Notes under the pieces: model-generated
The model's database searches: none
What the model saw: the letters and a program-made list of their open reading frames with translations, nothing else
Told to the model about the DNA's origin: nothing
In this document: one piece after another, positions 1 through 64,000 of the stretch
Numbering within the stretch: position 1 is the first letter of the stretch
Layout of the letters: each line of letters begins with the position of its first letter
Made by a program: the position numbers and the translations under genes
From: Sagittula stellata E-37
GTDB taxonomy: Bacteria > Pseudomonadota > Alphaproteobacteria > Rhodobacterales > Rhodobacteraceae
DNA: 64,000 bases
NCBI RefSeq assembly: GCF_039724765.1
Contig: NZ_CP155729.1
Location: 1,741,001-1,805,000, forward strand
Reading direction: 5' to 3'

Positions 1-1
1 C

Positions 2-1099
2 TTCGACATGACCGTGTGGAAGGGGAGTCGCTGGTCCGCAGCGAAGGCCTACCTGCGGCCCGCAAAGGCGATGGGCGCGGTCATAGTTCGCGGTCTGGCC
101 CATCGTGTGGTCTTTGAGGACGGGCGGGCCACCGGAGTGGAGATATCGCGCGGCGGCGCGACCGAGGTGATCCACGCCCGGCGCGAGGTGGTGCTTTCAG
201 CCAGCGCGATCAATTCGCCGAAGCTCCTGATGCTGTCGGGGATCGGTCCTGCGGCGCACCTGGCCGACCACGGCATCGAAGTGCGTGCGGACAGGCCCGG
301 TGTGGGGCGCAACCTTCAGGATCATCTGGAACTCTATGTCCAGATGGCGGCCACCCAGCCGGTGTCGCTGGCCAAGTACTGGAACCTGTGGGGCAAGGCC
401 TGGGTCGGTGCGCAGTGGCTGTTCGGGCGGGCCGGGCCGGGCGCATCCAACCAATTCGAAAGCGCGGGTTTCATACGCTCGCGCGCCGGAGTGCAATATC
501 CCGACATCCAGTACCATTTCCTGCCGATCGCCGTGCGCTACGATGGTGCCATCGCGCCGGAGGGGCACGGTTTTCAGGCGCACACCGGCCCGATGCGGTC
601 GCCATCGCGTGGCGCGGTGACGTTGCGGTCTGCCGATCCAAAAGAGGCGCCGAAAATCCTGTTCAACTACATGAGTTGCCCGGAGGATTGGGAGGATTTC
701 CGGACAGCGATCCGGCTGACGCGCGAAATCTTCGCGCAAGATGCCTTTGCACCGTTCCGCGGGGCCGAGCTTCAGCCGGGGGCGGCGGCACAGACCGACG
801 ACGAACTTGACGATGTGATACGGGAACATGTGGAAAGCGCCTATCACCCCTGCGGCACCTGCCGGATGGGACGCGCCGACGACGTCGACGCCGTGGTCGA
901 TCCGGTGGGGCGCGTGATTGGCGTGGAGGGATTGCGCGTGGCGGACAGCTCGATCTTCCCGCGCATCACCAACGGCAACCTCAATGCGCCGTCGATCATG
1001 GTGGGCGAGAAGATCGCCGATCACATGCTGGACAGACGGCTCCCGCCCGAAGCGGCAACGCCCTGGATACATCCGGACTGGGAAACCCGGCAACGTTAA
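2..1099 (+). CDS. betA: Choline dehydrogenase BetA (GMC oxidoreductase), 5'-truncated by window edge
   Basis: This is the C-terminal part of an FAD-dependent GMC oxidoreductase. The reading frame is open to the left edge, so the N-terminal FAD-binding Rossmann segment lies outside the window. The GMC signature 2 ([18 protein letters not shown]) sits about 65 residues in, and the C-terminal catalytic block HPCGTCRMG with a later NGNLNAPS segment carries the His/Asn active-site pair. The C-terminus ([14 protein letters not shown], then LPPEAATPW) is typical of BetA, which oxidises choline to betaine aldehyde for glycine-betaine synthesis. The rest of a bet cluster would be expected upstream, off-window. 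Another alcohol-oxidising GMC enzyme is possible but less likely. Confidence 0.85.
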
Positions 1100-1153
1100 C
1101 GAAGACTTCAGAAACGCATTGATCGGACGGCGGCGCCGCCGCACGTTAATGCG

Positions 1154-1681
1154 ATGTTAAGAATGCTGAAGATCCTGATGCCCGTGGTGGCGCTTGCTCT
1201 GCCGGGGGCGGTCGTTGCCGGGGACCGCGCCATCAGTGGGCCCGCGCGGGTTCTGGATGGCGCACGGATCGTCGTGGGCGACACCGTCGTTCAACTGCGC
1301 GGCCTCGAAAGTGTGAACGACAATCTTGTTTGCGGCGATGGATTCGCCTGCGGACGTTGGGCCGTGGGCGAGCTTAAAGCGCGATACGACGGGCGCCTGC
1401 TATCTTGTTTCGGGCAGTTCATGCAGGATGGCGTGTCGTTTGCGGCGTTTTGCCTTGAAGGGCGCGAAGACATCGGCGCGGCAATACTGCGCGGCGGGTT
1501 GGGGTTCGCATCGCTCGACGCGCCTTCGGATTACCGTGATGCCAGCCGTGGGGCGATACGTCAGAGAGTCGGATTGCGCGCGTTCGGCGGCGCCGTCCGG
1601 GTGCCCGAAGCAGGGGCATCCGGTCCGGCAATGAAGGCGGCGCTCGGCATCCCCGCAGATGCAGTCTTAATCATTCTTTAA
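1154..1681 (+). CDS. Secreted staphylococcal-nuclease-fold protein, catalytically degenerate
   Basis: The protein has 175 residues with a signal peptide (about residues 1-22, ending VVAG). The mature part follows the SNase (OB-fold) pattern of the next gene: RVLDGARIVVGD aligns with HVIDGDTLVVGD, and a Cys pair follows at a similar spacing. The catalytic positions are altered: the family VRLxGIDTPE reads VQLRGLESVN, losing the first Arg and the Glu. It is probably an exported non-catalytic paralogue. It lies 14 bp upstream of the next gene's earliest start and is likely co-transcribed with it. The start is uncertain (ATG at 1154 or 1163); no strong RBS is seen. Confidence 0.6.
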   Translation: MLRMLKILMPVVALALPGAVVAGDRAISGPARVLDGARIVVGDTVVQLRGLESVNDNLVCGDGFACGRWAVGELKARYDGRLLSCFGQFMQDGVSFAAFCLEGREDIGAAILRGGLGFASLDAPSDYRDASRGAIRQRVGLRAFGGAVRVPEAGASGPAMKAALGIPADAVLIIL

Positions 1682-1725
1682 CACAGGTTATTGACTTGGC
1701 TGGCGGCGTCCCGATGTACAGAAGT

Positions 1726-2400
1726 ATGTTGCGCCCAATGATTGCCCTCCTCTTGTGCCTTGCAATGCCCGCCCAGGCTGAGGTCGCAGGGAAGGTGCAC
1801 GTGATCGACGGCGACACCCTTGTCGTTGGCGACACGCGCGTCCGGCTCCACGGCATCGACACTCCGGAGAACGCGCAGATGTGCGGTGCAAAGGGTGTCA
1901 GTCCCTGGCCTTGTGGCGCATGGGTGTCTGACAAAGTCCGGTCGGTCTACGAAGGGGCAAACGCACGCTGTTCCGAGGTGGACATGGATGGCTATGGCCG
2001 CGTGGTGGCGAAGTGTTTCGTGCACGGCGAAGATGTCGGGCGGCAATTGGTGGCGGAAGGTCTGGCGCTGGCCTACGCCAAGTACTCTCGGGACTATCTT
2101 GGCGATGAAGCGTCGGCTCGCGCGGCGGAACGGGGCTTGCACGGAATGGTTTTCGAACGTCCGGCCCGGTATCGGGCACTAAAGCGGGAGGCGCGCGCAA
2201 AGACAGGCGCCTTGGGGCAGGAGAGCCCGCTGGGGTGCCGGATCAAGGGCAACATCAGCCGCTCTGGCGGAACCCGGATCTATCATGTTCCCGGCCAGCG
2301 CGACTATGACGCGACGGTCATCACCGAGACGCTGGGCGAACGGTGGTTCTGTTCGGAATCCGAGGCACGCGATGCCGGGTGGCGCCGCGCCAAACGCTGA
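1726..2400 (+). CDS. Secreted thermonuclease-family (SNase-like) nuclease
   Basis: An exported SNase-family nuclease. After a signal peptide (MLRPMIALLLCLAMPAQA) comes HVIDGDTLVVGDTRVRLHGIDTPE, which holds the Ca-binding Asp and the catalytic Arg and Glu. The third catalytic Arg is in DMDGYGR. The domain ends near residue 145, followed by about 80 residues with two Cys (GCRIKGNIS... and WFCSESEARDAGWR), a tail common in alphaproteobacterial SNase proteins. The start at 1726 is chosen because it begins the hydrophobic signal; ATGs at 1714 and 1738 and a TTG at 1696 are alternatives. It is likely involved in extracellular or periplasmic nucleic-acid breakdown. Confidence 0.8.
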   Translation: MLRPMIALLLCLAMPAQAEVAGKVHVIDGDTLVVGDTRVRLHGIDTPENAQMCGAKGVSPWPCGAWVSDKVRSVYEGANARCSEVDMDGYGRVVAKCFVHGEDVGRQLVAEGLALAYAKYSRDYLGDEASARAAERGLHGMVFERPARYRALKREARAKTGALGQESPLGCRIKGNISRSGGTRIYHVPGQRDYDATVITETLGERWFCSESEARDAGWRRAKR

Positions 2401-2493
2401 GCCCGAAAAACGTGCATATTTGATGCGCATCAAGGTGGGTGGGGCAGGGTGGCTTTAGTGTCTGTTCTGACGCAAGAACGACAGGAGACGCAC

Positions 2494-2730
2494 ATGTCGC
2501 ATACCCCCCACGAGCTTTCCGAAGAGTTTCCGGAATACGCTGAGAAACTCCGTGAACTGAAGACCAGCGATGCACATTTCGCGCGGCTGGCTGACCAGTA
2601 CCACGAAGTAAACCGCCGGGTGCACCGCGCGGCCACGAACGTGGAACCGATGGAGCAATTGGCCGAAGATGAGCTTCGCAAGGAGCGGGCCGTTCTGAAG
2701 GACGAGATCTACGCCCTGCTCAGGGCCTGA
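2494..2730 (+). CDS. DUF465 / YdcH family small protein
   Basis: A small acidic/basic helical protein of 78 residues (MSHTPHELSEEFPEY...) ending in LKDEIYALLRA. Length, lack of a signal peptide and the pattern of a charged helix followed by a short C-terminal helix match the DUF465 (YdcH-like) family, whose function is not established. The start at ATG 2494 is supported by an AGGAG at 2483-2487; the open frame extends further upstream but without an RBS. A convergent terminator follows. Confidence 0.75.
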   Translation: MSHTPHELSEEFPEYAEKLRELKTSDAHFARLADQYHEVNRRVHRAATNVEPMEQLAEDELRKERAVLKDEIYALLRA

Positions 2731-2759
2731 TCATTCGCCAATCGCCCATTTTCGTGCAG

Positions 2760-2782
2760 CGGGCGCCCTGAGGGGGCGCCCG
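2760..2782. terminator. Hairpin between convergent genes
   Basis: A 9-bp perfect GC stem (2760-2768 with 2774-2782) with a 5-nt loop lies between the stop of the DUF465 gene and the stop of the glutathione peroxidase gene. The following T-tract is short, so it is a weak but plausible bidirectional terminator. Confidence 0.5.
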
Positions 2783-2785
2783 TTG

Positions 2786-3298
2786 TCATTTCAGGTATGG
2801 CTGGATCGCCGAGACGATCGGTTCCGACAACGGTTTGGTCGTCGACCCGAAGGTTGCAACAACCTCGCCTTCAGGGCTGACGAGCACCTTGTTGAAGTTC
2901 CAGGACGGCTCGAACCCGTATTGCTGCTTGACCCATTGGTAAAACGGATGCGCCGTTGCGCCGCGCACAGAGGTGATGTCCGTCATCGGCAGGGTTAGCC
3001 CGAAGTTCACGGCGCAGAAGTCGGCCACCTCTTCGGCGGTCGCGAGTTCCTGACGGAAGTCGTCGGAGGGTACGGCAAGGACAACCAGACCGTCTTCCTT
3101 GTGCCGGTCGTAAAGGCTCTGCAATCCATCATATTGTGGCGTGAAACCACAGCGCGAGGCGGTGTTGACGACGAGGACCGGCTGGCCTTTCCAATCGCCG
3201 AGATCGAGCGTCCCACCGTCGATGCCGTTGAAGGTGAAGCCCGCCGCCAAAAGCGGCGTTGCCAGAAGGCTCAGGAGGAGGGTGGCGGTGCGGATCAT
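2786..3298 (-). CDS. Exported glutathione-peroxidase-family protein
   Basis: A thiol peroxidase of the GPx family, 170 residues, with an N-terminal signal peptide (to about residue 19), so probably periplasmic. The peroxidatic cysteine is C50 in NTASRCGFTPQY, and the WNFNK motif supplies the Trp and Asn of the catalytic tetrad. The usual Gln-containing NQF segment reads SDDF here, so the canonical Gln is absent; this is seen in some bacterial members. It would reduce hydroperoxides using thioredoxin or glutathione. Confidence 0.85.
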   Translation of the reverse strand: MIRTATLLLSLLATPLLAAGFTFNGIDGGTLDLGDWKGQPVLVVNTASRCGFTPQYDGLQSLYDRHKEDGLVVLAVPSDDFRQELATAEEVADFCAVNFGLTLPMTDITSVRGATAHPFYQWVKQQYGFEPSWNFNKVLVSPEGEVVATFGSTTKPLSEPIVSAIQPYLK

Positions 3299-3486
3299 CG
3301 GTGGCGTTCCTGCAATGCGGTTCGCAATAGATACGTGCGACGCGACGTTCCGGTTTCAAGTTTTCCGGCGGCTGGCCTGACGTGGCGGATTTCTCTGCGT
3401 GCAACCGGTACCGTGGCGCTTGCGTTGGAATGTCGAGGCGTGCTGGAGTGGGTGCCTCAGGGCCGAAATGCGGACGGAGGTGCACG

Positions 3487-3756
3487 ATGGCGGGGGGATG
3501 GAGCCGCGACGGCGCGGAAAACGAACAGATGGAAGCGACGATCCAGGAGGAACTGGAGCGCTTGAAGGCGCGCCGCGGCCCGTCGGGCGAGAGTTTCCGC
3601 GCGTGCGCGGAGTGCGGCGAGGAAATCCCCGAAAAGCGCCGCGTGGCGCTGCCGGGGGTAAAGCTCTGCGTGGAGTGTGCGTCCGAGCGTGACAGTGTAT
3701 TCAAGGCGCGGGCCGGGTACAACCGGCGGGGGTCGAAGGACAGCCAGTTAAAGTGA
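3487..3756 (+). CDS. DksA/TraR-family C4 zinc-finger protein
   Basis: An 89-residue protein with an N-terminal helix and a four-Cys zinc finger (C40, C43, C61, C64; CxxC-x17-CxxC). This is the short TraR/YbiI-like version of the DksA family. It lacks the long coiled coil and acidic tip of full DksA, so it probably acts on RNA polymerase like TraR, if at all. The start is ATG 3487, preceded by GGAGG at 3476-3480. It is followed after 10 bp by a gene for an exported protein. Confidence 0.8.
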   Translation: MAGGWSRDGAENEQMEATIQEELERLKARRGPSGESFRACAECGEEIPEKRRVALPGVKLCVECASERDSVFKARAGYNRRGSKDSQLK

Positions 3757-3766
3757 GGTCTTGGGC

Positions 3767-4330
3767 ATGACGTGGCCCGTCTTGCAGAGGTGGGGGTGCT
3801 TTTCGGCGGTCCGGGTCCTGCCCCTGTGCCTGGCGGTTGGCTTTGGTCCGCTGCCGGCCTGCGCCGAGGAACTGGGGGTGATGACGGCCCGGGTGGACGG
3901 GGCACCGATGGAGTGGCGGCTCTATGCGTTCGACCGGTCCGGGGGCCAGATCGCGACGGCGGCGTTCCGGCAGGACCAGTGGTTGGCGGAATTGCAGTTG
4001 CAGGGGCACGTGGAGCCGGATTTCTCCAGTGCCGATGTCATGAGCCTGACTGTCCGCTTTCCGGGCTGGTACGCGCCGGGGGTGGCGCCCATGTCGGTCG
4101 ATATCCTCTACGTCCCCGAGCGGCTGGGCGGGCCGTTCTGGACCAGCCGCGGCGCGCGCCAGGGCCCCAGCGTCGAGATCGTCCGGTTCGACGTCATGGG
4201 ACGCATGGGCGAGATCGACCTGGCCTTTGCCGGTAAGTTGTGCCGCAAGGCGTACCTTTCGGCGCCGGTCGATCTCGGCAATTGCGTCGAAGTGCTGGGG
4301 CGCGTGGTGTCGCGGGTGGTGATGGAATAG
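3767..4330 (+). CDS. Hypothetical exported protein
   Basis: A 187-residue protein that I do not recognise. It begins with a long hydrophobic signal-like segment ending at PLPACAEE. The mature part looks like an all-beta domain (MTARVDGAPMEWRLYAFD) with two late Cys (GKLCRKAY and GNCVEVLG) that could form a disulfide. A periplasmic or envelope location is inferred. It may be co-transcribed with the TraR-like gene just upstream. Confidence 0.5.
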   Translation: MTWPVLQRWGCFSAVRVLPLCLAVGFGPLPACAEELGVMTARVDGAPMEWRLYAFDRSGGQIATAAFRQDQWLAELQLQGHVEPDFSSADVMSLTVRFPGWYAPGVAPMSVDILYVPERLGGPFWTSRGARQGPSVEIVRFDVMGRMGEIDLAFAGKLCRKAYLSAPVDLGNCVEVLGRVVSRVVME

Positions 4331-4363
4331 CCGCGGCAGTGGCGACTTCGGCTCAGGTCGCGC

Positions 4364-6187
4364 CTAGTCCTCCATCGCTTCCAGTTCGTCGATGAAGCCT
4401 TCGATCATCGACAAGCCCTTGTCCCAGAACGCCGGGTCCGTGGCGTCCAGTCCGAAGGGCGCCAACAGCTCCTTGTGGTGCTTCGATCCGCCAGCCTTCA
4501 GCATGTCGAAGTACTTGTCCTGGAACCCCTCGGGTTGTTCCTCGTAGGCGGCGTAGAGCGCGTTCACGAGGCCGTCCCCGAAGGCATAGGCGTAGACGTA
4601 GAAGGGCGAGTGCACGAAGTGCGGGATGTATGCCCAGAAGGTTTCGTAGCCTTCCATGAAATCAAACGACTCGCCCAGCGATTCCGCCTGCACCGACATC
4701 CAGAGCGCGTTGATGTCGTCCGGGGTCAGTTCGCCGCCGCGACGCGCCTCGTGGAGTTTGCATTCGAAGTCGTAGAAGGCGATCTGACGCACGACCGTGT
4801 TGATCATGTCCTCGACCTTGCCGGCCAGCAGGACCTTGCGTTCCTTCTGGTCCTTGGCGTTTTCGAGCATCTTGCGGAAGGTCAGCATCTCGCCGAAGAC
4901 CGAGGCCGTTTCCGCTAGCGTCAGCGGGGTGGAGGCCAGCATTTCGCCCTGATCCGCCGCCAGAACCTGGTGCACGCCGTGGCCCAGTTCGTGTGCCAGC
5001 GTCATCACGTCGCGCGGTTTACCAAGGTAGTTCAGCAGCACGTAGGGGTGCGCGTCGGTCACGGTGGGGTGCGCGAAGGCGCCGGGCGCCTTGCCGGGTT
5101 TCACCGCGGCGTCGATCCAGCCCTTGTCGAAGAAGGGGGTCGCGATCTCGCCCATGCGGGGGTCGAAGGCGGTGTAGGCGTCCATCACCATGCCACGCGC
5201 CTCGGGCCACTTGACGATGCGGTCGGTTTCCATCGGCAGCGGCGCGTTGCGGTCCCAGACCTGCATGCGGTCGACGCCGAGCCACTTGCGCTTCAGTTCG
5301 TAGTAGCGGTGGCTGAGGCGCGGGTAGGCAGCGACCACGGCATTGCGCAGGGCTTCCACGACCTCCGGTTCGACGTCGTTCGACAGGTGGCGGCCGGTCT
5401 GCGCGGTGGGCATCCCACGCCAGCGGTCCATGACCTCCTTCTCCTTGGTCTGCGTGTTGTGGACACGCGCGAAGGTCTTGATGTTGGCGGCAAAGACGCG
5501 GGCGAGTTCACGGGCCGCGGCTTCGCGCTTCGACCGGTCCTGATCGGTCAGGTGGTTCAGGGTCGACTCGATGTTCTGCTCTTCACCGTCGATGGTGAAG
5601 GTGAGCCCTGCGATTGTCTCGTCGAAGAGGCGCTCCCACGCGTCGCCGACCACACCCAGGTCGTGCAGGAACTTCTCCATCTCGTCGGACAATTGGTAGG
5701 GTTTCATCGCGCGGATGCGACGGATGGCTGGTTTGTAGCGGGCGAGGTCCGCGTTCTCGGCGTAGCGGCTGTCGAAGAAGTCGTCCTCCAGCCGGTTCAG
5801 TTCCAGCGTGAAGAAGACCAGCGGCGTCGTGTAGACGGTGATCTTTTCCTGCATGTCCGACAGGAACTTCGCACGCTCCGGATCGACGGTCATCTGGTAG
5901 TAGCGCAGGCCCGCGAAGGACATGATCCGCCCGGCGATGCCCTCGATCTTTTCGTGGCGGTGGATCGCGTCGAGGAAACCCTTCGCGTCCAGCGAGTCGA
6001 GCTTGCCCTCGTAGTCGGTGGCGAAGCTGCGGCAGGCATCCTCCAGCCAGTCGAGATCGCGTTTCAGTTCCGGCGCGTCGGGGGCCGGGTAAAGATCGGT
6101 CAGGTCCCACTCCGGCAGCGGGCCCAGGTCCTTGCCACCTGCGCTGGCATTGGCATCGAAGACGGGACGGGGGGCGGTCATGCGCAT
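4364..6187 (-). CDS. pepF: M3-family oligoendopeptidase F
   Basis: A zinc metallopeptidase of 607 residues. The active-site motif HELGH (in TLAHELGHGVHQ) and a downstream Glu (LAETASVFGEML) give the M3 zinc ligands. The N-terminus has the PepF-type linker LPEWDLTDLYP. The protein is cytoplasmic and would cut short peptides. The start at 6187 (MRMTAPRP) is chosen because GAGG lies about 8 nt upstream; the frame is open to 6235. It is monocistronic. Confidence 0.9.
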   Translation of the reverse strand: MRMTAPRPVFDANASAGGKDLGPLPEWDLTDLYPAPDAPELKRDLDWLEDACRSFATDYEGKLDSLDAKGFLDAIHRHEKIEGIAGRIMSFAGLRYYQMTVDPERAKFLSDMQEKITVYTTPLVFFTLELNRLEDDFFDSRYAENADLARYKPAIRRIRAMKPYQLSDEMEKFLHDLGVVGDAWERLFDETIAGLTFTIDGEEQNIESTLNHLTDQDRSKREAAARELARVFAANIKTFARVHNTQTKEKEVMDRWRGMPTAQTGRHLSNDVEPEVVEALRNAVVAAYPRLSHRYYELKRKWLGVDRMQVWDRNAPLPMETDRIVKWPEARGMVMDAYTAFDPRMGEIATPFFDKGWIDAAVKPGKAPGAFAHPTVTDAHPYVLLNYLGKPRDVMTLAHELGHGVHQVLAADQGEMLASTPLTLAETASVFGEMLTFRKMLENAKDQKERKVLLAGKVEDMINTVVRQIAFYDFECKLHEARRGGELTPDDINALWMSVQAESLGESFDFMEGYETFWAYIPHFVHSPFYVYAYAFGDGLVNALYAAYEEQPEGFQDKYFDMLKAGGSKHHKELLAPFGLDATDPAFWDKGLSMIEGFIDELEAMED

Positions 6188-6380
6188 GGGAGTACCTCTG
6201 TTTGCCATTTGAGCAAGACATAGGGGCCGCATCACGGGGAAGGCAAGGCGAGGTGCCGGATATTTGGGCGGCGGGCATAGCCAAAAGGATTGGAGACGCG
6301 CGGCCGGATCGCCCTACACTGAGAAAGGACACCCGGGGAATCAATCCGGGGCACGCGGTATTCAAGGGAGGATTTTCAGC

Positions 6381-7394
6381 ATGTCGAACAAAAACGTGGT
6401 CTTTGGCGTCGGTGGCGTTCTCGTGGGCCTTTTGGCAGGCGTCGCCGTCGGCGGAGCCGTGAGCGAAAGCAAGATGGCAGAGGCGATTGGACGGTCGCTC
6501 AGCCCGGCGCAGGAAGCATCGGCCCAGGCCGCCAGCAGCACGCAGGAGGCCCTTGCCCGGCTGGAGGAACGGCTTGGGACGCTGGAGCGGGCGGTCAACG
6601 ACAGCAAGGTCGACCCGTCGGCGCTGACAGAGGGGGTGCGTGCCTCGACCGAGGGCATGTCGGCCAAGCTGGACGAAATGCAGACGGCCCTGAGCACAAA
6701 GATCTCGGACACGTCGAAAAGCCAGACGGAAGCGATGAAGACGGCGCTTTCGGACATTTCGAACGGGATCGAGGAAAGCGCGCGTATCGCCGCCTCCGCA
6801 GTCGCGGCCGCGGGCGGGGGTTCCGCCTTGGGCGAAAACGGCTCGGCAGAAGCCATGAGCGCAAGCGACACCGCGGAATTGAGCGAGCCGATGGGCGTCG
6901 GCGAAACCGCGATCTTCGCGGACGGTGCGCTTCGGGTCTTTGTCTCGCGGCTGGATGCACAGAGCGGCTCGGCCCGGCTGTCGATCAACGGAAAGTCGTC
7001 GATGCTGGGTGCGGGTGGCACAACGCACGCCAGCGTCGGGGAACAGACCTGCGCGGTGTCGGTGATGGCGCTGACAGATGACGGGGTTACACTGGGTTCC
7101 GACTGCAAGGGGGCGGCGCAGGAGGAGGCAGAGCAGCAGGCGGCAGCGAGCGAAGCGCCCGAGAACGGCATGAAACCCGGCAACGCCGTCAGCCTGGCCG
7201 ATGGGGCCGTGCGCGTCTTCCTGTCGTCGGTCGACGATCAGAGTGGTGTGGCGCGGATCGCGGTCAACGGTGTCACGACGCAGCGCGTGGCGGTGGGCGA
7301 CAGCGTCGAAGTAAGTTCCGGCGATCAGAACTGCACCGTCACGGTCACCGGTGTCGGCCAGGGGCAGGCTGCATTCGACGCAAAATGCAGCTAA
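6381..7394 (+). CDS. Membrane-anchored coiled-coil protein with a duplicated C-terminal domain
   Basis: A 337-residue protein that I do not recognise. It has one N-terminal TM segment rich in Gly/Val (about residues 7-27), then about 120 residues of Ala/Ser/Glu-rich predicted coiled coil (STQEALARLEERLGTLERAV...). The C-terminal half holds two related units of about 65 residues: one begins GETAIFADGALRVFVSRLD, the other GNAVSLADGAVRVFLSSVD. Each has VGE/SGDQ(N)C then a final Cys, suggesting one disulfide per unit. The likely location is periplasmic, anchored in the inner membrane. GGGAGGA just upstream supports ATG 6381. Confidence 0.55.
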   Translation: MSNKNVVFGVGGVLVGLLAGVAVGGAVSESKMAEAIGRSLSPAQEASAQAASSTQEALARLEERLGTLERAVNDSKVDPSALTEGVRASTEGMSAKLDEMQTALSTKISDTSKSQTEAMKTALSDISNGIEESARIAASAVAAAGGGSALGENGSAEAMSASDTAELSEPMGVGETAIFADGALRVFVSRLDAQSGSARLSINGKSSMLGAGGTTHASVGEQTCAVSVMALTDDGVTLGSDCKGAAQEEAEQQAAASEAPENGMKPGNAVSLADGAVRVFLSSVDDQSGVARIAVNGVTTQRVAVGDSVEVSSGDQNCTVTVTGVGQGQAAFDAKCS

Positions 7395-7433
7395 ACTGAG
7401 ATGGTGCGTCCCTCACGGGGCGCGCGCCTCCTG

Positions 7434-8333
7434 TCAGAACTTGTAGGTGTAGGTGGCGTGCAGCCCGGGGTGAAGCGCCCCATCGGTGGCCGCGAACGTC
7501 ACCTTGCCGAATTCCTTGAAGCTGTAGTCCACCGCGATCCCGTAGGCCTCGTCCGTCGCATCCTCGGTGAACTCTCCCATCACGTCGAGTCCGAGACGGT
7601 CGGCAAGCGGCACGCGCATGTGCCACGCGACGGCATCGGGGCGTTGGTTGGCCTCTGGGTGGAGGTATGCCAGCCCGATCTCGCCTCCGTCGAAAAGGTA
7701 CGCGCCACCGACTTTTGAGTTCGTGGCAACGTGTTCGTTGTCGCGCGTCCAGACGCTTTCCACAGCGGCCATCAGCCGGTAGCTGTTCCCGTTCCACGTC
7801 AGCGCCGCAGAGGCGGAGCGAAAGCTGCCCTTGCTGGCGTCGTGCACCGAGACGATCCAGTCGAGACTGCCCGTGCTGCCCTCGGCGGACAGGCCCCACG
7901 GAACAGCGGTGCGGCGCATGGCCTCCACCGTGTTGTAGGCGCGCGTGTATTCGGCCCGGCTGTAGGCAAGGAAGGGTGCGGTGTCCTCGAACACCGAAGG
8001 AAGAACGGCGTCGTAAGCCGGGCGCAACGCCCCCAGCTTGTACCGGCTGTCCCATGCGAAGGCCCCGTAGGTTTCATGCGGCCGCTTGCCGTCGAGCGAA
8101 AACAGGTATGTGCCGAATTCGAAGGTAAGCGGCACGCGGGACGTCAGTGGCACTGCAAAGCTCACATCCGCAAAGCCGATCCCCGGTCCGGGCTTCATGT
8201 CCGTGGTGCCGATGGACAGCGTTCCGTGGTAACTGAAGCCGCCAAAGGACGACGGTTGTTCAGGCTCTGCCGCCTGAGTGGCCATCGGCCCGGCCATGGA
8301 TAGGGCGACAAAAAGCCCGAGGATTCGCTGCAT
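7434..8333 (-). CDS. Porin-like outer-membrane beta-barrel protein
   Basis: A 299-residue protein with a signal peptide (MQRILGLFVALSMAGPMATQA). The mature sequence alternates polar and hydrophobic residues throughout (GGFSYHGTLSIGTTD, VPLTFEFGTYLF) and ends YTYKF; the terminal Phe is the BAM recognition signature of outer-membrane barrels. Substrate is unknown. The start at 8333 begins the signal peptide; the frame continues upstream without one. Confidence 0.65.
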   Translation of the reverse strand: MQRILGLFVALSMAGPMATQAAEPEQPSSFGGFSYHGTLSIGTTDMKPGPGIGFADVSFAVPLTSRVPLTFEFGTYLFSLDGKRPHETYGAFAWDSRYKLGALRPAYDAVLPSVFEDTAPFLAYSRAEYTRAYNTVEAMRRTAVPWGLSAEGSTGSLDWIVSVHDASKGSFRSASAALTWNGNSYRLMAAVESVWTRDNEHVATNSKVGGAYLFDGGEIGLAYLHPEANQRPDAVAWHMRVPLADRLGLDVMGEFTEDATDEAYGIAVDYSFKEFGKVTFAATDGALHPGLHATYTYKF

Positions 8334-8470
8334 TCTAGGCCCCCGTCTTGGACGAATGAAATAAAGCCATGGGCGGACAGCGGAGGGAAGATCGGCGCGG
8401 CCCTCGGGTCTTTGTATGTGACCGGAACGGCACGTTTTTTTGCCCACAGACGGCGTGGCGCACCCGTCAT

Positions 8471-10060
8471 TCAGCCATAGGCTGACAGCATGTCCTGAAG
8501 GTCGCCCAGTGTGTTCGCCTCAGCCACAGGCTTATCCCGCCGCCACCGGGCCATGCGTGGAAATCGCAACGCAATTCCGGACTTGTGGCGGGGGCTGGCC
8601 TGGATGCCTTCAAAGGCGATCTCGAACACATGTTCCGGGCGCACCTGCCTTACGGGTCCGAACCGCTGCAACGTGTTGCGGCGGACCCAATGGGTGATTT
8701 CATCGAACTCCTTGTCCGTCAGGCCTGAGTAGGCCTTGGTGAACGGCACCAGTTCGTTGCCCTTCCAGACGGCGAAGGTGAAATCGGTGAACAGGTTGGC
8801 GCGCCGTCCGTGGCCCTGCTGCGCATAGATCATCACCGCATCGACCGTCAGTGGGTCCAGCTTCCACTTCCACCAGTCGCCCTTCTTGCGCCCCGACAGG
8901 TACGGTGCGTTCAGCCGCTTCAGCATCACCCCTTCCGAGCGATGCTCACGCGATGTGCTGCGGGTCTTCGCCAGCGCGTCCCAGGTGTCGAACGGCAGCG
9001 CTGGTGACAGGCGCAAAGGGGCGTCGCCGGGCAGGCCCGTCAGCAGGCTGTCCAACCGTGCCCGCCGCTCCGCCAGCGGAAGATCGCGGATGTCACGGCC
9101 CTCGTGTTCGAGCAGGTCGTACGCCAAAAGCGTGACCGGCGCGTCTTTCAGCAGTTTCCTGGAAACGGTCTTGCGGGTGATGCGCGGTTGCAGCGTCGCA
9201 AACGGCAAGGGACCGTCACGCCACGCGAGGATCTCGCCGTCGAAGACGCAACCGTCCGGCAGGAAATCCGCCGCCCGTGCAAACTCCGGGAACCGGTCGG
9301 TCAACAACTCCTCGCCCCGCGACCACAGATGGTGTTGCCCGTCGCGCAGGATCAGCTGGCCGCGTATGCCGTCCCATTTCCATTCCGCCTGCCAGTCTTC
9401 CGGCGCGCCCAGCGTCTCCGGCGCATCCTCAAGCTGGTAGGCCAGGTAGAAGGGATAGGGGCGCGATGCGTCGGCGGCGGGATCGTCCCGCTCGACGAGG
9501 TCGTGGAACGTGGTGGTGTCCGGCGTCCAGTTCCCCATCAGCTTCAGCGCCAGCGCGGCCTCGTCCTGCCCGGTGGCCTGGGCGAGGGCACGGGTCATCA
9601 GCTTGCGGCTGACCCCTAGCCGGAACCCGCCGGTCAGAAGCTTGGTGAACAGGAACCGCTGCGGTGTATCGAGCTGATCCCATGCTGCAACGATCTTCGG
9701 TTTGCGCTCTTCAAGTGGAAGGCGGTTGAGGTCCCGTAACGCGTCGATCCAGTGGCTCAACGAGAAATCGCTGTCGTTTTGCGGTGGCGGCAGGACCAGG
9801 GCGATGGTCTCCGCAAGATCGCCCACGATGGGATAGCTCTCCTCGAACAGCCACAGCGGAATGCCGGCGCGCTCCGCCGCAAGCCCGCGCAATTCGGTGG
9901 CGTTCACGGCACGTTTGGGCCGGCGGCCGGAAAACAGCGCGATGCACCAAAGCTTGTCCTCATCGGGCGCATGTCGGAAGTAATCGGCCAGAGCCGCTGT
10001 CTTCACGGACGTTTTTGTGGTCTGGTCGAGAGCGATGAAAAGTCGCGTGAAACGCTTCAT
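8471..10060 (-). CDS. ATP-dependent DNA ligase (exonuclease-associated bacterial family)
   Basis: A 529-residue ligase. The nucleotidyl-lysine motif I is KWDGIR (in AEWKWDGIRGQLILRD, near residue 230), followed by motifs III-V (VFDGEILAW, SEGVMLKRL, WWKWKLDP). The N-terminal domain of about 200 residues and C-terminal OB fold match the large bacterial ATP ligases found with an MBL exonuclease, not the NHEJ LigD. The start codon overlaps the exonuclease stop (ATGA, 10057-10060), so both are translationally coupled. Presumed role is DNA repair. Confidence 0.9.
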   Translation of the reverse strand: MKRFTRLFIALDQTTKTSVKTAALADYFRHAPDEDKLWCIALFSGRRPKRAVNATELRGLAAERAGIPLWLFEESYPIVGDLAETIALVLPPPQNDSDFSLSHWIDALRDLNRLPLEERKPKIVAAWDQLDTPQRFLFTKLLTGGFRLGVSRKLMTRALAQATGQDEAALALKLMGNWTPDTTTFHDLVERDDPAADASRPYPFYLAYQLEDAPETLGAPEDWQAEWKWDGIRGQLILRDGQHHLWSRGEELLTDRFPEFARAADFLPDGCVFDGEILAWRDGPLPFATLQPRITRKTVSRKLLKDAPVTLLAYDLLEHEGRDIRDLPLAERRARLDSLLTGLPGDAPLRLSPALPFDTWDALAKTRSTSREHRSEGVMLKRLNAPYLSGRKKGDWWKWKLDPLTVDAVMIYAQQGHGRRANLFTDFTFAVWKGNELVPFTKAYSGLTDKEFDEITHWVRRNTLQRFGPVRQVRPEHVFEIAFEGIQASPRHKSGIALRFPRMARWRRDKPVAEANTLGDLQDMLSAYG

Positions 10061-11064
10061 GCAACCGGCTCCACATCGTCCGCCTCGTTGCCGAACTCTG
10101 TCGGGACCACATGGGCGTCATAGCCTTGCTCGCTCAGCCAGCGGGCGAAGATCTCGGTGTATCCGTGTGTCGCATAAACGGTTTCCGCGCCCGTGGCCTC
10201 GATCGCCTCCTGCAGCCCGGGCCAGTCGGCGTGATCCGACAACACGAACCCCCGGTCCATGGCCCTGCGACGGCGAATGCCCCGCAACCGCATCCAGCCC
10301 GACGCGAAACCCGTTGCCGCATTTCTGAAACGTCGCGCCCATGGGCCGCCAAGCGCAGAAGGCGGCGCGATCACCAGCGGAGACCGAAACGCCTTCAGGT
10401 CGATATCCGGTGTGATATGTGTGGTGTCGGGCAGGGCGCATCCCTGGCCGCGCAGCACTTCGTTCGTCGCCTCCACCGCGCCGTGTGTCAGGATCGGCCC
10501 GATGGGATCGAGCAGGGACAAAAGCCGCTGCGCCTTGCCCAGGGAGTAGGCACCCAAAAGCGCGGTCCTGCCCTCTGACGCGCACAGTTGCCACCATGCG
10601 TTGATCTCGCGGGCGACCTCTGCCTGTGGCGCCCATGTAAAGACCGGCAGACCAAAGGTGCACTCGGTGATGAACGCGTGGCAGCGCACGGGCTCGAACG
10701 GCTCGCAGAACCCGTCGTCCCTGGTCTTGTAATCGCCGGAGACGACCCAGACCTGCCCTCCGACCTCGACCCGCACCTGGGCGGACCCCGGTAGATGCCC
10801 CGCCGGGTGAAAGGACACGGTGGCGTCGCCGATACGCCGCGCGTCCCCGTATCGGATCCCGTCCGCCTTGATCTCACCCAGACGGTGACGCATCACCGGC
10901 AGGGCCGCTTCGGTGGCCAGGTAGGAGCCATGCCCCGGGCGCGCATGATCCGCATGCCCGTGTGTGATCAGGGCCCGCGCCACCGGCCGCCAGGGATCAA
11001 TAAAGAAATCGCCGGCGGGGCAATAGATCCCGCGGTCGGTGAAGGTGAGGACGGGCTCGGTCAT
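10057..11064 (-). CDS. DNA-ligase-associated MBL-fold exonuclease
   Basis: A 335-residue metallo-beta-lactamase/beta-CASP-type nuclease. The motif HGHADH (ITHGHADHARPGHG, near residue 35) is the HxHxDH metal site; later ligands are in HPAGHLPGS, SGDYKT and SDHADWPG. It belongs to the putative exonuclease family encoded beside ATP-dependent ligases and is first in a two-gene operon with the ligase. The DEXH helicase and phosphoesterase that complete this module in other genomes are not in the window. Confidence 0.88.
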   Translation of the reverse strand: MTEPVLTFTDRGIYCPAGDFFIDPWRPVARALITHGHADHARPGHGSYLATEAALPVMRHRLGEIKADGIRYGDARRIGDATVSFHPAGHLPGSAQVRVEVGGQVWVVSGDYKTRDDGFCEPFEPVRCHAFITECTFGLPVFTWAPQAEVAREINAWWQLCASEGRTALLGAYSLGKAQRLLSLLDPIGPILTHGAVEATNEVLRGQGCALPDTTHITPDIDLKAFRSPLVIAPPSALGGPWARRFRNAATGFASGWMRLRGIRRRRAMDRGFVLSDHADWPGLQEAIEATGAETVYATHGYTEIFARWLSEQGYDAHVVPTEFGNEADDVEPVA

Positions 11065-11119
11065 GGCGCAAATCTAACCCGGCGCCAGACCGAGGCCAGT
11101 GCCGAAGGTCCGTTTGCCC

Positions 11120-11215
11120 AAACGGCGCCCCATCTTCATCTTGGCGAAAATACCTCGGGGTGCGGGGCAGAGCCCCGCTGCGCGGCCGCGGGCCGCGCGG
11201 GTCGGCGCGGCGAAA
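11120..11215. repeat. GC-rich palindromic intergenic element
   Basis: Two adjacent perfect hairpins: a 7-bp stem with a 3-nt loop (11162-11178) and an 8-bp stem with a 3-nt loop (11180-11198), preceded by the phrase TTGGCGAAAATACCTCGGGG. From memory, similar segments recur between genes in Rhodobacteraceae genomes, so this may be a dispersed REP-like element. It may also serve as the terminator of the hydrolase gene to its right. Confidence 0.45.
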
Positions 11216-11233
11216 CCTTATCGGTGCGCTCAG

Positions 11234-12196
11234 TCAGGCAGTCAGGGCCTGCGCCTCGCCGGCGCTGTCGAACAGCGCGACCATCTCCGACACGATGCGC
11301 TCGCGGGTCGATGGCACTTCCATCATGACCTCGTGCTCACCGGCGGGCACCATGTCCAGCCGCCCTCCGGGCCAGTTCGTCATGCGGGTGCGGATGCGGT
11401 CGACGTCGACGATGCGCTCATTGGAGCCGCAGAAGCAGATGCAGGGCAGTTGCGGCGACGGGCGCCGGGCCAGCGACCGGGTCTCCGCCAGGGCCTCATG
11501 CAGCCAGTGCAGGGACGGGCCCCCGAGCTGCAGTTCGGGATGGGCCAGCACCTGGCGGCGCATGTAGTCCCACATGTCCGGGTCGCGGGTCAGCAGATTG
11601 TCCTCGAAGTCGGCCGAGGCGACGTAGCTGTCCGCGCCCGTACCGGGTGCGTAGACGTGGCCGAGGCCCACGGATTTCGATACCCGGCTGATCGCCCAGG
11701 CCGCGGGCCGGACCGGGTTGGCGATGCGGATGCCCCACATCGGTCCGGTGAATACCGCAGAGGCCACCGGCAGCCCATTCATCACCGCCCGCAGACCGAT
11801 GCAGCCGCCCATGGAGTGGGCGATCAAGTGCAGCGGCCTGGGCAGGTCCAGCACCTTCACGATGGCCTTCATCGCCGCGACGTCGTGCTGGTAGTCCTCG
11901 AACAGGCCGACGTGGCCGGTGCGCGGGTCTTCCAGCATCCGGTCCGCCAGCCCCTGTCCGCGCCAGTCGATGGCTAGGGTGTGGTATCCCGCCTCGGCCA
12001 GGGCTGCAGCGGTGCGGCCGTATTTCTCGACGTATTCAGTCCGCCCGGGAAAGAGCAGAACTGTCCCCCGCGTTCCCCGTGACGGGAAATGCGCGATGCG
12101 CAGCCTCAGCAGATCCGGTGCCTCCATCCAGAAGGCACGGGAGCCTTCCGGACCTTCGGACAGATCGGCGTAGAAGGGCGCGGGGGTCAGGGACAT
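11234..12196 (-). CDS. Alpha/beta hydrolase, lysophospholipase-like
   Basis: A 320-residue serine hydrolase of the S33/PldB-like family. The nucleophile elbow is AHSMGG (LHLIAHSMGGCIGLRA), the oxyanion region LFPGRTEYVEKYG, and the late His lies in PAGEHEVMME. The motif DWRGQGLADR is typical of lysophospholipase L2-like proteins in alphaproteobacteria. It is cytoplasmic. Its ATG overlaps the SCP2 gene stop by one base (TGATG), so the two are translationally coupled; a lipid substrate fits with an SCP2 partner. Confidence 0.8.
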   Translation of the reverse strand: MSLTPAPFYADLSEGPEGSRAFWMEAPDLLRLRIAHFPSRGTRGTVLLFPGRTEYVEKYGRTAAALAEAGYHTLAIDWRGQGLADRMLEDPRTGHVGLFEDYQHDVAAMKAIVKVLDLPRPLHLIAHSMGGCIGLRAVMNGLPVASAVFTGPMWGIRIANPVRPAAWAISRVSKSVGLGHVYAPGTGADSYVASADFEDNLLTRDPDMWDYMRRQVLAHPELQLGGPSLHWLHEALAETRSLARRPSPQLPCICFCGSNERIVDVDRIRTRMTNWPGGRLDMVPAGEHEVMMEVPSTRERIVSEMVALFDSAGEAQALTA

Positions 12197-12486
12197 CAGG
12201 CAAGCACTCCGGCAAGGCGCATGGCGGCCGACATGTCGCCATCGACCGCCAGTTTGCCGCCCATGAAAGCGGCGGTCGGGTTAAGGTCGCCTGAAAGGAT
12301 GGCCTCGAACGTGTCGCGGTCTGCGGTCAGGGTCACGTCGGTGGCATCGTCGCCCTCGCGCACCGTGTCGCCCTCGATGATCACGCTGCCTTCGTCCTCG
12401 ATCACGAATTTCGCAGAGCCATCAAAGGACTCGCCGCCCATCTTTTCCTGCAGGGCGGCCACCGCCTTGGTCACAACTTCGCTCAT
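12196..12486 (-). CDS. SCP2 sterol-binding domain protein
   Basis: A 96-residue single-domain SCP2 protein. The pattern matches the family: a start helix, then SAKFVIEDEGSVIIEGDT, then TLTADRDTFEAILSGDLNPTAAFMGGKLAVDGDM near the end. It would bind a hydrophobic ligand such as a lipid or acyl-CoA. It is first in an operon with the lysophospholipase-like hydrolase. AAGGAG lies upstream of the start. Confidence 0.88.
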   Translation of the reverse strand: MSEVVTKAVAALQEKMGGESFDGSAKFVIEDEGSVIIEGDTVREGDDATDVTLTADRDTFEAILSGDLNPTAAFMGGKLAVDGDMSAAMRLAGVLA

Positions 12487-12577
12487 AAGAGACTCCTTGG
12501 TGCTTTCTCTCTAAATCGTGCGCTTCAAATTCGGCGCACGGGCGCTACACTCATGGCAGGTAATGAGCACGGGTGAC

Positions 12578-13129
12578 ATGGAATTCAAAAATACCGTCAC
12601 GGCAATCCTAGCCACAGTCATGATTTCCGTACCATTCGCGGTATCTGCGGATGAGCGCCTCGACGAGCTCATGTCGGAGCTTCGTGGTGCGGAATCGGAA
12701 ACCGCGGCACAGCGGCTTGAGAACCAGATCATTACGGAGTGGTCGAAGACCGGCTCTCCGGCGATGGACCTGTTGTTAAAACGTGGCCGCGACGCGCTGG
12801 AGGTCGAGGATACCGATGCGGCGCTGGAGCATTTCCGGGCGCTCACCGATCACGCGCCCGACTTCGCCGAGGGCTGGCATGGACTGGCGTTGGCCTTCTT
12901 CGAGAAAGAACGCCTGGGCGAATCGATGGACGCGCTGGAGCATGTGCTTGCGCTGAACCCGGACCACTTCGGTGCGCTGCGCGGCGTGGCTGCGATCCAC
13001 GAACAGGTCGGCCATGAGGTGCTTGCCTACCGGGCCTATGAACGGGTACTGGAGCTTAGGCCGCATGACGAAGACGTCGAGAATGCTCTCACGCGGCTGG
13101 AACGCAAGGTTAAGGGTGTGTCCCTGTAA
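12578..13129 (+). CDS. Exported TPR-repeat protein
   Basis: A protein of about 183 residues with a signal peptide (MEFKNTVTAILATVMISVPFAVSA) and three tetratricopeptide repeats (LLLKRGRDALEVEDTDAALEHF; WHGLALAFFEKERLGESMDALE; LRGVAAIHEQVGHEVLAYRAYE). It is periplasmic and probably a protein-interaction scaffold. The start is uncertain: ATG 12578 begins the signal, but ATG 12563 has a better purine tract. It lies 24 bp upstream of the helicase gene. Confidence 0.7.
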   Translation: MEFKNTVTAILATVMISVPFAVSADERLDELMSELRGAESETAAQRLENQIITEWSKTGSPAMDLLLKRGRDALEVEDTDAALEHFRALTDHAPDFAEGWHGLALAFFEKERLGESMDALEHVLALNPDHFGALRGVAAIHEQVGHEVLAYRAYERVLELRPHDEDVENALTRLERKVKGVSL

Positions 13130-13153
13130 GACGGGATCGTCCGAGAGAGGCGC

Positions 13154-16141
13154 ATGGCGCAGCGAGCACGGATCGCGGCCGTTCTAGGCCCGACCAACAC
13201 GGGCAAGACGCACTACGCCATCGAACGGATGCTGGCGTACAGGAGCGGTGTCATAGGTCTGCCGCTGCGTCTGCTGGCCCGCGAAGTCTATGACAGGATC
13301 GTGGCCGCGCGCGGCCCTTCGGTTGTAGCGCTTGTCACCGGCGAGGAGCGCATCGTGCCGGCCCGTGCCCAGTACTGGGTCTGCACGGTCGAGGCGATGC
13401 CCGAGGGCATGGGCGCGGATCTTGTCGCCATCGACGAGATCCAGCTCTGTGCCGATCCGGAACGGGGGCACGTGTTTACCGACCGCCTGCTGCGGATGCG
13501 CGGCACGCACGAGACGCTCTTTCTGGGTTCAGACACCATGCGCGGCCCGATCGCCCAGCTCGTGCCCGGCGTGGAGTTCGTCCGGCGCGAGCGCATGTCG
13601 CAGCTTGTCTACACCGGGTCGAAGAAGATCAGCCGGCTGCAGCCGCGCACGGCCATCGTCGGTTTCTCGGTGGACAACGTCTACGCCATCGCCGAACTGC
13701 TGAAACGGCAGAAGGGCGGGGCGGCCGTGGTCATGGGTGCCCTGTCGCCCCGGACGCGGAACGCGCAGGTCGAACTCTACCAGAATCGCGAAGTCGACTA
13801 CCTCGTCGCCACCGACGCCATCGGTATGGGGCTCAACCTCGATATCGACCACGTGGCGTTTTCCTCGACGACGAAGTTCGACGGGCGGCGGATGCGCCCC
13901 TTGATGCCCAACGAACTGGCCCAGATCGCGGGCCGCGCCGGTCGCGGCATGTCCGACGGCACTTTCGGCGTCACCGGCGAAGCGTCGCCCTTGTCCGAGG
14001 ATGTGGTGGAGGCGATCTGCAACCACTCCTTCACGCCGCTGAAAAAGCTGCAATGGCGCAGCGCGGCCCTGAATTTCGCGTCTATCGACGCGCTGGAGCA
14101 TTCGCTGGAGGTCTCTCCCGACCATCAGATCCTGTCGAAGGCGCGTGAAGCCGACGATCTGCGCGCTCTGCGGGGGCTCGCGTCGGAGGCCGAGGTGAGT
14201 GCCCGGGCGTCGAGTGTCGAGTCGGTCCGGCTCCTTTGGGACGTTTGCCGGGTGCCCGACTTCCGCGGCATCAGCGCTGCGGAACATGCGGGGCTGCTGG
14301 GCGTTATCTTTGGGCACCTGCACGAACGCGGGCAGGTGCCGGACGATTTCATGGCGCGGCAGGTGGCACGCATTGACCGGACGGATGGCGACATTGACAC
14401 ATTGTCGAAACGACTGGCGTATATCCGCACATGGACCTATGTGGCGCAACGACGTGGGTGGACGCGTGACGAAGAGCATTGGCGCGAGGCCACTCGCGCT
14501 GTAGAAGATCGCTTGTCGGACGCTCTGCACGAGCGGTTGACGCAAAGATTTGTAGATCGGCGGACCAGTGTTCTGCTTCGCCGGTTGAAACAGAAGGAGG
14601 CCCTCTTGGCCGATGTGAACGATCAGGGTGAGGTGACCGTCGAAGGTCACGTGGTTGGAAAGCTTGAGGGGTTCCGGTTCCGTCAGGACAAGGACGCGCA
14701 GGGGCAGGAGGCAAAGACGCTGCGGCAGGCGAGCCTGCAGGCCCTGACGCCGCATTTCCACCTGCGCGCGGACCGCTTCTACAATGCGCCCGACACGGAG
14801 ATCGACTTTACCGAGCAGGGTGGCCTCATGTGGGGCGATCAGGCGGTGGGCAAGCTGGTGAAGGGCGATGCCCCTCTGAAGCCGCGAGTCATCGCGTTTG
14901 TCGATGAAGAGGCGGGGCCGGACGTGGCCTCCAAGGTCGAGCGCCGCCTCCAGCACTTCATGGACCGCAAGATCGCGGCGCTGTTCGAACCGCTCCTGAA
15001 GATGGAGGCCGACGAGACCCTGACCGGTCTGGCGCGCGGTTTCGCCTTCCGGCTGGTCGAGTCGCTCGGCGTCATCCCTCGCGCCGAAGTGGCCGACGAG
15101 GTCAAGTCGCTGGATCAGGATGCGCGCGGCTCGCTGCGCAAGCACGGTGTGCGGTTCGGTCAGTTCACCATTTTCATGCCGCTCCTTCTGAAGCCCGCCC
15201 CGACGCGCCTGCGGCTTGTGCTTTGGTCGCTGTCGAACGGTCTGGACGAATTCCCCGAGGCGCCGCCGCCGGGACTGGTGACCGTTCCCAACATCGACGA
15301 GGTCCCGGCGCAGCATTACGCGCTGGCGGGTTACCGCAAGGCAGGCGCGCGCGCCATCCGGATCGACATGCTGGAGCGTCTTGCGGACATGCTCCGCAGC
15401 GAGGATTCGCGTGGCGGCTTCGAGGCGAAGGCCGACATGTTGTCGATCACCGGCATGACGCTGGAGCAGTTTGCCGACCTGATGCAGGGTCTGGGCTACC
15501 GTGCCGAGAAGGGTGAACGCAGCAAGGTCAAGGCGGTCGACGCGGTTCTGGAGCCGGAAACCGGAGAGCAGGTCGAAGGCGAGGCCACCCACCTGCCGGA
15601 AGATACACCGGTGATGGACGTGGCCGCCGAGACGCCCGCAACGCTGGAACCGGGCGCAGACGAAGCGCCGCAGCCTGCCGACGTGGCCGAACCGGTGGCC
15701 CAGCTTGAGGACGAGGGCGAGGCGCCGGTTTCTGCCGAACCGGCGGAAGAGATGGATGCCGCAAGCAACGAGCATGCGGTTCCTGAAACGCCTGAAGAGG
15801 AAATCCTGCCGGGCGAGGCGCCGGATGCTGCCGTCGCGGGTGCAGAGACGGAAGTGTTCTACACCTTCACCTGGGGCGGAAACCGCGGCAACCAGCAGCG
15901 TCGGGGCGGCGGCAAGCCGCGCCGCGATGCGCAGGGTGCGGGTGGCGGCCGTCGCGACGACCGTGGCGACAAGCCGCGCAGCAAGGGACCCAAGGGCAAG
16001 GGTGGTCCGAAGGGCAAGGGCGGGCCGAAAGGCGACCGTGGTCCGAAGACCTTCGAATCCCGTCCTCCCCGCAAGGACAAGCCCATCGACCCGGACAACC
16101 CGTTTGCAGCGGCCCTGATGGGGCTGAAGGGAAAAGACTGA
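13154..16141 (+). CDS. SUV3-like superfamily 2 helicase with acidic and basic C-terminal tail
   Basis: A 995-residue ATP-dependent helicase. Motif I is GPTNTGKTH, motif II DEIQ, and motif VI lies in QIAGRAGRG. The core (residues 1-430) resembles the mitochondrial/alphaproteobacterial SUV3 RNA helicases, and the middle is a family-specific extension. From about residue 790 the sequence is low-complexity: a Glu/Ala/Pro acidic stretch (QVEGEATHLPEDTPV...), then an Arg/Gly/Lys-rich tail with KGxGGPKG repeats, a likely RNA-binding tail. GAGAGAGG precedes ATG 13154. The S4-protein gene starts at the base after the stop. Confidence 0.88.
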   Translation: MAQRARIAAVLGPTNTGKTHYAIERMLAYRSGVIGLPLRLLAREVYDRIVAARGPSVVALVTGEERIVPARAQYWVCTVEAMPEGMGADLVAIDEIQLCADPERGHVFTDRLLRMRGTHETLFLGSDTMRGPIAQLVPGVEFVRRERMSQLVYTGSKKISRLQPRTAIVGFSVDNVYAIAELLKRQKGGAAVVMGALSPRTRNAQVELYQNREVDYLVATDAIGMGLNLDIDHVAFSSTTKFDGRRMRPLMPNELAQIAGRAGRGMSDGTFGVTGEASPLSEDVVEAICNHSFTPLKKLQWRSAALNFASIDALEHSLEVSPDHQILSKAREADDLRALRGLASEAEVSARASSVESVRLLWDVCRVPDFRGISAAEHAGLLGVIFGHLHERGQVPDDFMARQVARIDRTDGDIDTLSKRLAYIRTWTYVAQRRGWTRDEEHWREATRAVEDRLSDALHERLTQRFVDRRTSVLLRRLKQKEALLADVNDQGEVTVEGHVVGKLEGFRFRQDKDAQGQEAKTLRQASLQALTPHFHLRADRFYNAPDTEIDFTEQGGLMWGDQAVGKLVKGDAPLKPRVIAFVDEEAGPDVASKVERRLQHFMDRKIAALFEPLLKMEADETLTGLARGFAFRLVESLGVIPRAEVADEVKSLDQDARGSLRKHGVRFGQFTIFMPLLLKPAPTRLRLVLWSLSNGLDEFPEAPPPGLVTVPNIDEVPAQHYALAGYRKAGARAIRIDMLERLADMLRSEDSRGGFEAKADMLSITGMTLEQFADLMQGLGYRAEKGERSKVKAVDAVLEPETGEQVEGEATHLPEDTPVMDVAAETPATLEPGADEAPQPADVAEPVAQLEDEGEAPVSAEPAEEMDAASNEHAVPETPEEEILPGEAPDAAVAGAETEVFYTFTWGGNRGNQQRRGGGKPRRDAQGAGGGRRDDRGDKPRSKGPKGKGGPKGKGGPKGDRGPKTFESRPPRKDKPIDPDNPFAAALMGLKGKD

Positions 16142-16522
16142 GTGTCCGACGCTCCGCAGCCAAAGATCCGCATCGACAAGTGGCTCTGGCATGCGCGCTT
16201 TTTCAAGACTCGCTCGTTGGCGGCCAAGGTGGTCGCCAGCGGGGTTCGCGTGAATGGCTTGCCGATCGCCAAGCCCGCGTTCGGCCTGACCGCAGGCGAT
16301 GTTCTGACCTTCACACAGGGCAATGACGTCAGGGTCATCCGCGTTCTGGCGCACGGAACACGGCGCGGCCCGGCGCCCGAAGCCCGCGAACTCTATGAAG
16401 ATCTGGACCCGCCAGCGCCGCGCGTACGAGACCCGTCCGCGCCGGTGATCGAGCAGGGCGGGCGGCCCACCAAGAAGGACCGGCGGCAGTACGAAAAGTC
16501 GAGGTCCTCTGCGCTTGATTGA
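16142..16522 (+). CDS. S4-domain RNA-binding protein (Hsp15-like)
   Basis: A 126-residue protein with an N-terminal S4 domain (RIDKWLWHARFFKTRSLAAKVVASGVRVNG) and a basic C-terminal tail (KKDRRQYEKSR). It resembles heat-shock protein 15, which recycles 50S subunits carrying nascent chains. The GTG start directly follows the helicase stop codon, so translation is coupled. Confidence 0.85.
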   Translation: MSDAPQPKIRIDKWLWHARFFKTRSLAAKVVASGVRVNGLPIAKPAFGLTAGDVLTFTQGNDVRVIRVLAHGTRRGPAPEARELYEDLDPPAPRVRDPSAPVIEQGGRPTKKDRRQYEKSRSSALD

Positions 16523-16574
16523 TCCGCAGTGCTGGATTAGTCAGACCGGAAACATGCCCGAGTGAGGATCGCTC

Positions 16575-16913
16575 ATGACCTATGTCGTCATCGACAACTG
16601 TATCGCCTGCAAATACACCGACTGTGTCGAGGTTTGCCCGGTGGATTGTTTCTACGAGGGCGAGAACATGCTGGTCATCCATCCTGACGAGTGCATCGAC
16701 TGCGGTGTCTGCGAACCGGAATGCCCGGCTGACGCCATCCGTCCGGACACCGAGCCGGACATGGAAAAGTGGGTCGAGTTCAACCGCAAGTACTCTGAGG
16801 AGTGGCCTGTCATCATCACCAAGAAGGACCCGCTGCCCGAAGCCGAAGAGCGCGACGGCGAGACTGACAAGGTGACCAAGTACTTCTCGGAGAAGCCGGG
16901 CGAGGGCGGCTGA
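16575..16913 (+). CDS. fdxA: Seven-iron ferredoxin FdxA
   Basis: A 112-residue ferredoxin. The N-terminal Cys pattern ([14 protein letters not shown]) fits a [3Fe-4S] plus [4Fe-4S] protein, with the second cluster from [12 protein letters not shown]. The C-terminal extension ([18 protein letters not shown] region) is typical of FdxA. It is a cytoplasmic electron carrier. The position between the S4 protein and CarD is conserved in alphaproteobacteria. Confidence 0.92.
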
Positions 16914-17277
16914 CAACCTCCGCACCCATGTAGTGCCCGGCAACGCGGTCCGTGGGCATGACCTGCGGGCGTGGCCAGATGATTCGCGGATTCGGCGACT
17001 TTTTTCCATTCCTGGCTCGATGATTGACTTAACGCATTGTTTTTGTGCGTTATTCTCAGGCGAGGCAGGATGCTAGGAGTGCGGCCGATTTTATGTTATA
17101 AACTTGGTCTACGTGATGACATCTTGCGCAGGGCTCAATGCCTGAACTGCCTCTGGGGGCCTGATAATCGACGATACGACCGGGTGAACGGGAATCGCAA
17201 TGATTGCCGCGCACTTTTTGTGTCTCTGCTATCTCCACCCTGCGCTTGTCCTGTCGGTGCTGCGAGGAATGAAATAT
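16914..17277 (+). promoter_or_regulatory. carD upstream region
   Basis: 364 bp without a recognisable gene. It holds a possible -35 TTGACT at 17024-17029 with a poor -10, a small inverted repeat (17032-17036 with 17046-17050), and AT-richer sequence around 17085-17105. These most likely contribute to the carD promoter and leader. I cannot place the start site. Confidence 0.35.
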
Positions 17278-17784
17278 ATGACCAAAGCGAAAAAAGCCGA
17301 ATTCCGTCCTAACGACTATGTGGTGTACCCGGCGCATGGCGTCGGACAGATCGTGTCGATCGAGGAGCAGGAGATCGCCGGCATCAGCCTCGAGCTCTTC
17401 GTGATCTCCTTCGAGAAGGACAAAATGACCCTGCGCGTTCCCACGCACAAGGCGTCGGAAGTCGGTATGCGTTCGCTCAGCTCTCCTGACGTGGTGAGCG
17501 AAGCGATGAAGACGCTGAAGGGCAAAGCCAAGGTGAAACGGGCGATGTGGTCGCGCCGCGCACAGGAGTACGAGCAGAAGATCAACTCGGGCGACCTGAT
17601 TGCCATTGCCGAAGTGGTGCGCGACCTGCACCGTGCCGACGACCAGCGCGAGCAGTCCTATTCCGAGCGTCAGCTTTACGAAGCCGCGTTGGAGCGTCTG
17701 ACCCGCGAGGTCGCGGCTGTGACCGGCGATGAAGCCGCTGCCGCCAAGCAGGTGGACGAGGTCCTGGGCCTGCGCGCTGCGTAA
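17278..17784 (+). CDS. carD: CarD-family transcription regulator
   Basis: A 168-residue RNA-polymerase-binding regulator. The N-terminal Tudor-like RNAP-interaction domain (FRPNDYVVYPAHGVGQI) and C-terminal helical DNA-binding part (SRRAQEYEQKINSGDLIAIAEVVRDL) match CarD/CdnL, which stabilises open promoter complexes. GAGGA at 17264-17268 sets ATG 17278 as the start; the frame is open further upstream. A strong terminator follows. Confidence 0.92.
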   Translation: MTKAKKAEFRPNDYVVYPAHGVGQIVSIEEQEIAGISLELFVISFEKDKMTLRVPTHKASEVGMRSLSSPDVVSEAMKTLKGKAKVKRAMWSRRAQEYEQKINSGDLIAIAEVVRDLHRADDQREQSYSERQLYEAALERLTREVAAVTGDEAAAAKQVDEVLGLRAA

Positions 17785-17811
17785 CGTCTGACCGATATCC
17801 AATTTGAAAAG

Positions 17812-17835
17812 GCACCCCGCGAGGGGTGCTTTTTT
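17812..17835 (+). terminator. Rho-independent terminator of carD
   Basis: A perfect 7-bp stem (17812-17818 with 17823-17829) with a GCGA tetraloop, followed by six T. It lies 28 bp after the carD stop. Confidence 0.9.
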
Positions 17836-17888
17836 CTTGTGCTGAAACCTGACTTGCCCGGCCCGTTTGCCGGCAAGACACTGCCGGC

Positions 17889-19787
17889 CTAGGCCACGTC
17901 CTTCTTCCCGCGCTCGTCCAGCGCCGTGAACAGGGCTGTCTCCAGTTCCTTTTCCAGCTCTTTTGCACGCGCGATATAGGGCTCGTTCTCGGACGCAGGC
18001 ACGCCCGGATTCCACAATTTGGCAAGTTCACGGACCGTGTTGCGGTCATGGTGGTAGAACGTCTCTTCGGCGATGGCGGCCTCATATTCGCTCATCCCGA
18101 TATTCTCCAACACGTAACGGCCCGCGCGCAGAGAGCTGTCGAACATTTCGCGTACGATGTCGTCTGCACCGGCCTGGTAGAGCGCATAGACGTGGTTGCG
18201 GTCGCGGGCGCGGGCGACGATGTGCAGATCGGGCCGGATGCGCCGGGCGTAAGCGACCAGCTTGGTCGTGGCCTTGTGATCGTCCAGAGCAGCCACCAGA
18301 ACCCGCGCCGATCCCAGTCCGGCCGCGTGCAGCAGCTCCGGGCGCGTCGGGTCGCCGAAGAACCCCTTGAAGCCGAAGCGACGCATGAGCTGGATGGTCT
18401 GCATGTCGTGGTCGAGCACCACTGTCCGGTAGCCGGAGCTTTGCACCAGCCGGTTCACGACCTGCCCGAACCGTCCGATACCTGCGATGATGACCGGGCC
18501 TTCCTCGTCGATCTCGTCCGCTTCGGCGGTTTCGGCATTTTCTTGGAACTTGCGCGCAAGGTGATCGAACAACAGGAAGAGGAGTGGTGTGATCATCATC
18601 GAGAGCGCGACGACCAGAAGTAGCCGGTCTGCCAGCGGCTCGGGGAACACGTCGAGCTGAAGTGCGAATGAGACGAGGACGAAGCCGAACTCACCTGCTT
18701 GCGCAAGCCCCAAGGTGAACAGCCAGAGGCCGCGGCGGCTCAGCCCGAAGGCGCGGCCAAGGCCATACAGCACGGCCCCCTTGATGACGATGACCGCCAC
18801 GGCGAGCGCGACGACAAGGAACGGCTCTTCGGCAAGGCGCTCCACATCGATCCCGGCGCCGACGGTGATGAAGAAAAGCCCCAGCAGCAGGCCCTTGAAC
18901 GGCTCGACACTCGATTCCAGTTCGTGCCGGAATTCGGAGTTCGCCAGCACAACGCCTGCAAGGAATGTGCCGAGCGCGGGGGACAGACCGACCAGCGTCA
19001 TCAGGAAGGCGATGCCGATGACGATCAGCAGGGCGACGGCGGTGAACATCTCCTGCAGGCGCGCGGAGTGGATAAACCGGAACAGAGGGCGGGCGCCGTA
19101 GATCCCGGCCAGAATGATGACCGCAATAATCCCGAGCGTGACCAGCGCCGCCTGCCAGCCTTCCAACCCGTCGACCAGCGACATGGCTGCGCCGTGGCCG
19201 TCACCGGCGTGATCGGCGGCATGCGCCGCGTCCGTTGCCCGTCGGATGCTGCCATCCGGATTGATCGCGACGGATGGCATGACCGCCAGCAGGGGCAGGG
19301 CGATCAGCATCGGGATCACCGCGATGTCCTGTGTCAGGAGGACGGAGAAAGCAGACCGCCCGCCGTTGGTCTGCATCAGGCCCTTTTCCGACAGCGTCTG
19401 CAACACGATGGCGGTAGAAGAGAGCGCCAGCGTCAAACCGATGGCAAGCGACGTCTGCCATGCCAGACCAAGCGCGATCGACCCCAACATGATCGCCGCA
19501 GTGGTCAGCACGATCTGCAAACCGCCGAGGCCAATCAGCCGATGCCGCATGTCCCACAATGCCCGTGGTTCGAGTTCCAGACCGATAAGGAACAGCATCA
19601 TGACCACGCCGAATTCCGCGAAATGGCGCAGGTCGTCGGTGTTGGCCACAAGCCCCAGTCCGGGCCCTATGACGATCCCGGCGAGCAGGTAACCAAGGAC
19701 AGAGCCAAGGCCCAGACGGGACGCGATGGGCACCGCGATGACGGCGGCGGCGAGGAATACTGAGGCCTGGAAAAGGAATTCGTACAC
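17889..19787 (-). CDS. Kef-type monovalent cation:proton antiporter (CPA2) with TrkA-N domain
   Basis: A 632-residue inner-membrane antiporter. Residues 1-390 hold about 12 TM segments of the CPA2 Na/H-exchanger fold; residues from about 430 form a Rossmann RCK/TrkA-N regulatory domain (IIAGIGRFGQVVNRLVQ...VVLDHD). It resembles KefB/KefC K+ efflux systems. A loop between TM segments carries a His/Asp-rich insert (HAADHAGDGHG). The start appears to be GTG at 19787. A K+-uptake gene (trkH) lies 4.6 kb downstream on the other strand. Confidence 0.87.
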   Translation of the reverse strand: MYEFLFQASVFLAAAVIAVPIASRLGLGSVLGYLLAGIVIGPGLGLVANTDDLRHFAEFGVVMMLFLIGLELEPRALWDMRHRLIGLGGLQIVLTTAAIMLGSIALGLAWQTSLAIGLTLALSSTAIVLQTLSEKGLMQTNGGRSAFSVLLTQDIAVIPMLIALPLLAVMPSVAINPDGSIRRATDAAHAADHAGDGHGAAMSLVDGLEGWQAALVTLGIIAVIILAGIYGARPLFRFIHSARLQEMFTAVALLIVIGIAFLMTLVGLSPALGTFLAGVVLANSEFRHELESSVEPFKGLLLGLFFITVGAGIDVERLAEEPFLVVALAVAVIVIKGAVLYGLGRAFGLSRRGLWLFTLGLAQAGEFGFVLVSFALQLDVFPEPLADRLLLVVALSMMITPLLFLLFDHLARKFQENAETAEADEIDEEGPVIIAGIGRFGQVVNRLVQSSGYRTVVLDHDMQTIQLMRRFGFKGFFGDPTRPELLHAAGLGSARVLVAALDDHKATTKLVAYARRIRPDLHIVARARDRNHVYALYQAGADDIVREMFDSSLRAGRYVLENIGMSEYEAAIAEETFYHHDRNTVRELAKLWNPGVPASENEPYIARAKELEKELETALFTALDERGKKDVA

Positions 19788-19930
19788 TTTGGCTGGGGCT
19801 CCTTGCTGTCCGCATAATGATGCGTGGCCTTGGCGGTCAAACGCAACATCCGGATCGAACCAAAGTCACATTGCGGGCGAATTGTTTAGCGGGAAATGGC
19901 CGTCTCCCGAAATTTGGGACGCGAGGTTGG

Positions 19931-20857
19931 TCATTCGGCGGGCAGGGCCAAAGGCGCACGCATGGGACGGCGGGGCAGGATCCGGGACCAACGTGGGGTT
20001 CCCGTCTCCGGCAGGAGCGCGCGCAGCCGTCCGAGGGGGAGGTCATTCGACAGAAACGCAGCATACAGCGGGAAGACTCCTGCGCGCAGGTAGGGCGACC
20101 AGTGACAGACCAGGCGCTGGGGTTCCGCTATGGGAAATCCTGCGGCGCGCAGCGTCTTCAGGCTGGTCGGGTCGTCGAGTTGCAGCGTCACGAGGTTCGG
20201 CAGGCGGGGCGTGCCGTGGCCCAGCATCCGGTCTTGCGGAATGGTCGGCGGCACCAGCCGTTCCAGAAGGAAATCGTACAGGTCGTTCTCGCGGCTGGTG
20301 ACGTTCAATACCTGCGTTGCCTGGCCGGATGCGCCGCTCAGGGCCGAGCAGGCCACCCCGGCGTATTCCGCCGCAGCCAACAGGACGGCGCGGCTGACCG
20401 CGCCCGGATTGCCGTATCCGATGGCGGTCAGGGCGACACGCGCGCCCAGCGAATGCGCGACAAGGTTCACGGGCCGGGCGGGGGCGATGCGTCGGATCTC
20501 GGCCACGAGGCGCGCCAGTGCATGTCCGGCGACCAAGGCTTCGGCGTGGGCGTCCCAGATCGTGCCCCGTGCCATCCAACCGAAAGAAATGCCCAGCCCC
20601 TCGCCATGCTGTCCGCGCAGGCCGAGGTGTCTTGGCCAACTGACAACCCGGGGATCGGTGACAGAGGGCACACGTGCGAAGATCGTGCGATGCGGACAGT
20701 GCTTCGGGTGGCCGGGCAGGTATTTGTAGCCGTGCACCATGACGGTCACCGGCCCCGGGTCTTCCGCCAGCGCCCGGCGCAGGGTGGGCGACAGCGGCGT
20801 CGTGGCGCCATGCAGGCGCGGTTCGCCGTCCGTCACAGTGATGCGTAGCATTGGCAT
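19931..20857 (-). CDS. Alpha/beta hydrolase of unknown substrate
   Basis: A 308-residue protein with an alpha/beta hydrolase core: VTVMVHGYKYLPG (oxyanion His-Gly) and nucleophile elbow AHSLGAR near residue 150. It has no signal peptide. Its start could be 20857 or 20851 (MLRITV). It is transcribed away from metZ, so the intergenic region carries divergent promoters. Substrate cannot be inferred. Confidence 0.65.
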   Translation of the reverse strand: MPMLRITVTDGEPRLHGATTPLSPTLRRALAEDPGPVTVMVHGYKYLPGHPKHCPHRTIFARVPSVTDPRVVSWPRHLGLRGQHGEGLGISFGWMARGTIWDAHAEALVAGHALARLVAEIRRIAPARPVNLVAHSLGARVALTAIGYGNPGAVSRAVLLAAAEYAGVACSALSGASGQATQVLNVTSRENDLYDFLLERLVPPTIPQDRMLGHGTPRLPNLVTLQLDDPTSLKTLRAAGFPIAEPQRLVCHWSPYLRAGVFPLYAAFLSNDLPLGRLRALLPETGTPRWSRILPRRPMRAPLALPAE

Positions 20858-20944
20858 GGCAGCGTCCCACTACATCTTGTGGATGACCCGTAGCTTCAGC
20901 CTGCGAAAGATTGATGAAAGCGCGGTGACCGCTCTGTGACGCTC

Positions 20945-20973
20945 TTGAAATGTGTCCTTAACGTCTCTATGCG
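20945..20973 (+). promoter_or_regulatory. Candidate sigma-70 promoter of metZ
   Basis: TTGAAA (20945-20950), a 17-bp spacer, then TATGCG (20968-20973). The predicted start near 20980 coincides with the first base of the riboswitch-like P1 stem, which supports both calls. Confidence 0.5.
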
Positions 20974-20979
20974 TGCCCG

Positions 20980-21106
20980 CGTGGCGATTTGTTACCGGAT
21001 TGCGGGCCACGGCGGGCATCATTCGTGTCGGGCAGAAGTGTGAGGCGTTGCGTTTCGGCACTTCTGGTACGACGGACCAGACCTGTCAAAAGCCGCTAAA
21101 GAGGTC
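20980..21106 (+). promoter_or_regulatory. SAM-II-like riboswitch candidate in the metZ leader
   Basis: The leader starts with a 6-bp P1 stem (CGTGGC 20980-20985 with GCCACG 21006-21011). The P1 loop opens with GATTTG, as in SAM-II (metA motif) aptamers, and includes CC (20995-20996) and GCGG (21002-21005). Downstream is the SAM-II hallmark GCTAAA (21095-21100). It is placed so that CCGC (21093-21096) can pair with GCGG, and GG two bases after CTAAA can pair with CC, forming the expected H-type pseudoknot. Unusually, an extra 8-bp hairpin (21033-21040 with 21059-21066) sits in the third loop. SAM-II controls methionine genes in alphaproteobacteria. The assignment comes from motif matching by eye. 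Confidence 0.55.
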
Positions 21107-21109
21107 AGC

Positions 21110-21148
21110 CGAAAGCCCCCTTTCGCTTGGCCGAAACGGGGTTTTTTT
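21110..21148 (+). terminator. Terminator/antiterminator before metZ
   Basis: A strong intrinsic terminator: 21116-21125 pairs with 21132-21141 with one mismatch, followed by seven T (21142-21148), only 18 bp before the metZ ATG. A competing 6-bp hairpin (21110-21115 with 21120-21125, 4-nt loop) would sequester the 5' arm. The upstream gene is divergent, so this terminator can only act on transcripts heading into metZ, which fits transcription attenuation. Confidence 0.8.
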
Positions 21149-21166
21149 GTTGGAAGGATCAACAAC

Positions 21167-22342
21167 ATGGAACGCAGCAAACGCACCCGGCTCGTGCATG
21201 GCGGCACGAAACGCAGCCAATGGGGCGAGATGTCGGAAGCGATTTTCCTGACGCAGGGGTTCGTCTACGAGACGGCCGAGGCGGCCGAGGCCCGTTTCGT
21301 CAAGGCGGGCGACGACGAGTTCATCTATGCCCGCTACGGCAACCCGACCATGCGCATGTTCGAAGAACGCCTGTCCGGCTACCTCGGGTTCGAGGACGGC
21401 TTTGCCTGTGCGTCCGGCATGGCGGCGGTGAACGGCGCATTGATGGCGCTGACCAAGGCCGGAGACCACGTTGTCGCGTCCCGGGCCCTCTTCGGGTCCT
21501 GTCTTTACGTACTGGAAGACGTGCTGGCCCGGTTTGGCGTCGAGGTTACACTGATCGACGGCACGGACAACGCGGCATGGGAAGCGGCTGTTCGAGACGA
21601 TACGCGTCTGGTCTTCCTCGAATCCATTTCCAACCCGACGCTTGAGGTGATCGACCTCGCGCATGTCTGCAAGGTCGCCCATGCCAAGGGCGCGCTGGTT
21701 CTGTGCGACGACGCCATGGCAACGCCGGTCTATTCCTATGCCCGGGCGTGCGGCGCCGACATCTCCATCGTATCGACCACAAAGCATGTGGACGGACAGG
21801 GGCGCATGCTGGGCGGTATGATCTGCGGCCCGAAGGAACTGATCCGCGGACCCATCGAAGCCTACATGAAGCATTCGGGCGGCGCGATGAACCCGTTTAC
21901 CGCCTGGACGCACCTTAAGGCGCTGGAAACGCTCGAACTGCGGGTTCGCGCGCAGGCGCAGGGGGCAATGGCGCTCGCGGAAGCACTGAACGGCCACGAA
22001 AAGCTGAACCATGTCCGGTATCCGACGCACGCCGCGCATCCGCAGCATGAGTTGGCGCGGTCGCAGTCGGAGGCGGGGGGCACTGTATTGTGCTTCGACA
22101 TCAAGGGCGGCAAGGACGCGTGTTTTCGCTTCTTGAACGCGCTCGAGATCGTGCTCATCTCCAACAACTTCGCGGATGCGAAGACCATCGCGACCCATCC
22201 CGCGACCACCACGCACCAGCGTCTGCCGCAGGAACAGAAGGACATTCTGGGAATCACGCCGGGTCTGGTTCGTCTGTCCGTCGGGCTGGAAGACACAAGA
22301 GACATCCTTTCCGACCTGCTTCAAGCGTTGGAGTCTGCATAA
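21167..22342 (+). CDS. metZ: O-succinylhomoserine sulfhydrylase MetZ
   Basis: A 391-residue PLP enzyme of the Cys/Met metabolism family, which converts O-succinylhomoserine and sulfide to homocysteine. The PLP-binding Lys is K206 in VSTTKHVDGQGR. The N-terminus (RLVHGGTKRSQWGEMSEAIFLTQGFVY) is characteristic of MetZ rather than cystathionine enzymes. GGAAGGA lies 8 bp upstream of the ATG. Expression is probably under the attenuator/riboswitch leader just upstream. Confidence 0.92.
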   Translation: MERSKRTRLVHGGTKRSQWGEMSEAIFLTQGFVYETAEAAEARFVKAGDDEFIYARYGNPTMRMFEERLSGYLGFEDGFACASGMAAVNGALMALTKAGDHVVASRALFGSCLYVLEDVLARFGVEVTLIDGTDNAAWEAAVRDDTRLVFLESISNPTLEVIDLAHVCKVAHAKGALVLCDDAMATPVYSYARACGADISIVSTTKHVDGQGRMLGGMICGPKELIRGPIEAYMKHSGGAMNPFTAWTHLKALETLELRVRAQAQGAMALAEALNGHEKLNHVRYPTHAAHPQHELARSQSEAGGTVLCFDIKGGKDACFRFLNALEIVLISNNFADAKTIATHPATTTHQRLPQEQKDILGITPGLVRLSVGLEDTRDILSDLLQALESA

Positions 22343-22458
22343 AGTCGCTCTAAAAGTGAACCGGAGGGCGGTTAGACACGTAGACTAGTCGATATTGGAT
22401 TTTCCGCCGCGCAGACATAGGTTAGGCGGTGGAAGTAATGGGCAGGGGACAACCCTTC

Positions 22459-23559
<1,101 letters not shown>

Positions 23560-23583
23560 TCCGGACCCGGCAAAACGACCATG

Positions 23584-23611
23584 CGCCCGCCCTTCAGGCG
23601 GGCGTTTTTTT
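23584..23611 (+). terminator. Rho-independent terminator of folE2
   Basis: A perfect 8-bp GC stem (23584-23591 with 23597-23604), a 5-nt loop, and seven T. Confidence 0.9.
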
Positions 23612-23728
23612 GCGCATTCGGCCATGTCGACCGGGGTGTTTCGCTTCGTCTACCTTTTCTGAACCGGAAAAGCGCTAGGTTGAGGCGCGTGGGAGGAAAC
23701 CAGCAACCGTTTGGAGAAGGTTTCCTGA

Positions 23729-23956
23729 ATGACTCGAGACAATGTGCAGCTCCGGATCGGGCATGTTTCTCTCTACAACAAGATAGACTGGTTTCTCGCC
23801 GAGCGCGGGCTTGGCTTTAATCCCGGCAGCCTCAGACGCGCCCGCCTGCGCCAGATCATCGAGTTGGAAACGCTCAGCGATTCCGATCTGGAAAGGATCG
23901 GATTGACCCGCGACGACATCCTCCCACACGTTTTCCGCGACCTGCTTCAGGCTTGA
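23729..23956 (+). CDS. DUF1127-like small protein
   Basis: A 75-residue protein. The C-terminal half (LRQIIELETLSDSDLERIGLTRDDI) resembles the LSDRELxDIGLxRxDI core of DUF1127 proteins; the N-terminal 35 residues are not typical of the family. An AGAAGG tract precedes the ATG. DUF1127 proteins are small basic RNA-linked proteins in alphaproteobacteria; this one is acidic at its C-terminus, so a different role is possible. Another DUF1127 gene lies at 31290-31505. Confidence 0.5.
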   Translation: MTRDNVQLRIGHVSLYNKIDWFLAERGLGFNPGSLRRARLRQIIELETLSDSDLERIGLTRDDILPHVFRDLLQA

Positions 23957-24386
23957 CCCCGGGGCGCTGGCCAAGCACCTTGGCGGGACGCTTTGCGGGG
24001 AACGGAATGGACGAGCCAAAGGATCATCGCCTTCGCGGCACGTCCGTATTCGATCTGACGGGCGCGCAAACCTCGGTGTGGCAATGCTGTTCTGAAAGCT
24101 GCCGGACGCCGGCGGCCTTCGTGGGCGTGGCGATCTTCGGGCAAGCTGACGGGCGGTCGCGGGGGCACTACAATGCGACGCGCCTGCTCGGGTACATTGG
24201 GGGGAAGTTCGGCGGAGCCTCCGGCTTGCCGCCGTTCGACACTTGCGCCGACGGCGGGATAGCCCCTCATTTCCGGGGCACGCGCTTCTCCGATCCTGAA
24301 GACGGCAACCCAAAAATCGCCCAACACGACCGGGGATGCGCTGACCTCGGCCCTGCCGTGACAGGCCCTGCGTGAGCGAGAGAGCC
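23957..24386. other. Unassigned 430-bp stretch
   Basis: No recognisable gene. Overlapping open frames occur on both strands (for example + 23953-24375 and - 23947-24327), but none has a clear RBS, a known domain or a convincing composition. It may hold the trkH promoter or remnants of a decayed gene. Confidence 0.4.
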
Positions 24387-25883
24387 ATGCGGCCCAGCTT
24401 GACAGCGTCGCGCGCGCGCCCCAAGGCTCCGGTCATGTTCGATATCCGTCCTGTCGCCTATGTCATTGGCCTGCTGGTGGCCGCTTTGGGCGCCTGCATG
24501 CTGTTGCCTATGCTTGTCGACTTCGCGGAAGGGCGGGGGGAATGGCATGTCTTCCTCGAAAGCGCGATCGTCACGATGACAACCGGCGGGTTGATCGCGC
24601 TTGCCTGTGCCAACCGTGTGCAAGAGGGGCTGACCATTCAGCAGACATTCCTGTTGACCACGGGTGTCTGGGCGGCGTTGCCGGTATTCGGTGCCATGCC
24701 CTTCGTGCTTGGCGCCACCGAAGCCAGCTTCACCGACGCCTATTTCGAAGCGATGTCGGGCATGACGACCACCGGCTCCACCGTGTTCTCTGGGCTCGAC
24801 GATCTGCCCAAGGGCCTGTTGCTATGGCGGGGCCTGCTGCAATGGCTGGGCGGCGTCGGAATCATTGTCGTGGCCATGGTGTTCCTGCCAGAGCTGCGTG
24901 TCGGCGGGATGCAGATCTTTCGCTCCGAGGCGTTCGAAACCATGGGCAAGATCCTGCCCCGCGCGACCGAGATCTCATCCTCCATCTCGACGATCTACAT
25001 AACGCTGACCCTGTTCTGCGCGATCGCCTACATCTTCACGGGCATGAACGCATTCGACGCGACGGTACACGCGATGACGACCGTCTCGACCGGGGGGTTT
25101 GCCAATTACGACGCCTCTTTCGGTGTGTTTTCGGGACCGGCGGAATATGTGGCCTCCGTGTTCATGATCCTGGCGGCCCTGCCGTTTGTCCGTTACGTCC
25201 AGATGATGAACGGCAACAACCGTGCGTTGCTGCACGACAGCCAGGTGATCGCTTTCGTGGGTGTGATCGTGGTGCTGTCCGTCGTCACGACGATCACGCT
25301 TCTGACGGTGTTTCCGCATCACCCGGAACAGGCCGTCCGTGAGGCGCTGTTCAATATCACCTCGATCATCTCAGGCACCGGTTATTCCAGCGTCGACTAC
25401 ATGAAATGGGGCGCCTTTCTGGTGGCGATGTTCTTCTTCATCGGGCTGATCGGCGGTTGCGCGGGATCGACGGCCTGTTCGGTCAAGATCTTCCGCTACC
25501 AGCTTCTGTTCGCCTCCATACGGGTGCAGCTGCGTCGCATCCGCGACCCGCATGGCGTCTTTATCCCGCGCTACGAAGGCCGTCCCATCGGTCCCGAGGT
25601 CATGAGCTCGGTGATGAGCTTCTTCGTCTTCTTCGTGGTGTCGCTGGGCGTGCTTTCGGTGGTTCTGAGCCTCCTTGGGCTCGACTTCATCACGGCGGTG
25701 TCTGCCGCGGCGACGGCGCTGGCCAACATCGGGCCGGGGCTGGGCGACCAGATCGGTCCCGCGGGCAACTTCTCGGGGTTGTCGGACGGCGCTAAATGGG
25801 TGCTGAGCTTTGCCATGCTCGCTGGCCGGCTGGAGTTGCTGGTCGTGTTCACCCTGTTCACCATCAGGTTCTGGAGAGGTTAA
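24387..25883 (+). CDS. trkH: TrkH-family potassium uptake protein
   Basis: A K+ channel-like uptake subunit of about 498 residues with 8-10 TM segments in four pore-like repeats. Filter-type segments are visible: MSGMTTTGSTVF, TTVSTGGF, ITSIISGTGYSS and ALANIGPGLG. It works with a cytoplasmic TrkA partner, which is not in the window. The start is uncertain: ATG 24387 follows a GAGAGAG tract, GTG 24372 is possible, and ATG 24435 (MFDIRPVAYVIG) matches the usual family N-terminus. The next gene starts 1 bp after the stop. Confidence 0.9.
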   Translation: MRPSLTASRARPKAPVMFDIRPVAYVIGLLVAALGACMLLPMLVDFAEGRGEWHVFLESAIVTMTTGGLIALACANRVQEGLTIQQTFLLTTGVWAALPVFGAMPFVLGATEASFTDAYFEAMSGMTTTGSTVFSGLDDLPKGLLLWRGLLQWLGGVGIIVVAMVFLPELRVGGMQIFRSEAFETMGKILPRATEISSSISTIYITLTLFCAIAYIFTGMNAFDATVHAMTTVSTGGFANYDASFGVFSGPAEYVASVFMILAALPFVRYVQMMNGNNRALLHDSQVIAFVGVIVVLSVVTTITLLTVFPHHPEQAVREALFNITSIISGTGYSSVDYMKWGAFLVAMFFFIGLIGGCAGSTACSVKIFRYQLLFASIRVQLRRIRDPHGVFIPRYEGRPIGPEVMSSVMSFFVFFVVSLGVLSVVLSLLGLDFITAVSAAATALANIGPGLGDQIGPAGNFSGLSDGAKWVLSFAMLAGRLELLVVFTLFTIRFWRG

Positions 25884-25884
25884 C

Positions 25885-27468
25885 ATGCGAACCCTTGGGG
25901 CGGAAATCAGCCATGCGTTGAAGGCGCGCGGGGTGGAGGTCGTGTTTGGCATCCCCGGCGTGCACAACGTTGAGCTTTATCGCGGGCTCGAAGAAGCTGG
26001 GCTGCATCACGTACTGGCGCGTCACGAACAAGGGGCCGGCTTTATGGCGGATGGCTACGCGCGGGCATCCGGTCGGCCGGGCGTCTGCTACCTGATCACC
26101 GGGCCGGGCTTCGTCAACGCGATGACGGCGCTGGGACAGGCCTACAGCGACAGCGTGCCGGTTCTGGCCGTGGCATCCTGCCTCGACGAAGTGGCGGCGC
26201 GGCGCGGCCAGTTGCACCAGATGCTGAACCAGACCGGGGCGGGGGCCTCGGTCTGCGACTGGTCGGAGGAGGCCCGTTCGCCGGAAGCCGCCTATGCCCT
26301 CATCGACCGCGCGCTGGGTGAGTTCGCGGCCGCGCGCCCCCGGCCCAAAGCCCTGCATGTGCCGATCTCGCTCCTGGAGCAGGCCGTGGCGCCTGCGCCC
26401 GCGCCCGGTGTGGCGACCGGTCTGCCCCAAGTGTCCCATAGCCGGATGACGGAGGTGGTGAACGCCGTGCTGGCAGCCGAAAGACCGCTCTTCGTATTCG
26501 GCGGCGGTGCGCGGGGCGGTGCGGAGGTCGCGGCGGATGTGCTGCGCATGACCGGTGCGGCCAGCTTCACGACGTACGCGGGGCGGGGCATCGTGCCGGG
26601 GGACACCCCTTTGCACTTCGGTTCCTCCCTCGCACGCCCTTCCAGTGCGGAGGTCTTTGCCCAGGCGGATCTGGTCGTGGCGCTGGGGACGGAACTGTCG
26701 GAGGTCGACCTGTGGCGAGACGAGCCAGGGCACAGCGGCCAGATGATCCGCGTGGACATAGACTCGGAGGTCCTGTCCGGCCTGAAGGCGGGCGACATGG
26801 CGGTCTGTGGCGATGCCGGCGCTCTTTTGCACGCGATGGCCGTGGCGATCCCGGCCCGGACAGAGGACCGGCGCCCGCGCTGGGATGCGGCGGCTGTCGC
26901 CCGGCAGCGCGCGTCATGGCGGGCGGAAATAATGTCGGAACGCCCCGGTATCGTCGAAGTTGCGGAGGCGCTTCGGGCGGTCATGCCGGACGACGCCATG
27001 ATCTATTCGGACATGACGCAGTTCGCCTACGGCGCGAAGGAGGTCTGGGACATGCCGCGCGCCGGACACTGGCATCACCCCTACGGATTCGGGACGCTTG
27101 GCTACGCCTTGCCGGCGGCGATCGGCGGGTCCGTGGCACGGCCCGGAATGCCCACCTGCGCCATCCTCGGTGACTATGGCCTGCAATACACCCTGCCAGA
27201 CCTCGGCACTGCCGTCGAACTGGGCCTGCCGCTGCCGATCCTCGTCTGGGACAACTCCGAACTGGGCGAGATCCGGGACGCCATGGTGCGCAGCCAGATC
27301 GCACCGAATTCCGTGGTGGCCCGCAATCCGGACTGGCTGGCGCTTGCCCGCGCGTACGGGGCTCAGGCGGTCCAGCCAGACAGCCTGACGGCGCTGCAGG
27401 ACGCCCTGACCGCCGCCTTCTCCGCCGATGGGCCGACCCTCATACGCATGACGCCGGCCATTGTCTGA
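25885..27468 (+). CDS. Thiamine-diphosphate enzyme, acetolactate-synthase-like
   Basis: A 527-residue TPP enzyme with the three usual domains. The catalytic Glu lies in LARHEQGAGFMADGYAR, and the TPP-Mg motif is GDYGLQYTLPDLGTAVELGLPLPILVWDN (GDx-NN type, ending in a single N). It resembles the acetolactate-synthase-like group that includes 5-guanidino-2-oxopentanoate decarboxylase (AruI) of the arginine transaminase pathway; I cannot fix the substrate. The start codon is set by GGAGAGG. It is coupled to trkH by position, though a functional link is not obvious. Confidence 0.75.
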   Translation: MRTLGAEISHALKARGVEVVFGIPGVHNVELYRGLEEAGLHHVLARHEQGAGFMADGYARASGRPGVCYLITGPGFVNAMTALGQAYSDSVPVLAVASCLDEVAARRGQLHQMLNQTGAGASVCDWSEEARSPEAAYALIDRALGEFAAARPRPKALHVPISLLEQAVAPAPAPGVATGLPQVSHSRMTEVVNAVLAAERPLFVFGGGARGGAEVAADVLRMTGAASFTTYAGRGIVPGDTPLHFGSSLARPSSAEVFAQADLVVALGTELSEVDLWRDEPGHSGQMIRVDIDSEVLSGLKAGDMAVCGDAGALLHAMAVAIPARTEDRRPRWDAAAVARQRASWRAEIMSERPGIVEVAEALRAVMPDDAMIYSDMTQFAYGAKEVWDMPRAGHWHHPYGFGTLGYALPAAIGGSVARPGMPTCAILGDYGLQYTLPDLGTAVELGLPLPILVWDNSELGEIRDAMVRSQIAPNSVVARNPDWLALARAYGAQAVQPDSLTALQDALTAAFSADGPTLIRMTPAIV

Positions 27469-27531
27469 CCGGCGTCACAGCAGTTCGACGGGCTGATTGG
27501 CCGCGCCGCCGAGGCGGGGCCGCTCCTTCGA

Positions 27532-30500
27532 TCAGCCCAGTTCGGAGAGACGGGCCAAGGCGTCCTTGATCTTGGCTTCGTCGGCTTCTCGCGCAGCGAG
27601 GTTGTCGCGCGCCTCCTCCACCACTTCGTCGGGCGCGGACTCGATGAACTTGGGATTGTTCAGACGTCCACGCAGGCCGCCCAGCTCTTTCGCCAGCTTG
27701 CCAAGCGTCTTTTCGAGCCGTGCCTTTTCCTCGGCCACGTCGATGATGTCGGCCAATGGCAAGGCGAGTGTGGCGGCCCCCACGGGAATGGTGATGCAGC
27801 CCTTCGGGAAGGCCCGGACCTCGTCCATGCTCTCGATCCGGGCGAGGCGCTTGATGAGCACCTCGTTGCGTTGCCACGCGCCACGTTCGTCGTCGGACAT
27901 GCCATTGACCAGCGTCGGAACGTAAAGGCCGGCTGGCACGTGCATCTGCGCGCGGGCAGAGCGGACGCCCTCGATCAGCGCAATGACCCAGGACATTTCG
28001 GCATCGGCCTTTTCATCCACCGCGGCAGAGGCCTCGTAAGTCGGCCAGTCGGCGTGCACCAGCATCTTGGACCGCTCGCCCAGCGTGCCCCAAAGCTCTT
28101 CGGTGATGAAGGGCATGATCGGGTGCAGCATGATGAGGCACTGGTCCAGCACCCAGGCCATGGTGGCGCGGGTTTCTGTCACGACGGCGGGATTCTCCGC
28201 GTCGAACAGAGGTTTGGAGAATTCAACGTACCAGTCGCAGACCTTGCCCCAGACGAAGCCGTAGAGCGCCGAGGCCGCATCGTTGAAGCGGTACTCCTTC
28301 AGCGCGAGGTCGACGGTTTCGCGGACACGGGCTGTTTCGCCGACGATCCACTTGTTCACCGTCTGCTGGGCGGGCACCACCCAAGCCGGGTCCGCGGCGC
28401 TTTCGTGCGAGTCGAAGACGTGGTTCATCTCTGCGAAGCGACACGCGTTCCACAGCTTTGTGCCGAAGTTCCTGTATCCCGCGATCCGGTCCACGGACAG
28501 CTTCAGCACGCCGCCGATGGAGGCCATGGACGCATTGGTGAACCGCAGTGCGTCGGCGCCGTATTCGTCCACGATTTCAAGCGGGTCGATGACGTTGCCG
28601 GTCGTCTTGGACATCTTCTTGCCCTTCTCGTCGCGGACGAGCTGGTGCAGGTAGACGGTGTGGAACGGGATCTCGTCCACCACGGCAAGTTGCATCATGA
28701 TCATGCGCGCCACCCAGAAGAACAGGATGTCGGAGCCAGTGATCAGCACGTCCGTCGGGAAGTAGCGCTTCATCTCCTCGGTCGGTTCCGGCCAGCCAAG
28801 GGTCCCGATCGGCCAGAGACCGGACGAGAACCATGTGTCCAGAACGTCCGGGTCACGGAAGATCGGCAATTGCATCGGACCGTCGAAGGTGCGGATCGTG
28901 CCCTCGTCGGCCACGTCCATGGTCTCGCGCAGCTGGACCAGCACTTCGGCGGCCTCGGCGGCGTCGGCAACGACGCGGAATTCCGTGCCTTCGGCCGACA
29001 TGGCGACGGCCTTTTCAAGCGCTTCTGCTTCGGTCGCGGCGCAGATCGGGAACCAGTCTTCCTCGCCGGGGATGTACCAGACCGGGATCTGGTGGCCCCA
29101 CCAGAGTTGACGGGAGATGCACCAAGGCTCGATGTTCTCCAGCCAGTGGTAGTAAGTCTTTTCGCCCGACTCCGGCATGATGGTGATGCGTCCGGAACGG
29201 ACCGCGTCCAGCGCCGGGCCGACGACTTTCTCGGCATCGACGAACCACTGGTCGGTCAACATCGGTTCGATCACCACCTTCGAACGGTCGCCAAAGGGCT
29301 GCATGATCGGCTTGGACTCGACGAGCGGCACGAGTTCTTCTGAGCGATCCTCGCCGCCTTCTTCGGGAGCGACCGGCGCCTTGATTGGTTTGCCGAGGCG
29401 CGGATCGGTGGGCTCCGTCATCACTGCCAGACCCTCGGCGGTGATCTCCGCCACGACCTTTTCGCGCGCTTCGAAGCGGTCGAGCCCGCGCAGGTGGTCG
29501 GGCACGAGATTGATGAGGTCGGTCTCTGCCTCTGTCAGGGTCCGGTCGCCCTTGGCCACGGCCATGGCAATCTCGGCAGCCTCGGCATAGGACGCGCCGT
29601 CGTCACGCATGTACCCGGCGCGGTCCATCAGACGGTACATCGGAATGCCGCCGCGCTTGGCCACCTGGTAGTCGTTGAAGTCATGCGCCCCGGTGATCTT
29701 GACCGCGCCGGAGCCGAAAGTCGGATCAGGGTATTCGTCGGTGATGATCGGGATCAGGCGGCGGTGTTCCTTCGGTCCAACCGGGATCTCGCACAACTGG
29801 CCGACGATGGGGGCGTACCGCTCATCGGAGGGATGCACCGCGACGGCACCATCGCCCAGCATGGTCTCGGGCCGGGTGGTGGCAATGGAAATGTAGTCGC
29901 GCTCTTCCTCGAAGACGACGTTACCGTCCTCGTCCTTCTCGACGTAGACATAGGTCGCCCCGCCCGCGAGCGGGTACTTGAAGTGCCACATGTGGCCCGG
30001 CGTCTCGATGTTCTCCACCTCCAGATCGGAAATGGCGGTCTCGAAGTGCGGGTCCCAGTTCACCAGCCGCTTGCCGCGGTAAATCAGGCCCTTCTGGTAC
30101 ATGTCGACGAAGACCTTGATGACGGCATCGTGGAAGTTGCCGCGGCTGTCAGCCTCCGGCGCACCGGGCGCGCCGGACATGGTGAAGGCGTTGCGGTCCC
30201 AGTCGCAGGAATCGCCGATGCGCTTCATCTGATCGATGATCGTGCCGCCGTACTGCGTCTTCCAGTCCCAGACATGGTTCAGGAATTCCGCCCGGGTCAT
30301 ATCGGTGCGGCGGACGTTCTTTTCCGCCTTCAGCTTCTTTTCGACCTGAAGCTGGGTGGCAATGCCCGCGTGGTCCTGCCCGGGTTGCCAGAGGGTGTCG
30401 AACCCGCGCATCCGGTGCCAGCGGACGAGGATGTCCATAAGGGTGTGGTTGAAGGCGTGGCCCACGTGCAGAGCGCCGGTCACGTTCGGAGGCGGCAGCA

Positions 30501-30621
30501 TGATGCTGAACGACTCGTCGCGCGACTTGTTGGCGCCGGCGCGGAAGGCTCCGCTGTCGAGCCACTTGGCCGAGAGACGCGGTTCTGCCTCTGCGGCGTT
30601 GAATGTCTTTTCCAAAGGCAT
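27532..30621 (-). CDS. valS: Valyl-tRNA synthetase
   Basis: A class I synthetase of 1029 residues charging tRNA-Val. The HIGH motif reads HVGH ([16 protein letters not shown], near residue 50) and the KMSKS motif reads KMSKT. The large CP1 editing domain lies between them, and the C-terminal coiled coil ([24 protein letters not shown]) is typical. The start at 30621 ([15 protein letters not shown]) has GAGG upstream. The same frame stays open upstream into the hairpin array only because those repeats lack stops. Confidence 0.95.
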
Positions 30622-30815
30622 GTTGGGACCTCGTGTTCTTTGGGGTCTGTTACCGAATGGCGGCGGGAAGGGGAAGGCTTTGGCGTCCTGGCGCCGGTCG
30701 GGACGGACCTGTTTCCTTCGGAAAGGCGGCCCGCCCGCCCGGGCGAACCCGTTTCTTGCGGAACCGGGGCCTGAGGGGAAACAACGCAGAACCACATCGG
30801 GATCCGGCTGGCATG

Positions 30816-30847
30816 AAAAAAGCCCGCGGTGACGGGCACCGCGGGCT
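30816..30847 (-). terminator. Rho-independent terminator ending the small-RNA array
   Basis: On the minus strand a perfect 10-bp stem (30838-30847 with 30821-30830) with a 7-nt loop is followed by six U. It closes the DUF1127/small-RNA transcription unit and stops about 195 bp before valS. Confidence 0.92.
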
Positions 30848-30886
30848 GAGTATACGAGCGCCCCAGGGAGGAGGAGAGGGGCCTCG
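30816..30886 (-). ncRNA. CcsR/cuckoo-type small RNA unit 5 (hairpin A plus terminator)
   Basis: Hairpin A has the invariant 13-nt loop (minus strand UCUCCUCCUCCCU; plus-strand 30865-30877) on a stem of 5 bp plus 4 bp with one bulged base. Its 3' partner is the GC-rich terminator hairpin instead of a second CCUCC loop. It is the last unit of the array. Confidence 0.7.
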
Positions 30887-30900
30887 ATCCGAAATGGAGT

Positions 30901-30968
30901 GCGGCGGCACCAGGGAGGAGGAGAGGTGCCGCCGCTTATGCTCGAACCCCAGGGAGGAGGAGAGGGGT
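30901..30968 (-). ncRNA. CcsR/cuckoo-type small RNA unit 4 (hairpins C and B)
   Basis: Hairpin C (stem 30946-30950 with 30964-30968) comes first in the transcript and hairpin B (11-bp perfect stem, 30901-30911 with 30925-30935) second; loops start 39 nt apart. It is nearly a copy of unit 3, 102 bp away. Confidence 0.85.
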
Positions 30969-31002
30969 CAGGCATAGTCTGGCCCGAAGGCCGTTGTAGG
31001 GT

Positions 31003-31070
31003 GCGACGGTGCCAGGGAGGAGGAGAGGCACCGCCGCTTATGCTCGAACCCCAGGGAGGAGGAGAGGGGT
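31003..31070 (-). ncRNA. CcsR/cuckoo-type small RNA unit 3 (hairpins E and D)
   Basis: Hairpin E (31048-31052 with 31066-31070) is followed by hairpin D (31007-31013 with 31027-31033, extended by 3 bp after a mismatch). Both carry the invariant loop. A 64-bp block (31031-31094) is identical to 30929-30992 of unit 4 and its spacer. Confidence 0.85.
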
Positions 31071-31106
31071 CAGGCATAGTCTGGCCCGAAGGCCTTTGTT
31101 CGTTGC

Positions 31107-31177
31107 GCGGCGGCGCCAGGGAGGAGGAGAGGCGCCGCCGCTGATGCTAAGACCCCAGGGAGGAGGAGAGGGGGCTT
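31107..31177 (-). ncRNA. CcsR/cuckoo-type small RNA unit 2 (hairpins G and F)
   Basis: Hairpin G (CCCC/GGGG stem, extended by 3 bp after an A-G mismatch, loop 31157-31169) is followed by hairpin F (11-bp perfect stem, 31107-31117 with 31131-31141). Loops start 39 nt apart. Confidence 0.85.
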
Positions 31178-31211
31178 GCATCTCTGGGCCTGTCGGCCCG
31201 TTGTTTCTTGT

Positions 31212-31281
31212 GGCGGTGCATCCAGGGAGGAGGAGAGGATGCACCGCCTAAGACGGAAGGGGCGGGAGGAGGAGTGCCCCT
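31212..31281 (-). ncRNA. CcsR/cuckoo-type small RNA unit 1 (hairpins I and H)
   Basis: Hairpin I (31258-31263 with 31276-31281) lies 8 bp after the DUF1127 stop and has a 12-nt loop in which the outer A residues of the motif are lost. Hairpin H has the longest stem (12 bp, 31212-31223 with 31237-31248) and the invariant loop. It is the first unit of the array. Confidence 0.8.
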
Positions 31282-31289
31282 AGCCGAAT

Positions 31290-31505
31290 TCAGAGTTCGT
31301 ATGCCGCCTGGTAGGCCACGCGACGGATTTCGCTGCGGCCAAGGCCCAGATCGGCCAGTTCGCGGTTGCTGAGCGACGACAGCTCACGGAAAGTCTGGTT
31401 GAAGACCTTGCGACGTGCGCGGCGTGCGCGGATGGTTTCGACGATCCCGGAGAAGCTGGTCAAAGCGCTTTGGGGCTGCGTCGTGTATTCGGTTGCGTGT
31501 GCCAT
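31290..31505 (-). CDS. DUF1127 protein, CcaF1-like, leader gene of the small-RNA array
   Basis: A 71-residue basic protein (MAHATEYTTQPQ...) with the DUF1127 core FRELSSLSNRELADLGLGRSEI and an Arg-rich helix before it. In Rhodobacter the DUF1127 protein CcaF1, of similar size, binds RNA and helps mature the co-transcribed CcsR small RNAs; this gene has the same position and size. GAGG about 9 nt before the ATG at 31505 fixes the start; the frame extends to 31547 without an RBS. Confidence 0.88.
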   Translation of the reverse strand: MAHATEYTTQPQSALTSFSGIVETIRARRARRKVFNQTFRELSSLSNRELADLGLGRSEIRRVAYQAAYEL

Positions 31506-31547
31506 GATTACGTGCCTCTGTTGGCGTTGCTGCCTCGGTTGATCCAA

Positions 31548-31575
31548 AGATGGAGCAAATGCTGCGGGTGCACAA
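31548..31575 (-). promoter_or_regulatory. Candidate heat-shock-type promoter of the DUF1127/small-RNA unit
   Basis: On the minus strand TTGTGC (31575-31570), a 16-bp spacer and CCATCT (31553-31548) resemble the -35 and CCAT-type -10 of RpoH promoters. CcsR arrays are known to be stress-induced through RpoH factors. The match is by eye only. Confidence 0.4.
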
Positions 31576-31728
31576 CGCCCTCATCGACAATGCTGCCATG
31601 CGGAATGTGCATACAACATGCGAGTTTTGCTTATTATTTAGCAAGCTTGGTGTGCAGCATTTCGGTCTTCGGTTGAGGCGACGCGGGGTAAACGCCACTG
31701 AAAGCGGCAAAAGGAAGGGTATCGGGCG

Positions 31729-32793
31729 ATGACTTTGGAAAAAGCGGACGTCGAATCAATCTTGGCGCGGGTAAAGGTTTCGGAGGGCGAAACCTTGGGC
31801 TCGGCCGACATGATCCGGGCGCTTGTAGTCGAGGGCGGCGCGGTGCGTTTTGTCATCGAGGCGCCCACTCCGGAACGTGCGAAGCAGATGGAGGCGGTCA
31901 GGGCGGACGCGGAGGCGGCGGTGCGGGCGATTCCCGGCGTGACTTCTGTTTCTGTTGCGCTCACGGCGCACGGCCCTTCGAAACCTGCCCCGTCGCTCAA
32001 GATGGGCGGTCACATGCAGCCGCAGGCCGGGCCGATGAAGCCGGAGGGGGTCAAGGCAATCATCGCCATTGGCTCCGGCAAGGGCGGTGTGGGGAAATCC
32101 ACCGTTTCGTCCAACCTCGCCGTCGCGCTCGCGCGCGCGGGCAAGAAGGTCGGGTTGCTGGATGCGGACATCCACGGTCCGTCACAGCCGCGCATGTTCG
32201 GTATCACCAAACGTCCGGCCAGCCCGGACGGAAAGACCATCGAGCCGCTGCACGCGCATGGCGTCACCCTCATGTCGGTCGGTGCCATGTTGCCGGAAGA
32301 AAAGGCGGTGATCTGGCGGGGTCCGATGTTGATGGGCGCGCTGCAGCAGATGTTGATGCAGGTTGCCTGGGGGCCACTTGATGTGCTGCTGATCGACCTT
32401 CCGCCGGGCACGGGGGACGTGCAGCTTACACTGGGGCAGAAGTCGCAGCTTGCCGGGGCGATCGTGGTCAGCACGCCCCAGGATGTGGCCTTGCTCGATG
32501 CCAAGAAAGCATTGGATGCCTTCGCCACGCTGAAGGTGCCAGTACTGGGTCTCATTGAAAACATGGCCGTCTTCACCTGTCCGCATTGCGGCAAGGACAG
32601 TCATATCTTCGGTCACGGCGGAGTCGCGGCAGAGGCGGAGCGGCTCAGTCTTCCGCTGCTGGCCCAGTTGCCCATCGACCTCGACACCCGCGTGTCGGGC
32701 GATGCGGGGACGCCGGTGGCTCTGGGCGACGGGCTCATGGCGGAGGCCTACGCCAAGCTTGCGGACCGTTTTATAAGGGGCGGACTGGTCTGA
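31729..32793 (+). CDS. mrp: Mrp/ApbC-family Fe-S carrier ATPase
   Basis: A 354-residue P-loop protein of the Mrp/NBP35 family. It has an N-terminal MIP18-type (DUF59) domain (residues 1-80), then the deviant Walker [10 protein letters not shown] (near residue 115) and a CxxC ([10 protein letters not shown]) that holds a bridging Fe-S cluster in this family. It is thought to deliver clusters to apoproteins. GGAAGGG precedes ATG 31729. Its promoter region is shared with the divergent DUF1127 gene. Confidence 0.9.
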
Positions 32794-33095
32794 CGGGCAG
32801 AGTATCGGAGGGGCGTTGCGCAGGCCCGGTCCGAAGGGCAAACGAAGTGTTCATGTCGTTGAAATGATGCGCGTGTCAACTTTGGGTTGCACAATCCGGC
32901 CGATTGAGGGGGTGTAATCGGCCGGTTGGTAACCATTTTACACACTAACACTCGACCGACTCGCCCCGATTTCCCCCGAGCAAAGCCGTTCGGTTCGCAT
33001 TATGACAAAGGTTAACAAATCGTTAACGTCTTTTTCAAGATGACGTTGCGTCACCCTTGCGGCGCGGTTCAAACAGCCCTCTGAAACCCTCGTTT
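32794..33095. other. Convergent intergenic region with a strong hairpin
   Basis: 302 bp between the 3' ends of mrp and holB. It contains a perfect 10-bp inverted repeat (32896-32905 with 32916-32925, loop 10 nt) that may act as a terminator, though no T-run follows on either side. Two GTTAAC palindromes lie near 33010-33025. No gene is evident. Confidence 0.45.
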
Positions 33096-34214
33096 TTATG
33101 CTGCATGCTGCAGGTGCAGAAACATATCTGTAATGAGCATGGCCGGATCGACGTTGACGGCGCGCGCATGCCTTGCCCTGTCGCCTGTCGTCTGGATTGC
33201 CTCCGCCCAGGCGCGTCCGCGCGCTTTGTCGGGCGCAAGCCGAAGCAGGATCTCCGCCTCTCCCGGCACGATTTCGGGTGGAGTGTGGCCGGTCACGCCC
33301 GTTCTTGCCAGACGCGACACCAGCCGGTCGGTCAGGGTGAGCGCCAAAGACAGGCGGTCCTCACGCCCCTTGCCGGCACAACTTTCGGCCAGCGCCAGCA
33401 TAGCGGGCCGGTCGAGACGGGGCAGGCTGCCCAGTACCGACAGGATCTGGCGGTACAGTGCGAGACCGTCTTGGTTGAAAAGACGCACCGCCGTGCCGAC
33501 CGACCCTTCGGACAACATGGTCATGGCCAACGTGTCTTCCGCGGGTATGTCGATCCGTGCCTGATCGAGTGCGGCGCGCATGTCGCCCTCCTCGAGCGGG
33601 CCGAGGCGGAGCGTGCGGCACCGCGACCGGATCGTCGGCAACAGCCGGGCGGGCTGGTGCGAGATCAGCAGCAACGTGGCACGCGCAGGCGGCTCTTCCA
33701 GCATCTTGAGAAGCGCGTTGGCCGCTTGCGTGTTCATTTCGTCCGCACTGTCGACGATCACGACGCGCCTGCCGCCATCGGCAGAGGACAAAGCGAAGAA
33801 GTTGAAGAGCTTGCGCACCTCGTCGACGCGGATCAGATCCGACAGCTTGTCGCCCTTGTCGTTAGGGCCGCGTCTCAGCAGGAAAAGGCCCGGCTCGGAC
33901 CGCGCGAGCATGCGTCGCGAGACGGGATGATCTTCAGTGATATCGAGCGTTGCCGGCGGTGGTGGCGCGCCGAAGAGCCCGTCGTCCTCTTGTGGAGGTG
34001 TCGCCAGCAGGAAACGGGCAATGCGCCAGGCGAGGGTGGCCTTGCCGACGCCCCTCGGTCCGCTGAGCAACCAGGCGTGGTGCAGCCGTTGCGAGTTGAA
34101 GGCGGCCAGGAAATCCTTCTCTGCCTGCGCCTGACCGAACAGGTTTAGGGTGGTACGTGGGTGGGGTGCGCCCTCGACGGCGTCCGGCTCCGGCAGGTCT
34201 GCAGGGTCAGCCAT
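33096..34214 (-). CDS. holB: DNA polymerase III delta-prime subunit
   Basis: A 372-residue clamp-loader subunit. The N-terminal AAA+ module shows LLSGPRGVGKATLA (modified Walker A), a DEVRKL segment and the SRC sensor (TIRSRCRTLRL). It loads the beta clamp with delta and gamma/tau. It follows tmk after about 50 bp; the dacC-tmk-holB order is common in alphaproteobacteria. Confidence 0.93.
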   Translation of the reverse strand: MADPADLPEPDAVEGAPHPRTTLNLFGQAQAEKDFLAAFNSQRLHHAWLLSGPRGVGKATLAWRIARFLLATPPQEDDGLFGAPPPPATLDITEDHPVSRRMLARSEPGLFLLRRGPNDKGDKLSDLIRVDEVRKLFNFFALSSADGGRRVVIVDSADEMNTQAANALLKMLEEPPARATLLLISHQPARLLPTIRSRCRTLRLGPLEEGDMRAALDQARIDIPAEDTLAMTMLSEGSVGTAVRLFNQDGLALYRQILSVLGSLPRLDRPAMLALAESCAGKGREDRLSLALTLTDRLVSRLARTGVTGHTPPEIVPGEAEILLRLAPDKARGRAWAEAIQTTGDRARHARAVNVDPAMLITDMFLHLQHAA

Positions 34215-34264
34215 GACGGAATGGCCCCCGGGGCAGGTCCGCGCGGTGCGTCACCGCAAAGGCG

Positions 34265-34903
34265 TCACGGTCTGGCATCCAGTGCCTCCATAACCGTGGC
34301 GTGAATGTCGGCGGCGACGTATTCCGGCCGTCTGTTGCCGTCGATCACGCGGATTCGTGCAGGAAACTCCTCGGACAGTGCAAGAAATCCCGCGCGCATC
34401 TGGAGCTGAAGCGCGATTCCGAAGTCTTCGAACCTCTCTTCGGCGGTGGCGCGGGCTTTCGCCCGTGACAATCCGGCCTCCGGGTCCATGTCGAGGATGA
34501 TGGTCAGGTCCGGTTCCATCCCGATCATTAGGTTGTGCAGCTTGTCGACCGTATCGCGCAGCCCCTGGCGTCCCTGGTACAGACGGGTGGAATCGGCAAA
34601 GCGGTCGCAGATCACGACCTCGCCACGAGTTAGAGCGGGGCGGATCGTCCGCTCCATGTGGTCGCGGCGCGCGGCGGTGAACAGCAGAAGCTCTGTTTCC
34701 GGGGACCAGCGATCCGGATCGCCCTGCAACACGAGGGCCCGGATTTCTTCTGCGCCCGGAGAGCCACCGGGTTCTCTGGTCAGGAGTGCCGTCATCCCGT
34801 CCGCGGACAGCCGTTCCGCCAGCATGCGGGCTTGCGTGGATTTGCCGGAGCCGTCGATCCCTTCGAAGGACAGGAACAGCCCGCTATGACCGCGGCCGTT
34901 CAC
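34265..34903 (-). CDS. tmk: Thymidylate kinase
   Basis: A 212-residue kinase making dTDP from dTMP. The P-loop is FEGIDGSGKST, followed by the DRF/Y motif (VICDRFADSTRLYQGRQG) and the lid. The start is GTG at 34903, overlapping the dacC stop by 4 nt (GTGA), so translation is coupled. The frame is open upstream, but the family length fits this start. Confidence 0.95.
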   Translation of the reverse strand: MNGRGHSGLFLSFEGIDGSGKSTQARMLAERLSADGMTALLTREPGGSPGAEEIRALVLQGDPDRWSPETELLLFTAARRDHMERTIRPALTRGEVVICDRFADSTRLYQGRQGLRDTVDKLHNLMIGMEPDLTIILDMDPEAGLSRAKARATAEERFEDFGIALQLQMRAGFLALSEEFPARIRVIDGNRRPEYVAADIHATVMEALDARP

Positions 34904-36081
34904 GAGGCGCCTGCGTCCCCGGTTGTATCGGGTGTGTCTGAAAACCGTTTCAGCAGGACCTGGCTGACGGTCAGCATCCGATCCATGAAACCGCCCGCGG
35001 GCACGTCGCCCGCAGCCACGAGCGGGACACGGGTTTCGGGCAGACCTTCGGGCTGGATGATGAGTTCGGCGAGCCTCTGCCCCTTGTTGACCGGGGCCTG
35101 AATCGGACCGGTGTAGACGACCTCTGCCGTGACGCCGCCCGCTGTCATGGTCGGCAGGAGGAGGGTGATATCCTTTTCGGAGACGAGGTCGACGTGGTCC
35201 TGTGCACCCAGCCAAAGCTCGGCCTGCGTGATCGGCTGGTCCTTCTTGACGATGGTCTGTTCGGCGAATTGCCGGAAGGCCCAGTTCACGATTGCTTCGG
35301 ACTGTTCGGCACGTTCGCCGGCGGTGGCCAGACCCGTCATGGCAAAGATGATCCGGCGCTGGTCGTTCTTCGCCGACCCCACCAGCCCGTAGCCCGCTTC
35401 CTGGGTATGGCCGGTCTTCAGCCCGTCGGCCCCGATGTTAAGAGACAACAGCGGGTTACGATTGTTCACATTGGAAGGCGCACGACCGTCGAACTCGAAC
35501 TTCTTTTCGCCGAACATCGGGTAGAATTCGGGGAAGTCCTGAATGATGTGCAGCGCCAGAAGCGTCAGGTCGCGCATCGACATGACATGCCCGTCGGCGG
35601 GCCAGCCCGAGGCGTTCTTGAACGTCGAATTGGTCATCCCAAGCTGGTGGGCGCGCTGGGTCATCAGGCGCGCGAACCCGGCTTCCGTGCCGTCGGGGGA
35701 CAGCGCCTCGGCCAGGACGGCGCAGGCGTCGTTGCCGGAAAGCACGATGATGCCGCGCAGCAGGTCCTCCACCCGAATCCGGTCCTTGGTGTTCAGGAAC
35801 ATGGTGGAGCCGGTGTAGGACATGGCATGTTCCGAGACCGGCAGCCGTTCGTCGAGCGAGAGGCGCCCGTCGCGGATCGCCTCGAACGTGATGTACAAGG
35901 TCATCAGCTTCGACATGGAGGCTGGCGGCACGGCTTCGTCGGCGTTCTTCGCCAGAAGGACCGTGCCGGTGGTCACGTCGATCACGTGCGCGGCGGTGGC
36001 CTTCGTGTCGAATGCTGCGGCCTGCGTGGCCAGAAGAATGGCGGTGCCGGCGGCGAGAAGGCGGCGTGTCGTTTTTCGCAT
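34900..36081 (-). CDS. dacC: D-alanyl-D-alanine carboxypeptidase (DacC/DacA family)
   Basis: A 393-residue low-molecular-weight penicillin-binding protein with a signal peptide (to about residue 23). The three catalytic motifs are SxxK (PASMSKLMTLY), SxN (LSGNDACAVLAE) and KTG (GLKTGHTQEAG). The C-terminal PBP5-type domain and an end helix suggest membrane association. It trims peptidoglycan pentapeptides. It heads the operon with tmk and holB, and a SPOR-domain lipoprotein gene lies upstream. Confidence 0.93.
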   Translation of the reverse strand: MRKTTRRLLAAGTAILLATQAAAFDTKATAAHVIDVTTGTVLLAKNADEAVPPASMSKLMTLYITFEAIRDGRLSLDERLPVSEHAMSYTGSTMFLNTKDRIRVEDLLRGIIVLSGNDACAVLAEALSPDGTEAGFARLMTQRAHQLGMTNSTFKNASGWPADGHVMSMRDLTLLALHIIQDFPEFYPMFGEKKFEFDGRAPSNVNNRNPLLSLNIGADGLKTGHTQEAGYGLVGSAKNDQRRIIFAMTGLATAGERAEQSEAIVNWAFRQFAEQTIVKKDQPITQAELWLGAQDHVDLVSEKDITLLLPTMTAGGVTAEVVYTGPIQAPVNKGQRLAELIIQPEGLPETRVPLVAAGDVPAGGFMDRMLTVSQVLLKRFSDTPDTTGDAGAS

Positions 36082-36349
36082 GGGGGCCTCGGAGTAGATG
36101 CTCGATTCTGCTCAGGGATGTTTATCGCTCATGTGGCTGGCTGTGTCACCCGGCGGTGGCGGCGGATCGCCTGTGAAGCCGGCCAGAGCTGGACACGTCT
36201 CCGCGACCGGTTGGCCCAAGCTCCGGCCGATCGCGTGGGCATGACGATGATACGGAAGGCAAAAAGGGCCGCGGATGCCCTGTCAGCACGGTTCGTCTCG
36301 TGAACGGTCGACAGCGTGGCCCGGACAGAGGCACCGGGCGCCCGCATCG

Positions 36350-37288
36350 TCAGTCGGACACGGCGTAGGCGTCTTCGAACCCGGACGACTTGATGGTTTT
36401 CAGGAGCTGCGCGCGCTCCGCCTCGGTCTGTGCAGGGCCAACGACAACGCGCCAGAACGGCTTGCTCTTCATCGTGCCGGGCTTGACGGTGGGCAGCATG
36501 CCTGCCTGACGCATGGCTGTCGCGGTGTTGTTGGCGTTCTCCTCGACCGAGAAGATGCCGATCTGCAGGTACGGTCGGGCGAGTTTCGAGGCCGCAGGGG
36601 GCTTCGGCGCTGCTGCGGGTTGCGCAACCGCGGCCGATGCGGGTTCGAGTGCCGCCGTCTGTACCGGCATGATGCTGTCGTCAGCCGTGGACGACGCGGT
36701 GTCGAGCGCGCGCGAGGCGCTGTCCAGCACCGGGTCCAGTGCGCCTTCGGTCACGTCAGGAGCAGAAGGCAGGGCGCCGCCGGCTGCCATCGCCAAGGGG
36801 TCGGCCTGGGCGTCTTCCGGTGCCTTCATCTCTTCGCGGCGCAGCGCGACGACGTCGAGGTTGGCCGGTGCGCCCGCCAGCATGCCGATGGCCGCGGCCG
36901 CGTCGGAGGACACCTGAATGCGCGGACCGGGCGACGACCGCTCCTTGCGGAACAATGCGCCGATGACGAACTTGCCGTTCGCCGTGTTGCGGATGATCGT
37001 GCGTTCCGGCTCTTCGACGTCGGGGTGTGCGACCCAGACTCCGCCCAGCGACGGACGTCCGTCCCAGAGACCCGCTTCCTTGGCCGAGAAGATTTCCGGC
37101 GCTTCTACGTCCCGCTCGGTCGCCAGGGCGCCTCCCGGTGCGGATGCGGCGCGCGACACCTGCTGGCCATCGCCCTTGGGCTTGAGGAAACCCGGCATCT
37201 GCCCCTCGGAACATCCGGTTACGACCAACAGGGCGCTTACCATCACGGACGCTCGCAGGGTTCTGCCTTTGGAAGAAAGACTGCTCAT
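36350..37288 (-). CDS. SPOR-domain lipoprotein
   Basis: A 312-residue protein with a lipobox (VVTGC, Cys about residue 26) so probably anchored in the outer membrane. The central part is Pro/Ala-rich and low-complexity. The C-terminal 75 residues (YLQIGIFSVEENANNTATAMRQAG...WRVVVGPAQTEAE) form a SPOR domain, which binds denuded glycan strands at the septum. An RlpA-like relation is possible from the position before dacC, but no clear double-psi barrel catalytic residues are seen. The start is MSSLSSKG at 37288. Confidence 0.8.
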   Translation of the reverse strand: MSSLSSKGRTLRASVMVSALLVVTGCSEGQMPGFLKPKGDGQQVSRAASAPGGALATERDVEAPEIFSAKEAGLWDGRPSLGGVWVAHPDVEEPERTIIRNTANGKFVIGALFRKERSSPGPRIQVSSDAAAAIGMLAGAPANLDVVALRREEMKAPEDAQADPLAMAAGGALPSAPDVTEGALDPVLDSASRALDTASSTADDSIMPVQTAALEPASAAVAQPAAAPKPPAASKLARPYLQIGIFSVEENANNTATAMRQAGMLPTVKPGTMKSKPFWRVVVGPAQTEAERAQLLKTIKSSGFEDAYAVSD

Positions 37289-37505
37289 CTTGTGCCTCGT
37301 GCCTCTTGTGCCGCGTGTTACGCGGCGCCGCACCGGTTATCCGGCAACAGCTTTGATCTGCCTCTGATCGGGCTCTGACGTCCCTTGTTCCGCTGGAGAG
37401 TAACGTTTTGGGATCGGTCTGAAAAGCCTGCATCGTTCCAATGCGCGGTTTTTCCGTCGTGCGTGCTTTCAGAATCGTTTTTCAGGGGGTATCGATGCCC
37501 GCCAC

Positions 37506-37595
37506 GGAGGTTTGGCAGAGTGGTCGATTGCGGCGGTCTTGAAAACCGTTGGGCGTGAGAGCGTCCCCAGGGTTCGAATCCCTGAGCCTCCGCCA
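37506..37595 (+). tRNA. tRNA-Ser (anticodon UGA)
   Basis: A 90-nt class II tRNA. The acceptor stem 37506-37512 pairs with 37585-37591 (one G-U), with G as discriminator and encoded CCA at 37593-37595. The anticodon TGA is at 37540-37542, the T-loop is GGTTCGAATCC, and a long variable arm confirms serine. Confidence 0.95.
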
Positions 37596-37638
37596 CAACC
37601 CATTGGAATGCTGCGGTCGTATTGTCGGAGTGGCGCGT

Positions 37639-38490
37639 TCAGGGACGTCGTTGGAACAGAATGACCAGCAGCGCCAGCAGCGACGAGCCCAGCATCAGCA
37701 GCAGCGACACGGCATTGAGCAGCGGAGTAGAGCCCTCTTTCAGCCGGTCGAACATGGCGATGGTCAGTGGCGCGTCGGAGCCCACCAGCATGAGCGTGGT
37801 GTTGAAGTTCTCGAAGCTCATCAGGAAGGCCACGACAACGGCGCCGATCATCGCGGGCGCGAGGAAGGGCAGGGTGATCGTCCGCACCGCCGTCAGCCGG
37901 TCCGCGCCAAGGTTCAGCGCCGCCTCTTCCAGCGTGCGGTCGAACTTTTGCAGCCGCGCCGAAATGACAAGGGTGGCGATCGTGGTGATAAAGCTGAACT
38001 GCCCCAGGATCACCAGCAAGAGCCCCGGCCGCAGCGCCTGGATGTCCATCTGAGCCAGGTCCCAGATGCCATTGGCCAGCGTCGAGGAAAACACCAGGAT
38101 CGAGATGCCCAGCACGATCCCCGGGATCACCAGCGGCAGCAGCATCAGCACGTAAAGCACGGATTTGCCGCGAAAGTCGTAGCGGTTGAAGAGGAAGGCA
38201 TTGGTCGTGCCCACCGCCACCGACAGCACAGCCACACAGAGCGCCACGAGGGCCGAGGTGCCGACCGCGCGCAGGATGCCGCGTTCGTGGAAAACGCCGA
38301 TCTGCGGCCGCTCGGCGCCGAAGAACCAGTTCCAGGTAAACCCCTCCCAGGGCAGCGACGGGAACTGGCTGTCGTTGAAGGCAAAGACCGCCACCACCGT
38401 CAGCGGCAGCGCGAGGTAGAGGAAAAAGAGCGCCACGTAGCCGGCATAGACCAGTCGGAAGGCGCGCGAGGAAGGTATCGTCGGGATCAT
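37639..38490 (-). CDS. ABC transporter permease, PotC-like
   Basis: A 283-residue inner-membrane permease with about six TM segments and the EAA loop (EEAALNLGADRLTAVRTITLP). It resembles PotC/PotI of spermidine/putrescine importers. It is the last gene of a four-gene operon; its ATG overlaps the stop of the first permease by 4 nt (ATGA at 38487-38490). Confidence 0.87.
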   Translation of the reverse strand: MIPTIPSSRAFRLVYAGYVALFFLYLALPLTVVAVFAFNDSQFPSLPWEGFTWNWFFGAERPQIGVFHERGILRAVGTSALVALCVAVLSVAVGTTNAFLFNRYDFRGKSVLYVLMLLPLVIPGIVLGISILVFSSTLANGIWDLAQMDIQALRPGLLLVILGQFSFITTIATLVISARLQKFDRTLEEAALNLGADRLTAVRTITLPFLAPAMIGAVVVAFLMSFENFNTTLMLVGSDAPLTIAMFDRLKEGSTPLLNAVSLLLMLGSSLLALLVILFQRRP

Positions 38491-39344
38491 CCCATCGTCT
38501 CCTTCAATGTACGGCCCGTGAGGCGCAGCATGCCCCAGACGATCACGGAGCTCAGCACCAGCAGCATGAAGCCGAAGGCGGCGCCAAGTTCCCAGTTCGA
38601 TCGCACGATGAACTGGTTGTAGATCATCTCGGTGAACCACAGGCTGTCCTTGCCGCCCAGCATGGTCGGCGTCAGGTAATTGCCGAGGCTCAGCATGAAG
38701 ACCACGATGCAGCCCGACACGATGCCGGGCATGGCATGGGGGATGATGATCTCGCGCAGCACCGAAAGACCGGAACCACCAAGGTCATAGCCCGCTTCGA
38801 TCACGCTGTCGTCCAGGCTTTCCAGCGTCGTGACAAGCGGCACCACCATGAACAGCATCGAGGTATAGACGAGGCCGACCATCATCGTGGCATCGGTGTA
38901 AAGCATCTCGACCGGCTGATCGGCAAGGCCCGTCCATTGCAAAAGGTTCGACACGATCCCGGTCTCGCGCAGCAGAATCATCCAGCCGAAGGTGCGCACC
39001 AGCTCCGAGACGTAGAACGGGATCAGGCAGAGCATGAAAAGCACCTGTTGCAGCCGCCCCTTGGCCATCTTGGCGATGTAATAGGCGACCGGAAAGGCGA
39101 TCAGCAGCGTGATCGCCGTCGCCAGTACCGACATGACCGCCGTGCGCGCGAAGGTCCGCAGGTAGAGCGGTTCGGTCAGCGCCTTTTCGTATTGCGTGAG
39201 GCTGCGGTCGTAGACGCCGAAACTGACGCGTTCGCGCAGGCTGATCAGCAGCATGTCGATATGCGGGATGATGATCAGCAGGCCCAGCCACAGCACAAGG
39301 GGCGTCAGCAGCAGGTAGAAGGCGATGCGGGACTGGCTGCGCAT
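38487..39344 (-). CDS. ABC transporter permease, PotB-like
   Basis: A 285-residue permease with about six TM segments and an EAA loop (IEAGYDLGGSGLSVLREIIIP). It is of the PotB/PotH type and forms the membrane channel with the PotC-like permease. The start at 39344 (MRSQSRIAFYLL) overlaps the ATPase stop by one base (TGATG). Confidence 0.87.
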   Translation of the reverse strand: MRSQSRIAFYLLLTPLVLWLGLLIIIPHIDMLLISLRERVSFGVYDRSLTQYEKALTEPLYLRTFARTAVMSVLATAITLLIAFPVAYYIAKMAKGRLQQVLFMLCLIPFYVSELVRTFGWMILLRETGIVSNLLQWTGLADQPVEMLYTDATMMVGLVYTSMLFMVVPLVTTLESLDDSVIEAGYDLGGSGLSVLREIIIPHAMPGIVSGCIVVFMLSLGNYLTPTMLGGKDSLWFTEMIYNQFIVRSNWELGAAFGFMLLVLSSVIVWGMLRLTGRTLKETMG

Positions 39345-40429
39345 CAGCTTGCCCCGAAGCAGGTCGCCTGGCCCGCGCCCCAACCGATATGCACCTTGTC
39401 GCCGCGCTTGAGCGCGGCGAATTCGCCGGACTGCGGCAGGGTCACCTCGAGCGTTTCGCCGGCCGCATCCTCGACCAGCACGCGGCTGGCGGCGCCGTTG
39501 AACAACAGGCTCGTCACCGTGCCCTCGAGCCGGTTGTCAAAGCCCGACAGCGCCTCGGCACTGGCGGCAAGCCGGATGGATTCGGGGCGCACGAAGATCT
39601 CGGCCCTGTCGCCCTCGGCCAGGGTGGCCCCGGTGGCCCGCATGGCCAGCCCGCTGTCGGTACGCAGCTGCACCGCGCCGGCCTCCGCCCGTTCGACCCG
39701 GCCGGTCCAGCGGTTCGACTCGCCGATGAAACCGGCGACAAAGGGGGTGTCGGGGCGGTAGTAGAGGTCCTGGCCCGTGCCCACCTGCTCGAACCGGCCG
39801 GCATTCATCACGGCGATCTGGTCCGACATGACCAGCGCTTCGGACTGGTCGTGGGTGATATAGACAAAGGTGGTGTCGAAGGCGGCTTGCAGCGCCTTGA
39901 GTTCGACCTTCATGTGTTCGCGCAGTTTGAGGTCCAGCGCGCCAAGCGGTTCGTCCAGCAGCAGTACGTCCGGCTCAAGCACCATGCAGCGGGCAATGGC
40001 CACGCGCTGCTTTTGCCCGCCCGACAGCTCGTCGACCTTGCGCGCGCCGATGCCCGGCAGCCCAATCCGGTCGAGCGCTTCATCGACCTTGCGGGCGATC
40101 TCGGGTTTGGCCATGCCGCGGCGGCGCAACCCGTAGCCGATGTTCTCGGCAATCGTCATCATGGGGAAAAGGGCCAGATGCTGGAACACCATGTTCACCG
40201 GGCGTTTGTTCGGGGGCGTGTCCAGCACCGAGCCGCCCTTGATCCGGATATCGCCCGAACTGGGGTCGAGGAACCCCGCGATCATCCGCATGATCGTGGT
40301 CTTGCCGCAGCCCGAAGGCCCGAGGATCGAAAAGAAGCTGCCCGGCGGCACCGAGAAAGAGACGTTGTGGACAGCGGTCGTATCGCCGAAACGTTTGACG
40401 AGGTCGGCGCATTCCAGATCAGGGGTCAT
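39344..40429 (-). CDS. ABC transporter ATPase, PotA-like
   Basis: A 361-residue ATPase. Walker A is GPSGCGKTT, the signature LSGGQKQRVAIAR, and Walker B VLLLDEPLGALD. The C-terminal 110 residues form a TOBE domain, typical of PotA-type importers. It energises the polyamine-type permeases encoded downstream. Confidence 0.9.
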   Translation of the reverse strand: MTPDLECADLVKRFGDTTAVHNVSFSVPPGSFFSILGPSGCGKTTIMRMIAGFLDPSSGDIRIKGGSVLDTPPNKRPVNMVFQHLALFPMMTIAENIGYGLRRRGMAKPEIARKVDEALDRIGLPGIGARKVDELSGGQKQRVAIARCMVLEPDVLLLDEPLGALDLKLREHMKVELKALQAAFDTTFVYITHDQSEALVMSDQIAVMNAGRFEQVGTGQDLYYRPDTPFVAGFIGESNRWTGRVERAEAGAVQLRTDSGLAMRATGATLAEGDRAEIFVRPESIRLAASAEALSGFDNRLEGTVTSLLFNGAASRVLVEDAAGETLEVTLPQSGEFAALKRGDKVHIGWGAGQATCFGAS

Positions 40430-40478
40430 GTGAAGTCCGTTGAGTGGGGCGGCCCCGCGCAGGGACCGCCCGGTGTCA

Positions 40479-41540
40479 TCAGTTGGCGGCCTGGACGCGA
40501 TCCAGCACTTCGCCCTCGATCTGTTCGAGGCCGGCGGGGACGGGCGGATACCACTTGATGTTGTCGACCGCTTCGGGCGGGAAGCTGGCCTGATACTTGG
40601 CTTTCAGGCTGTCCTCGACATATTCGTCCGCGCCGGCGGACGCGGTGAAGTTACCGACAGCATCGGTGATCTTTGCCGCGATTTCGGGCTGCATGACAAA
40701 GTTGATCCACTCATAGGCCACGTCATCGGCCTGCCCCTTGGCGGGCAGCACGAAGGTGTCGATCCACCCCAGCGCGCCGGATGCGGGCGCGACGAAGGTG
40801 ATGTCGGCATTGTCGTCGTTCAGCTTCCAGCCGCCGGTGTCCCAGGCCATCGACGCGGTCACTTCGCCCGAGCGTACCAGGTTCATCAACTCATCGCCGC
40901 CGCCCCAGTAGGTTTTGACGTTGGCCTTGCACTCGGTCAGCTTGGCTTCGACCTTTTCCATGATTTCCTTGTACTTCGCCTCATCGCCGTAGGCGGCGAA
41001 GGGGTCTTCGCCCATGGCAAAGGCAAAGCCGATCAGCGTCGGGCGCTTGAGGCGGTAGGACACCTTGCCCGCCACTTCGGGCGCGCAGAGGTCGGTGTAA
41101 TCCTTGACCACGTCGCCTGCCTCGGCGGTGTTCAGCACCAGGCCCGAGGTGCCCCAGACATGCGGCACGCCGTAGACGTCGCCGTTCACGGTGGTGTTCT
41201 CCATCGTGGCCTTCAGCATCGAGGGGATGAAGAGGTCCTGATCCAGCTTGGAGACATCCATCGGCTTGTAGATGCCGAACTCCATCTGTGGGCCCATCAC
41301 GCGGTCCTGGCTGGGCTGCGCGAGGTCGAACCCGCCGCCGCCGGTGGCGCGCAGCTTGGCGATCATTTCCTCGTTGTTCGATTTGGTCACCTCGACCGTG
41401 TGGCCGGTCTGTTCCTCGAACATGGCGACGACATCGTCGGGCGCGTATCCGCCCCAGGTCAGGAGGCGCAGCGTGTCGGCCTGCGCCACGGAAGCGAGAC
41501 CCGCCAGCACGGTCGTGGCCAGCATAAGGGTTCTGGTCAT
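40479..41540 (-). CDS. Polyamine-type ABC substrate-binding protein
   Basis: A 353-residue periplasmic binding protein with a signal peptide (MTRTLMLATTVLAGLASVAQA). The mature start DTLRLLTWGGYAPDDVVAMFE and the motif GVPHVWGTSGLVLN are of the PotD/PotF class. The precise ligand (putrescine, spermidine or another amine) cannot be fixed. It is first in the operon, with GAGAGGA upstream of the ATG at 41540, and is divergent from the LuxR-hydrolase regulator. Confidence 0.85.
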   Translation of the reverse strand: MTRTLMLATTVLAGLASVAQADTLRLLTWGGYAPDDVVAMFEEQTGHTVEVTKSNNEEMIAKLRATGGGGFDLAQPSQDRVMGPQMEFGIYKPMDVSKLDQDLFIPSMLKATMENTTVNGDVYGVPHVWGTSGLVLNTAEAGDVVKDYTDLCAPEVAGKVSYRLKRPTLIGFAFAMGEDPFAAYGDEAKYKEIMEKVEAKLTECKANVKTYWGGGDELMNLVRSGEVTASMAWDTGGWKLNDDNADITFVAPASGALGWIDTFVLPAKGQADDVAYEWINFVMQPEIAAKITDAVGNFTASAGADEYVEDSLKAKYQASFPPEAVDNIKWYPPVPAGLEQIEGEVLDRVQAAN

Positions 41541-42100
41541 GGGATATCCTCTCTGTCGTGTACTGTTGTTCCGGTCAGAATGCGCGCGCCGGACCAAATG
41601 GTCAAATTCTAGTTCGGCACGAAACGCTTCCTTGTCCTCCTGAATTGCGAAACCGCCGTGACAGTTTTTGAAATGACGCAGTGTCCCGCGCCCGTTGGCC
41701 GGGAGCCGTCGGTAGTATCCACTAATGGCAAGGAGCGATCCGCTTTCTGCGGGCGGGCAGGGAGCGTTTGGACTGACCGACCTCGCCTGACGGTTGCATT
41801 GATGGGGTGCAGCGTGCCGCTTGCGCGATTGCCCGGCGGCTCTGCGATCATCGGATTGAGGCGCGCAAGGTGCTTCGCATCGCGATCGGTCGGCGCGGAC
41901 GGGTCGCACCTTCAAACGGCGTAAACCGGCAGATCGGCCGCCGCGCCCCGGCTTCGCAGGTCGCTGCTCCGGTTCTCGGTGCTGGACCGGGCCAGCGGCG
42001 CTTCCGCCGCGACGAATGTTGCATCTGGCCCTTGCTTATTGCTAAGTCCCTGAGAACGCCGCATAGTTGTCGGAACTCATGTGACGTGTATGCGAGAACG
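41541..42100. promoter_or_regulatory. Divergent promoter region between the importer and the LuxR-hydrolase gene
   Basis: 560 bp without a credible gene; the regulator frame stays open back to 41807 but lacks an RBS there. It must hold the divergent promoters. I see no clear operator or terminator. Confidence 0.4.
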
Positions 42101-43849
42101 ATGAAAGACCAGGATGCCACGCCGCCCGATATCAGCGGCAAGCTGCTGCAGTTCCTCGATGCGGCGTATGAGGCCCCTTTCGATCCCGGCAACTTCGACG
42201 AGGTGATCGACAGCGCGGCGGCCTATCTGTTTGCCTCCGCCTCCGATCCGTTGCCTGCGTGGCACGTCCGGCAAGGTCTGCACGATCCGCTGATCGAGTC
42301 CCATTCGGCCCGGCTGCAGAGGATGCTCGAAGCGCAGGAAACCGACGTTCGGACGCGGCCGGAAGCTCTGGTGAAGAACCGGTTGGCGGCGCTGGTGATA
42401 GACCCTTCGGGAACCTGCATCGGCAATTCCAACGCCGCATCGTTGTTCGGCCTGACCTTCCCCTGCGAGCTGGAAGACCTGCGCTTTTCCGGCGATACGG
42501 CGGCGCTTCTGCGCCGCATGCTGGCCGACACCCGGCGCAATGTACCGATGGAGACCGATGCCGCCGTGCTTGAGATGCCGGATGGCGAGCGTTTCGTCGC
42601 GCGCATCACCCAGCATCAGCACGTGGACCCGGACAGCGGCGAATCGTGCAGCGGGCTGGCGGTGACGATCGCGCGGGTTGCCTGGGGCGACGACAGCCTG
42701 CCCCTCATCCAGGGCGCCTTCGGTCTTTCGACCTCCGAATCCGAGGTGTTGCTGGAAATCCTGCGCGGTCGGAGCCACGCGGAAATCGCCGAACTGCGGG
42801 GGCGGAGCGTCGAGACGATCCGCAGCCAGGCGAAGGCGATCCTGGGCAAGACAGGCTTTGCCCGGATGCCGCAACTGATTGCGATCCTGAACCAGATGGC
42901 GTTGTTTTCGGAGCCCGGCATCGTGCCGGAGGCAGAGGCCCATGTGCCCGCGATGCCCGACGCCCTGCGGCTGGACGTGGGGGAGGGACGGCGCCTGGCC
43001 TACCGCCAGTTCGGCCGTGTTGGGGGAATGCCCGTGCTCTTCGTGCACGGCTACATCACGGGTCCCTATTTCAACGCACCGTTGGTCGACGGGTTTTCGT
43101 CCATGGGTCTCGACGTGCTGGCACCGTCGCGCCCGGGGTTCGGACAATCCTCGGTGCCGCGCGACTGGGACGCCTATGACGACGTGGTCGTCGCTGACGC
43201 TCTGGCGCTGGCCGAAGCGCGTTTCGGCGAACCGGTTCTGATCGTTGCACACCAGGGCGGAGTCAGCCATGCCTGCCGGATCGCCCGGGCGCTGGGGCCC
43301 CGCTGCCGGGGCATGCTGATGGTGAGCGCGGGCATTCCCATCGACGACGCGCGGCACGTCCGCCACATGAATCGTCAGACCCGGGTCGCGGCCATCGCGG
43401 CGCGCTACACGCCGTCGATGTTTGCGATGTTGCTCAGGATCGGGATCGCGCAGTTCAACCGGATCGGCCATGTCGCCTACCTGAACAAGTACTTCCAGGG
43501 CTCGCACGCCGACATCGAAGCGTTGAAGCGGCCGGACATCCTCGACCTCTACCGCCGCAGCGTGCACCACATGATCACGCAGGGCACGCGGCACATGGTG
43601 ACGGACGGGCGCGCGGCGATGGCGGACTGGGGCGGCGACTACAAGGCACTGGGCGTTCCGATCCGCTGGTTGCACGGGAGCGCCGATCCGGTCATGGAGG
43701 TGAGCTTTGTCGAGGAGTGGGCAAAGGCGCATGGCCACGACCCCGTGGACATCGTGGAAGGCGGCGCGAACAGCATGCTGTGGCTACACGCGGACCGCGT
43801 CCTGCAAGCCTTGGCAGGACTGATCGAAGATACGGAAAACGATGGATAA
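42101..43849 (+). CDS. LuxR-type HTH protein fused to an alpha/beta-hydrolase domain
   Basis: A 582-residue fusion. Residues 1-200 may be a PAS-like sensor segment (RLAALVIDPSGTCIGNSNAASLFG). Residues about 203-265 form a LuxR-type HTH (GLSTSESEVLLEILRGRSHAEIAELRGRSVETIRSQ). From about 290 an alpha/beta-hydrolase fold follows (LFVHGYITGPYF, SRPGFGQSS). The nucleophile elbow reads AHQGG with Gln (Q385) in place of Ser, so the domain is probably a ligand sensor rather than an enzyme. The start is ATG 42101. The likely targets are its divergent ABC importer or the surface-protein gene downstream. Confidence 0.8.
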   Translation: MKDQDATPPDISGKLLQFLDAAYEAPFDPGNFDEVIDSAAAYLFASASDPLPAWHVRQGLHDPLIESHSARLQRMLEAQETDVRTRPEALVKNRLAALVIDPSGTCIGNSNAASLFGLTFPCELEDLRFSGDTAALLRRMLADTRRNVPMETDAAVLEMPDGERFVARITQHQHVDPDSGESCSGLAVTIARVAWGDDSLPLIQGAFGLSTSESEVLLEILRGRSHAEIAELRGRSVETIRSQAKAILGKTGFARMPQLIAILNQMALFSEPGIVPEAEAHVPAMPDALRLDVGEGRRLAYRQFGRVGGMPVLFVHGYITGPYFNAPLVDGFSSMGLDVLAPSRPGFGQSSVPRDWDAYDDVVVADALALAEARFGEPVLIVAHQGGVSHACRIARALGPRCRGMLMVSAGIPIDDARHVRHMNRQTRVAAIAARYTPSMFAMLLRIGIAQFNRIGHVAYLNKYFQGSHADIEALKRPDILDLYRRSVHHMITQGTRHMVTDGRAAMADWGGDYKALGVPIRWLHGSADPVMEVSFVEEWAKAHGHDPVDIVEGGANSMLWLHADRVLQALAGLIEDTENDG

Positions 43850-44014
43850 ACGTCGTCATTCACCCTTGAGGGTGATGCGGTGCTCGGCGGAGTCCGTTAA
43901 CCGTCCTGCTTAGGCAGGACCGAGCAGTCCATCCACCTGATTTCTCAGGCTTCGCCCGTGTGGAAGCGGACCCGTTCGTCATTGCCGCAGACTTGATTTT
44001 GAGACGGATTTACC

Positions 44015-46915
44015 ATGCCTACGCCGCAAGACACGATCGCCTTCGGGGCGACACAATGGTTCTACGAAGTCAACGGGACCGCGCGCCCGAACGACATCCG
44101 CTACTTCGATCTCGGCAACGGGCGCGTGCTGTCCAGTTGGTGGGTGACGCGTAACCCGCTCGCCGACCAGATCCCCAGCCTGGATGACGGGTTCACCGGC
44201 GTTTACAATTCGGCGTACTACATGATCCGCGACATCGACGGCACAGAAATCGTGCCGCCGACGCTCATGGACCCAGCCTATACGACCGCCGTCGGGCCAA
44301 ACGGCAATCCGCAGATGGTCTTTGCCGCGACGCCCACCCCAACAGGCGAGATCGTGCTGCACTATGGCATCGTCGACACGATCTATCCGCCCGTGATGGA
44401 TCACTACACCGTCACCGTTTCGGCCAATGGCACGCCGGGAGCCCCAGTCGCCGTGCCGTCCAACAGCCAGTATATCCTCGCATACGACAGTGTCCTGCTG
44501 TCCAACGGCAATGCGGCCGTCGTGTCTGAGGCAGGTGTGACCGTGATCGACTCCACCGGCGCAATCGTCGGGACCAGCGGCAGCTATGGCGGCACCGACG
44601 ATTGGAAAATCCTCGAAACGTCCGACGGACGGCTCATGGTGATCACGGCCTACGGCGCGCGGGCCAGCGCGGACACCAACATCAAGGGTCAGTTCTTCGA
44701 TCTGACCGGGGCACCGCTGGCGCAGGAGTTCGACATCGCGGGCCCGCCGGCGACCCCGAGCTACGCCTACTACGTCGATGCCGGGGCAGGGGTCACGGAG
44801 TTGACGGACGGCCGCTTTGTCGTGGCATGGGGCGAAGAAGGGTCTTCGCTGGAGGGCAACACGGCCAACGCGCAAAGCGGCATCCACGTGGTGATCCTGA
44901 ACTCTGACGGGACAATCGCCAAGGGTCCGTTCCTGGGCAATCCGGACGCGCAGTCCATGGCGCAGTTCGAGCCGACGGTGTTCGCGCTGGCAGACGGCGG
45001 CTTTGCCATCGGGTACGAGAGCGACGACGTCGTGGGGACCATCACCACGCAATACCGCATCCAGCTTTTCGACGCCGCGGGCGATCCGGTCGGCCCGTCC
45101 TATCATCCCGACGCCTACACGCTGTCGGGTCCCGAAGCGCGTGGCCAGCAGGAAATGGTCATCCTGCCCGATGGGCGCGGCCTCGTGATCGACGAGTTGG
45201 GTGGCTCCACCGTGATCGAGATCGGCAATGGCATCGTGGCGGGCAACACGCCTCCGGTGACACCGGGCTTTACCGGCACGACGGACGAGAACACGCCTTT
45301 CACCGGGCAGCTGATCGCGACGGATGCGGACGGCGACCCCCTGACCTTCGTGGCGAACCTGATCCCGGCGCTGAACGACGCGGGGCAGATCGTGGGCAAC
45401 GCGGTGGTGAATTCCGATGGCAGCTTTACCTTCACGCCGGGCTATCCTGGGATCAGCCCGGTGGGCACCGCGCGGTTCACCTATACAGTGTCCGACGGTG
45501 TGAACACGGGCGTATCGGGCACGGCGGTCTTCACCGTGACGGCAGGCTCGGGCGGGAACCCGACCAACACCGCGCCGGTGCCGGGGGCTGTCGTCTTGAA
45601 CGGCACCGAGGATACCGCCATCGCCGGGCAGGCCACAGCGACCGATGCCGACAACGACGCGCTGACCTATGCGCTTGGGGCGACGGCGGCGGCGCACGGG
45701 ACGGCCACGATCACCAGCGGCGGTGCGATCAGCTACCAGCCGGACGCCGATTTCTTCGGGTCGGACAGTTTCGATATCACGGTGAGCGACGGCACCAATG
45801 CGCCGGTGACCACCTCTGTCACGGTCAATGTCGCGGGCGCGCAGGACGTGCCGGTGGCGCAGGACGGCAGTGGCACCGTCGTTTCCGGAAACGCCCTGAC
45901 CACCGCGCTTTCGGCCTTCGATGCGGACGGGGACACGCTTGTCTTTGCACTGGACAGCGGCCCGGCCAACGGCAGCGTCACGGTGTCGGCCAACGGGTCT
46001 GCGGTCTACACGCCCGACGCTGGATTCTCGGGCAGCGACAGCTTTGTCTTCCGCGTCTCAGACGGCACGGACACCGACACAGGGACAGTTTTCGTGCAGG
46101 TGGACGCCGCTCCGCCCCCCGCGCCTATGACGCTCGCCGCCCTGAACGGGACGACGATCACCGGCCTGCAGCCGGGCGGGCGGATCACGGTGACCGATGC
46201 GACCGGGCTCGATCCATCCGACCTTGTGGTGGACGCATCGACAGGGAGCGTGACATTCGGTGGCGTCCAGTTCCAGGTGACGGCGGATCTTGCCGCCAAC
46301 AGCTTTGTCCTGGCCGAAGCGGCGGGCGGCGGGTTTGACTTGATTCTGCTCGATGAACTGGAGGGCAACGGAAGCGACCTTGGCGAAGGCACCGCGGTGT
46401 CGGGTGGCATGGTCAACGGACTCGGTCCGGACGGGTTCTTCACCGGCAACGGCACGCGCGACTACACGGTCACACTCGATGCATCGACCTCAGCCTACGA
46501 CAACGCGATCGGGGCCTACGTGCGCCGCGCAGACGGCAGCATTTCCGACGTCCAGGTCCTTTTCGCCGACGCCAAGGCCGCAGGGGCCGGGGCAACCGCG
46601 ACGATGTCCAACATCGTGGACGACGGTGTGCTGGAATTCTTCTTCATCCAGAATGCCGCATCGGCGGCGGCAGGGCTGTCCGGTCCACTTTCCATCGACG
46701 CATCGGGCAACCTGTTGGAGGGCGGAGTCGACACGGGTCTCACCACCTATTTCTCGGAAGTGGGTCTGAACGCCGACGGTACGGAGCATTTCCTCTCCGG
46801 TGCTGTCGATGGCGGGGGCGGCCTGCGTGTCGGCATCGAAGACCTGACTGGCGGAGGTGACATGGACTACCAGGACATGGTCTTTGTGGTTGCGTGGACC
46901 GACGACGGCATTTGA
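44015..46915 (+). CDS. Large Ig-like/cadherin-like repeat surface protein with DUF4114-like end
   Basis: A 966-residue acidic protein. Residues 1-410 form an unusual beta-rich N-terminal part. Residues about 415-700 contain three tandem Ig/cadherin-like repeats with the VxATDADGDxLTF Ca-binding pattern (TATDADNDALTY, SAFDADGDTLVF). The C-terminus (about 820-966) resembles DUF4114 (EDLTGGGDMDYQDMVFVV). There is no N-terminal signal peptide, so type I secretion with a C-terminal signal is likely, as with other RTX-like proteins. No T1SS genes are in the window. A role in adhesion or biofilm is inferred. Confidence 0.75.
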   Translation: MPTPQDTIAFGATQWFYEVNGTARPNDIRYFDLGNGRVLSSWWVTRNPLADQIPSLDDGFTGVYNSAYYMIRDIDGTEIVPPTLMDPAYTTAVGPNGNPQMVFAATPTPTGEIVLHYGIVDTIYPPVMDHYTVTVSANGTPGAPVAVPSNSQYILAYDSVLLSNGNAAVVSEAGVTVIDSTGAIVGTSGSYGGTDDWKILETSDGRLMVITAYGARASADTNIKGQFFDLTGAPLAQEFDIAGPPATPSYAYYVDAGAGVTELTDGRFVVAWGEEGSSLEGNTANAQSGIHVVILNSDGTIAKGPFLGNPDAQSMAQFEPTVFALADGGFAIGYESDDVVGTITTQYRIQLFDAAGDPVGPSYHPDAYTLSGPEARGQQEMVILPDGRGLVIDELGGSTVIEIGNGIVAGNTPPVTPGFTGTTDENTPFTGQLIATDADGDPLTFVANLIPALNDAGQIVGNAVVNSDGSFTFTPGYPGISPVGTARFTYTVSDGVNTGVSGTAVFTVTAGSGGNPTNTAPVPGAVVLNGTEDTAIAGQATATDADNDALTYALGATAAAHGTATITSGGAISYQPDADFFGSDSFDITVSDGTNAPVTTSVTVNVAGAQDVPVAQDGSGTVVSGNALTTALSAFDADGDTLVFALDSGPANGSVTVSANGSAVYTPDAGFSGSDSFVFRVSDGTDTDTGTVFVQVDAAPPPAPMTLAALNGTTITGLQPGGRITVTDATGLDPSDLVVDASTGSVTFGGVQFQVTADLAANSFVLAEAAGGGFDLILLDELEGNGSDLGEGTAVSGGMVNGLGPDGFFTGNGTRDYTVTLDASTSAYDNAIGAYVRRADGSISDVQVLFADAKAAGAGATATMSNIVDDGVLEFFFIQNAASAAAGLSGPLSIDASGNLLEGGVDTGLTTYFSEVGLNADGTEHFLSGAVDGGGGLRVGIEDLTGGGDMDYQDMVFVVAWTDDGI

Positions 46916-47384
46916 TTTTCCGCGCGCCCCCGGATGCGTGTCCATCCGCGGGGCCCGCCTCAGCGGCGCCTGTGCGTGGCGCGTTTGTTGGTTGAAGTTA
47001 TTTGGGTTGCTTCGGCGTGTCACGTTTCGTGACGCATCGGTTGAGTTGTTTCGTTCTTGCCGAGTATGCGTTTGCGGGACACGCCATGCGAATTTTGCGC
47101 ATGGTTGGCACGGCTGCCGGGGGTGAGTGACCGCGCAGTCCGTCAAGACGTCGAAGAGGGCGGCAGGGGCTTGGCCCCGCCGCCCCATTATTCGCCCAGC
47201 GTCCTTTGCATGTCGCTCGGCATACGTGCCGCGATTGTCTCGCGCTGTGCCATTCGAAACGGCGCAGCCCATTTTTCCGGAGACAACCGTGACCGCGCTT
47301 CCCGACAGGCACACGCGACCTGACCGGAGGCGCAGATTCGATGCGTGGCCGGGCCATGCATGGGGCGCGACGCCCCCGTATCCC
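46916..47384. other. Convergent intergenic region
   Basis: 469 bp between the surface protein and the five-gene envelope operon. It holds a compact inverted repeat (GTCACG 47019-47024 with CGTGAC 47028-47033, 3-nt loop). No convincing gene or T-rich terminator is visible. Confidence 0.4.
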
Positions 47385-48002
47385 TCAGTCCGTTTCGCGG
47401 TGACCGATGCGCACGTCGTCCCGATGCGCAGAGGTATCGAGCCGCCGGGACGCGCGTGTGCCCGGCACGTACATCTCCGCCATACGAAAGTAGGCGCGCA
47501 ACTCCTCTTTGACGATACCGAGCGTCTTGCGGGCTTCGCGCACCGGCATCGACTGCCACGGCTCCTGCTCGAAGGGGATCAGGTGAAGGTTGCGGCCCGG
47601 CAGGTTGTCGATGGAAAATCCGACGCCCAGCCGGAAGGAGGCGATGTGCGCCTCTTCGAACCGCCAGTGTTTCGGGTATTCCGTGGTCGACACGCGAATG
47701 AACGTGTCGATGGCCTCGTCGGTTATGTCCGAAGCTGCCCCCATGGTGGCGCCGATGACGAAGGCTTCGTCCTGGACGTGTAGCCCACGCCCCAGAAGGA
47801 CGTGGATGCAGTCGTGGCGCGGCAAGGATATCGCGCCGGGCAGGGCCTCCGGGCTTTCCGGGTTCTCGTAGCGGCGGATGATCTCGGGGACGTCTTGGGG
47901 TTCGGCCGCAGGCAGGGTGGCGAGCACGCCGGCGATGGTCATCTCGTCGGTATCGAGCCCGGGGTTCCATTCGTCCCAGTTCAGGTCGATGCGTCGGCCC
48001 AT
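47385..48002 (-). CDS. Coq4-motif protein of unknown function
   Basis: A 205-residue soluble protein that I cannot assign to a named family with certainty. It has HDCIH followed by 11 residues and Glu (HDxxHx11E, near residue 63), the metal-binding motif of Coq4 proteins. The surrounding sequence (LGRGLHVQDEAFVIGATMG) also recalls that fold. It is the last gene of the envelope operon, 3 bp after the VWA gene. A role in quinone biosynthesis is not suggested by the context; a metal- or lipid-binding role is possible. Confidence 0.5.
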   Translation of the reverse strand: MGRRIDLNWDEWNPGLDTDEMTIAGVLATLPAAEPQDVPEIIRRYENPESPEALPGAISLPRHDCIHVLLGRGLHVQDEAFVIGATMGAASDITDEAIDTFIRVSTTEYPKHWRFEEAHIASFRLGVGFSIDNLPGRNLHLIPFEQEPWQSMPVREARKTLGIVKEELRAYFRMAEMYVPGTRASRRLDTSAHRDDVRIGHRETD

Positions 48003-48005
48003 GGG

Positions 48006-48752
48006 TCAGCCCTCCCCATCTGTGAACTCGGTGATGGCGGCGAAGTTGTCATTCTCGGCCACCGCCGCCTGAAGCGCGCCTTCCAACGCCGCCACGTTGG
48101 CGACATCGACGAAACTGCCAAGGTCCGCGCGGCGCAACACATGGTTGCCGCGTATGCCGATACCAATGGTTGTCAGCTGTATCGGTGTCTTTGCGGCAAG
48201 GTCCTCGATGGCCCGCTGCAACGCCTCGCCATCGTCGGCGGCGCCGTCGGTGGTCACGATCATTCGGAAGGTGCCGAAACCCCGGACGGAGCTTGCCTCT
48301 GCCTCAAGCATCGCCTGCGTGTCGAGGATCGCGCGTGTGAGAGGCGTGGACCCGGTGTCGCGGATCGGAGCAAGAGCTGCCGGCAATGTCCGTCGTGCGT
48401 CGGCGACAGATGCGAAGGGGAGCACGACACCGGCGTTGAGCGCGACAACCGCGACCCGGTCGGTGTCCTGCATGGCGCTCAGGGCATCGACGACCGCCTG
48501 CTTCGCGGCCTCCATGTCCGATCCCATGGACCCGCTGTCATCCAGAACGATGGCGGTTATGCGGCGGTTCGGGTCCGGGAGGGCGTCGACCAGATCCGCC
48601 TCCAGCGACGGCCAGGCGGCGATGGCCGCCCAGTCGGGCGGGACGGGATCATGTGTGATGGTGACCCAGTCCAAGTTCGACTGGCTGCGAAAAATCACGA
48701 CGGCCGCAATGGCGACGATCCCGGCCGGAATGGCAATCTTGGCGATTTTCAT
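48006..48752 (-). CDS. Membrane-anchored VWA-domain protein
   Basis: A 248-residue protein with one N-terminal TM anchor (IAKIAIPAGIVAIAAVVIF) and a von Willebrand A domain. The MIDAS motif is complete: DDSGSMGSD (DxSxS), a Thr in GSTPLTRAI, and an Asp in TTDGAADDG. The domain faces the periplasm. VWA proteins bind partners in a metal-dependent way. GGAGGAGA precedes ATG 48752. It is fourth in the operon. Confidence 0.8.
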   Translation of the reverse strand: MKIAKIAIPAGIVAIAAVVIFRSQSNLDWVTITHDPVPPDWAAIAAWPSLEADLVDALPDPNRRITAIVLDDSGSMGSDMEAAKQAVVDALSAMQDTDRVAVVALNAGVVLPFASVADARRTLPAALAPIRDTGSTPLTRAILDTQAMLEAEASSVRGFGTFRMIVTTDGAADDGEALQRAIEDLAAKTPIQLTTIGIGIRGNHVLRRADLGSFVDVANVAALEGALQAAVAENDNFAAITEFTDGEG

Positions 48753-48764
48753 GTCGTCTCCTCC

Positions 48765-50435
48765 TCATTGCAGCGGTGAAAAGGTGGTGGCTTCGGCCTG
48801 CACGGTCAGCACGCGGAACACCACGCGCATGTTCTCCCGCCACTCGGCCTCCGTCTTCGGTGGATTGTGGAGCGGACTGGAAATGCCGACGCCGTCCACC
48901 GTGAACTGGTCGCGGTTCATCTTTACGCCCAGGTCGGCCGCGTATTGTGTCAGCGCATCCACCACCGCAATCGCCCGGTCGAGCGAGAGGTTCTGAGTGG
49001 AGGTCCGGATCGCGCGCAGCTCCGCATTGTCCGCGCCGTCCTGTTCACGCCGAAGGAAGTGCAGCGGGTCGGAGTGGCCCTCGACCGTGATGATCGCCCC
49101 GGAATAGGTGGACGCGAGGCGCAGGATCTCTTCGAAGTCGGAGGCATAGAGCTCGATCGGGAAGGTCGTGCTGTCGGGTTCGAAATACACCTCGAAGTCG
49201 ATCTTCGTGTTGGCGTCGAGTTGTCCGGTGCGGCGCAACTTCTGCACCGCTGCTGCGGCGGCCTCCGGGTTGAAGGCGGCGACCTGGCGTTCGTCGAGGT
49301 TGGTCAACCCGTCGGTCAGGGCGGTGTAGTCCCATTCCGCCGTCGCAAGATTGGCGGGTGAATCCAGCCGGTCGGCACCGCGGAGCGCGACATTGACCTC
49401 TCCCAGAAGGACGTCGAAACGACGCGGCTCTGCCGGATCGCCGAAGTGCTTGGCGTTGCCGGACCAGCCGTCCGTGATCGCGTCCTGCCAGAGGAAGACG
49501 CCTTCTTCGCGGGGCAGACCGCCAAGGAACTCATTGGCCATGAGGTCGGCCATCTCCGCCTGCTGCGGGCTGCCGTCCTGTGCCATGAAGGCACGCATCT
49601 CTTCTTCCGCGCGGAAGAAGATGTTGACCATCTGTGCGATGTCGTCGCGATGAGCGTCGAAGTAGTCGGCGCGGACGGCGATGTAGTCGCCGATGACGGA
49701 AGCCGCCTCTTGCGTCGAGATCAGGATTGTGGCGCCCTTGATGGAACCTTCGGCGCCGGTGCCGACCGTTCCGCCAGACGTCAGGAAGCGCGCGTCCGGC
49801 AGGATGACGGCGGCGGCGTCGGCCCGTCCGTCGGCCATGGCGGCAGAGGGCGTGTCGCCGTCACCGGTCAGGTCCGCGACCCAGACGATTTCCACGTCAT
49901 CGAAGGACAGGCCGCCATCCGCAAGGATACGTCCGACGAAATCGACGTGCGGTCCATTGGCCTGGATGGCGATGCGCTTGCCCTTGAGGTCGGCAATACG
50001 GTCGATCCCGTCCGCCGCCACGATGCCGTCCCCGGCCGAGAACGAGTGCTTGAAGAAGACGATCTGTTCGGTCCGCGCGTCGAACTCGGTCACCGGTGTG
50101 GCGGAGGCCAGCATCCCGAGCGTGCCGCGCAGGTAGGGCGTCTCGCAGGCGAGGTAAGCCCTGAGCTGCGCCTCGAAACTGTCCTCGACGGTCAGCGACA
50201 GCGGCAGACCGGCGTCACCCAGCATCCCACCGTCGTTTTCGAGCGACGCGCCGTTGGCATAGGCGACCACGCCATCGGCGCCCCACGCGATCAGTGGCAT
50301 TTCTTCGATCCATCCCGATGGGCAGTCGCGTACCCCGTCGGTCACCGTCTCGGCCAGCCGGTCTCCGGGCGCGGCAAGCGCGGCCTGTCCGCAAAGCACG
50401 AGGGCGGTGAGGAGGGCAGAGGAAAATGTGTTCAT
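48765..50435 (-). CDS. Solute-binding protein fused to an OmpA-like peptidoglycan-binding domain
   Basis: A 556-residue protein with a signal peptide (MNTFSSALLTALVLCGQAALA). Residues about 28-330 resemble nitrate/taurine-type binding proteins (DLKGKRIAIQANGPHVDFVGRIL, a domain also found in ABC importer binding proteins). Residues about 420-556 form an OmpA-like domain with the peptidoglycan-binding Asp and Arg (EGHSD ... LSLDRA). Such a protein would tether a solute receptor to the cell wall. The start codon has GGAGG upstream. The divergent operon encodes an ABC importer of the same SBP class. Confidence 0.75.
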   Translation of the reverse strand: MNTFSSALLTALVLCGQAALAAPGDRLAETVTDGVRDCPSGWIEEMPLIAWGADGVVAYANGASLENDGGMLGDAGLPLSLTVEDSFEAQLRAYLACETPYLRGTLGMLASATPVTEFDARTEQIVFFKHSFSAGDGIVAADGIDRIADLKGKRIAIQANGPHVDFVGRILADGGLSFDDVEIVWVADLTGDGDTPSAAMADGRADAAAVILPDARFLTSGGTVGTGAEGSIKGATILISTQEAASVIGDYIAVRADYFDAHRDDIAQMVNIFFRAEEEMRAFMAQDGSPQQAEMADLMANEFLGGLPREEGVFLWQDAITDGWSGNAKHFGDPAEPRRFDVLLGEVNVALRGADRLDSPANLATAEWDYTALTDGLTNLDERQVAAFNPEAAAAAVQKLRRTGQLDANTKIDFEVYFEPDSTTFPIELYASDFEEILRLASTYSGAIITVEGHSDPLHFLRREQDGADNAELRAIRTSTQNLSLDRAIAVVDALTQYAADLGVKMNRDQFTVDGVGISSPLHNPPKTEAEWRENMRVVFRVLTVQAEATTFSPLQ

Positions 50436-50452
50436 GAAAGAAAACCTCCGGT

Positions 50453-51133
50453 TCAATGTGGGGTGTTTGCTTCGTCCGCTGGCATCATGTGGCGCGCCGG
50501 GGTCAGCAGGCGTTCCGCGACATCCGAGGCGACCTCGACGTTTTCGAGAAGGCCGCGGGCCGCAAGAAGATCGGTCTGGTCGAAGGCGGCGTTCATCGCG
50601 TTGACGGCGGCGCGCAGCTTCTCGCGCGAGACGTCCTCCGTTGACGTGTGCTTGCGACGGCGGAGCGCGGCATGGGCGGCGGCGGCTTCCTCGATCAGTT
50701 CGGAGCGCAGGAGCACCGCCGAGAGGTCGCGCTGGCGGTCAGGGCTGTAGAAGATCTCGCGCGCGGCGGCGTCGAGCCGGTCGGCGAGACGATCGACCTC
50801 GCCCGCGATGTCCTCGCGCATGACGGCGGCAGAGGCGCGCATTTTGGCCGCCCGCAGGTGGGCCTTCGTGATCATGTCGAGTGCGCGCTCTGCGGCCATG
50901 TCGGACAGGCCATGCCGCGCCCGGAACGCCATGCGCAGGCGTTCGGCTTCGGACCATAGCCAACTGGCAGGCATCCACGCCGCGATGGCCAGCGTCGCTA
51001 ACGCGGCAAGCCCTGCTGCTGCGGCGGCGGAGAAACCGGGAAAGGGCAGGGGCATCCTGACGAACCAGGCGAACCCCGCTGCCACAAGTGCGCCAAGCAT
51101 GGCCGCAAGCCGGAGGGAACGCCCGGGTGTCAT
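50453..51133 (-). CDS. Two-TM membrane protein with coiled-coil tail
   Basis: A 226-residue protein. Two adjacent TM helices (about residues 8-55) precede an Ala/Arg/Glu-rich helical cytoplasmic part (MITKAHLRAAKMRASAAVMREDIAGEVDRLADRLDAAAREIFYSPDR). The layout is reminiscent of XpaC-type proteins that accompany TelA-like genes, but the likeness is weak. Its ATG overlaps the upstream gene's stop (ATGA at 51130-51133). Confidence 0.55.
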   Translation of the reverse strand: MTPGRSLRLAAMLGALVAAGFAWFVRMPLPFPGFSAAAAAGLAALATLAIAAWMPASWLWSEAERLRMAFRARHGLSDMAAERALDMITKAHLRAAKMRASAAVMREDIAGEVDRLADRLDAAAREIFYSPDRQRDLSAVLLRSELIEEAAAAHAALRRRKHTSTEDVSREKLRAAVNAMNAAFDQTDLLAARGLLENVEVASDVAERLLTPARHMMPADEANTPH

Positions 51134-51597
51134 CTACGCACCTGCACGGTCACGTCGACCCGCGCCATTCGGGACTGGTGCGCCCGGTCGCTTTCGCCGT
51201 CGTCCTGTGGCAGGGGCGCGGACCCGCCGATCCCGGTTACCGTCAGCCGGTCGTCCGGCAGACCCATGGCCCGGGCTATCTGCGCGGCCACCTGGGCGCG
51301 TTTTTCGCTCAGTTCGAGGTTGGCGTCGGCATCGCCTGTCGTGCCGGTGTGCCCCACGATGACGACATGCTTTCGGTCATCGGGCAGAGCAGAGGCCAGG
51401 ACACCGCGCAGCCGTTCCTCTTCTCCGTTTGCCAGCGACGTGCCGCGCGAGAAGCGGAAGCTCTCGGTCCTTGCGATGGTGGTCTGCCCGATGATGGCGA
51501 GCGCGACCGCGCCTCCGGCGACCACTGCGGACAACGCTGCGGCAATGAATGCACGTCGCGGCAGGGCGGGGTCTGCCTCAACAGCTTTGCTTGTCAT
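51130..51597 (-). CDS. OmpA-like periplasmic protein
   Basis: A 155-residue protein with an N-terminal TM anchor (FIAAALSAVVAGGAVALAII) and an OmpA-like domain. The core reads VIVGHTGTTGDADANLELSEKRAQVAAQI: the Arg of the peptidoglycan-binding pair is kept, but the usual Asp of GHTD is Gly. It heads the five-gene envelope operon, divergent from the guanidine operon. Confidence 0.7.
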   Translation of the reverse strand: MTSKAVEADPALPRRAFIAAALSAVVAGGAVALAIIGQTTIARTESFRFSRGTSLANGEEERLRGVLASALPDDRKHVVIVGHTGTTGDADANLELSEKRAQVAAQIARAMGLPDDRLTVTGIGGSAPLPQDDGESDRAHQSRMARVDVTVQVRR

Positions 51598-52020
51598 CTT
51601 GGGTCACCACAAAATGCGTAAATGGAATTGTGGTCAGTCTGGCACATGTCCGGGCGCAGCGGAACCGGCGAAGGGGACCGGGGCTATGGAAAGTCCTGAA
51701 TTCCTGACGGGTTCCGGTCGTGCACCGGCTTTGGCCTCCTGTCCGTTGCCCACGCAACAGGCAGTGTGGCGCGGCCCACACGCCCGAGTCGCAGTGGGCC
51801 TGTGGGGCATTTTCCGCAACCATACATGCCTGTTTCGGCGAATGGGTCGTGATCGGCACGTCGGAGTCGCGCGCCCCTCCCGTATCATCGGACGGTGATT
51901 GCTCAAGGTTTGGGCGAGCGTGGGAAAAACTCGCCGCTTTATTGTGCCGTGGGCGCAAATGCCCCTGTCCGGTCGTCGGATCTGTTGCCGCAGCGCCGGT
52001 GACTGTCGCTTGATGAGGGG
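51598..52020. other. Divergent intergenic region upstream of the guanidine riboswitch
   Basis: About 420 bp between the envelope operon and the riboswitch. It should hold divergent promoters for both operons. No gene is credible on either strand, and no riboswitch motif is visible on the minus strand. Confidence 0.4.
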
Positions 52021-52021
52021 G

Positions 52022-52137
52022 CAGGGCGTTTAGGGTTCCACCGCCATACGGCGGGTTCGGTCCGAGAAATGCCACCCGGCGGGCAAACTCCCGCAGGGCA
52101 CACGGCGGGGCAAAATCCCGGGAGACTTCACTGCGTC
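52022..52137 (+). promoter_or_regulatory. Guanidine-I (ykkC) riboswitch
   Basis: The conserved guanidine-I blocks occur in order: TAGGGTTCC (52031-52039), GGTCCGAGA (52059-52067), ACACGGCGGGG (52100-52110), CAAAA (52111-52115) and CCCGGGAGA (52117-52125). The P3 block with ACGGCGGG...CCCGGGAGA marks the guanidine-binding subtype. It lies about 90 bp before the SBP gene. No T-rich terminator follows, so control may be at translation or by Rho. Confidence 0.93.
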
Positions 52138-52222
52138 GGTTTCGTCCGCGCCTGATCTCTTTGTTCCGCCAGCGGGGTGAAACGCACGTTGAAAACGGCG
52201 GGACGCACAACGGGGAAGACTT

Positions 52223-53287
52223 ATGACCAAAGCCATTCTGACCGCTGCCGCGCTCTCTGCTGCCCTGCTGTCGAGCACGGCCTTGCCACTGGCGGCCGAG
52301 GAGAAGACGGAGTTCAAGCTCGCCTGGTCGATCTATGTCGGATGGATGCCGTGGGGCTATCTGGAAACCTCCGGCATCATGGACAAGTGGGCGGAGAAAT
52401 ACGGCATCGACGTCGAGATCGTGCAGATCAACGATTATGTGGAATCGATCAACCAGTACACGGCAGGACAGTTCGACGGGGTATCCGCGACCAACATGGA
52501 CACGCTGTCCATCCCGGCGGGCGGCGGCGTGGACACCACCGCGCTGATCGTGGGCGACTATTCCAACGGCAACGACGCGGTGATCCTGAAGGGCGAGGGC
52601 ACGCTTGCCGATCTGAAGGGCAAGCCGATCAACCTCGTGGAGCTGTCGGTGTCGCACTATCTGCTGGCGCGCGGGCTCGACACCGTGGGCCTGTCCGAGC
52701 GTGACCTCGACGGGGTCATCAACACGTCGGACGCGGACATGATCGCAGCTTATTCGACGTCTGACGTGGAGGCCGTGGTGACATGGAACCCGCTGGTGTC
52801 GGAAATCCTTGCCACGGGCGACAAGGCGAATTCGGTCTTCGACAGCTCCATGATCCCGGGCGAGATCCTCGACCTGATGGTGGTCAATACCGAGACGCTG
52901 GCCGACAATCCGGCCTTCGGCAAAGCGGTGGCGGGCGCATGGTACGAAGTCATGAGCCTGATGGCGGCGGGTGACGAAGAGGTGTTGACCGAACTGGCCG
53001 AAGCGTCGGGCACCGACCTTGAGGGCTACAAGGCGCAACTGGCCGCGACCGAGATGTTCTACGATCCGGCCGAAGCCGTGGCGCAGGCGTCGTCACCCGA
53101 GTTGCCCGGCACGATGACGGAAGTTGCGGAATTCCTGTTCGATAAGGGCATTCTGGGCGAAGGCGCGCCCTCTGCCGATTTCGTCGGTGTGGCCTATCCG
53201 GACGGGTCGGTGACCGGGGACGAGAACAACGTGAAGTTCCGTTTCGACACGACCTACATGCAGATGGCCGCGGACGGCGAACTGTAA
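52223..53287 (+). CDS. Guanidine-associated ABC substrate-binding protein (nitrate/taurine class)
   Basis: A 354-residue periplasmic binding protein with a signal peptide (MTKAILTAAALSAALLSSTALPLAA). The mature sequence (FKLAWSIYVGWMPWGYLETSGIMDKWAEKYGIDVEIVQINDY) belongs to the family found with urea carboxylase and guanidine genes. GGGGAAG precedes the ATG, and the guanidine-I riboswitch lies in the leader. Guanidine or guanidinium uptake is inferred. Confidence 0.85.
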   Translation: MTKAILTAAALSAALLSSTALPLAAEEKTEFKLAWSIYVGWMPWGYLETSGIMDKWAEKYGIDVEIVQINDYVESINQYTAGQFDGVSATNMDTLSIPAGGGVDTTALIVGDYSNGNDAVILKGEGTLADLKGKPINLVELSVSHYLLARGLDTVGLSERDLDGVINTSDADMIAAYSTSDVEAVVTWNPLVSEILATGDKANSVFDSSMIPGEILDLMVVNTETLADNPAFGKAVAGAWYEVMSLMAAGDEEVLTELAEASGTDLEGYKAQLAATEMFYDPAEAVAQASSPELPGTMTEVAEFLFDKGILGEGAPSADFVGVAYPDGSVTGDENNVKFRFDTTYMQMAADGEL

Positions 53288-53326
53288 GGACATGGGCCCC
53301 GGGCATCGCGCCGGGGCCTGACAGCC

Positions 53327-54139
53327 ATGAGGCTCATCAACCGCATCCCCTCACGCCCGACGGCCTTTGCGCTGGCAGCGTTGCCCTTCGTGCTGGTCGT
53401 CATAGCCTATGCCGTCGCATCGGACATCCGCCTGACGGCCAACCCGGCGGACAAACTGCTGCCCGCGCCCTCGACCATCGGGGACACGGCGGTACGGCTG
53501 TTTACCCAAGGCGACAGGCGAACCGGCGAAATCCTGTTGTGGAAGGACACCTGGGCGTCGCTGATCCGGCTCTTGGGCGGGGTGGCCATCGCGGCGACCC
53601 TGTCGCTGGTGATCGGCATGGGGATCGGTCTTTTGCCCTACGTCCGGCGGACGTTCTCCGGCTTCGTGGCGGTGATCTCCATGGTCCCGCCGCTCGCACT
53701 GCTGCCGATCCTCTTCATCGTCTTCGGGCTGGGGGAGACCTCGAAGGTGGTTCTGATCGTCATCGGCATAACGCCCTTCATGACACGGGACCTGTCGCAG
53801 AAGGTTCTGGACATCCCGCACGAACAGATCGTCAAGGCGCAGACGCTGGGGGCCTCGACCTTCGTGATCGCGCTGCGCGTGGCGCTGCCCCAGGTGTTGC
53901 CGCGCCTCATCGCCAATGTGCGGTTGTCGCTCGGCTCCGCCTGGCTGTTCCTGATCGCAGCCGAGGCGGTGGCCTCTGACGTCGGGCTCGGCTACCGGAT
54001 CTTCCTCGTGCGTCGGTACCTCGCGATGGACGTGATCCTGACCTACGTGGCGTGGATCACCCTGCTGGCTTTCCTTATCGATTGGGGATTGCGGACGCTG
54101 TCGCGCAAGGCGTTCCCGTGGCTGGAGGCAGGGCTGTGA
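53327..54139 (+). CDS. Guanidine-associated ABC permease
   Basis: A 270-residue permease with about six TM segments. The EAA-type loop reads KAQTLGASTFVIALRVALPQVLPRLI. It is of the TauC/SsuC class and pairs with the ATPase that overlaps its stop (GTGA at 54136-54139). Confidence 0.87.
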   Translation: MRLINRIPSRPTAFALAALPFVLVVIAYAVASDIRLTANPADKLLPAPSTIGDTAVRLFTQGDRRTGEILLWKDTWASLIRLLGGVAIAATLSLVIGMGIGLLPYVRRTFSGFVAVISMVPPLALLPILFIVFGLGETSKVVLIVIGITPFMTRDLSQKVLDIPHEQIVKAQTLGASTFVIALRVALPQVLPRLIANVRLSLGSAWLFLIAAEAVASDVGLGYRIFLVRRYLAMDVILTYVAWITLLAFLIDWGLRTLSRKAFPWLEAGL

Positions 54140-54996
54140 GTTTCGTCGTCGCAAAAAATGTCTGGAAGCAATATGGCGACCGCCCGATCCTCGAACGGGT
54201 CAACGTGGAGGTCGAGAAGGGCGCCTTCATCTCGATCATCGGGGCATCCGGCTGTGGCAAATCCACCTTTCTGCGGATGCTGCTGGCGGACGAACAGCCC
54301 ACCAAGGGCGAGATCAGCATCGAGGGCGGTGCACCCGCACAGGAACCGCGGCGCGAACGGGGCGTCGTCTTCCAGCGCTACTCGGTCTTTCCGCACCTGA
54401 CCGTGCGCGACAACGTGGTCGCCGCCGAGAGCTTCGGCACCCCGTTCGGGCGGTTCTTCGGCAAAAGGCTGAAGGACACGCGTGCGCGGGCGCAGGTCAC
54501 GCTCGACCGGATCGGGCTGGGCCATGTAGCGCTGCACTATCCCGCGACGCTGTCCGGGGGCATGCAGCAGCGGCTTGCCATCGGGCAGGCGCTGGTCGCG
54601 GAACCGCGCATCCTGTTGCTGGACGAACCCTTCGGCGCGCTCGACCCGGGCACGCGGCTGTCGATGCACGACTTCCTGACCGAATTGCGCGAGCGGACGA
54701 ACATGACCGTCTTCATGGTCACGCACGACATAGAAGAGGCGTTCAAGCTGGGCGACCGCGTCCTGATTTTCGACAAGGTTCGCCGCGATCCCGAACGTCC
54801 TCATCGCTTTGGCGCGACCATCACCCACGACCTCGAGTCCTCGAACGGGCACGAGCCGCACCAGGACCTGCTGGACGGCATCCCGTGGCTATCAGGGATG
54901 ACACAGCTTCCCGACGAGGACGACGAACCCACCGTGCAGGCCGCCGGGCCCCTTGCACGGGACGACGCCAAGGCCCGGAACAAGTCACCCCTTTGA
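54136..54996 (+). CDS. Guanidine-associated ABC ATPase
   Basis: A 286-residue ATPase. Walker A is GASGCGKSTF, the signature LSGGMQQRLAIGQAL and Walker B ILLLDEPFGALD, as in TauB/SsuB. The C-terminal 60 residues (GHEPHQDLLDGIPWLSGM...) extend past the core. The start is GTG at 54136, overlapping the permease stop by 4 nt. Confidence 0.88.
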   Translation: MSFVVAKNVWKQYGDRPILERVNVEVEKGAFISIIGASGCGKSTFLRMLLADEQPTKGEISIEGGAPAQEPRRERGVVFQRYSVFPHLTVRDNVVAAESFGTPFGRFFGKRLKDTRARAQVTLDRIGLGHVALHYPATLSGGMQQRLAIGQALVAEPRILLLDEPFGALDPGTRLSMHDFLTELRERTNMTVFMVTHDIEEAFKLGDRVLIFDKVRRDPERPHRFGATITHDLESSNGHEPHQDLLDGIPWLSGMTQLPDEDDEPTVQAAGPLARDDAKARNKSPL

Positions 54997-55020
54997 CAGG
55001 GGTAAGAGACGGAGACAGAG

Positions 55021-56289
55021 ATGTTTTCTGAGCTTCACCACGCCGAGGCCTGCGGCCGCGATCCCCGTGCAATGTCCGAGCGTCACACCGGGCGCGAGAA
55101 AAGGCACCACCACCCGGACCTGACAAAGCTGGCCGGATGGAAGGCCATGCAGAAGGAGGGCGAGCTGCCTGAGGGCCGCTGGGACGAGGAACGCCGCTGG
55201 GCATTGCGCATGGGTCTGACTGGCGCCGACAGCATCGACGACAAGTCGATCCCGACCTTCGCGCGGGGCGAGTTGCCGCATTACGCCGGTATCAACACCT
55301 TCCTGAAGGCGCCCTACGCCGAGGACGTGCTTGAGGTCGCGCACTACGACGCCACCGTTCTGGGCATTCCCTTCGACGGCGGCACCACCTATCGGCCCGG
55401 CACACGGTTCGGGCCGCAGGGGGTGCGGAAGATCTCGGCGCTCTATACGCCCTACAACTACGAGATCGGAGTCGACCTGCGCGAGCAGATGACGCTGTGC
55501 GATGCGGGCGACGTTTTCACTATTCCGGCGAACATCGAGAAGAGCTTCGACCAGATTTCCCGCGCCGTGTCCCACGTGTTCTCTTCCGGCTCCCTCCCGA
55601 TCATGATCGGCGGCGACCACTCCATCGGGTTTCCCTGCGTGCGGGGCATCGCGGAATGTACGTCGAAGAAGATCGGCATTGTGCACTTCGACCGCCATGC
55701 CGACATCCAGGAAAAGGACCTGGACGAGCGGATGCACACGACGCCGTGGTTCCATTCCACCAACCTGCCCAATGTGCCGGCCAAGAACCTCGTTCAGATC
55801 GGCATCGGCGGCTGGCAGGTCCCGCGCGAGGCGGTGAAGGTCGCGCGCGAGCGTGAAACCAACATCATCACCATGAGCGACATGGAAAAGATGGGCGTCG
55901 ACAAGACCATCGAAATGGCGTTGGAGATGGCCTGGGACGGGGTCGACATGGTCTACATGTCCTTCGATATCGACTCGATCGACTGCGGGTTCGTGCCGGG
56001 CACAGGCTGGCCGGAGCCGGGCGGTTTCCTGCCTCGGGAAGCATTGGCACTGGCGTCGGGCATTGCCGCGGAAGGTATTTGCGGCATGGAGCTGGTCGAG
56101 GTTTCGCCGCCCTATGACACCTCGGACATCACGGCCCTGATGGGCACGCGGGTGATCGTGGATGTGCTGGGGGGACTCGTTGCCAACGGCAAGCTCGGCG
56201 CACACAAGACGCACATCGACAAGCCGGTGGCAATTCCGCACGGCGCGTTCGAGGGCAAGCGCTGGTCCAACAGAAAACCGCATTTCTGA
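55021..56289 (+). CDS. gdmH: Guanidine hydrolase of the ureohydrolase family (GdmH-like)
   Basis: A 422-residue ureohydrolase, longer than agmatinases (about 310) because of an N-terminal extension. Metal ligands are visible: GGDHSIG, HFDRHAD and SFDIDSID. The second motif has Arg (DRH) in place of the Ala of typical agmatinases, followed by IQEKDLDERMHTTPW, as I recall from the Ni-dependent guanidine hydrolase of Synechocystis. Together with the guanidine-I riboswitch this points to guanidine hydrolysis to urea and ammonia. It is cytoplasmic and fourth in the operon. Confidence 0.78.
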   Translation: MFSELHHAEACGRDPRAMSERHTGREKRHHHPDLTKLAGWKAMQKEGELPEGRWDEERRWALRMGLTGADSIDDKSIPTFARGELPHYAGINTFLKAPYAEDVLEVAHYDATVLGIPFDGGTTYRPGTRFGPQGVRKISALYTPYNYEIGVDLREQMTLCDAGDVFTIPANIEKSFDQISRAVSHVFSSGSLPIMIGGDHSIGFPCVRGIAECTSKKIGIVHFDRHADIQEKDLDERMHTTPWFHSTNLPNVPAKNLVQIGIGGWQVPREAVKVARERETNIITMSDMEKMGVDKTIEMALEMAWDGVDMVYMSFDIDSIDCGFVPGTGWPEPGGFLPREALALASGIAAEGICGMELVEVSPPYDTSDITALMGTRVIVDVLGGLVANGKLGAHKTHIDKPVAIPHGAFEGKRWSNRKPHF

Positions 56290-56297
56290 GGTTCGCG

Positions 56298-56774
56298 ATG
56301 CCACACGATCACGGCCCGCATGGCCACCACCATCATCATCACTACGAACACCACGACCACGGCCATACACATGGGCCGGGCCACAACCATCCGCATCCCG
56401 ACCACCTGCATTCCCACATGCACGACCACGACGAGGCCGCCGATCTTCAGGTGCTTGCCGTGCAATTCATCGAGGGCTTCATGCAGGCCAAGGACAAGAC
56501 CAGCTACCTGAAGCTGGCCGGCGTGCCCTTCGAACGGCCAGGGGCAGGCGGCGCCAAAGCGCTGAAGCTGGTGGACGTGGAGCTTAAGACCGATTGGCAG
56601 GTGGGCACCGCCTCGCCGTCCTTCGGCTCGCGGGAACTGAGTTATCTGCCGTTTCCGGGCCAGATGGTCCGTGAGCGCACCAACATGTCCCTAGTCTACG
56701 TGTCGATGGACGAAAAGTCCGTCACCGATATCAGGGATTTTCTTTTGCAACGGAAACGGGAGATCGAAACATGA
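56298..56774 (+). CDS. His-cluster protein, putative nickel handling factor
   Basis: A 158-residue protein that I cannot place in a known family. Residues 1-47 hold about 22 His (including a run of six) with Asp and Gly, a metal-binding tail as in HypB or SlyD. Residues 48-158 form a folded domain (VLAVQFIEGFMQAKDKTSYLKLAGV). It lies 8 bp after gdmH and overlaps the next gene by 4 nt. The guess is nickel storage or delivery to GdmH. Confidence 0.6.
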   Translation: MPHDHGPHGHHHHHHYEHHDHGHTHGPGHNHPHPDHLHSHMHDHDEAADLQVLAVQFIEGFMQAKDKTSYLKLAGVPFERPGAGGAKALKLVDVELKTDWQVGTASPSFGSRELSYLPFPGQMVRERTNMSLVYVSMDEKSVTDIRDFLLQRKREIET

Positions 56775-56938
56775 AACACCTTGGCTTCGGGCTTCTGGCC
56801 GTTTGTGCCTCGCCGGTACTGGCCCACGACGGCGTCCACCTTCATCCGCACGACAGCGCACTGACGCCTTGGCTTATGGGGATTGGAGCGGTTTCCATCC
56901 TCGCCGGGATGCTGATCGCCGCGCGCCGCAGGGCCTGA
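56771..56938 (+). CDS. 55-residue HupE-like single-TM peptide
   Basis: A small protein, MKHLGFGLLAVCASPVLA then HDGVHLHPHDSAL, followed by one TM helix (WLMGIGAVSILAGMLIA) and a basic end (ARRRA). After a signal peptide, the mature N-terminus has four His in a short motif like that of HupE/UreJ nickel permeases. ATGA coupling with the His-cluster gene supports its reality. It probably localises to the membrane. Confidence 0.6.
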   Translation: MKHLGFGLLAVCASPVLAHDGVHLHPHDSALTPWLMGIGAVSILAGMLIAARRRA

Positions 56939-56959
56939 CGCAAGCATCTCAAACTATGA

Positions 56960-56984
56960 CGGCCGGCGCGTCTTGCGCCGGCCG
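56960..56984. terminator. Terminator of the guanidine operon
   Basis: A perfect 10-bp GC stem (56960-56969 with 56975-56984), 5-nt loop, followed by TTTCGTTTT. It lies between convergent genes. Confidence 0.85.
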
Positions 56985-57092
56985 TTTCGTTTTCCCGGGG
57001 TTCGACCGGGACACGACCAGCCGGGAAAAAACGTGCCGTGTTCTGCGCGAAAGGGCGCGACGTTCAACGCTTTTCCGCGCCGGGTGCGCCCG

Positions 57093-58529
57093 TCAGGACG
57101 ACACCAGCACGTTGCGGAATGCCCAGGGATGGTCCGGATCGCTGTCTTCCGGGAAGGCGCCCGGTACGGTGTCGAGCGGGGTCCAGTCGGTGTAATGCGC
57201 CTCCACCGGGCCAAGGTAGGGCCGCTGGATTTCGAGGCAGCGCGCGTGGTCCATTTCCTCGGCTTCCACGATCCCGGCCTGCGGGTTCTCCAGTGCCCAT
57301 ACCATTCCCGCCAGCACGGCGCTCGATACCTGCATGCCCGTCGCGTTCTGGTAGGGGGCCAGAGACTTGGTCTCTTCGTTGGACAGCCGTGAGCCATACC
57401 AGAGCGCATTCTTCTCGTGGCCGTAGAGCAGCACGCCCAGTTCGTCGATGCCATCCACGATATCGTCGACCTGAAGAATGCGCTTCTCGGTCTGGATCTC
57501 GCCGGAGCCGAAGGTTTCGTGCAGCGAAAGCACCGCGTCGTCACAGGGATGGTAGGCGTAATGGCACGTCGGGCGGTATTCCGGCGCATCGGAAGGCCCG
57601 ACCGTAAAGTAGTCCGAGATCGATACCGCCTCGTTGTGCGTCACGAGGAACCCGAACTGCGCGCCAAGGCTCGGGCACCATGTCCGCACCCGTGTGGTCG
57701 CGCCGGGCCGGTTGAGCCAGATCGCCGACCGACAGCCGGACAGGTGGGTGTGGCCGTCTTCCGGCATCCATTCCTCGTGCGTGCCCCAGCCGAGTTCGGC
57801 GGGCTGGAACCCTTCGGAGATGAAGCCATCGACCGACCAGGTGTTGACGAACACACCCTTGGGGCGCGGCTCTGTGCAGATCTGGGTGTCACGCTCGGCG
57901 ATGTGGACGCCCTTCACGCCCAGATCGCGCATCAGCTTCGCCCAGCCGTCGCGCCCGTCAGGAGCGGTGGCGTCGCGCCCTAGGTCGGAGGCGAGCTGGA
58001 GAAGCGCCTCTTTGACGAACCAGCTCACCATGCCGGGGTTGGCGCCGCAACAGCTTACGGCGGTGGTGCCGCCGGGATCGGAGGCCTTCATGTCGCGGAC
58101 CGCCTGACGCAACCGGTAGTTCGTGCGTTTCTCGTTGGAAATGTCGCCGAAGTAGAGCCCGGGCCACGGTTCGACGACCGTGTCTATATAGAGAGTGCCA
58201 AGGCGGCGGCACGTCCGGATCAGGTCCAGCGACGAGGTGTCCACAGAGAGGTTTACGCAGAAACCGCCCGGTTCGGTGAAAAGGCCGGACAGAACCTCGT
58301 CGTAGTTTTCCGGTGTCAGCGCTTCCTGCAGGAAGGAGTAACCGCGGCCTTCCAGGAAAGAGGCGACCTCCGGATCGGGATCGATGACCGTCAGCCGCGC
58401 CGGATCGAATTCGAAGTGCCGCTCGATCAGGGGGAGGACGCCCTTTCCGATCGACCCGAGACCGATAAGCACGAGCGGTCCCTCTATGGTCGCGTGTACG
58501 GGGTAGGGTTGGCCGGTGGCTGCATTCAT
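57093..58529 (-). CDS. hss: Homospermidine synthase
   Basis: A 478-residue NAD-dependent enzyme with a Rossmann start (LVLIGLGSIGKGVLPLIERHF) and the saccharopine-dehydrogenase-like fold. It makes homospermidine from putrescine (and spermidine). Conserved segments such as SCCGANPGMVSWFVKEAL and GWGTHEEWMP fit the bacterial HSS family. AGGAG lies upstream of ATG 58529, and an 18-bp palindrome lies 22 bp before the start. Confidence 0.9.
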   Translation of the reverse strand: MNAATGQPYPVHATIEGPLVLIGLGSIGKGVLPLIERHFEFDPARLTVIDPDPEVASFLEGRGYSFLQEALTPENYDEVLSGLFTEPGGFCVNLSVDTSSLDLIRTCRRLGTLYIDTVVEPWPGLYFGDISNEKRTNYRLRQAVRDMKASDPGGTTAVSCCGANPGMVSWFVKEALLQLASDLGRDATAPDGRDGWAKLMRDLGVKGVHIAERDTQICTEPRPKGVFVNTWSVDGFISEGFQPAELGWGTHEEWMPEDGHTHLSGCRSAIWLNRPGATTRVRTWCPSLGAQFGFLVTHNEAVSISDYFTVGPSDAPEYRPTCHYAYHPCDDAVLSLHETFGSGEIQTEKRILQVDDIVDGIDELGVLLYGHEKNALWYGSRLSNEETKSLAPYQNATGMQVSSAVLAGMVWALENPQAGIVEAEEMDHARCLEIQRPYLGPVEAHYTDWTPLDTVPGAFPEDSDPDHPWAFRNVLVSS

Positions 58530-58551
58530 CCGCTGGGTCTCCTTTATATGT

Positions 58552-58569
58552 GCACCATACATATGGTGC
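58552..58569 (-). promoter_or_regulatory. Candidate operator upstream of hss
   Basis: A perfect 8-bp inverted repeat with a 2-bp centre (58552-58559 with 58562-58569), 22 bp upstream of the hss start. Its size and shape suit a dimeric repressor such as a GntR- or TetR-type protein. Confidence 0.5.
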
Positions 58570-58852
58570 GGACGCCGCGTGGCGCCACCGGAAGCCCGAT
58601 TGCTGCCGGTGCGGCGCATGGCGTGTCGTCCCGGGTATCGGTGGGCAGGCTCACGGAGGCAACCCCTTCCTTGTGGTTGCGCCGGAGGAAAGGCGCGCCT
58701 GCTTTCGGAAAGGGCGGCAGCCTGTGTGCACAATGGGAATTATCACGTCGGACGTTGCAATCCACGGATGTGAGGCTAGGCTCCGGTCAAGTTCCGCTGA
58801 TCGGGGCGCCGGGGCTCAGCGGCTCTGGCTGGGAAGAAGGGAAACGACGCAG
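58570..58852 (+). other. Efflux-operon upstream region
   Basis: About 280 bp between hss and the membrane-fusion gene. The MFP frame is open to 58550 but no RBS supports starts before 58853. Promoters for both genes should lie here. Confidence 0.4.
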
Positions 58853-60016
58853 GTGCGCAGTCTGACCATCAGCATTACGGTCACCGCCCTGCTGTGCGCG
58901 TTCGGGCCGTTGGCGGCCACGCGTGCGGTTGCGCAGGACGACAGCCAGACGCTTCCCGCGGTGACGGTGGCCGAGGTGAAGACAGCATCTTTCGTCCAGC
59001 GCGTGCCAATCTCGGGCAACGTGGTGGCCCGGGACGAAGTGCTGGTCGATCCGGAAGTGTCCGGACACCGCATCGCAGCCTTCGAAGTGGACATCGGTGA
59101 TGAGGTCGAAACCGGCGACGTGCTCGCGCGGCTGGACGAACGGGTCCTGCGCCGCCAGTTGCAGTTGCGCGAACTGGCGCTGTCGCAGGCTGAGGCCAGT
59201 CTTGAACAGGCGCGAAGCCAGGTGGCTGCAGATCAGGCCCAGCTTGATCAGGCCAATTCCGTGTTGGACCGCGCACAGCGGTTGCGTGACAGCGGCACGG
59301 GTACGCAGGCTTCGCTCGACGATGCCATCGCGGCCCAGGCGGCGGCGCAATCGGCCCTGACCGCGTCCTCTGACGGCATCACCGTCGCGCAGTCGCAGAT
59401 CGAAGAGGCGAAGATCAATCGCGATCTGGCGTCCGACGATCTGGACAACGCCACGATCACGGCACCCGTCGACGGTATTGTCACGGCGCGCGACGCGCAG
59501 ATCGGGTCGACGGTTTCATCCGGGCAGACGATCTTCCGCATCCTGCGGGACGGCGCGGTCGACGTGGAAGCCGAAGTGGTGGAGACCGAACTGGGCCAGA
59601 TCTCTTCTGGCGACCGCGCGGAGCTTCAGATTGCGGGTATAGGAGCGACAGTCGGCACGGTGCGCAGCATAGACCCGACCGTCGATCCAGTGACCCGACT
59701 GGGCGTGGTTGAGATCGAACCGGAAGCAAAGGAAGGTTTGCGGCCCGGCCTGTTCGCCGGTGGCTGGATTATCACCGCCGAGAGAACGTCGCTGGCCGTA
59801 CCGACCTCAGCGGTGATCAACGACAGTTCGACCGCGTCGGTGCTGGTCGAGAAGGACGGGACGCTTGAACGGCGCGAAATTGTCGCCGGTTTGATCTGGG
59901 ACGACCTGCGCGAGGTGCTGGACGGCCTCAAGGAAGGCGAGCATGTGCTGGCGCGGGCGGCCGGGTTCTTTTCGGACGGGGACCGGGTTCGACCGGTGAC
60001 AGGGCAGGGCGACTGA
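58853..60016 (+). CDS. RND efflux membrane-fusion protein
   Basis: A 387-residue periplasmic adaptor. A signal peptide (RSLTISITVTALLCAFGPLAATRAVA) is followed by a barrel-sandwich segment (VSGHRIAAFEVDIGDEVETGDVLARLD), an alpha-hairpin (LALSQAEASLEQARSQVAADQ) and beta-barrel parts. The GTG start at 58853 has GAAGAAGG upstream. It pairs with the RND permease 4 bp downstream. No outer-membrane channel gene is in the window. Confidence 0.88.
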   Translation: MRSLTISITVTALLCAFGPLAATRAVAQDDSQTLPAVTVAEVKTASFVQRVPISGNVVARDEVLVDPEVSGHRIAAFEVDIGDEVETGDVLARLDERVLRRQLQLRELALSQAEASLEQARSQVAADQAQLDQANSVLDRAQRLRDSGTGTQASLDDAIAAQAAAQSALTASSDGITVAQSQIEEAKINRDLASDDLDNATITAPVDGIVTARDAQIGSTVSSGQTIFRILRDGAVDVEAEVVETELGQISSGDRAELQIAGIGATVGTVRSIDPTVDPVTRLGVVEIEPEAKEGLRPGLFAGGWIITAERTSLAVPTSAVINDSSTASVLVEKDGTLERREIVAGLIWDDLREVLDGLKEGEHVLARAAGFFSDGDRVRPVTGQGD

Positions 60017-60020
60017 TCTC

Positions 60021-63000
60021 ATGAACATGTCGTCCTGGGCCATACGCAATCCTGTGCCGCCCGTGGCGCTGTTTCTCGTTCTCCTGGTTCTCGGCATCTT
60101 CTCCTTCATGCGGTTGCCGATCACCCGCATGCCGAACGTCGATCTACCGGTGGTCACTGTCACCTCCGGTCTGCCCGGAAACGGGCCGTCGGAGATCGTG
60201 ACGCAGATCATCACTCCGCTGGAAGACGAACTGGTGGATGTTCAGGGTGTGCGCCACATCACCTCAGTCGCGGGTGACGGCACCGCCTCCATCACCATCG
60301 AGTTCGAGATCAACGTGGAGACGGATCGCGCTGTGAACGACGTGCGCGATGCGGTCGCCGCCGCCCGGGGAGACATGCCCGACGCGGCAAGCGAGCCTAT
60401 CGTGCAGCGCGTCGAGGTGATCGGTGGCGCGATCCTGACCTATGCCGCCTCCAGTTCGGACAGTTCCATCGAGGAACTTTCGACCTTCGTGGACGATGTC
60501 GTCGCGCCACAGATCCAGGGGGCTGCCGGCGTTTCTTCCGTCGACCGGATCGGCGGAGCGGAACGCGAGATCAACGTGGAACTGTCGCCCGACCGGCTGC
60601 TGGCCCATGGCCTTACCGTCAGCGACGTGAACGGCCAGCTTCGCCAGCAGAACGTGGACGCGGGCGGCGGGGAAGGGCGCCTTGCCGGACAACAGGTCGC
60701 CATCCGTTCTCTGGGCGCGGCGAAGACGTTGGAGGAACTGGGAGCGACGCGCATTTCCCTGCCGAGCGGAGGCACCATTCGCCTCGATCAGATCGGCACG
60801 ATTGCCGACGGCGCCTCCGACCGGGAAAACTTTGCGCTTCTGGACGGGCGCCCGGTCGTGGCCTTCGGCATCTTCCGGTCGAGCGGTGCGAGCGATCTTC
60901 TGGCCGCCGAAGCCGCGCGGGAGAAGTTGGCCGAACTGTCGCGAGACTATCCCAATATCACCTTCACCCAGATCGACGACGCCACCACCTACACCGAAAG
61001 CAACTTCGAAACCGCGATGAACACCCTGCTCGAAGGGTCGGCGCTGACCATTCTCGTGGTGATGATCTTTCTGCGCGACTGGCGGGCCACCGTCGTGACG
61101 CTGGTTGCGCTGCCGCTGTCGATCATTCCGACCTTCTTCGTGATGGATCTGCTCGGGTTCTCTCTGAATACCATTTCCCTGCTGGCGATCACGCTGGTGG
61201 TCGGCATCCTGGTCGACGACGCCATCGTCGAGATCGAGAACATCGTGCGTCATATCCACATGGGCCGGAATGCCTATGACGCCGCGAACGAGGCGGCGCA
61301 GGAGATCGGTATGACGGTCATCGCGATCAGCCTGACCATCGTCGCGGTCTTTGCGCCGGTGGGGGTGATGCCGGGCATCGCGGGCAAGTTCTTCCGCGAG
61401 TTCGGGCTGACAGTGGCGGTTGCGGTCCTCTTCTCGCTTCTGGTGGCGCGTCTCATCACCCCGCTCTTCGCCGCATACTTCATGCGCAGCGACAAGGGGC
61501 ACTCCGAACCCGAGGACGGCCTTGTCATGCGCCGGTACATGGGCGTTCTGCGCTGGACGCTTCACAACCGCGCCGTGACGCTTCTTGTGGGACTGGCGAT
61601 CTTCGCCGGGTCGATTTTTTCCGCCACCCTTTTGCCGACGGAGTTTGTCCCGGCGGCGGACGGGGGGCGCGCGACGGTCACGGTGGAATTGCCGCCCGGT
61701 GCCAATACCGACGAGTTGGAAGACCTTGCGCGCCGGATAACGTCGCTGATCCTCGAAATTCCGGAGATGGAGAGTGTCTTTGTCGAGGGGCAGTCGGACA
61801 CGAAGGCCAGCGTGCGTGTGAACTTCGGCCCGCGCGACGAACGCGACCGGGGGGCGCCCGAGATCATGCAGGACATCCGGAACAGGCTCGCCGATCTCCC
61901 CGATGCACGCATTTACGTTCTGGGCGAAGAAGGGGTGCGGGACGTATCCATCAATATCCTCGCCGACGACCGTGACACCGCCCAATTGGCCGCGCGCGAA
62001 TTGGCCGACGGCATGTCGGAGCTGCCGCAACTGATCAGCGTCGCCATCGAAAGCGCACTGGCGCGGCCCGAGGTGCAGATCATTCCGCGCCCGCAATTGG
62101 CGACGCAGATGGGTGTGGACGCGACCACCCTTGCCACCACCGCCCGCATCGCGACAGTTGGGGATGCCGACGCAAACCTTGCGCGCTTCGACGATGGCGA
62201 CGAGCGCGTGCCGGTCCGCGTCCGCCTGGAAAAGGCCGCACGTCAGGATCTCGACCGGCTTGCGGGCCTGCGGCTGAGAACGAACGACGGGCGGATGGTG
62301 CCTTTGGGCGCGGTCGCCAGCGCGCGTCTGGCCAATGGACCCGCCACTATAGAACGCTACGACCGTCAGTACCGGGTGGCCATCGGCGCAACCCTGGCCG
62401 ACGGCGCCTTCCTCGGCGACGCGACCGGGGCCATCGATGCCTTGCCGCAAGCCAAGGACCTGCCGGACGGTGCCCGGATCCAGCCTGCCGGCGACGTCGA
62501 GACCATGGGAGAGATCTTTTCCGGTTTCGCCATGGCCATGGGGGCGGGGATCCTGCTGGTCTATGTCGTTCTCGTCCTGCTGTTCGGCAGCTTCGTGACC
62601 CCGGTGACGATTCTGCTGTCGCTTCCCCTTGCGGTCGGGGGCGCGATCTTCGCGCTCTACATCTATGGCGCCGGGATCGGTCTTTCGGTGGTCATCGGCT
62701 TCCTGATGCTGATGGGGATCGTCACGAAGAACGCCATCATGCTGGTCGAGTTCGCGCAGGAAGCCGTGCAGGGCGGCATGTCCAGGGCAGAGGCCATGGT
62801 CGACGCCGCGCACAAGCGCGCGCGCCCGATCGTCATGACGACGATCGCGATGACCGCCGGAATGGTGCCTTCGGCCCTGGCGCATGGAGAAGGCGGAGAG
62901 ATCCGCGCGCCCATGGCCATTGCGGTGATCGGCGGCCTTCTTCTGTCCACTGTCTTGTCGCTTTTGTTCGTTCCTTCGCTCTACACGGTGATGGAAGGGC

Positions 63001-63089
63001 TGAAAGACCGGCTGCTTCGCCTCCTGAAGACGATTCTGGGTGGGGAAGCCCCCGAGTCGGGCGCCCGCGGAGCCGAAGAAGCCCGCTGA
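60021..63089 (+). CDS. RND-family efflux permease
   Basis: A 1022-residue proton-driven inner-membrane pump with 12 TM segments and two large periplasmic loops. The central DD motif for proton relay (VVGILVDDAIVEIENI) and the paired MPNVDLPVV/LPTEFVPAAD segments fit the AcrB/MexB-like group of hydrophobe-amphiphile efflux. Substrate is not known. It is the second gene of the operon, with the rRNA operon downstream. Confidence 0.92.
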   Translation: MNMSSWAIRNPVPPVALFLVLLVLGIFSFMRLPITRMPNVDLPVVTVTSGLPGNGPSEIVTQIITPLEDELVDVQGVRHITSVAGDGTASITIEFEINVETDRAVNDVRDAVAAARGDMPDAASEPIVQRVEVIGGAILTYAASSSDSSIEELSTFVDDVVAPQIQGAAGVSSVDRIGGAEREINVELSPDRLLAHGLTVSDVNGQLRQQNVDAGGGEGRLAGQQVAIRSLGAAKTLEELGATRISLPSGGTIRLDQIGTIADGASDRENFALLDGRPVVAFGIFRSSGASDLLAAEAAREKLAELSRDYPNITFTQIDDATTYTESNFETAMNTLLEGSALTILVVMIFLRDWRATVVTLVALPLSIIPTFFVMDLLGFSLNTISLLAITLVVGILVDDAIVEIENIVRHIHMGRNAYDAANEAAQEIGMTVIAISLTIVAVFAPVGVMPGIAGKFFREFGLTVAVAVLFSLLVARLITPLFAAYFMRSDKGHSEPEDGLVMRRYMGVLRWTLHNRAVTLLVGLAIFAGSIFSATLLPTEFVPAADGGRATVTVELPPGANTDELEDLARRITSLILEIPEMESVFVEGQSDTKASVRVNFGPRDERDRGAPEIMQDIRNRLADLPDARIYVLGEEGVRDVSINILADDRDTAQLAARELADGMSELPQLISVAIESALARPEVQIIPRPQLATQMGVDATTLATTARIATVGDADANLARFDDGDERVPVRVRLEKAARQDLDRLAGLRLRTNDGRMVPLGAVASARLANGPATIERYDRQYRVAIGATLADGAFLGDATGAIDALPQAKDLPDGARIQPAGDVETMGEIFSGFAMAMGAGILLVYVVLVLLFGSFVTPVTILLSLPLAVGGAIFALYIYGAGIGLSVVIGFLMLMGIVTKNAIMLVEFAQEAVQGGMSRAEAMVDAAHKRARPIVMTTIAMTAGMVPSALAHGEGGEIRAPMAIAVIGGLLLSTVLSLLFVPSLYTVMEGLKDRLLRLLKTILGGEAPESGARGAEEAR

Positions 63090-63791
63090 TCTGCCAGAAT
63101 TGCGTGGTTCGGCCCCTTTACCGGGGTGATTTGCCCCCGGATTCCCGTCTTGAGTCGCCTCGAGGGCGGTCGATTCATGTCCTTCCCGGCGCCCGGGAGC
63201 GTGGGGCAGGGGGCATGGGCGGAAAATTCGACGAAAAAAATGATTACAAAACAATCTCTTGTATGGAGAATTGAGCTTCCGGACAAAAAACCTGAAAAAA
63301 CTGCTTGCGGGTTTTGGTGAGTAACCGTAGATACCCCCTCACCGGCGGCGCTGAGGCGCCACACGGGACGCCAGACGGAACGGACGGGACGCCAACGAGG
63401 GGTTCTGGAGGGGAAGCGAGGCAAACATCTGAGGCATTGACGGGCGGGCGCGCCGGGAAGTTAGGGCGCACCGGTTCGGTTTTTGTCTCTGCGTTATTTG
63501 AAATTGCTGGTATCTGAAGAGATATGTGGGCGGCTCTGGTCCTGATCGATGGATCAACCCTCTCATATCAACGCTTCTAGGACTTCGGTCCGATGATGAA
63601 GTGTCAGCTTCACTGTTTGGAGCGGCTTTCGGTTTCTGATGAAACCAAAAGCACGTTATCAAACAGATGACTTCCAATGCGTATCCAATCCTTAGCCGGG
63701 TGGATATAGGGACCACGCCCCCAAAGCTGGTCTTGAAGTATTGGAGATGTGCAGAGGTTCGAACGTCAAGGATAGCAGGGTAACCTGCTTT
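63090..63791 (+). other. rRNA operon upstream region and leader
   Basis: About 700 bp with no credible gene. The first 160 bp end the efflux operon. An A/T-rich island (63232-63305) may act as an UP element. The leader from about 63475 on precedes mature 16S and should carry antitermination and processing signals, which I cannot map precisely. Short open frames here overlap 16S and are rejected. Confidence 0.5.
63437..63466 (+). promoter_or_regulatory. Candidate rRNA promoter
   Basis: TTGACG (63437-63442), an 18-bp GC-rich spacer, and TTAGGG (63461-63466). Strong TTGAC -35 boxes with weak -10s are typical of rrn promoters in Rhodobacter. It is about 330 bp before 16S. Confidence 0.4.
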
Positions 63792-64000
63792 CAACTTGAG
63801 AGTTTGATCCTGGCTCAGAACGAACGCTGGCGGCAGGCCTAACACATGCAAGTCGTGCGCGCCTTCGGGTGAGCGGCGGACGGGTGAGTAACACGTGGGA
63901 ATATGCCCTTCTGTTGAGGATAGCCCCGGGAAACTGGGAGTAATACTCGATACGCCCTTTGGGGGAAGGAAGGATTAGCCCGCGTCTGATTAGGTAGTTG
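63792..64000 (+). rRNA. 16S ribosomal RNA, 5' part
   Basis: The sequence CAACTTGAGAGTTTGATCCT followed by GGCTCAGAACGAACGCTGGC is the standard 5' end of alphaproteobacterial 16S, continued by the usual V1-V2 region. It runs off the right edge. Confidence 0.97.

Follow-up and report, generated by a model that had tools for sequence, protein, structure and literature searches.

A nine-hairpin array behind a DUF1127 gene in Sagittula stellata E-37 is, by sequence and predicted structure, a ccaF1-CcsR (cuckoo/CIN1) locus

What kind of RNA is encoded between valS and an mrp/apbC-like gene of Sagittula stellata E-37, and on which mRNAs might it act? We analyzed a window of 64,000 nucleotides (the whole stretch of DNA considered here; contig NZ_CP155729.1 of RefSeq assembly GCF_039724765.1, positions 1,741,001 to 1,805,000). 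On its minus strand, from 31505 to 30816, a DUF1127 gene is followed by nine hairpins with CCUCCUCCC loops and then by a terminator, the whole being flanked by the mrp/apbC-like gene (31729-32793, plus strand) and valS (27532-30621, minus strand). A first-pass annotation had proposed a nine-hairpin CcsR/cuckoo array behind a minus-strand DUF1127 gene, ended by a strong terminator. The open reading frame, its PF06568 score and the nine loop cores confirmed this layout, as did an 11-pair stem followed by U6 at the end of the array. A scan of the minus strand found no terminator-like site between the DUF1127 gene and the array. The parts are as follows.

31290..31505, minus strand: DUF1127 (ccaF1-like) gene, 71 aa (Pfam PF06568, 47.1 bits against a cut-off of 23.3)
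31258..31281, minus strand: hairpin 1, short, unit 1, with the variant loop (fold, loop sequence)
31212..31248, minus strand: hairpin 2, long, unit 1 (fold)
31143..31182, minus strand: hairpin 3, short inner stem, unit 2 (fold)
31107..31141, minus strand: hairpin 4, long, unit 2 (fold, sequence; unit 2 scores 53.1 bits with CcsR1)
31039..31078, minus strand: hairpin 5, short inner stem, unit 3 (fold)
31003..31037, minus strand: hairpin 6, long, unit 3 (fold, sequence; unit 3 scores 61.7 bits with CcsR1)
30937..30976, minus strand: hairpin 7, short inner stem, unit 4 (fold)
30901..30935, minus strand: hairpin 8, long, unit 4 (fold, sequence; unit 4 scores 66.2 bits with CcsR1)
30855..30886, minus strand: hairpin 9, single, ahead of the terminator (fold)
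30816..30847, minus strand: intrinsic terminator, 11-pair stem (30847-30821) plus U6 to 30816; its loop lacks the aSD motif

An open frame of 1181 aa (27532-31077, minus strand) begins within the array, crosses the terminator and runs in frame into valS; its array part would translate as SPPPW-type repeats, and it is probably a chance open frame. Elsewhere the window holds a Guanidine-I riboswitch (52019-52126, plus strand; RF00442, 79.5 bits) and, at its end, the start of a 16S rRNA gene (63792-64000, plus strand; RF00177).

Nine CCTCCTCCC cores lie on the minus strand at spacings of 39, 67, 39, 65, 39, 63, 39 and 47 nt. The loop is exactly UCUCCUCCUCCCU in eight of the nine hairpins, while the first (ACUCCUCCUCCCG) differs at both ends, which bears out its description as near-invariant. 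Searching the window for the 13-mer with at most two mismatches gave 11 sites, nine of them in the array, against an expectation of 1.39 and a maximum of 4 in 100 shuffles; exact CTCCTCCTCCC sites number 15 in the whole 5.29-Mb genome, again with nine in the array. The folded 474-nt array reached -238 kcal/mol, compared with -171.2 (sd 5.6) for 100 shuffles (z = -11.9). Perfect stems alternate along it between short (5-6 bp) and long (11-12 bp), and each pair consists of a short stem and then a long one, so that the proposed arrangement of four pairs, plus one hairpin and the terminator, is upheld by both spacings and fold. The regular period of 39-40 nt held within pairs, whose cores are 39 nt apart, but not from pair to pair (63-67 nt) nor for the single ninth hairpin, which follows the last pair at 47 nt. 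Identity between units is 91% for 3 and 4, 79% for unit 2 against either of these, and about 65% for unit 1 against the others.

The stems had been described as changing yet complementary, and covariation agreed. An alignment of 33 sequences showed changes on both sides, with pairing kept, at 7 of 11 pairs in the long hairpin. With the register fixed, we compared 126 distinct long hairpins and 124 distinct short ones with 100 shuffles: mutual information was higher than in any shuffle at 9 of 12 positions of the long stem and 7 of 8 of the short one, and at 0 of 6 when the partner was slid by 2 in the long hairpins. Relatedness inflates such counts, an objection to which compensating differences within one array are less exposed, and the array itself contains them: the long stems of units 2, 3 and 4 read GGCGCC/GGCGCC, GGTGCC/GGCACC and GGCACC/GGTGCC. 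The RNAalifold consensus lacked the short hairpin, whose arms vary in register.

These results bear on the idea that the hairpins chiefly stabilize or terminate the DUF1127 mRNA, as a structured 3' UTR whose loop is conserved only through the copying of units. Units are indeed duplicated within arrays (16 of 325 unit pairs within arrays are more than 97% identical, as against 1 of 1500 sampled between arrays). However, the stems diverge while the loop core stays, although its invariance is partly by construction, the core being a search term, and a strong terminator is already there; we consider this explanation very unlikely.

To which family does the array belong? By sequence it is a ccaF1-CcsR (cuckoo/CIN1) locus, and layout and covariance model together bear out the first-pass identification, since the failure to match such a model that would have spoken against it did not occur. 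The fit to the CcsR1 model (RF02791, Rfam 15) was nevertheless divided, as one unit (66.2 bits) exceeds the gathering cut-off of 65.3, whereas the other three (61.7, 53.1 and 45.3 bits) fall below it, a difference from R. sphaeroides CcsR1-4. The alpha-r14 model (RF02344) reached at best 48.1 bits in the window, under its cut-off of 58.8. A gathering-level Rfam search of eight related loci returned a single match, indicating that the CcsR1 cut-off misses most arrays. This match was to alpha-r14, in an array behind a DUF1127 gene of Paracoccus versutus (L050:3528-3646), which passed alpha-r14 (61 bits) but not CcsR1; the two Rfam families thus overlap at one locus type.

Our comparison with the Rhodobacter sphaeroides type locus rests on published descriptions. 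As at ccaF1-CcsR1-4 (RF02791, the 'CIN1 locus'), there is a 71-aa DUF1127 gene followed by four co-directional two-loop CCUCCUCCC units and an end terminator (PMC10253847, PMC8307010, PMC12501420). The type locus is reported to encode four homologous CcsR sRNAs (PMC8307010), one of which, RS0680a, has two aSD stem-loops (PMC3927594). Relative to those descriptions, the array in S. stellata has one additional loop hairpin, ahead of the terminator. The alpha-r14/NfeR1 RNAs of rhizobia (RF02344) likewise combine CCUCCUCCC loops and variable stems with an upstream TGCA-N6-GCAT, but the available text describes three hairpins in one short sRNA, without a DUF1127 gene (PMC10746234). The Rfam alpha-r14 model also has the motif in the terminator loop, where it is missing here. 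AbcR1 and AbcR2 of rhizobia share the use of CU-rich aSD motifs on translation initiation regions, and control by LsrB or VtlR has been reported for them (PMC7143759, PMC10746234, PMC7486931); their structure is different, and those excerpts describe two tandem sRNAs rather than an array behind a DUF1127 gene.

Relatives were collected by a DUF1127 protein search, and the best 80 of 203 were kept as named loci. Among these 80, 2 had one loop and 4 had none in a chain (in L035 the sequence stops soon after the gene, and L046 has three loops further on). The first-pass annotation had taken the array for a larger one and had suggested comparing copy number among related genomes. This comparison went against it: the four units equal the four homologous sRNAs of the type locus, and, among the best 80 of 203 relatives, exactly nine loops occur in 3 and more than nine, from 10 to 16, in 22, so that we rejected an exceptionally large array. 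The largest in this set, in Mesobaculum littorinae (L062:3186 onwards), has 16 loops and several identical tandem units. Judged by identity of valS, mrp and DUF1127, the nearest named relatives in the same 80 are Sagittula salina (valS 90, mrp 83 and DUF1127 72%) and S. marina (valS 89%, DUF1127 57%, mrp unmatched in the flank); both have 11 loops.

With R1, a covariance model of the unit built from 33 sequences, 93 of 120 genera sampled from the family proved to have units. Across the class, under strict filters (E <= 1e-5), it detected them in 3 of 289 genomes, each of which belongs to this family. The tandem organization and variable copy number might suggest a mobile or selfish repeat that sits here by chance, and CcsR-like units do occur at two or three separate places in a few genomes of the family (for example G094, G088 and G092). 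However, the four unit matches in the S. stellata genome are all at this locus, and at least two co-directional loops stand behind DUF1127 in 74 of the 80 loci, which had themselves been selected through DUF1127 (best 80 of 203 relatives). We therefore disfavor a chance repeat as extremely improbable.

The first-pass account of the locus, sound on the hairpin layout, did not mention two further elements. One is an extra small hairpin, lacking an aSD loop, in each of the three inter-unit spacers.

31186..31199, minus strand: spacer mini-hairpin GGGCC-GACA-GGCCC, no aSD loop (fold, sequence)
31083..31094, minus strand: spacer mini-hairpin GGCC-UUCG-GGCC (fold, sequence)
30981..30992, minus strand: spacer mini-hairpin GGCC-UUCG-GGCC (fold, sequence)

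Among 150 distinct spacers from 64 loci, 107 contained a perfect stem of at least 5 pairs, compared with 19.9 in mononucleotide shuffles, and 137 a stem of at least 4 pairs, compared with 66.8, with 63 different stems. In the class statistics the stretch ahead of the spacer hairpin is poor in G (G 13, A 31, C 33 and T 24%), which suggests that it is unpaired and a plausible cleavage site. RNase E of R. sphaeroides favors AU-rich single strands (PMC6238624). In a limited literature search, the texts available to us gave no description for CcsR of a spacer hairpin, of paired boxes or of a xoxF-type Shine-Dalgarno (SD) sequence.

The second element is a block upstream of the gene that is more conserved than its surroundings in an alignment of 25 upstream regions.

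31598..31611, minus strand: first TGCA-N6-GCAT box, LysR-type operator-like, TGCACATTCCGCAT
31559..31572, minus strand: second TGCA-N6-GCAT box, 39 nt further downstream; it overlaps the promoter-like stretch
31547..31575, minus strand: promoter-like stretch TTGTGC...CCATCTT, putatively RpoH-like by resemblance

Of 81 loci, 77 have TGCA-N6-GCAT in the 250 nt upstream, as against 0.38 in shuffles, and 63 have a pair of TGCR-N6-GCAT boxes spaced by 39-40 nt. In the 532,504 bp examined from the own genome, including the window, there was only one such pair at 30-50 nt. TGC-N7-GCAT is present in 79 of the 81 loci, TTGTGC in 78 and both in order in 76. For the cuckoo RNA NfeR1, TGCA-N6-GCAT has been reported as the site of LsrB (PMC10746234); by this resemblance the paired boxes are a candidate LysR-type operator. 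The Agrobacterium box for VtlR, GCAT-N3-TG-N3-T (PMC7486931), was absent within 250 nt upstream in the window and present in 16 of 81 loci, compared with 2.3 in shuffles.

The TTG...CCATNTT stretch looks like an RpoH-type promoter. In R. sphaeroides the ccaF1-CcsR promoter is given as RpoHI/RpoHII type (PMC10253847, figure legend), and the key -35 triplet in that species is TTG (PMC3441632). A rigid RpoH pattern, CTTG-N14-20-CYATNT, matched 0 of the 25 upstream regions and was abandoned; TTGTGC and CCATNTT were then read off the alignment. A sigma-70 scan of 30500-31800 found no promoter-like site.

Searched across the class, the operator core TGCATRGCRGCATTG occurred in 45 of 385 genomes, with 49 sites among those listed, against 2 for the backward control; the S. 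stellata genome has no exact match to this pattern. Many of the other sites look like chance occurrences within coding sequence. A DUF1127 gene lay near the site in two of 30 loci from this search, one in the same family (L337) and one in another (L310); that the operator extends to other families is a lead only. In L310 (genome G465) the core TGCATAGCAGCATTG at 1501-1515 has a DUF1127 match on the opposite strand (1167-1349, minus) some 150 nt away, a second DUF1127 match lies at 351-482, and no CCTCCTCC loops were seen downstream of the site.

The loops had been described as complementary to SD sequences, which is correct, and hence as able to act on many mRNAs. This broad statement can be narrowed to candidate targets that carry loop-complementary SDs. 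In the S. stellata genome, GGGAGGAGG-N3-11-ATG gave 13 rows (one inside the array and one a double count), compared with 1 for the backward control. They include pedF (cytochrome c550 PedF, TIGR04494, 195 bits), what we take from its sequence to be a FadL-like protein, which had no NCBIfam match, and two presumed AraC-like regulators, also named from sequence. The shorter requirement GGGAGGAG-N3-10-ATG gave 52 rows against 5 in the control. Three of these lie within 5.8 kb in one cluster for PQQ alcohol oxidation: a gene matching TIGR03075 (770 bits; the model is PQQ-dependent methanol/ethanol dehydrogenase), which we assume to be xoxF, pedF, and a presumptive xoxJ, named from sequence with weak model matches only. 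Other close groups are present among the 52 rows, and clustering alone is weak.

We therefore compared genera (a draw of 120), scoring a loop match of at least 7 nt located 4-20 nt upstream of the start. Starts and background genes were called crudely, by third-position GC, and taking the best of several starts for background genes favors the background; tblastn matches were dropped if identity was below 45%, if they began beyond residue 25-30 or if the start could not be placed. For xoxF, 19 of 22 genera had such a match (21 of its orthologs are 81-100% identical, one 58%); for the PQQ-ABC binding protein the figure was 12 of 17 and for pedF 9 of 20. Two results speak against the target reading, namely 2 of 7 for xoxJ and 0 of 12 for a neighboring cytochrome of the PQQ cluster, here called cycB. 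The background was 26 of 303 own-genome genes and, for genes in the named loci (best 80 of 203 relatives), 5 of 274; the controls gave 0 of 15 for valS, 1 of 45 for mrp and, among the best 80 of 203 relatives, 0 of 80 for DUF1127. With panB, chosen as a control for its strong own site, matches were found in 9 of 30 (best 30 of 68), compared with 17 of 30 for pdhA (best 30 of 112 genomes). The xoxF figure exceeded that of panB (Fisher p = 7e-5), whereas pdhA was weakly above panB and not clearly different (p = 0.07), so that as a conserved target it is suggestive only. These figures count the own genome; when it is excluded they become 18 of 21 for xoxF, 16 of 29 for pdhA and 8 of 29 for panB.

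With the 16S anti-SD the xoxF sites pair over just 5 nt in 19 of 22 genera and 6 nt in 3 of 22, mostly less than with the loop, a shape that suits the CcsR loop better than the ribosome. On the other side, 14 of 303 background genes match the loop over at least 8 nt, so that complementarity alone is insufficient to define targets, and highly expressed genes may carry strong SDs anyway. A CCTCCTCCC core also lies directly 3' of the xoxF-like stop codon in S. stellata (L116:17369; G000:C1, about 2654368); a CCTCCTCC sequence in this position was found in 1 of 22 orthologs and was taken as chance. From sequence complementarity, the most likely targets are the genes for PQQ methanol/alcohol oxidation (xoxF, the PQQ-ABC binding protein and pedF) and, less surely, pdhA. 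Both flhR and the pyruvate dehydrogenase complex are reported to be acted on by CcsR (PMC8307010), and predicted xoxF and pdhA targets fit these reported effects on C1 metabolism; they differ in that predicted direct targets here include xoxF, where flhR is reported in R. sphaeroides. No flhR gene was identified in the S. stellata genome, where gene calls covered about 20 kb to either side of the xoxF cluster. Our limited literature search found no paper naming CcsR and XoxF together.

Could the loops serve proteins rather than mRNAs? The array might be mainly a protein-binding platform whose identical loops titrate CcaF1, Hfq or another binder of C-rich RNA, with SD pairing secondary. The loops are invariant while the stems vary, and CcaF1 is reported to bind RNA and the CcsR RNAs to depend on Hfq (PMC10253847, PMC7866481). 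The function of DUF1127 is debated, with RNA binding described for CcaF1 and protein partners such as PhoR elsewhere (PMC12501420). Against a platform, a conserved, loop-complementary SD in xoxF would be unexpected for a pure sponge, and for NfeR1 the aSD mechanism was demonstrated with reporters, loop mutants losing repression of targets (PMC10746234). We regard a platform of this kind as unlikely.

A ccaF1-CcsR (cuckoo/CIN1) stress locus with SD-blocking sRNAs is, taken as a whole, the best explanation and in our judgment a probable one. Transcription would be linked to stress through the paired LysR-type boxes and the RpoH-like promoter, producing one RNA that encodes the DUF1127 protein and carries a nine-hairpin 3' UTR. 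By homology, cuts in the single-stranded, G-poor linkers (made in R. sphaeroides by RNase E, helped by CcaF1) would release four two-loop sRNAs and a terminal piece. Stable stems would keep the CCUCCUCCC loops open, and these would pair with SD sequences of the GGGAGGA(G) type, blocking translation of selected mRNAs. The number of loops may set the dose and would change through unit duplication. Stress induction, processing by RNase E and CcaF1, and the block by SD occlusion are carried over by analogy from R. sphaeroides and NfeR1. What the sequences themselves show is the conserved layout of the locus, the covarying hairpins with aSD loops, the conserved region with paired boxes and the conserved SDs complementary to the loop; control, processing and targets in S. 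stellata are predictions.

A bolder reading, possible but somewhat doubtful, is that the cuckoo arrays found in Rhodobacteraceae work as aSD modules of tunable dose. Here a redox LysR-type switch would act through the paired boxes, as for rhizobial NfeR1; the sRNAs would directly repress PQQ methanol/alcohol oxidation through the SDs of xoxF (GGGAGGA, with longer pairing to the sRNA loop than to 16S rRNA); and the spacer hairpin would mark the processing site of each mature sRNA.

The analysis assigns the array to a stress-RNA family already known, as a marine bacterium's version of it, and corrects the impression of exceptional size. To the family it adds the spacer mini-hairpins, the conserved upstream block with its paired boxes and a list of predicted targets. 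An action on 'many mRNAs' gives way to short testable lists: a paired operator (63 of 81 loci), a hairpin in the spacers, and a small number of mRNAs in which complementarity of the ribosome-binding site to the loop persists across genera. If the link to xoxF is true, CcsR RNAs could act directly on C1 metabolism in marine Rhodobacteraceae, and the shared box would join the Rhodobacterales and rhizobial branches of the cuckoo RNAs under one kind of redox control. If, as in the bolder reading, the sRNAs repress xoxF directly, oxidative stress would stop formaldehyde production at its source, beyond what is achieved through FlhR alone.
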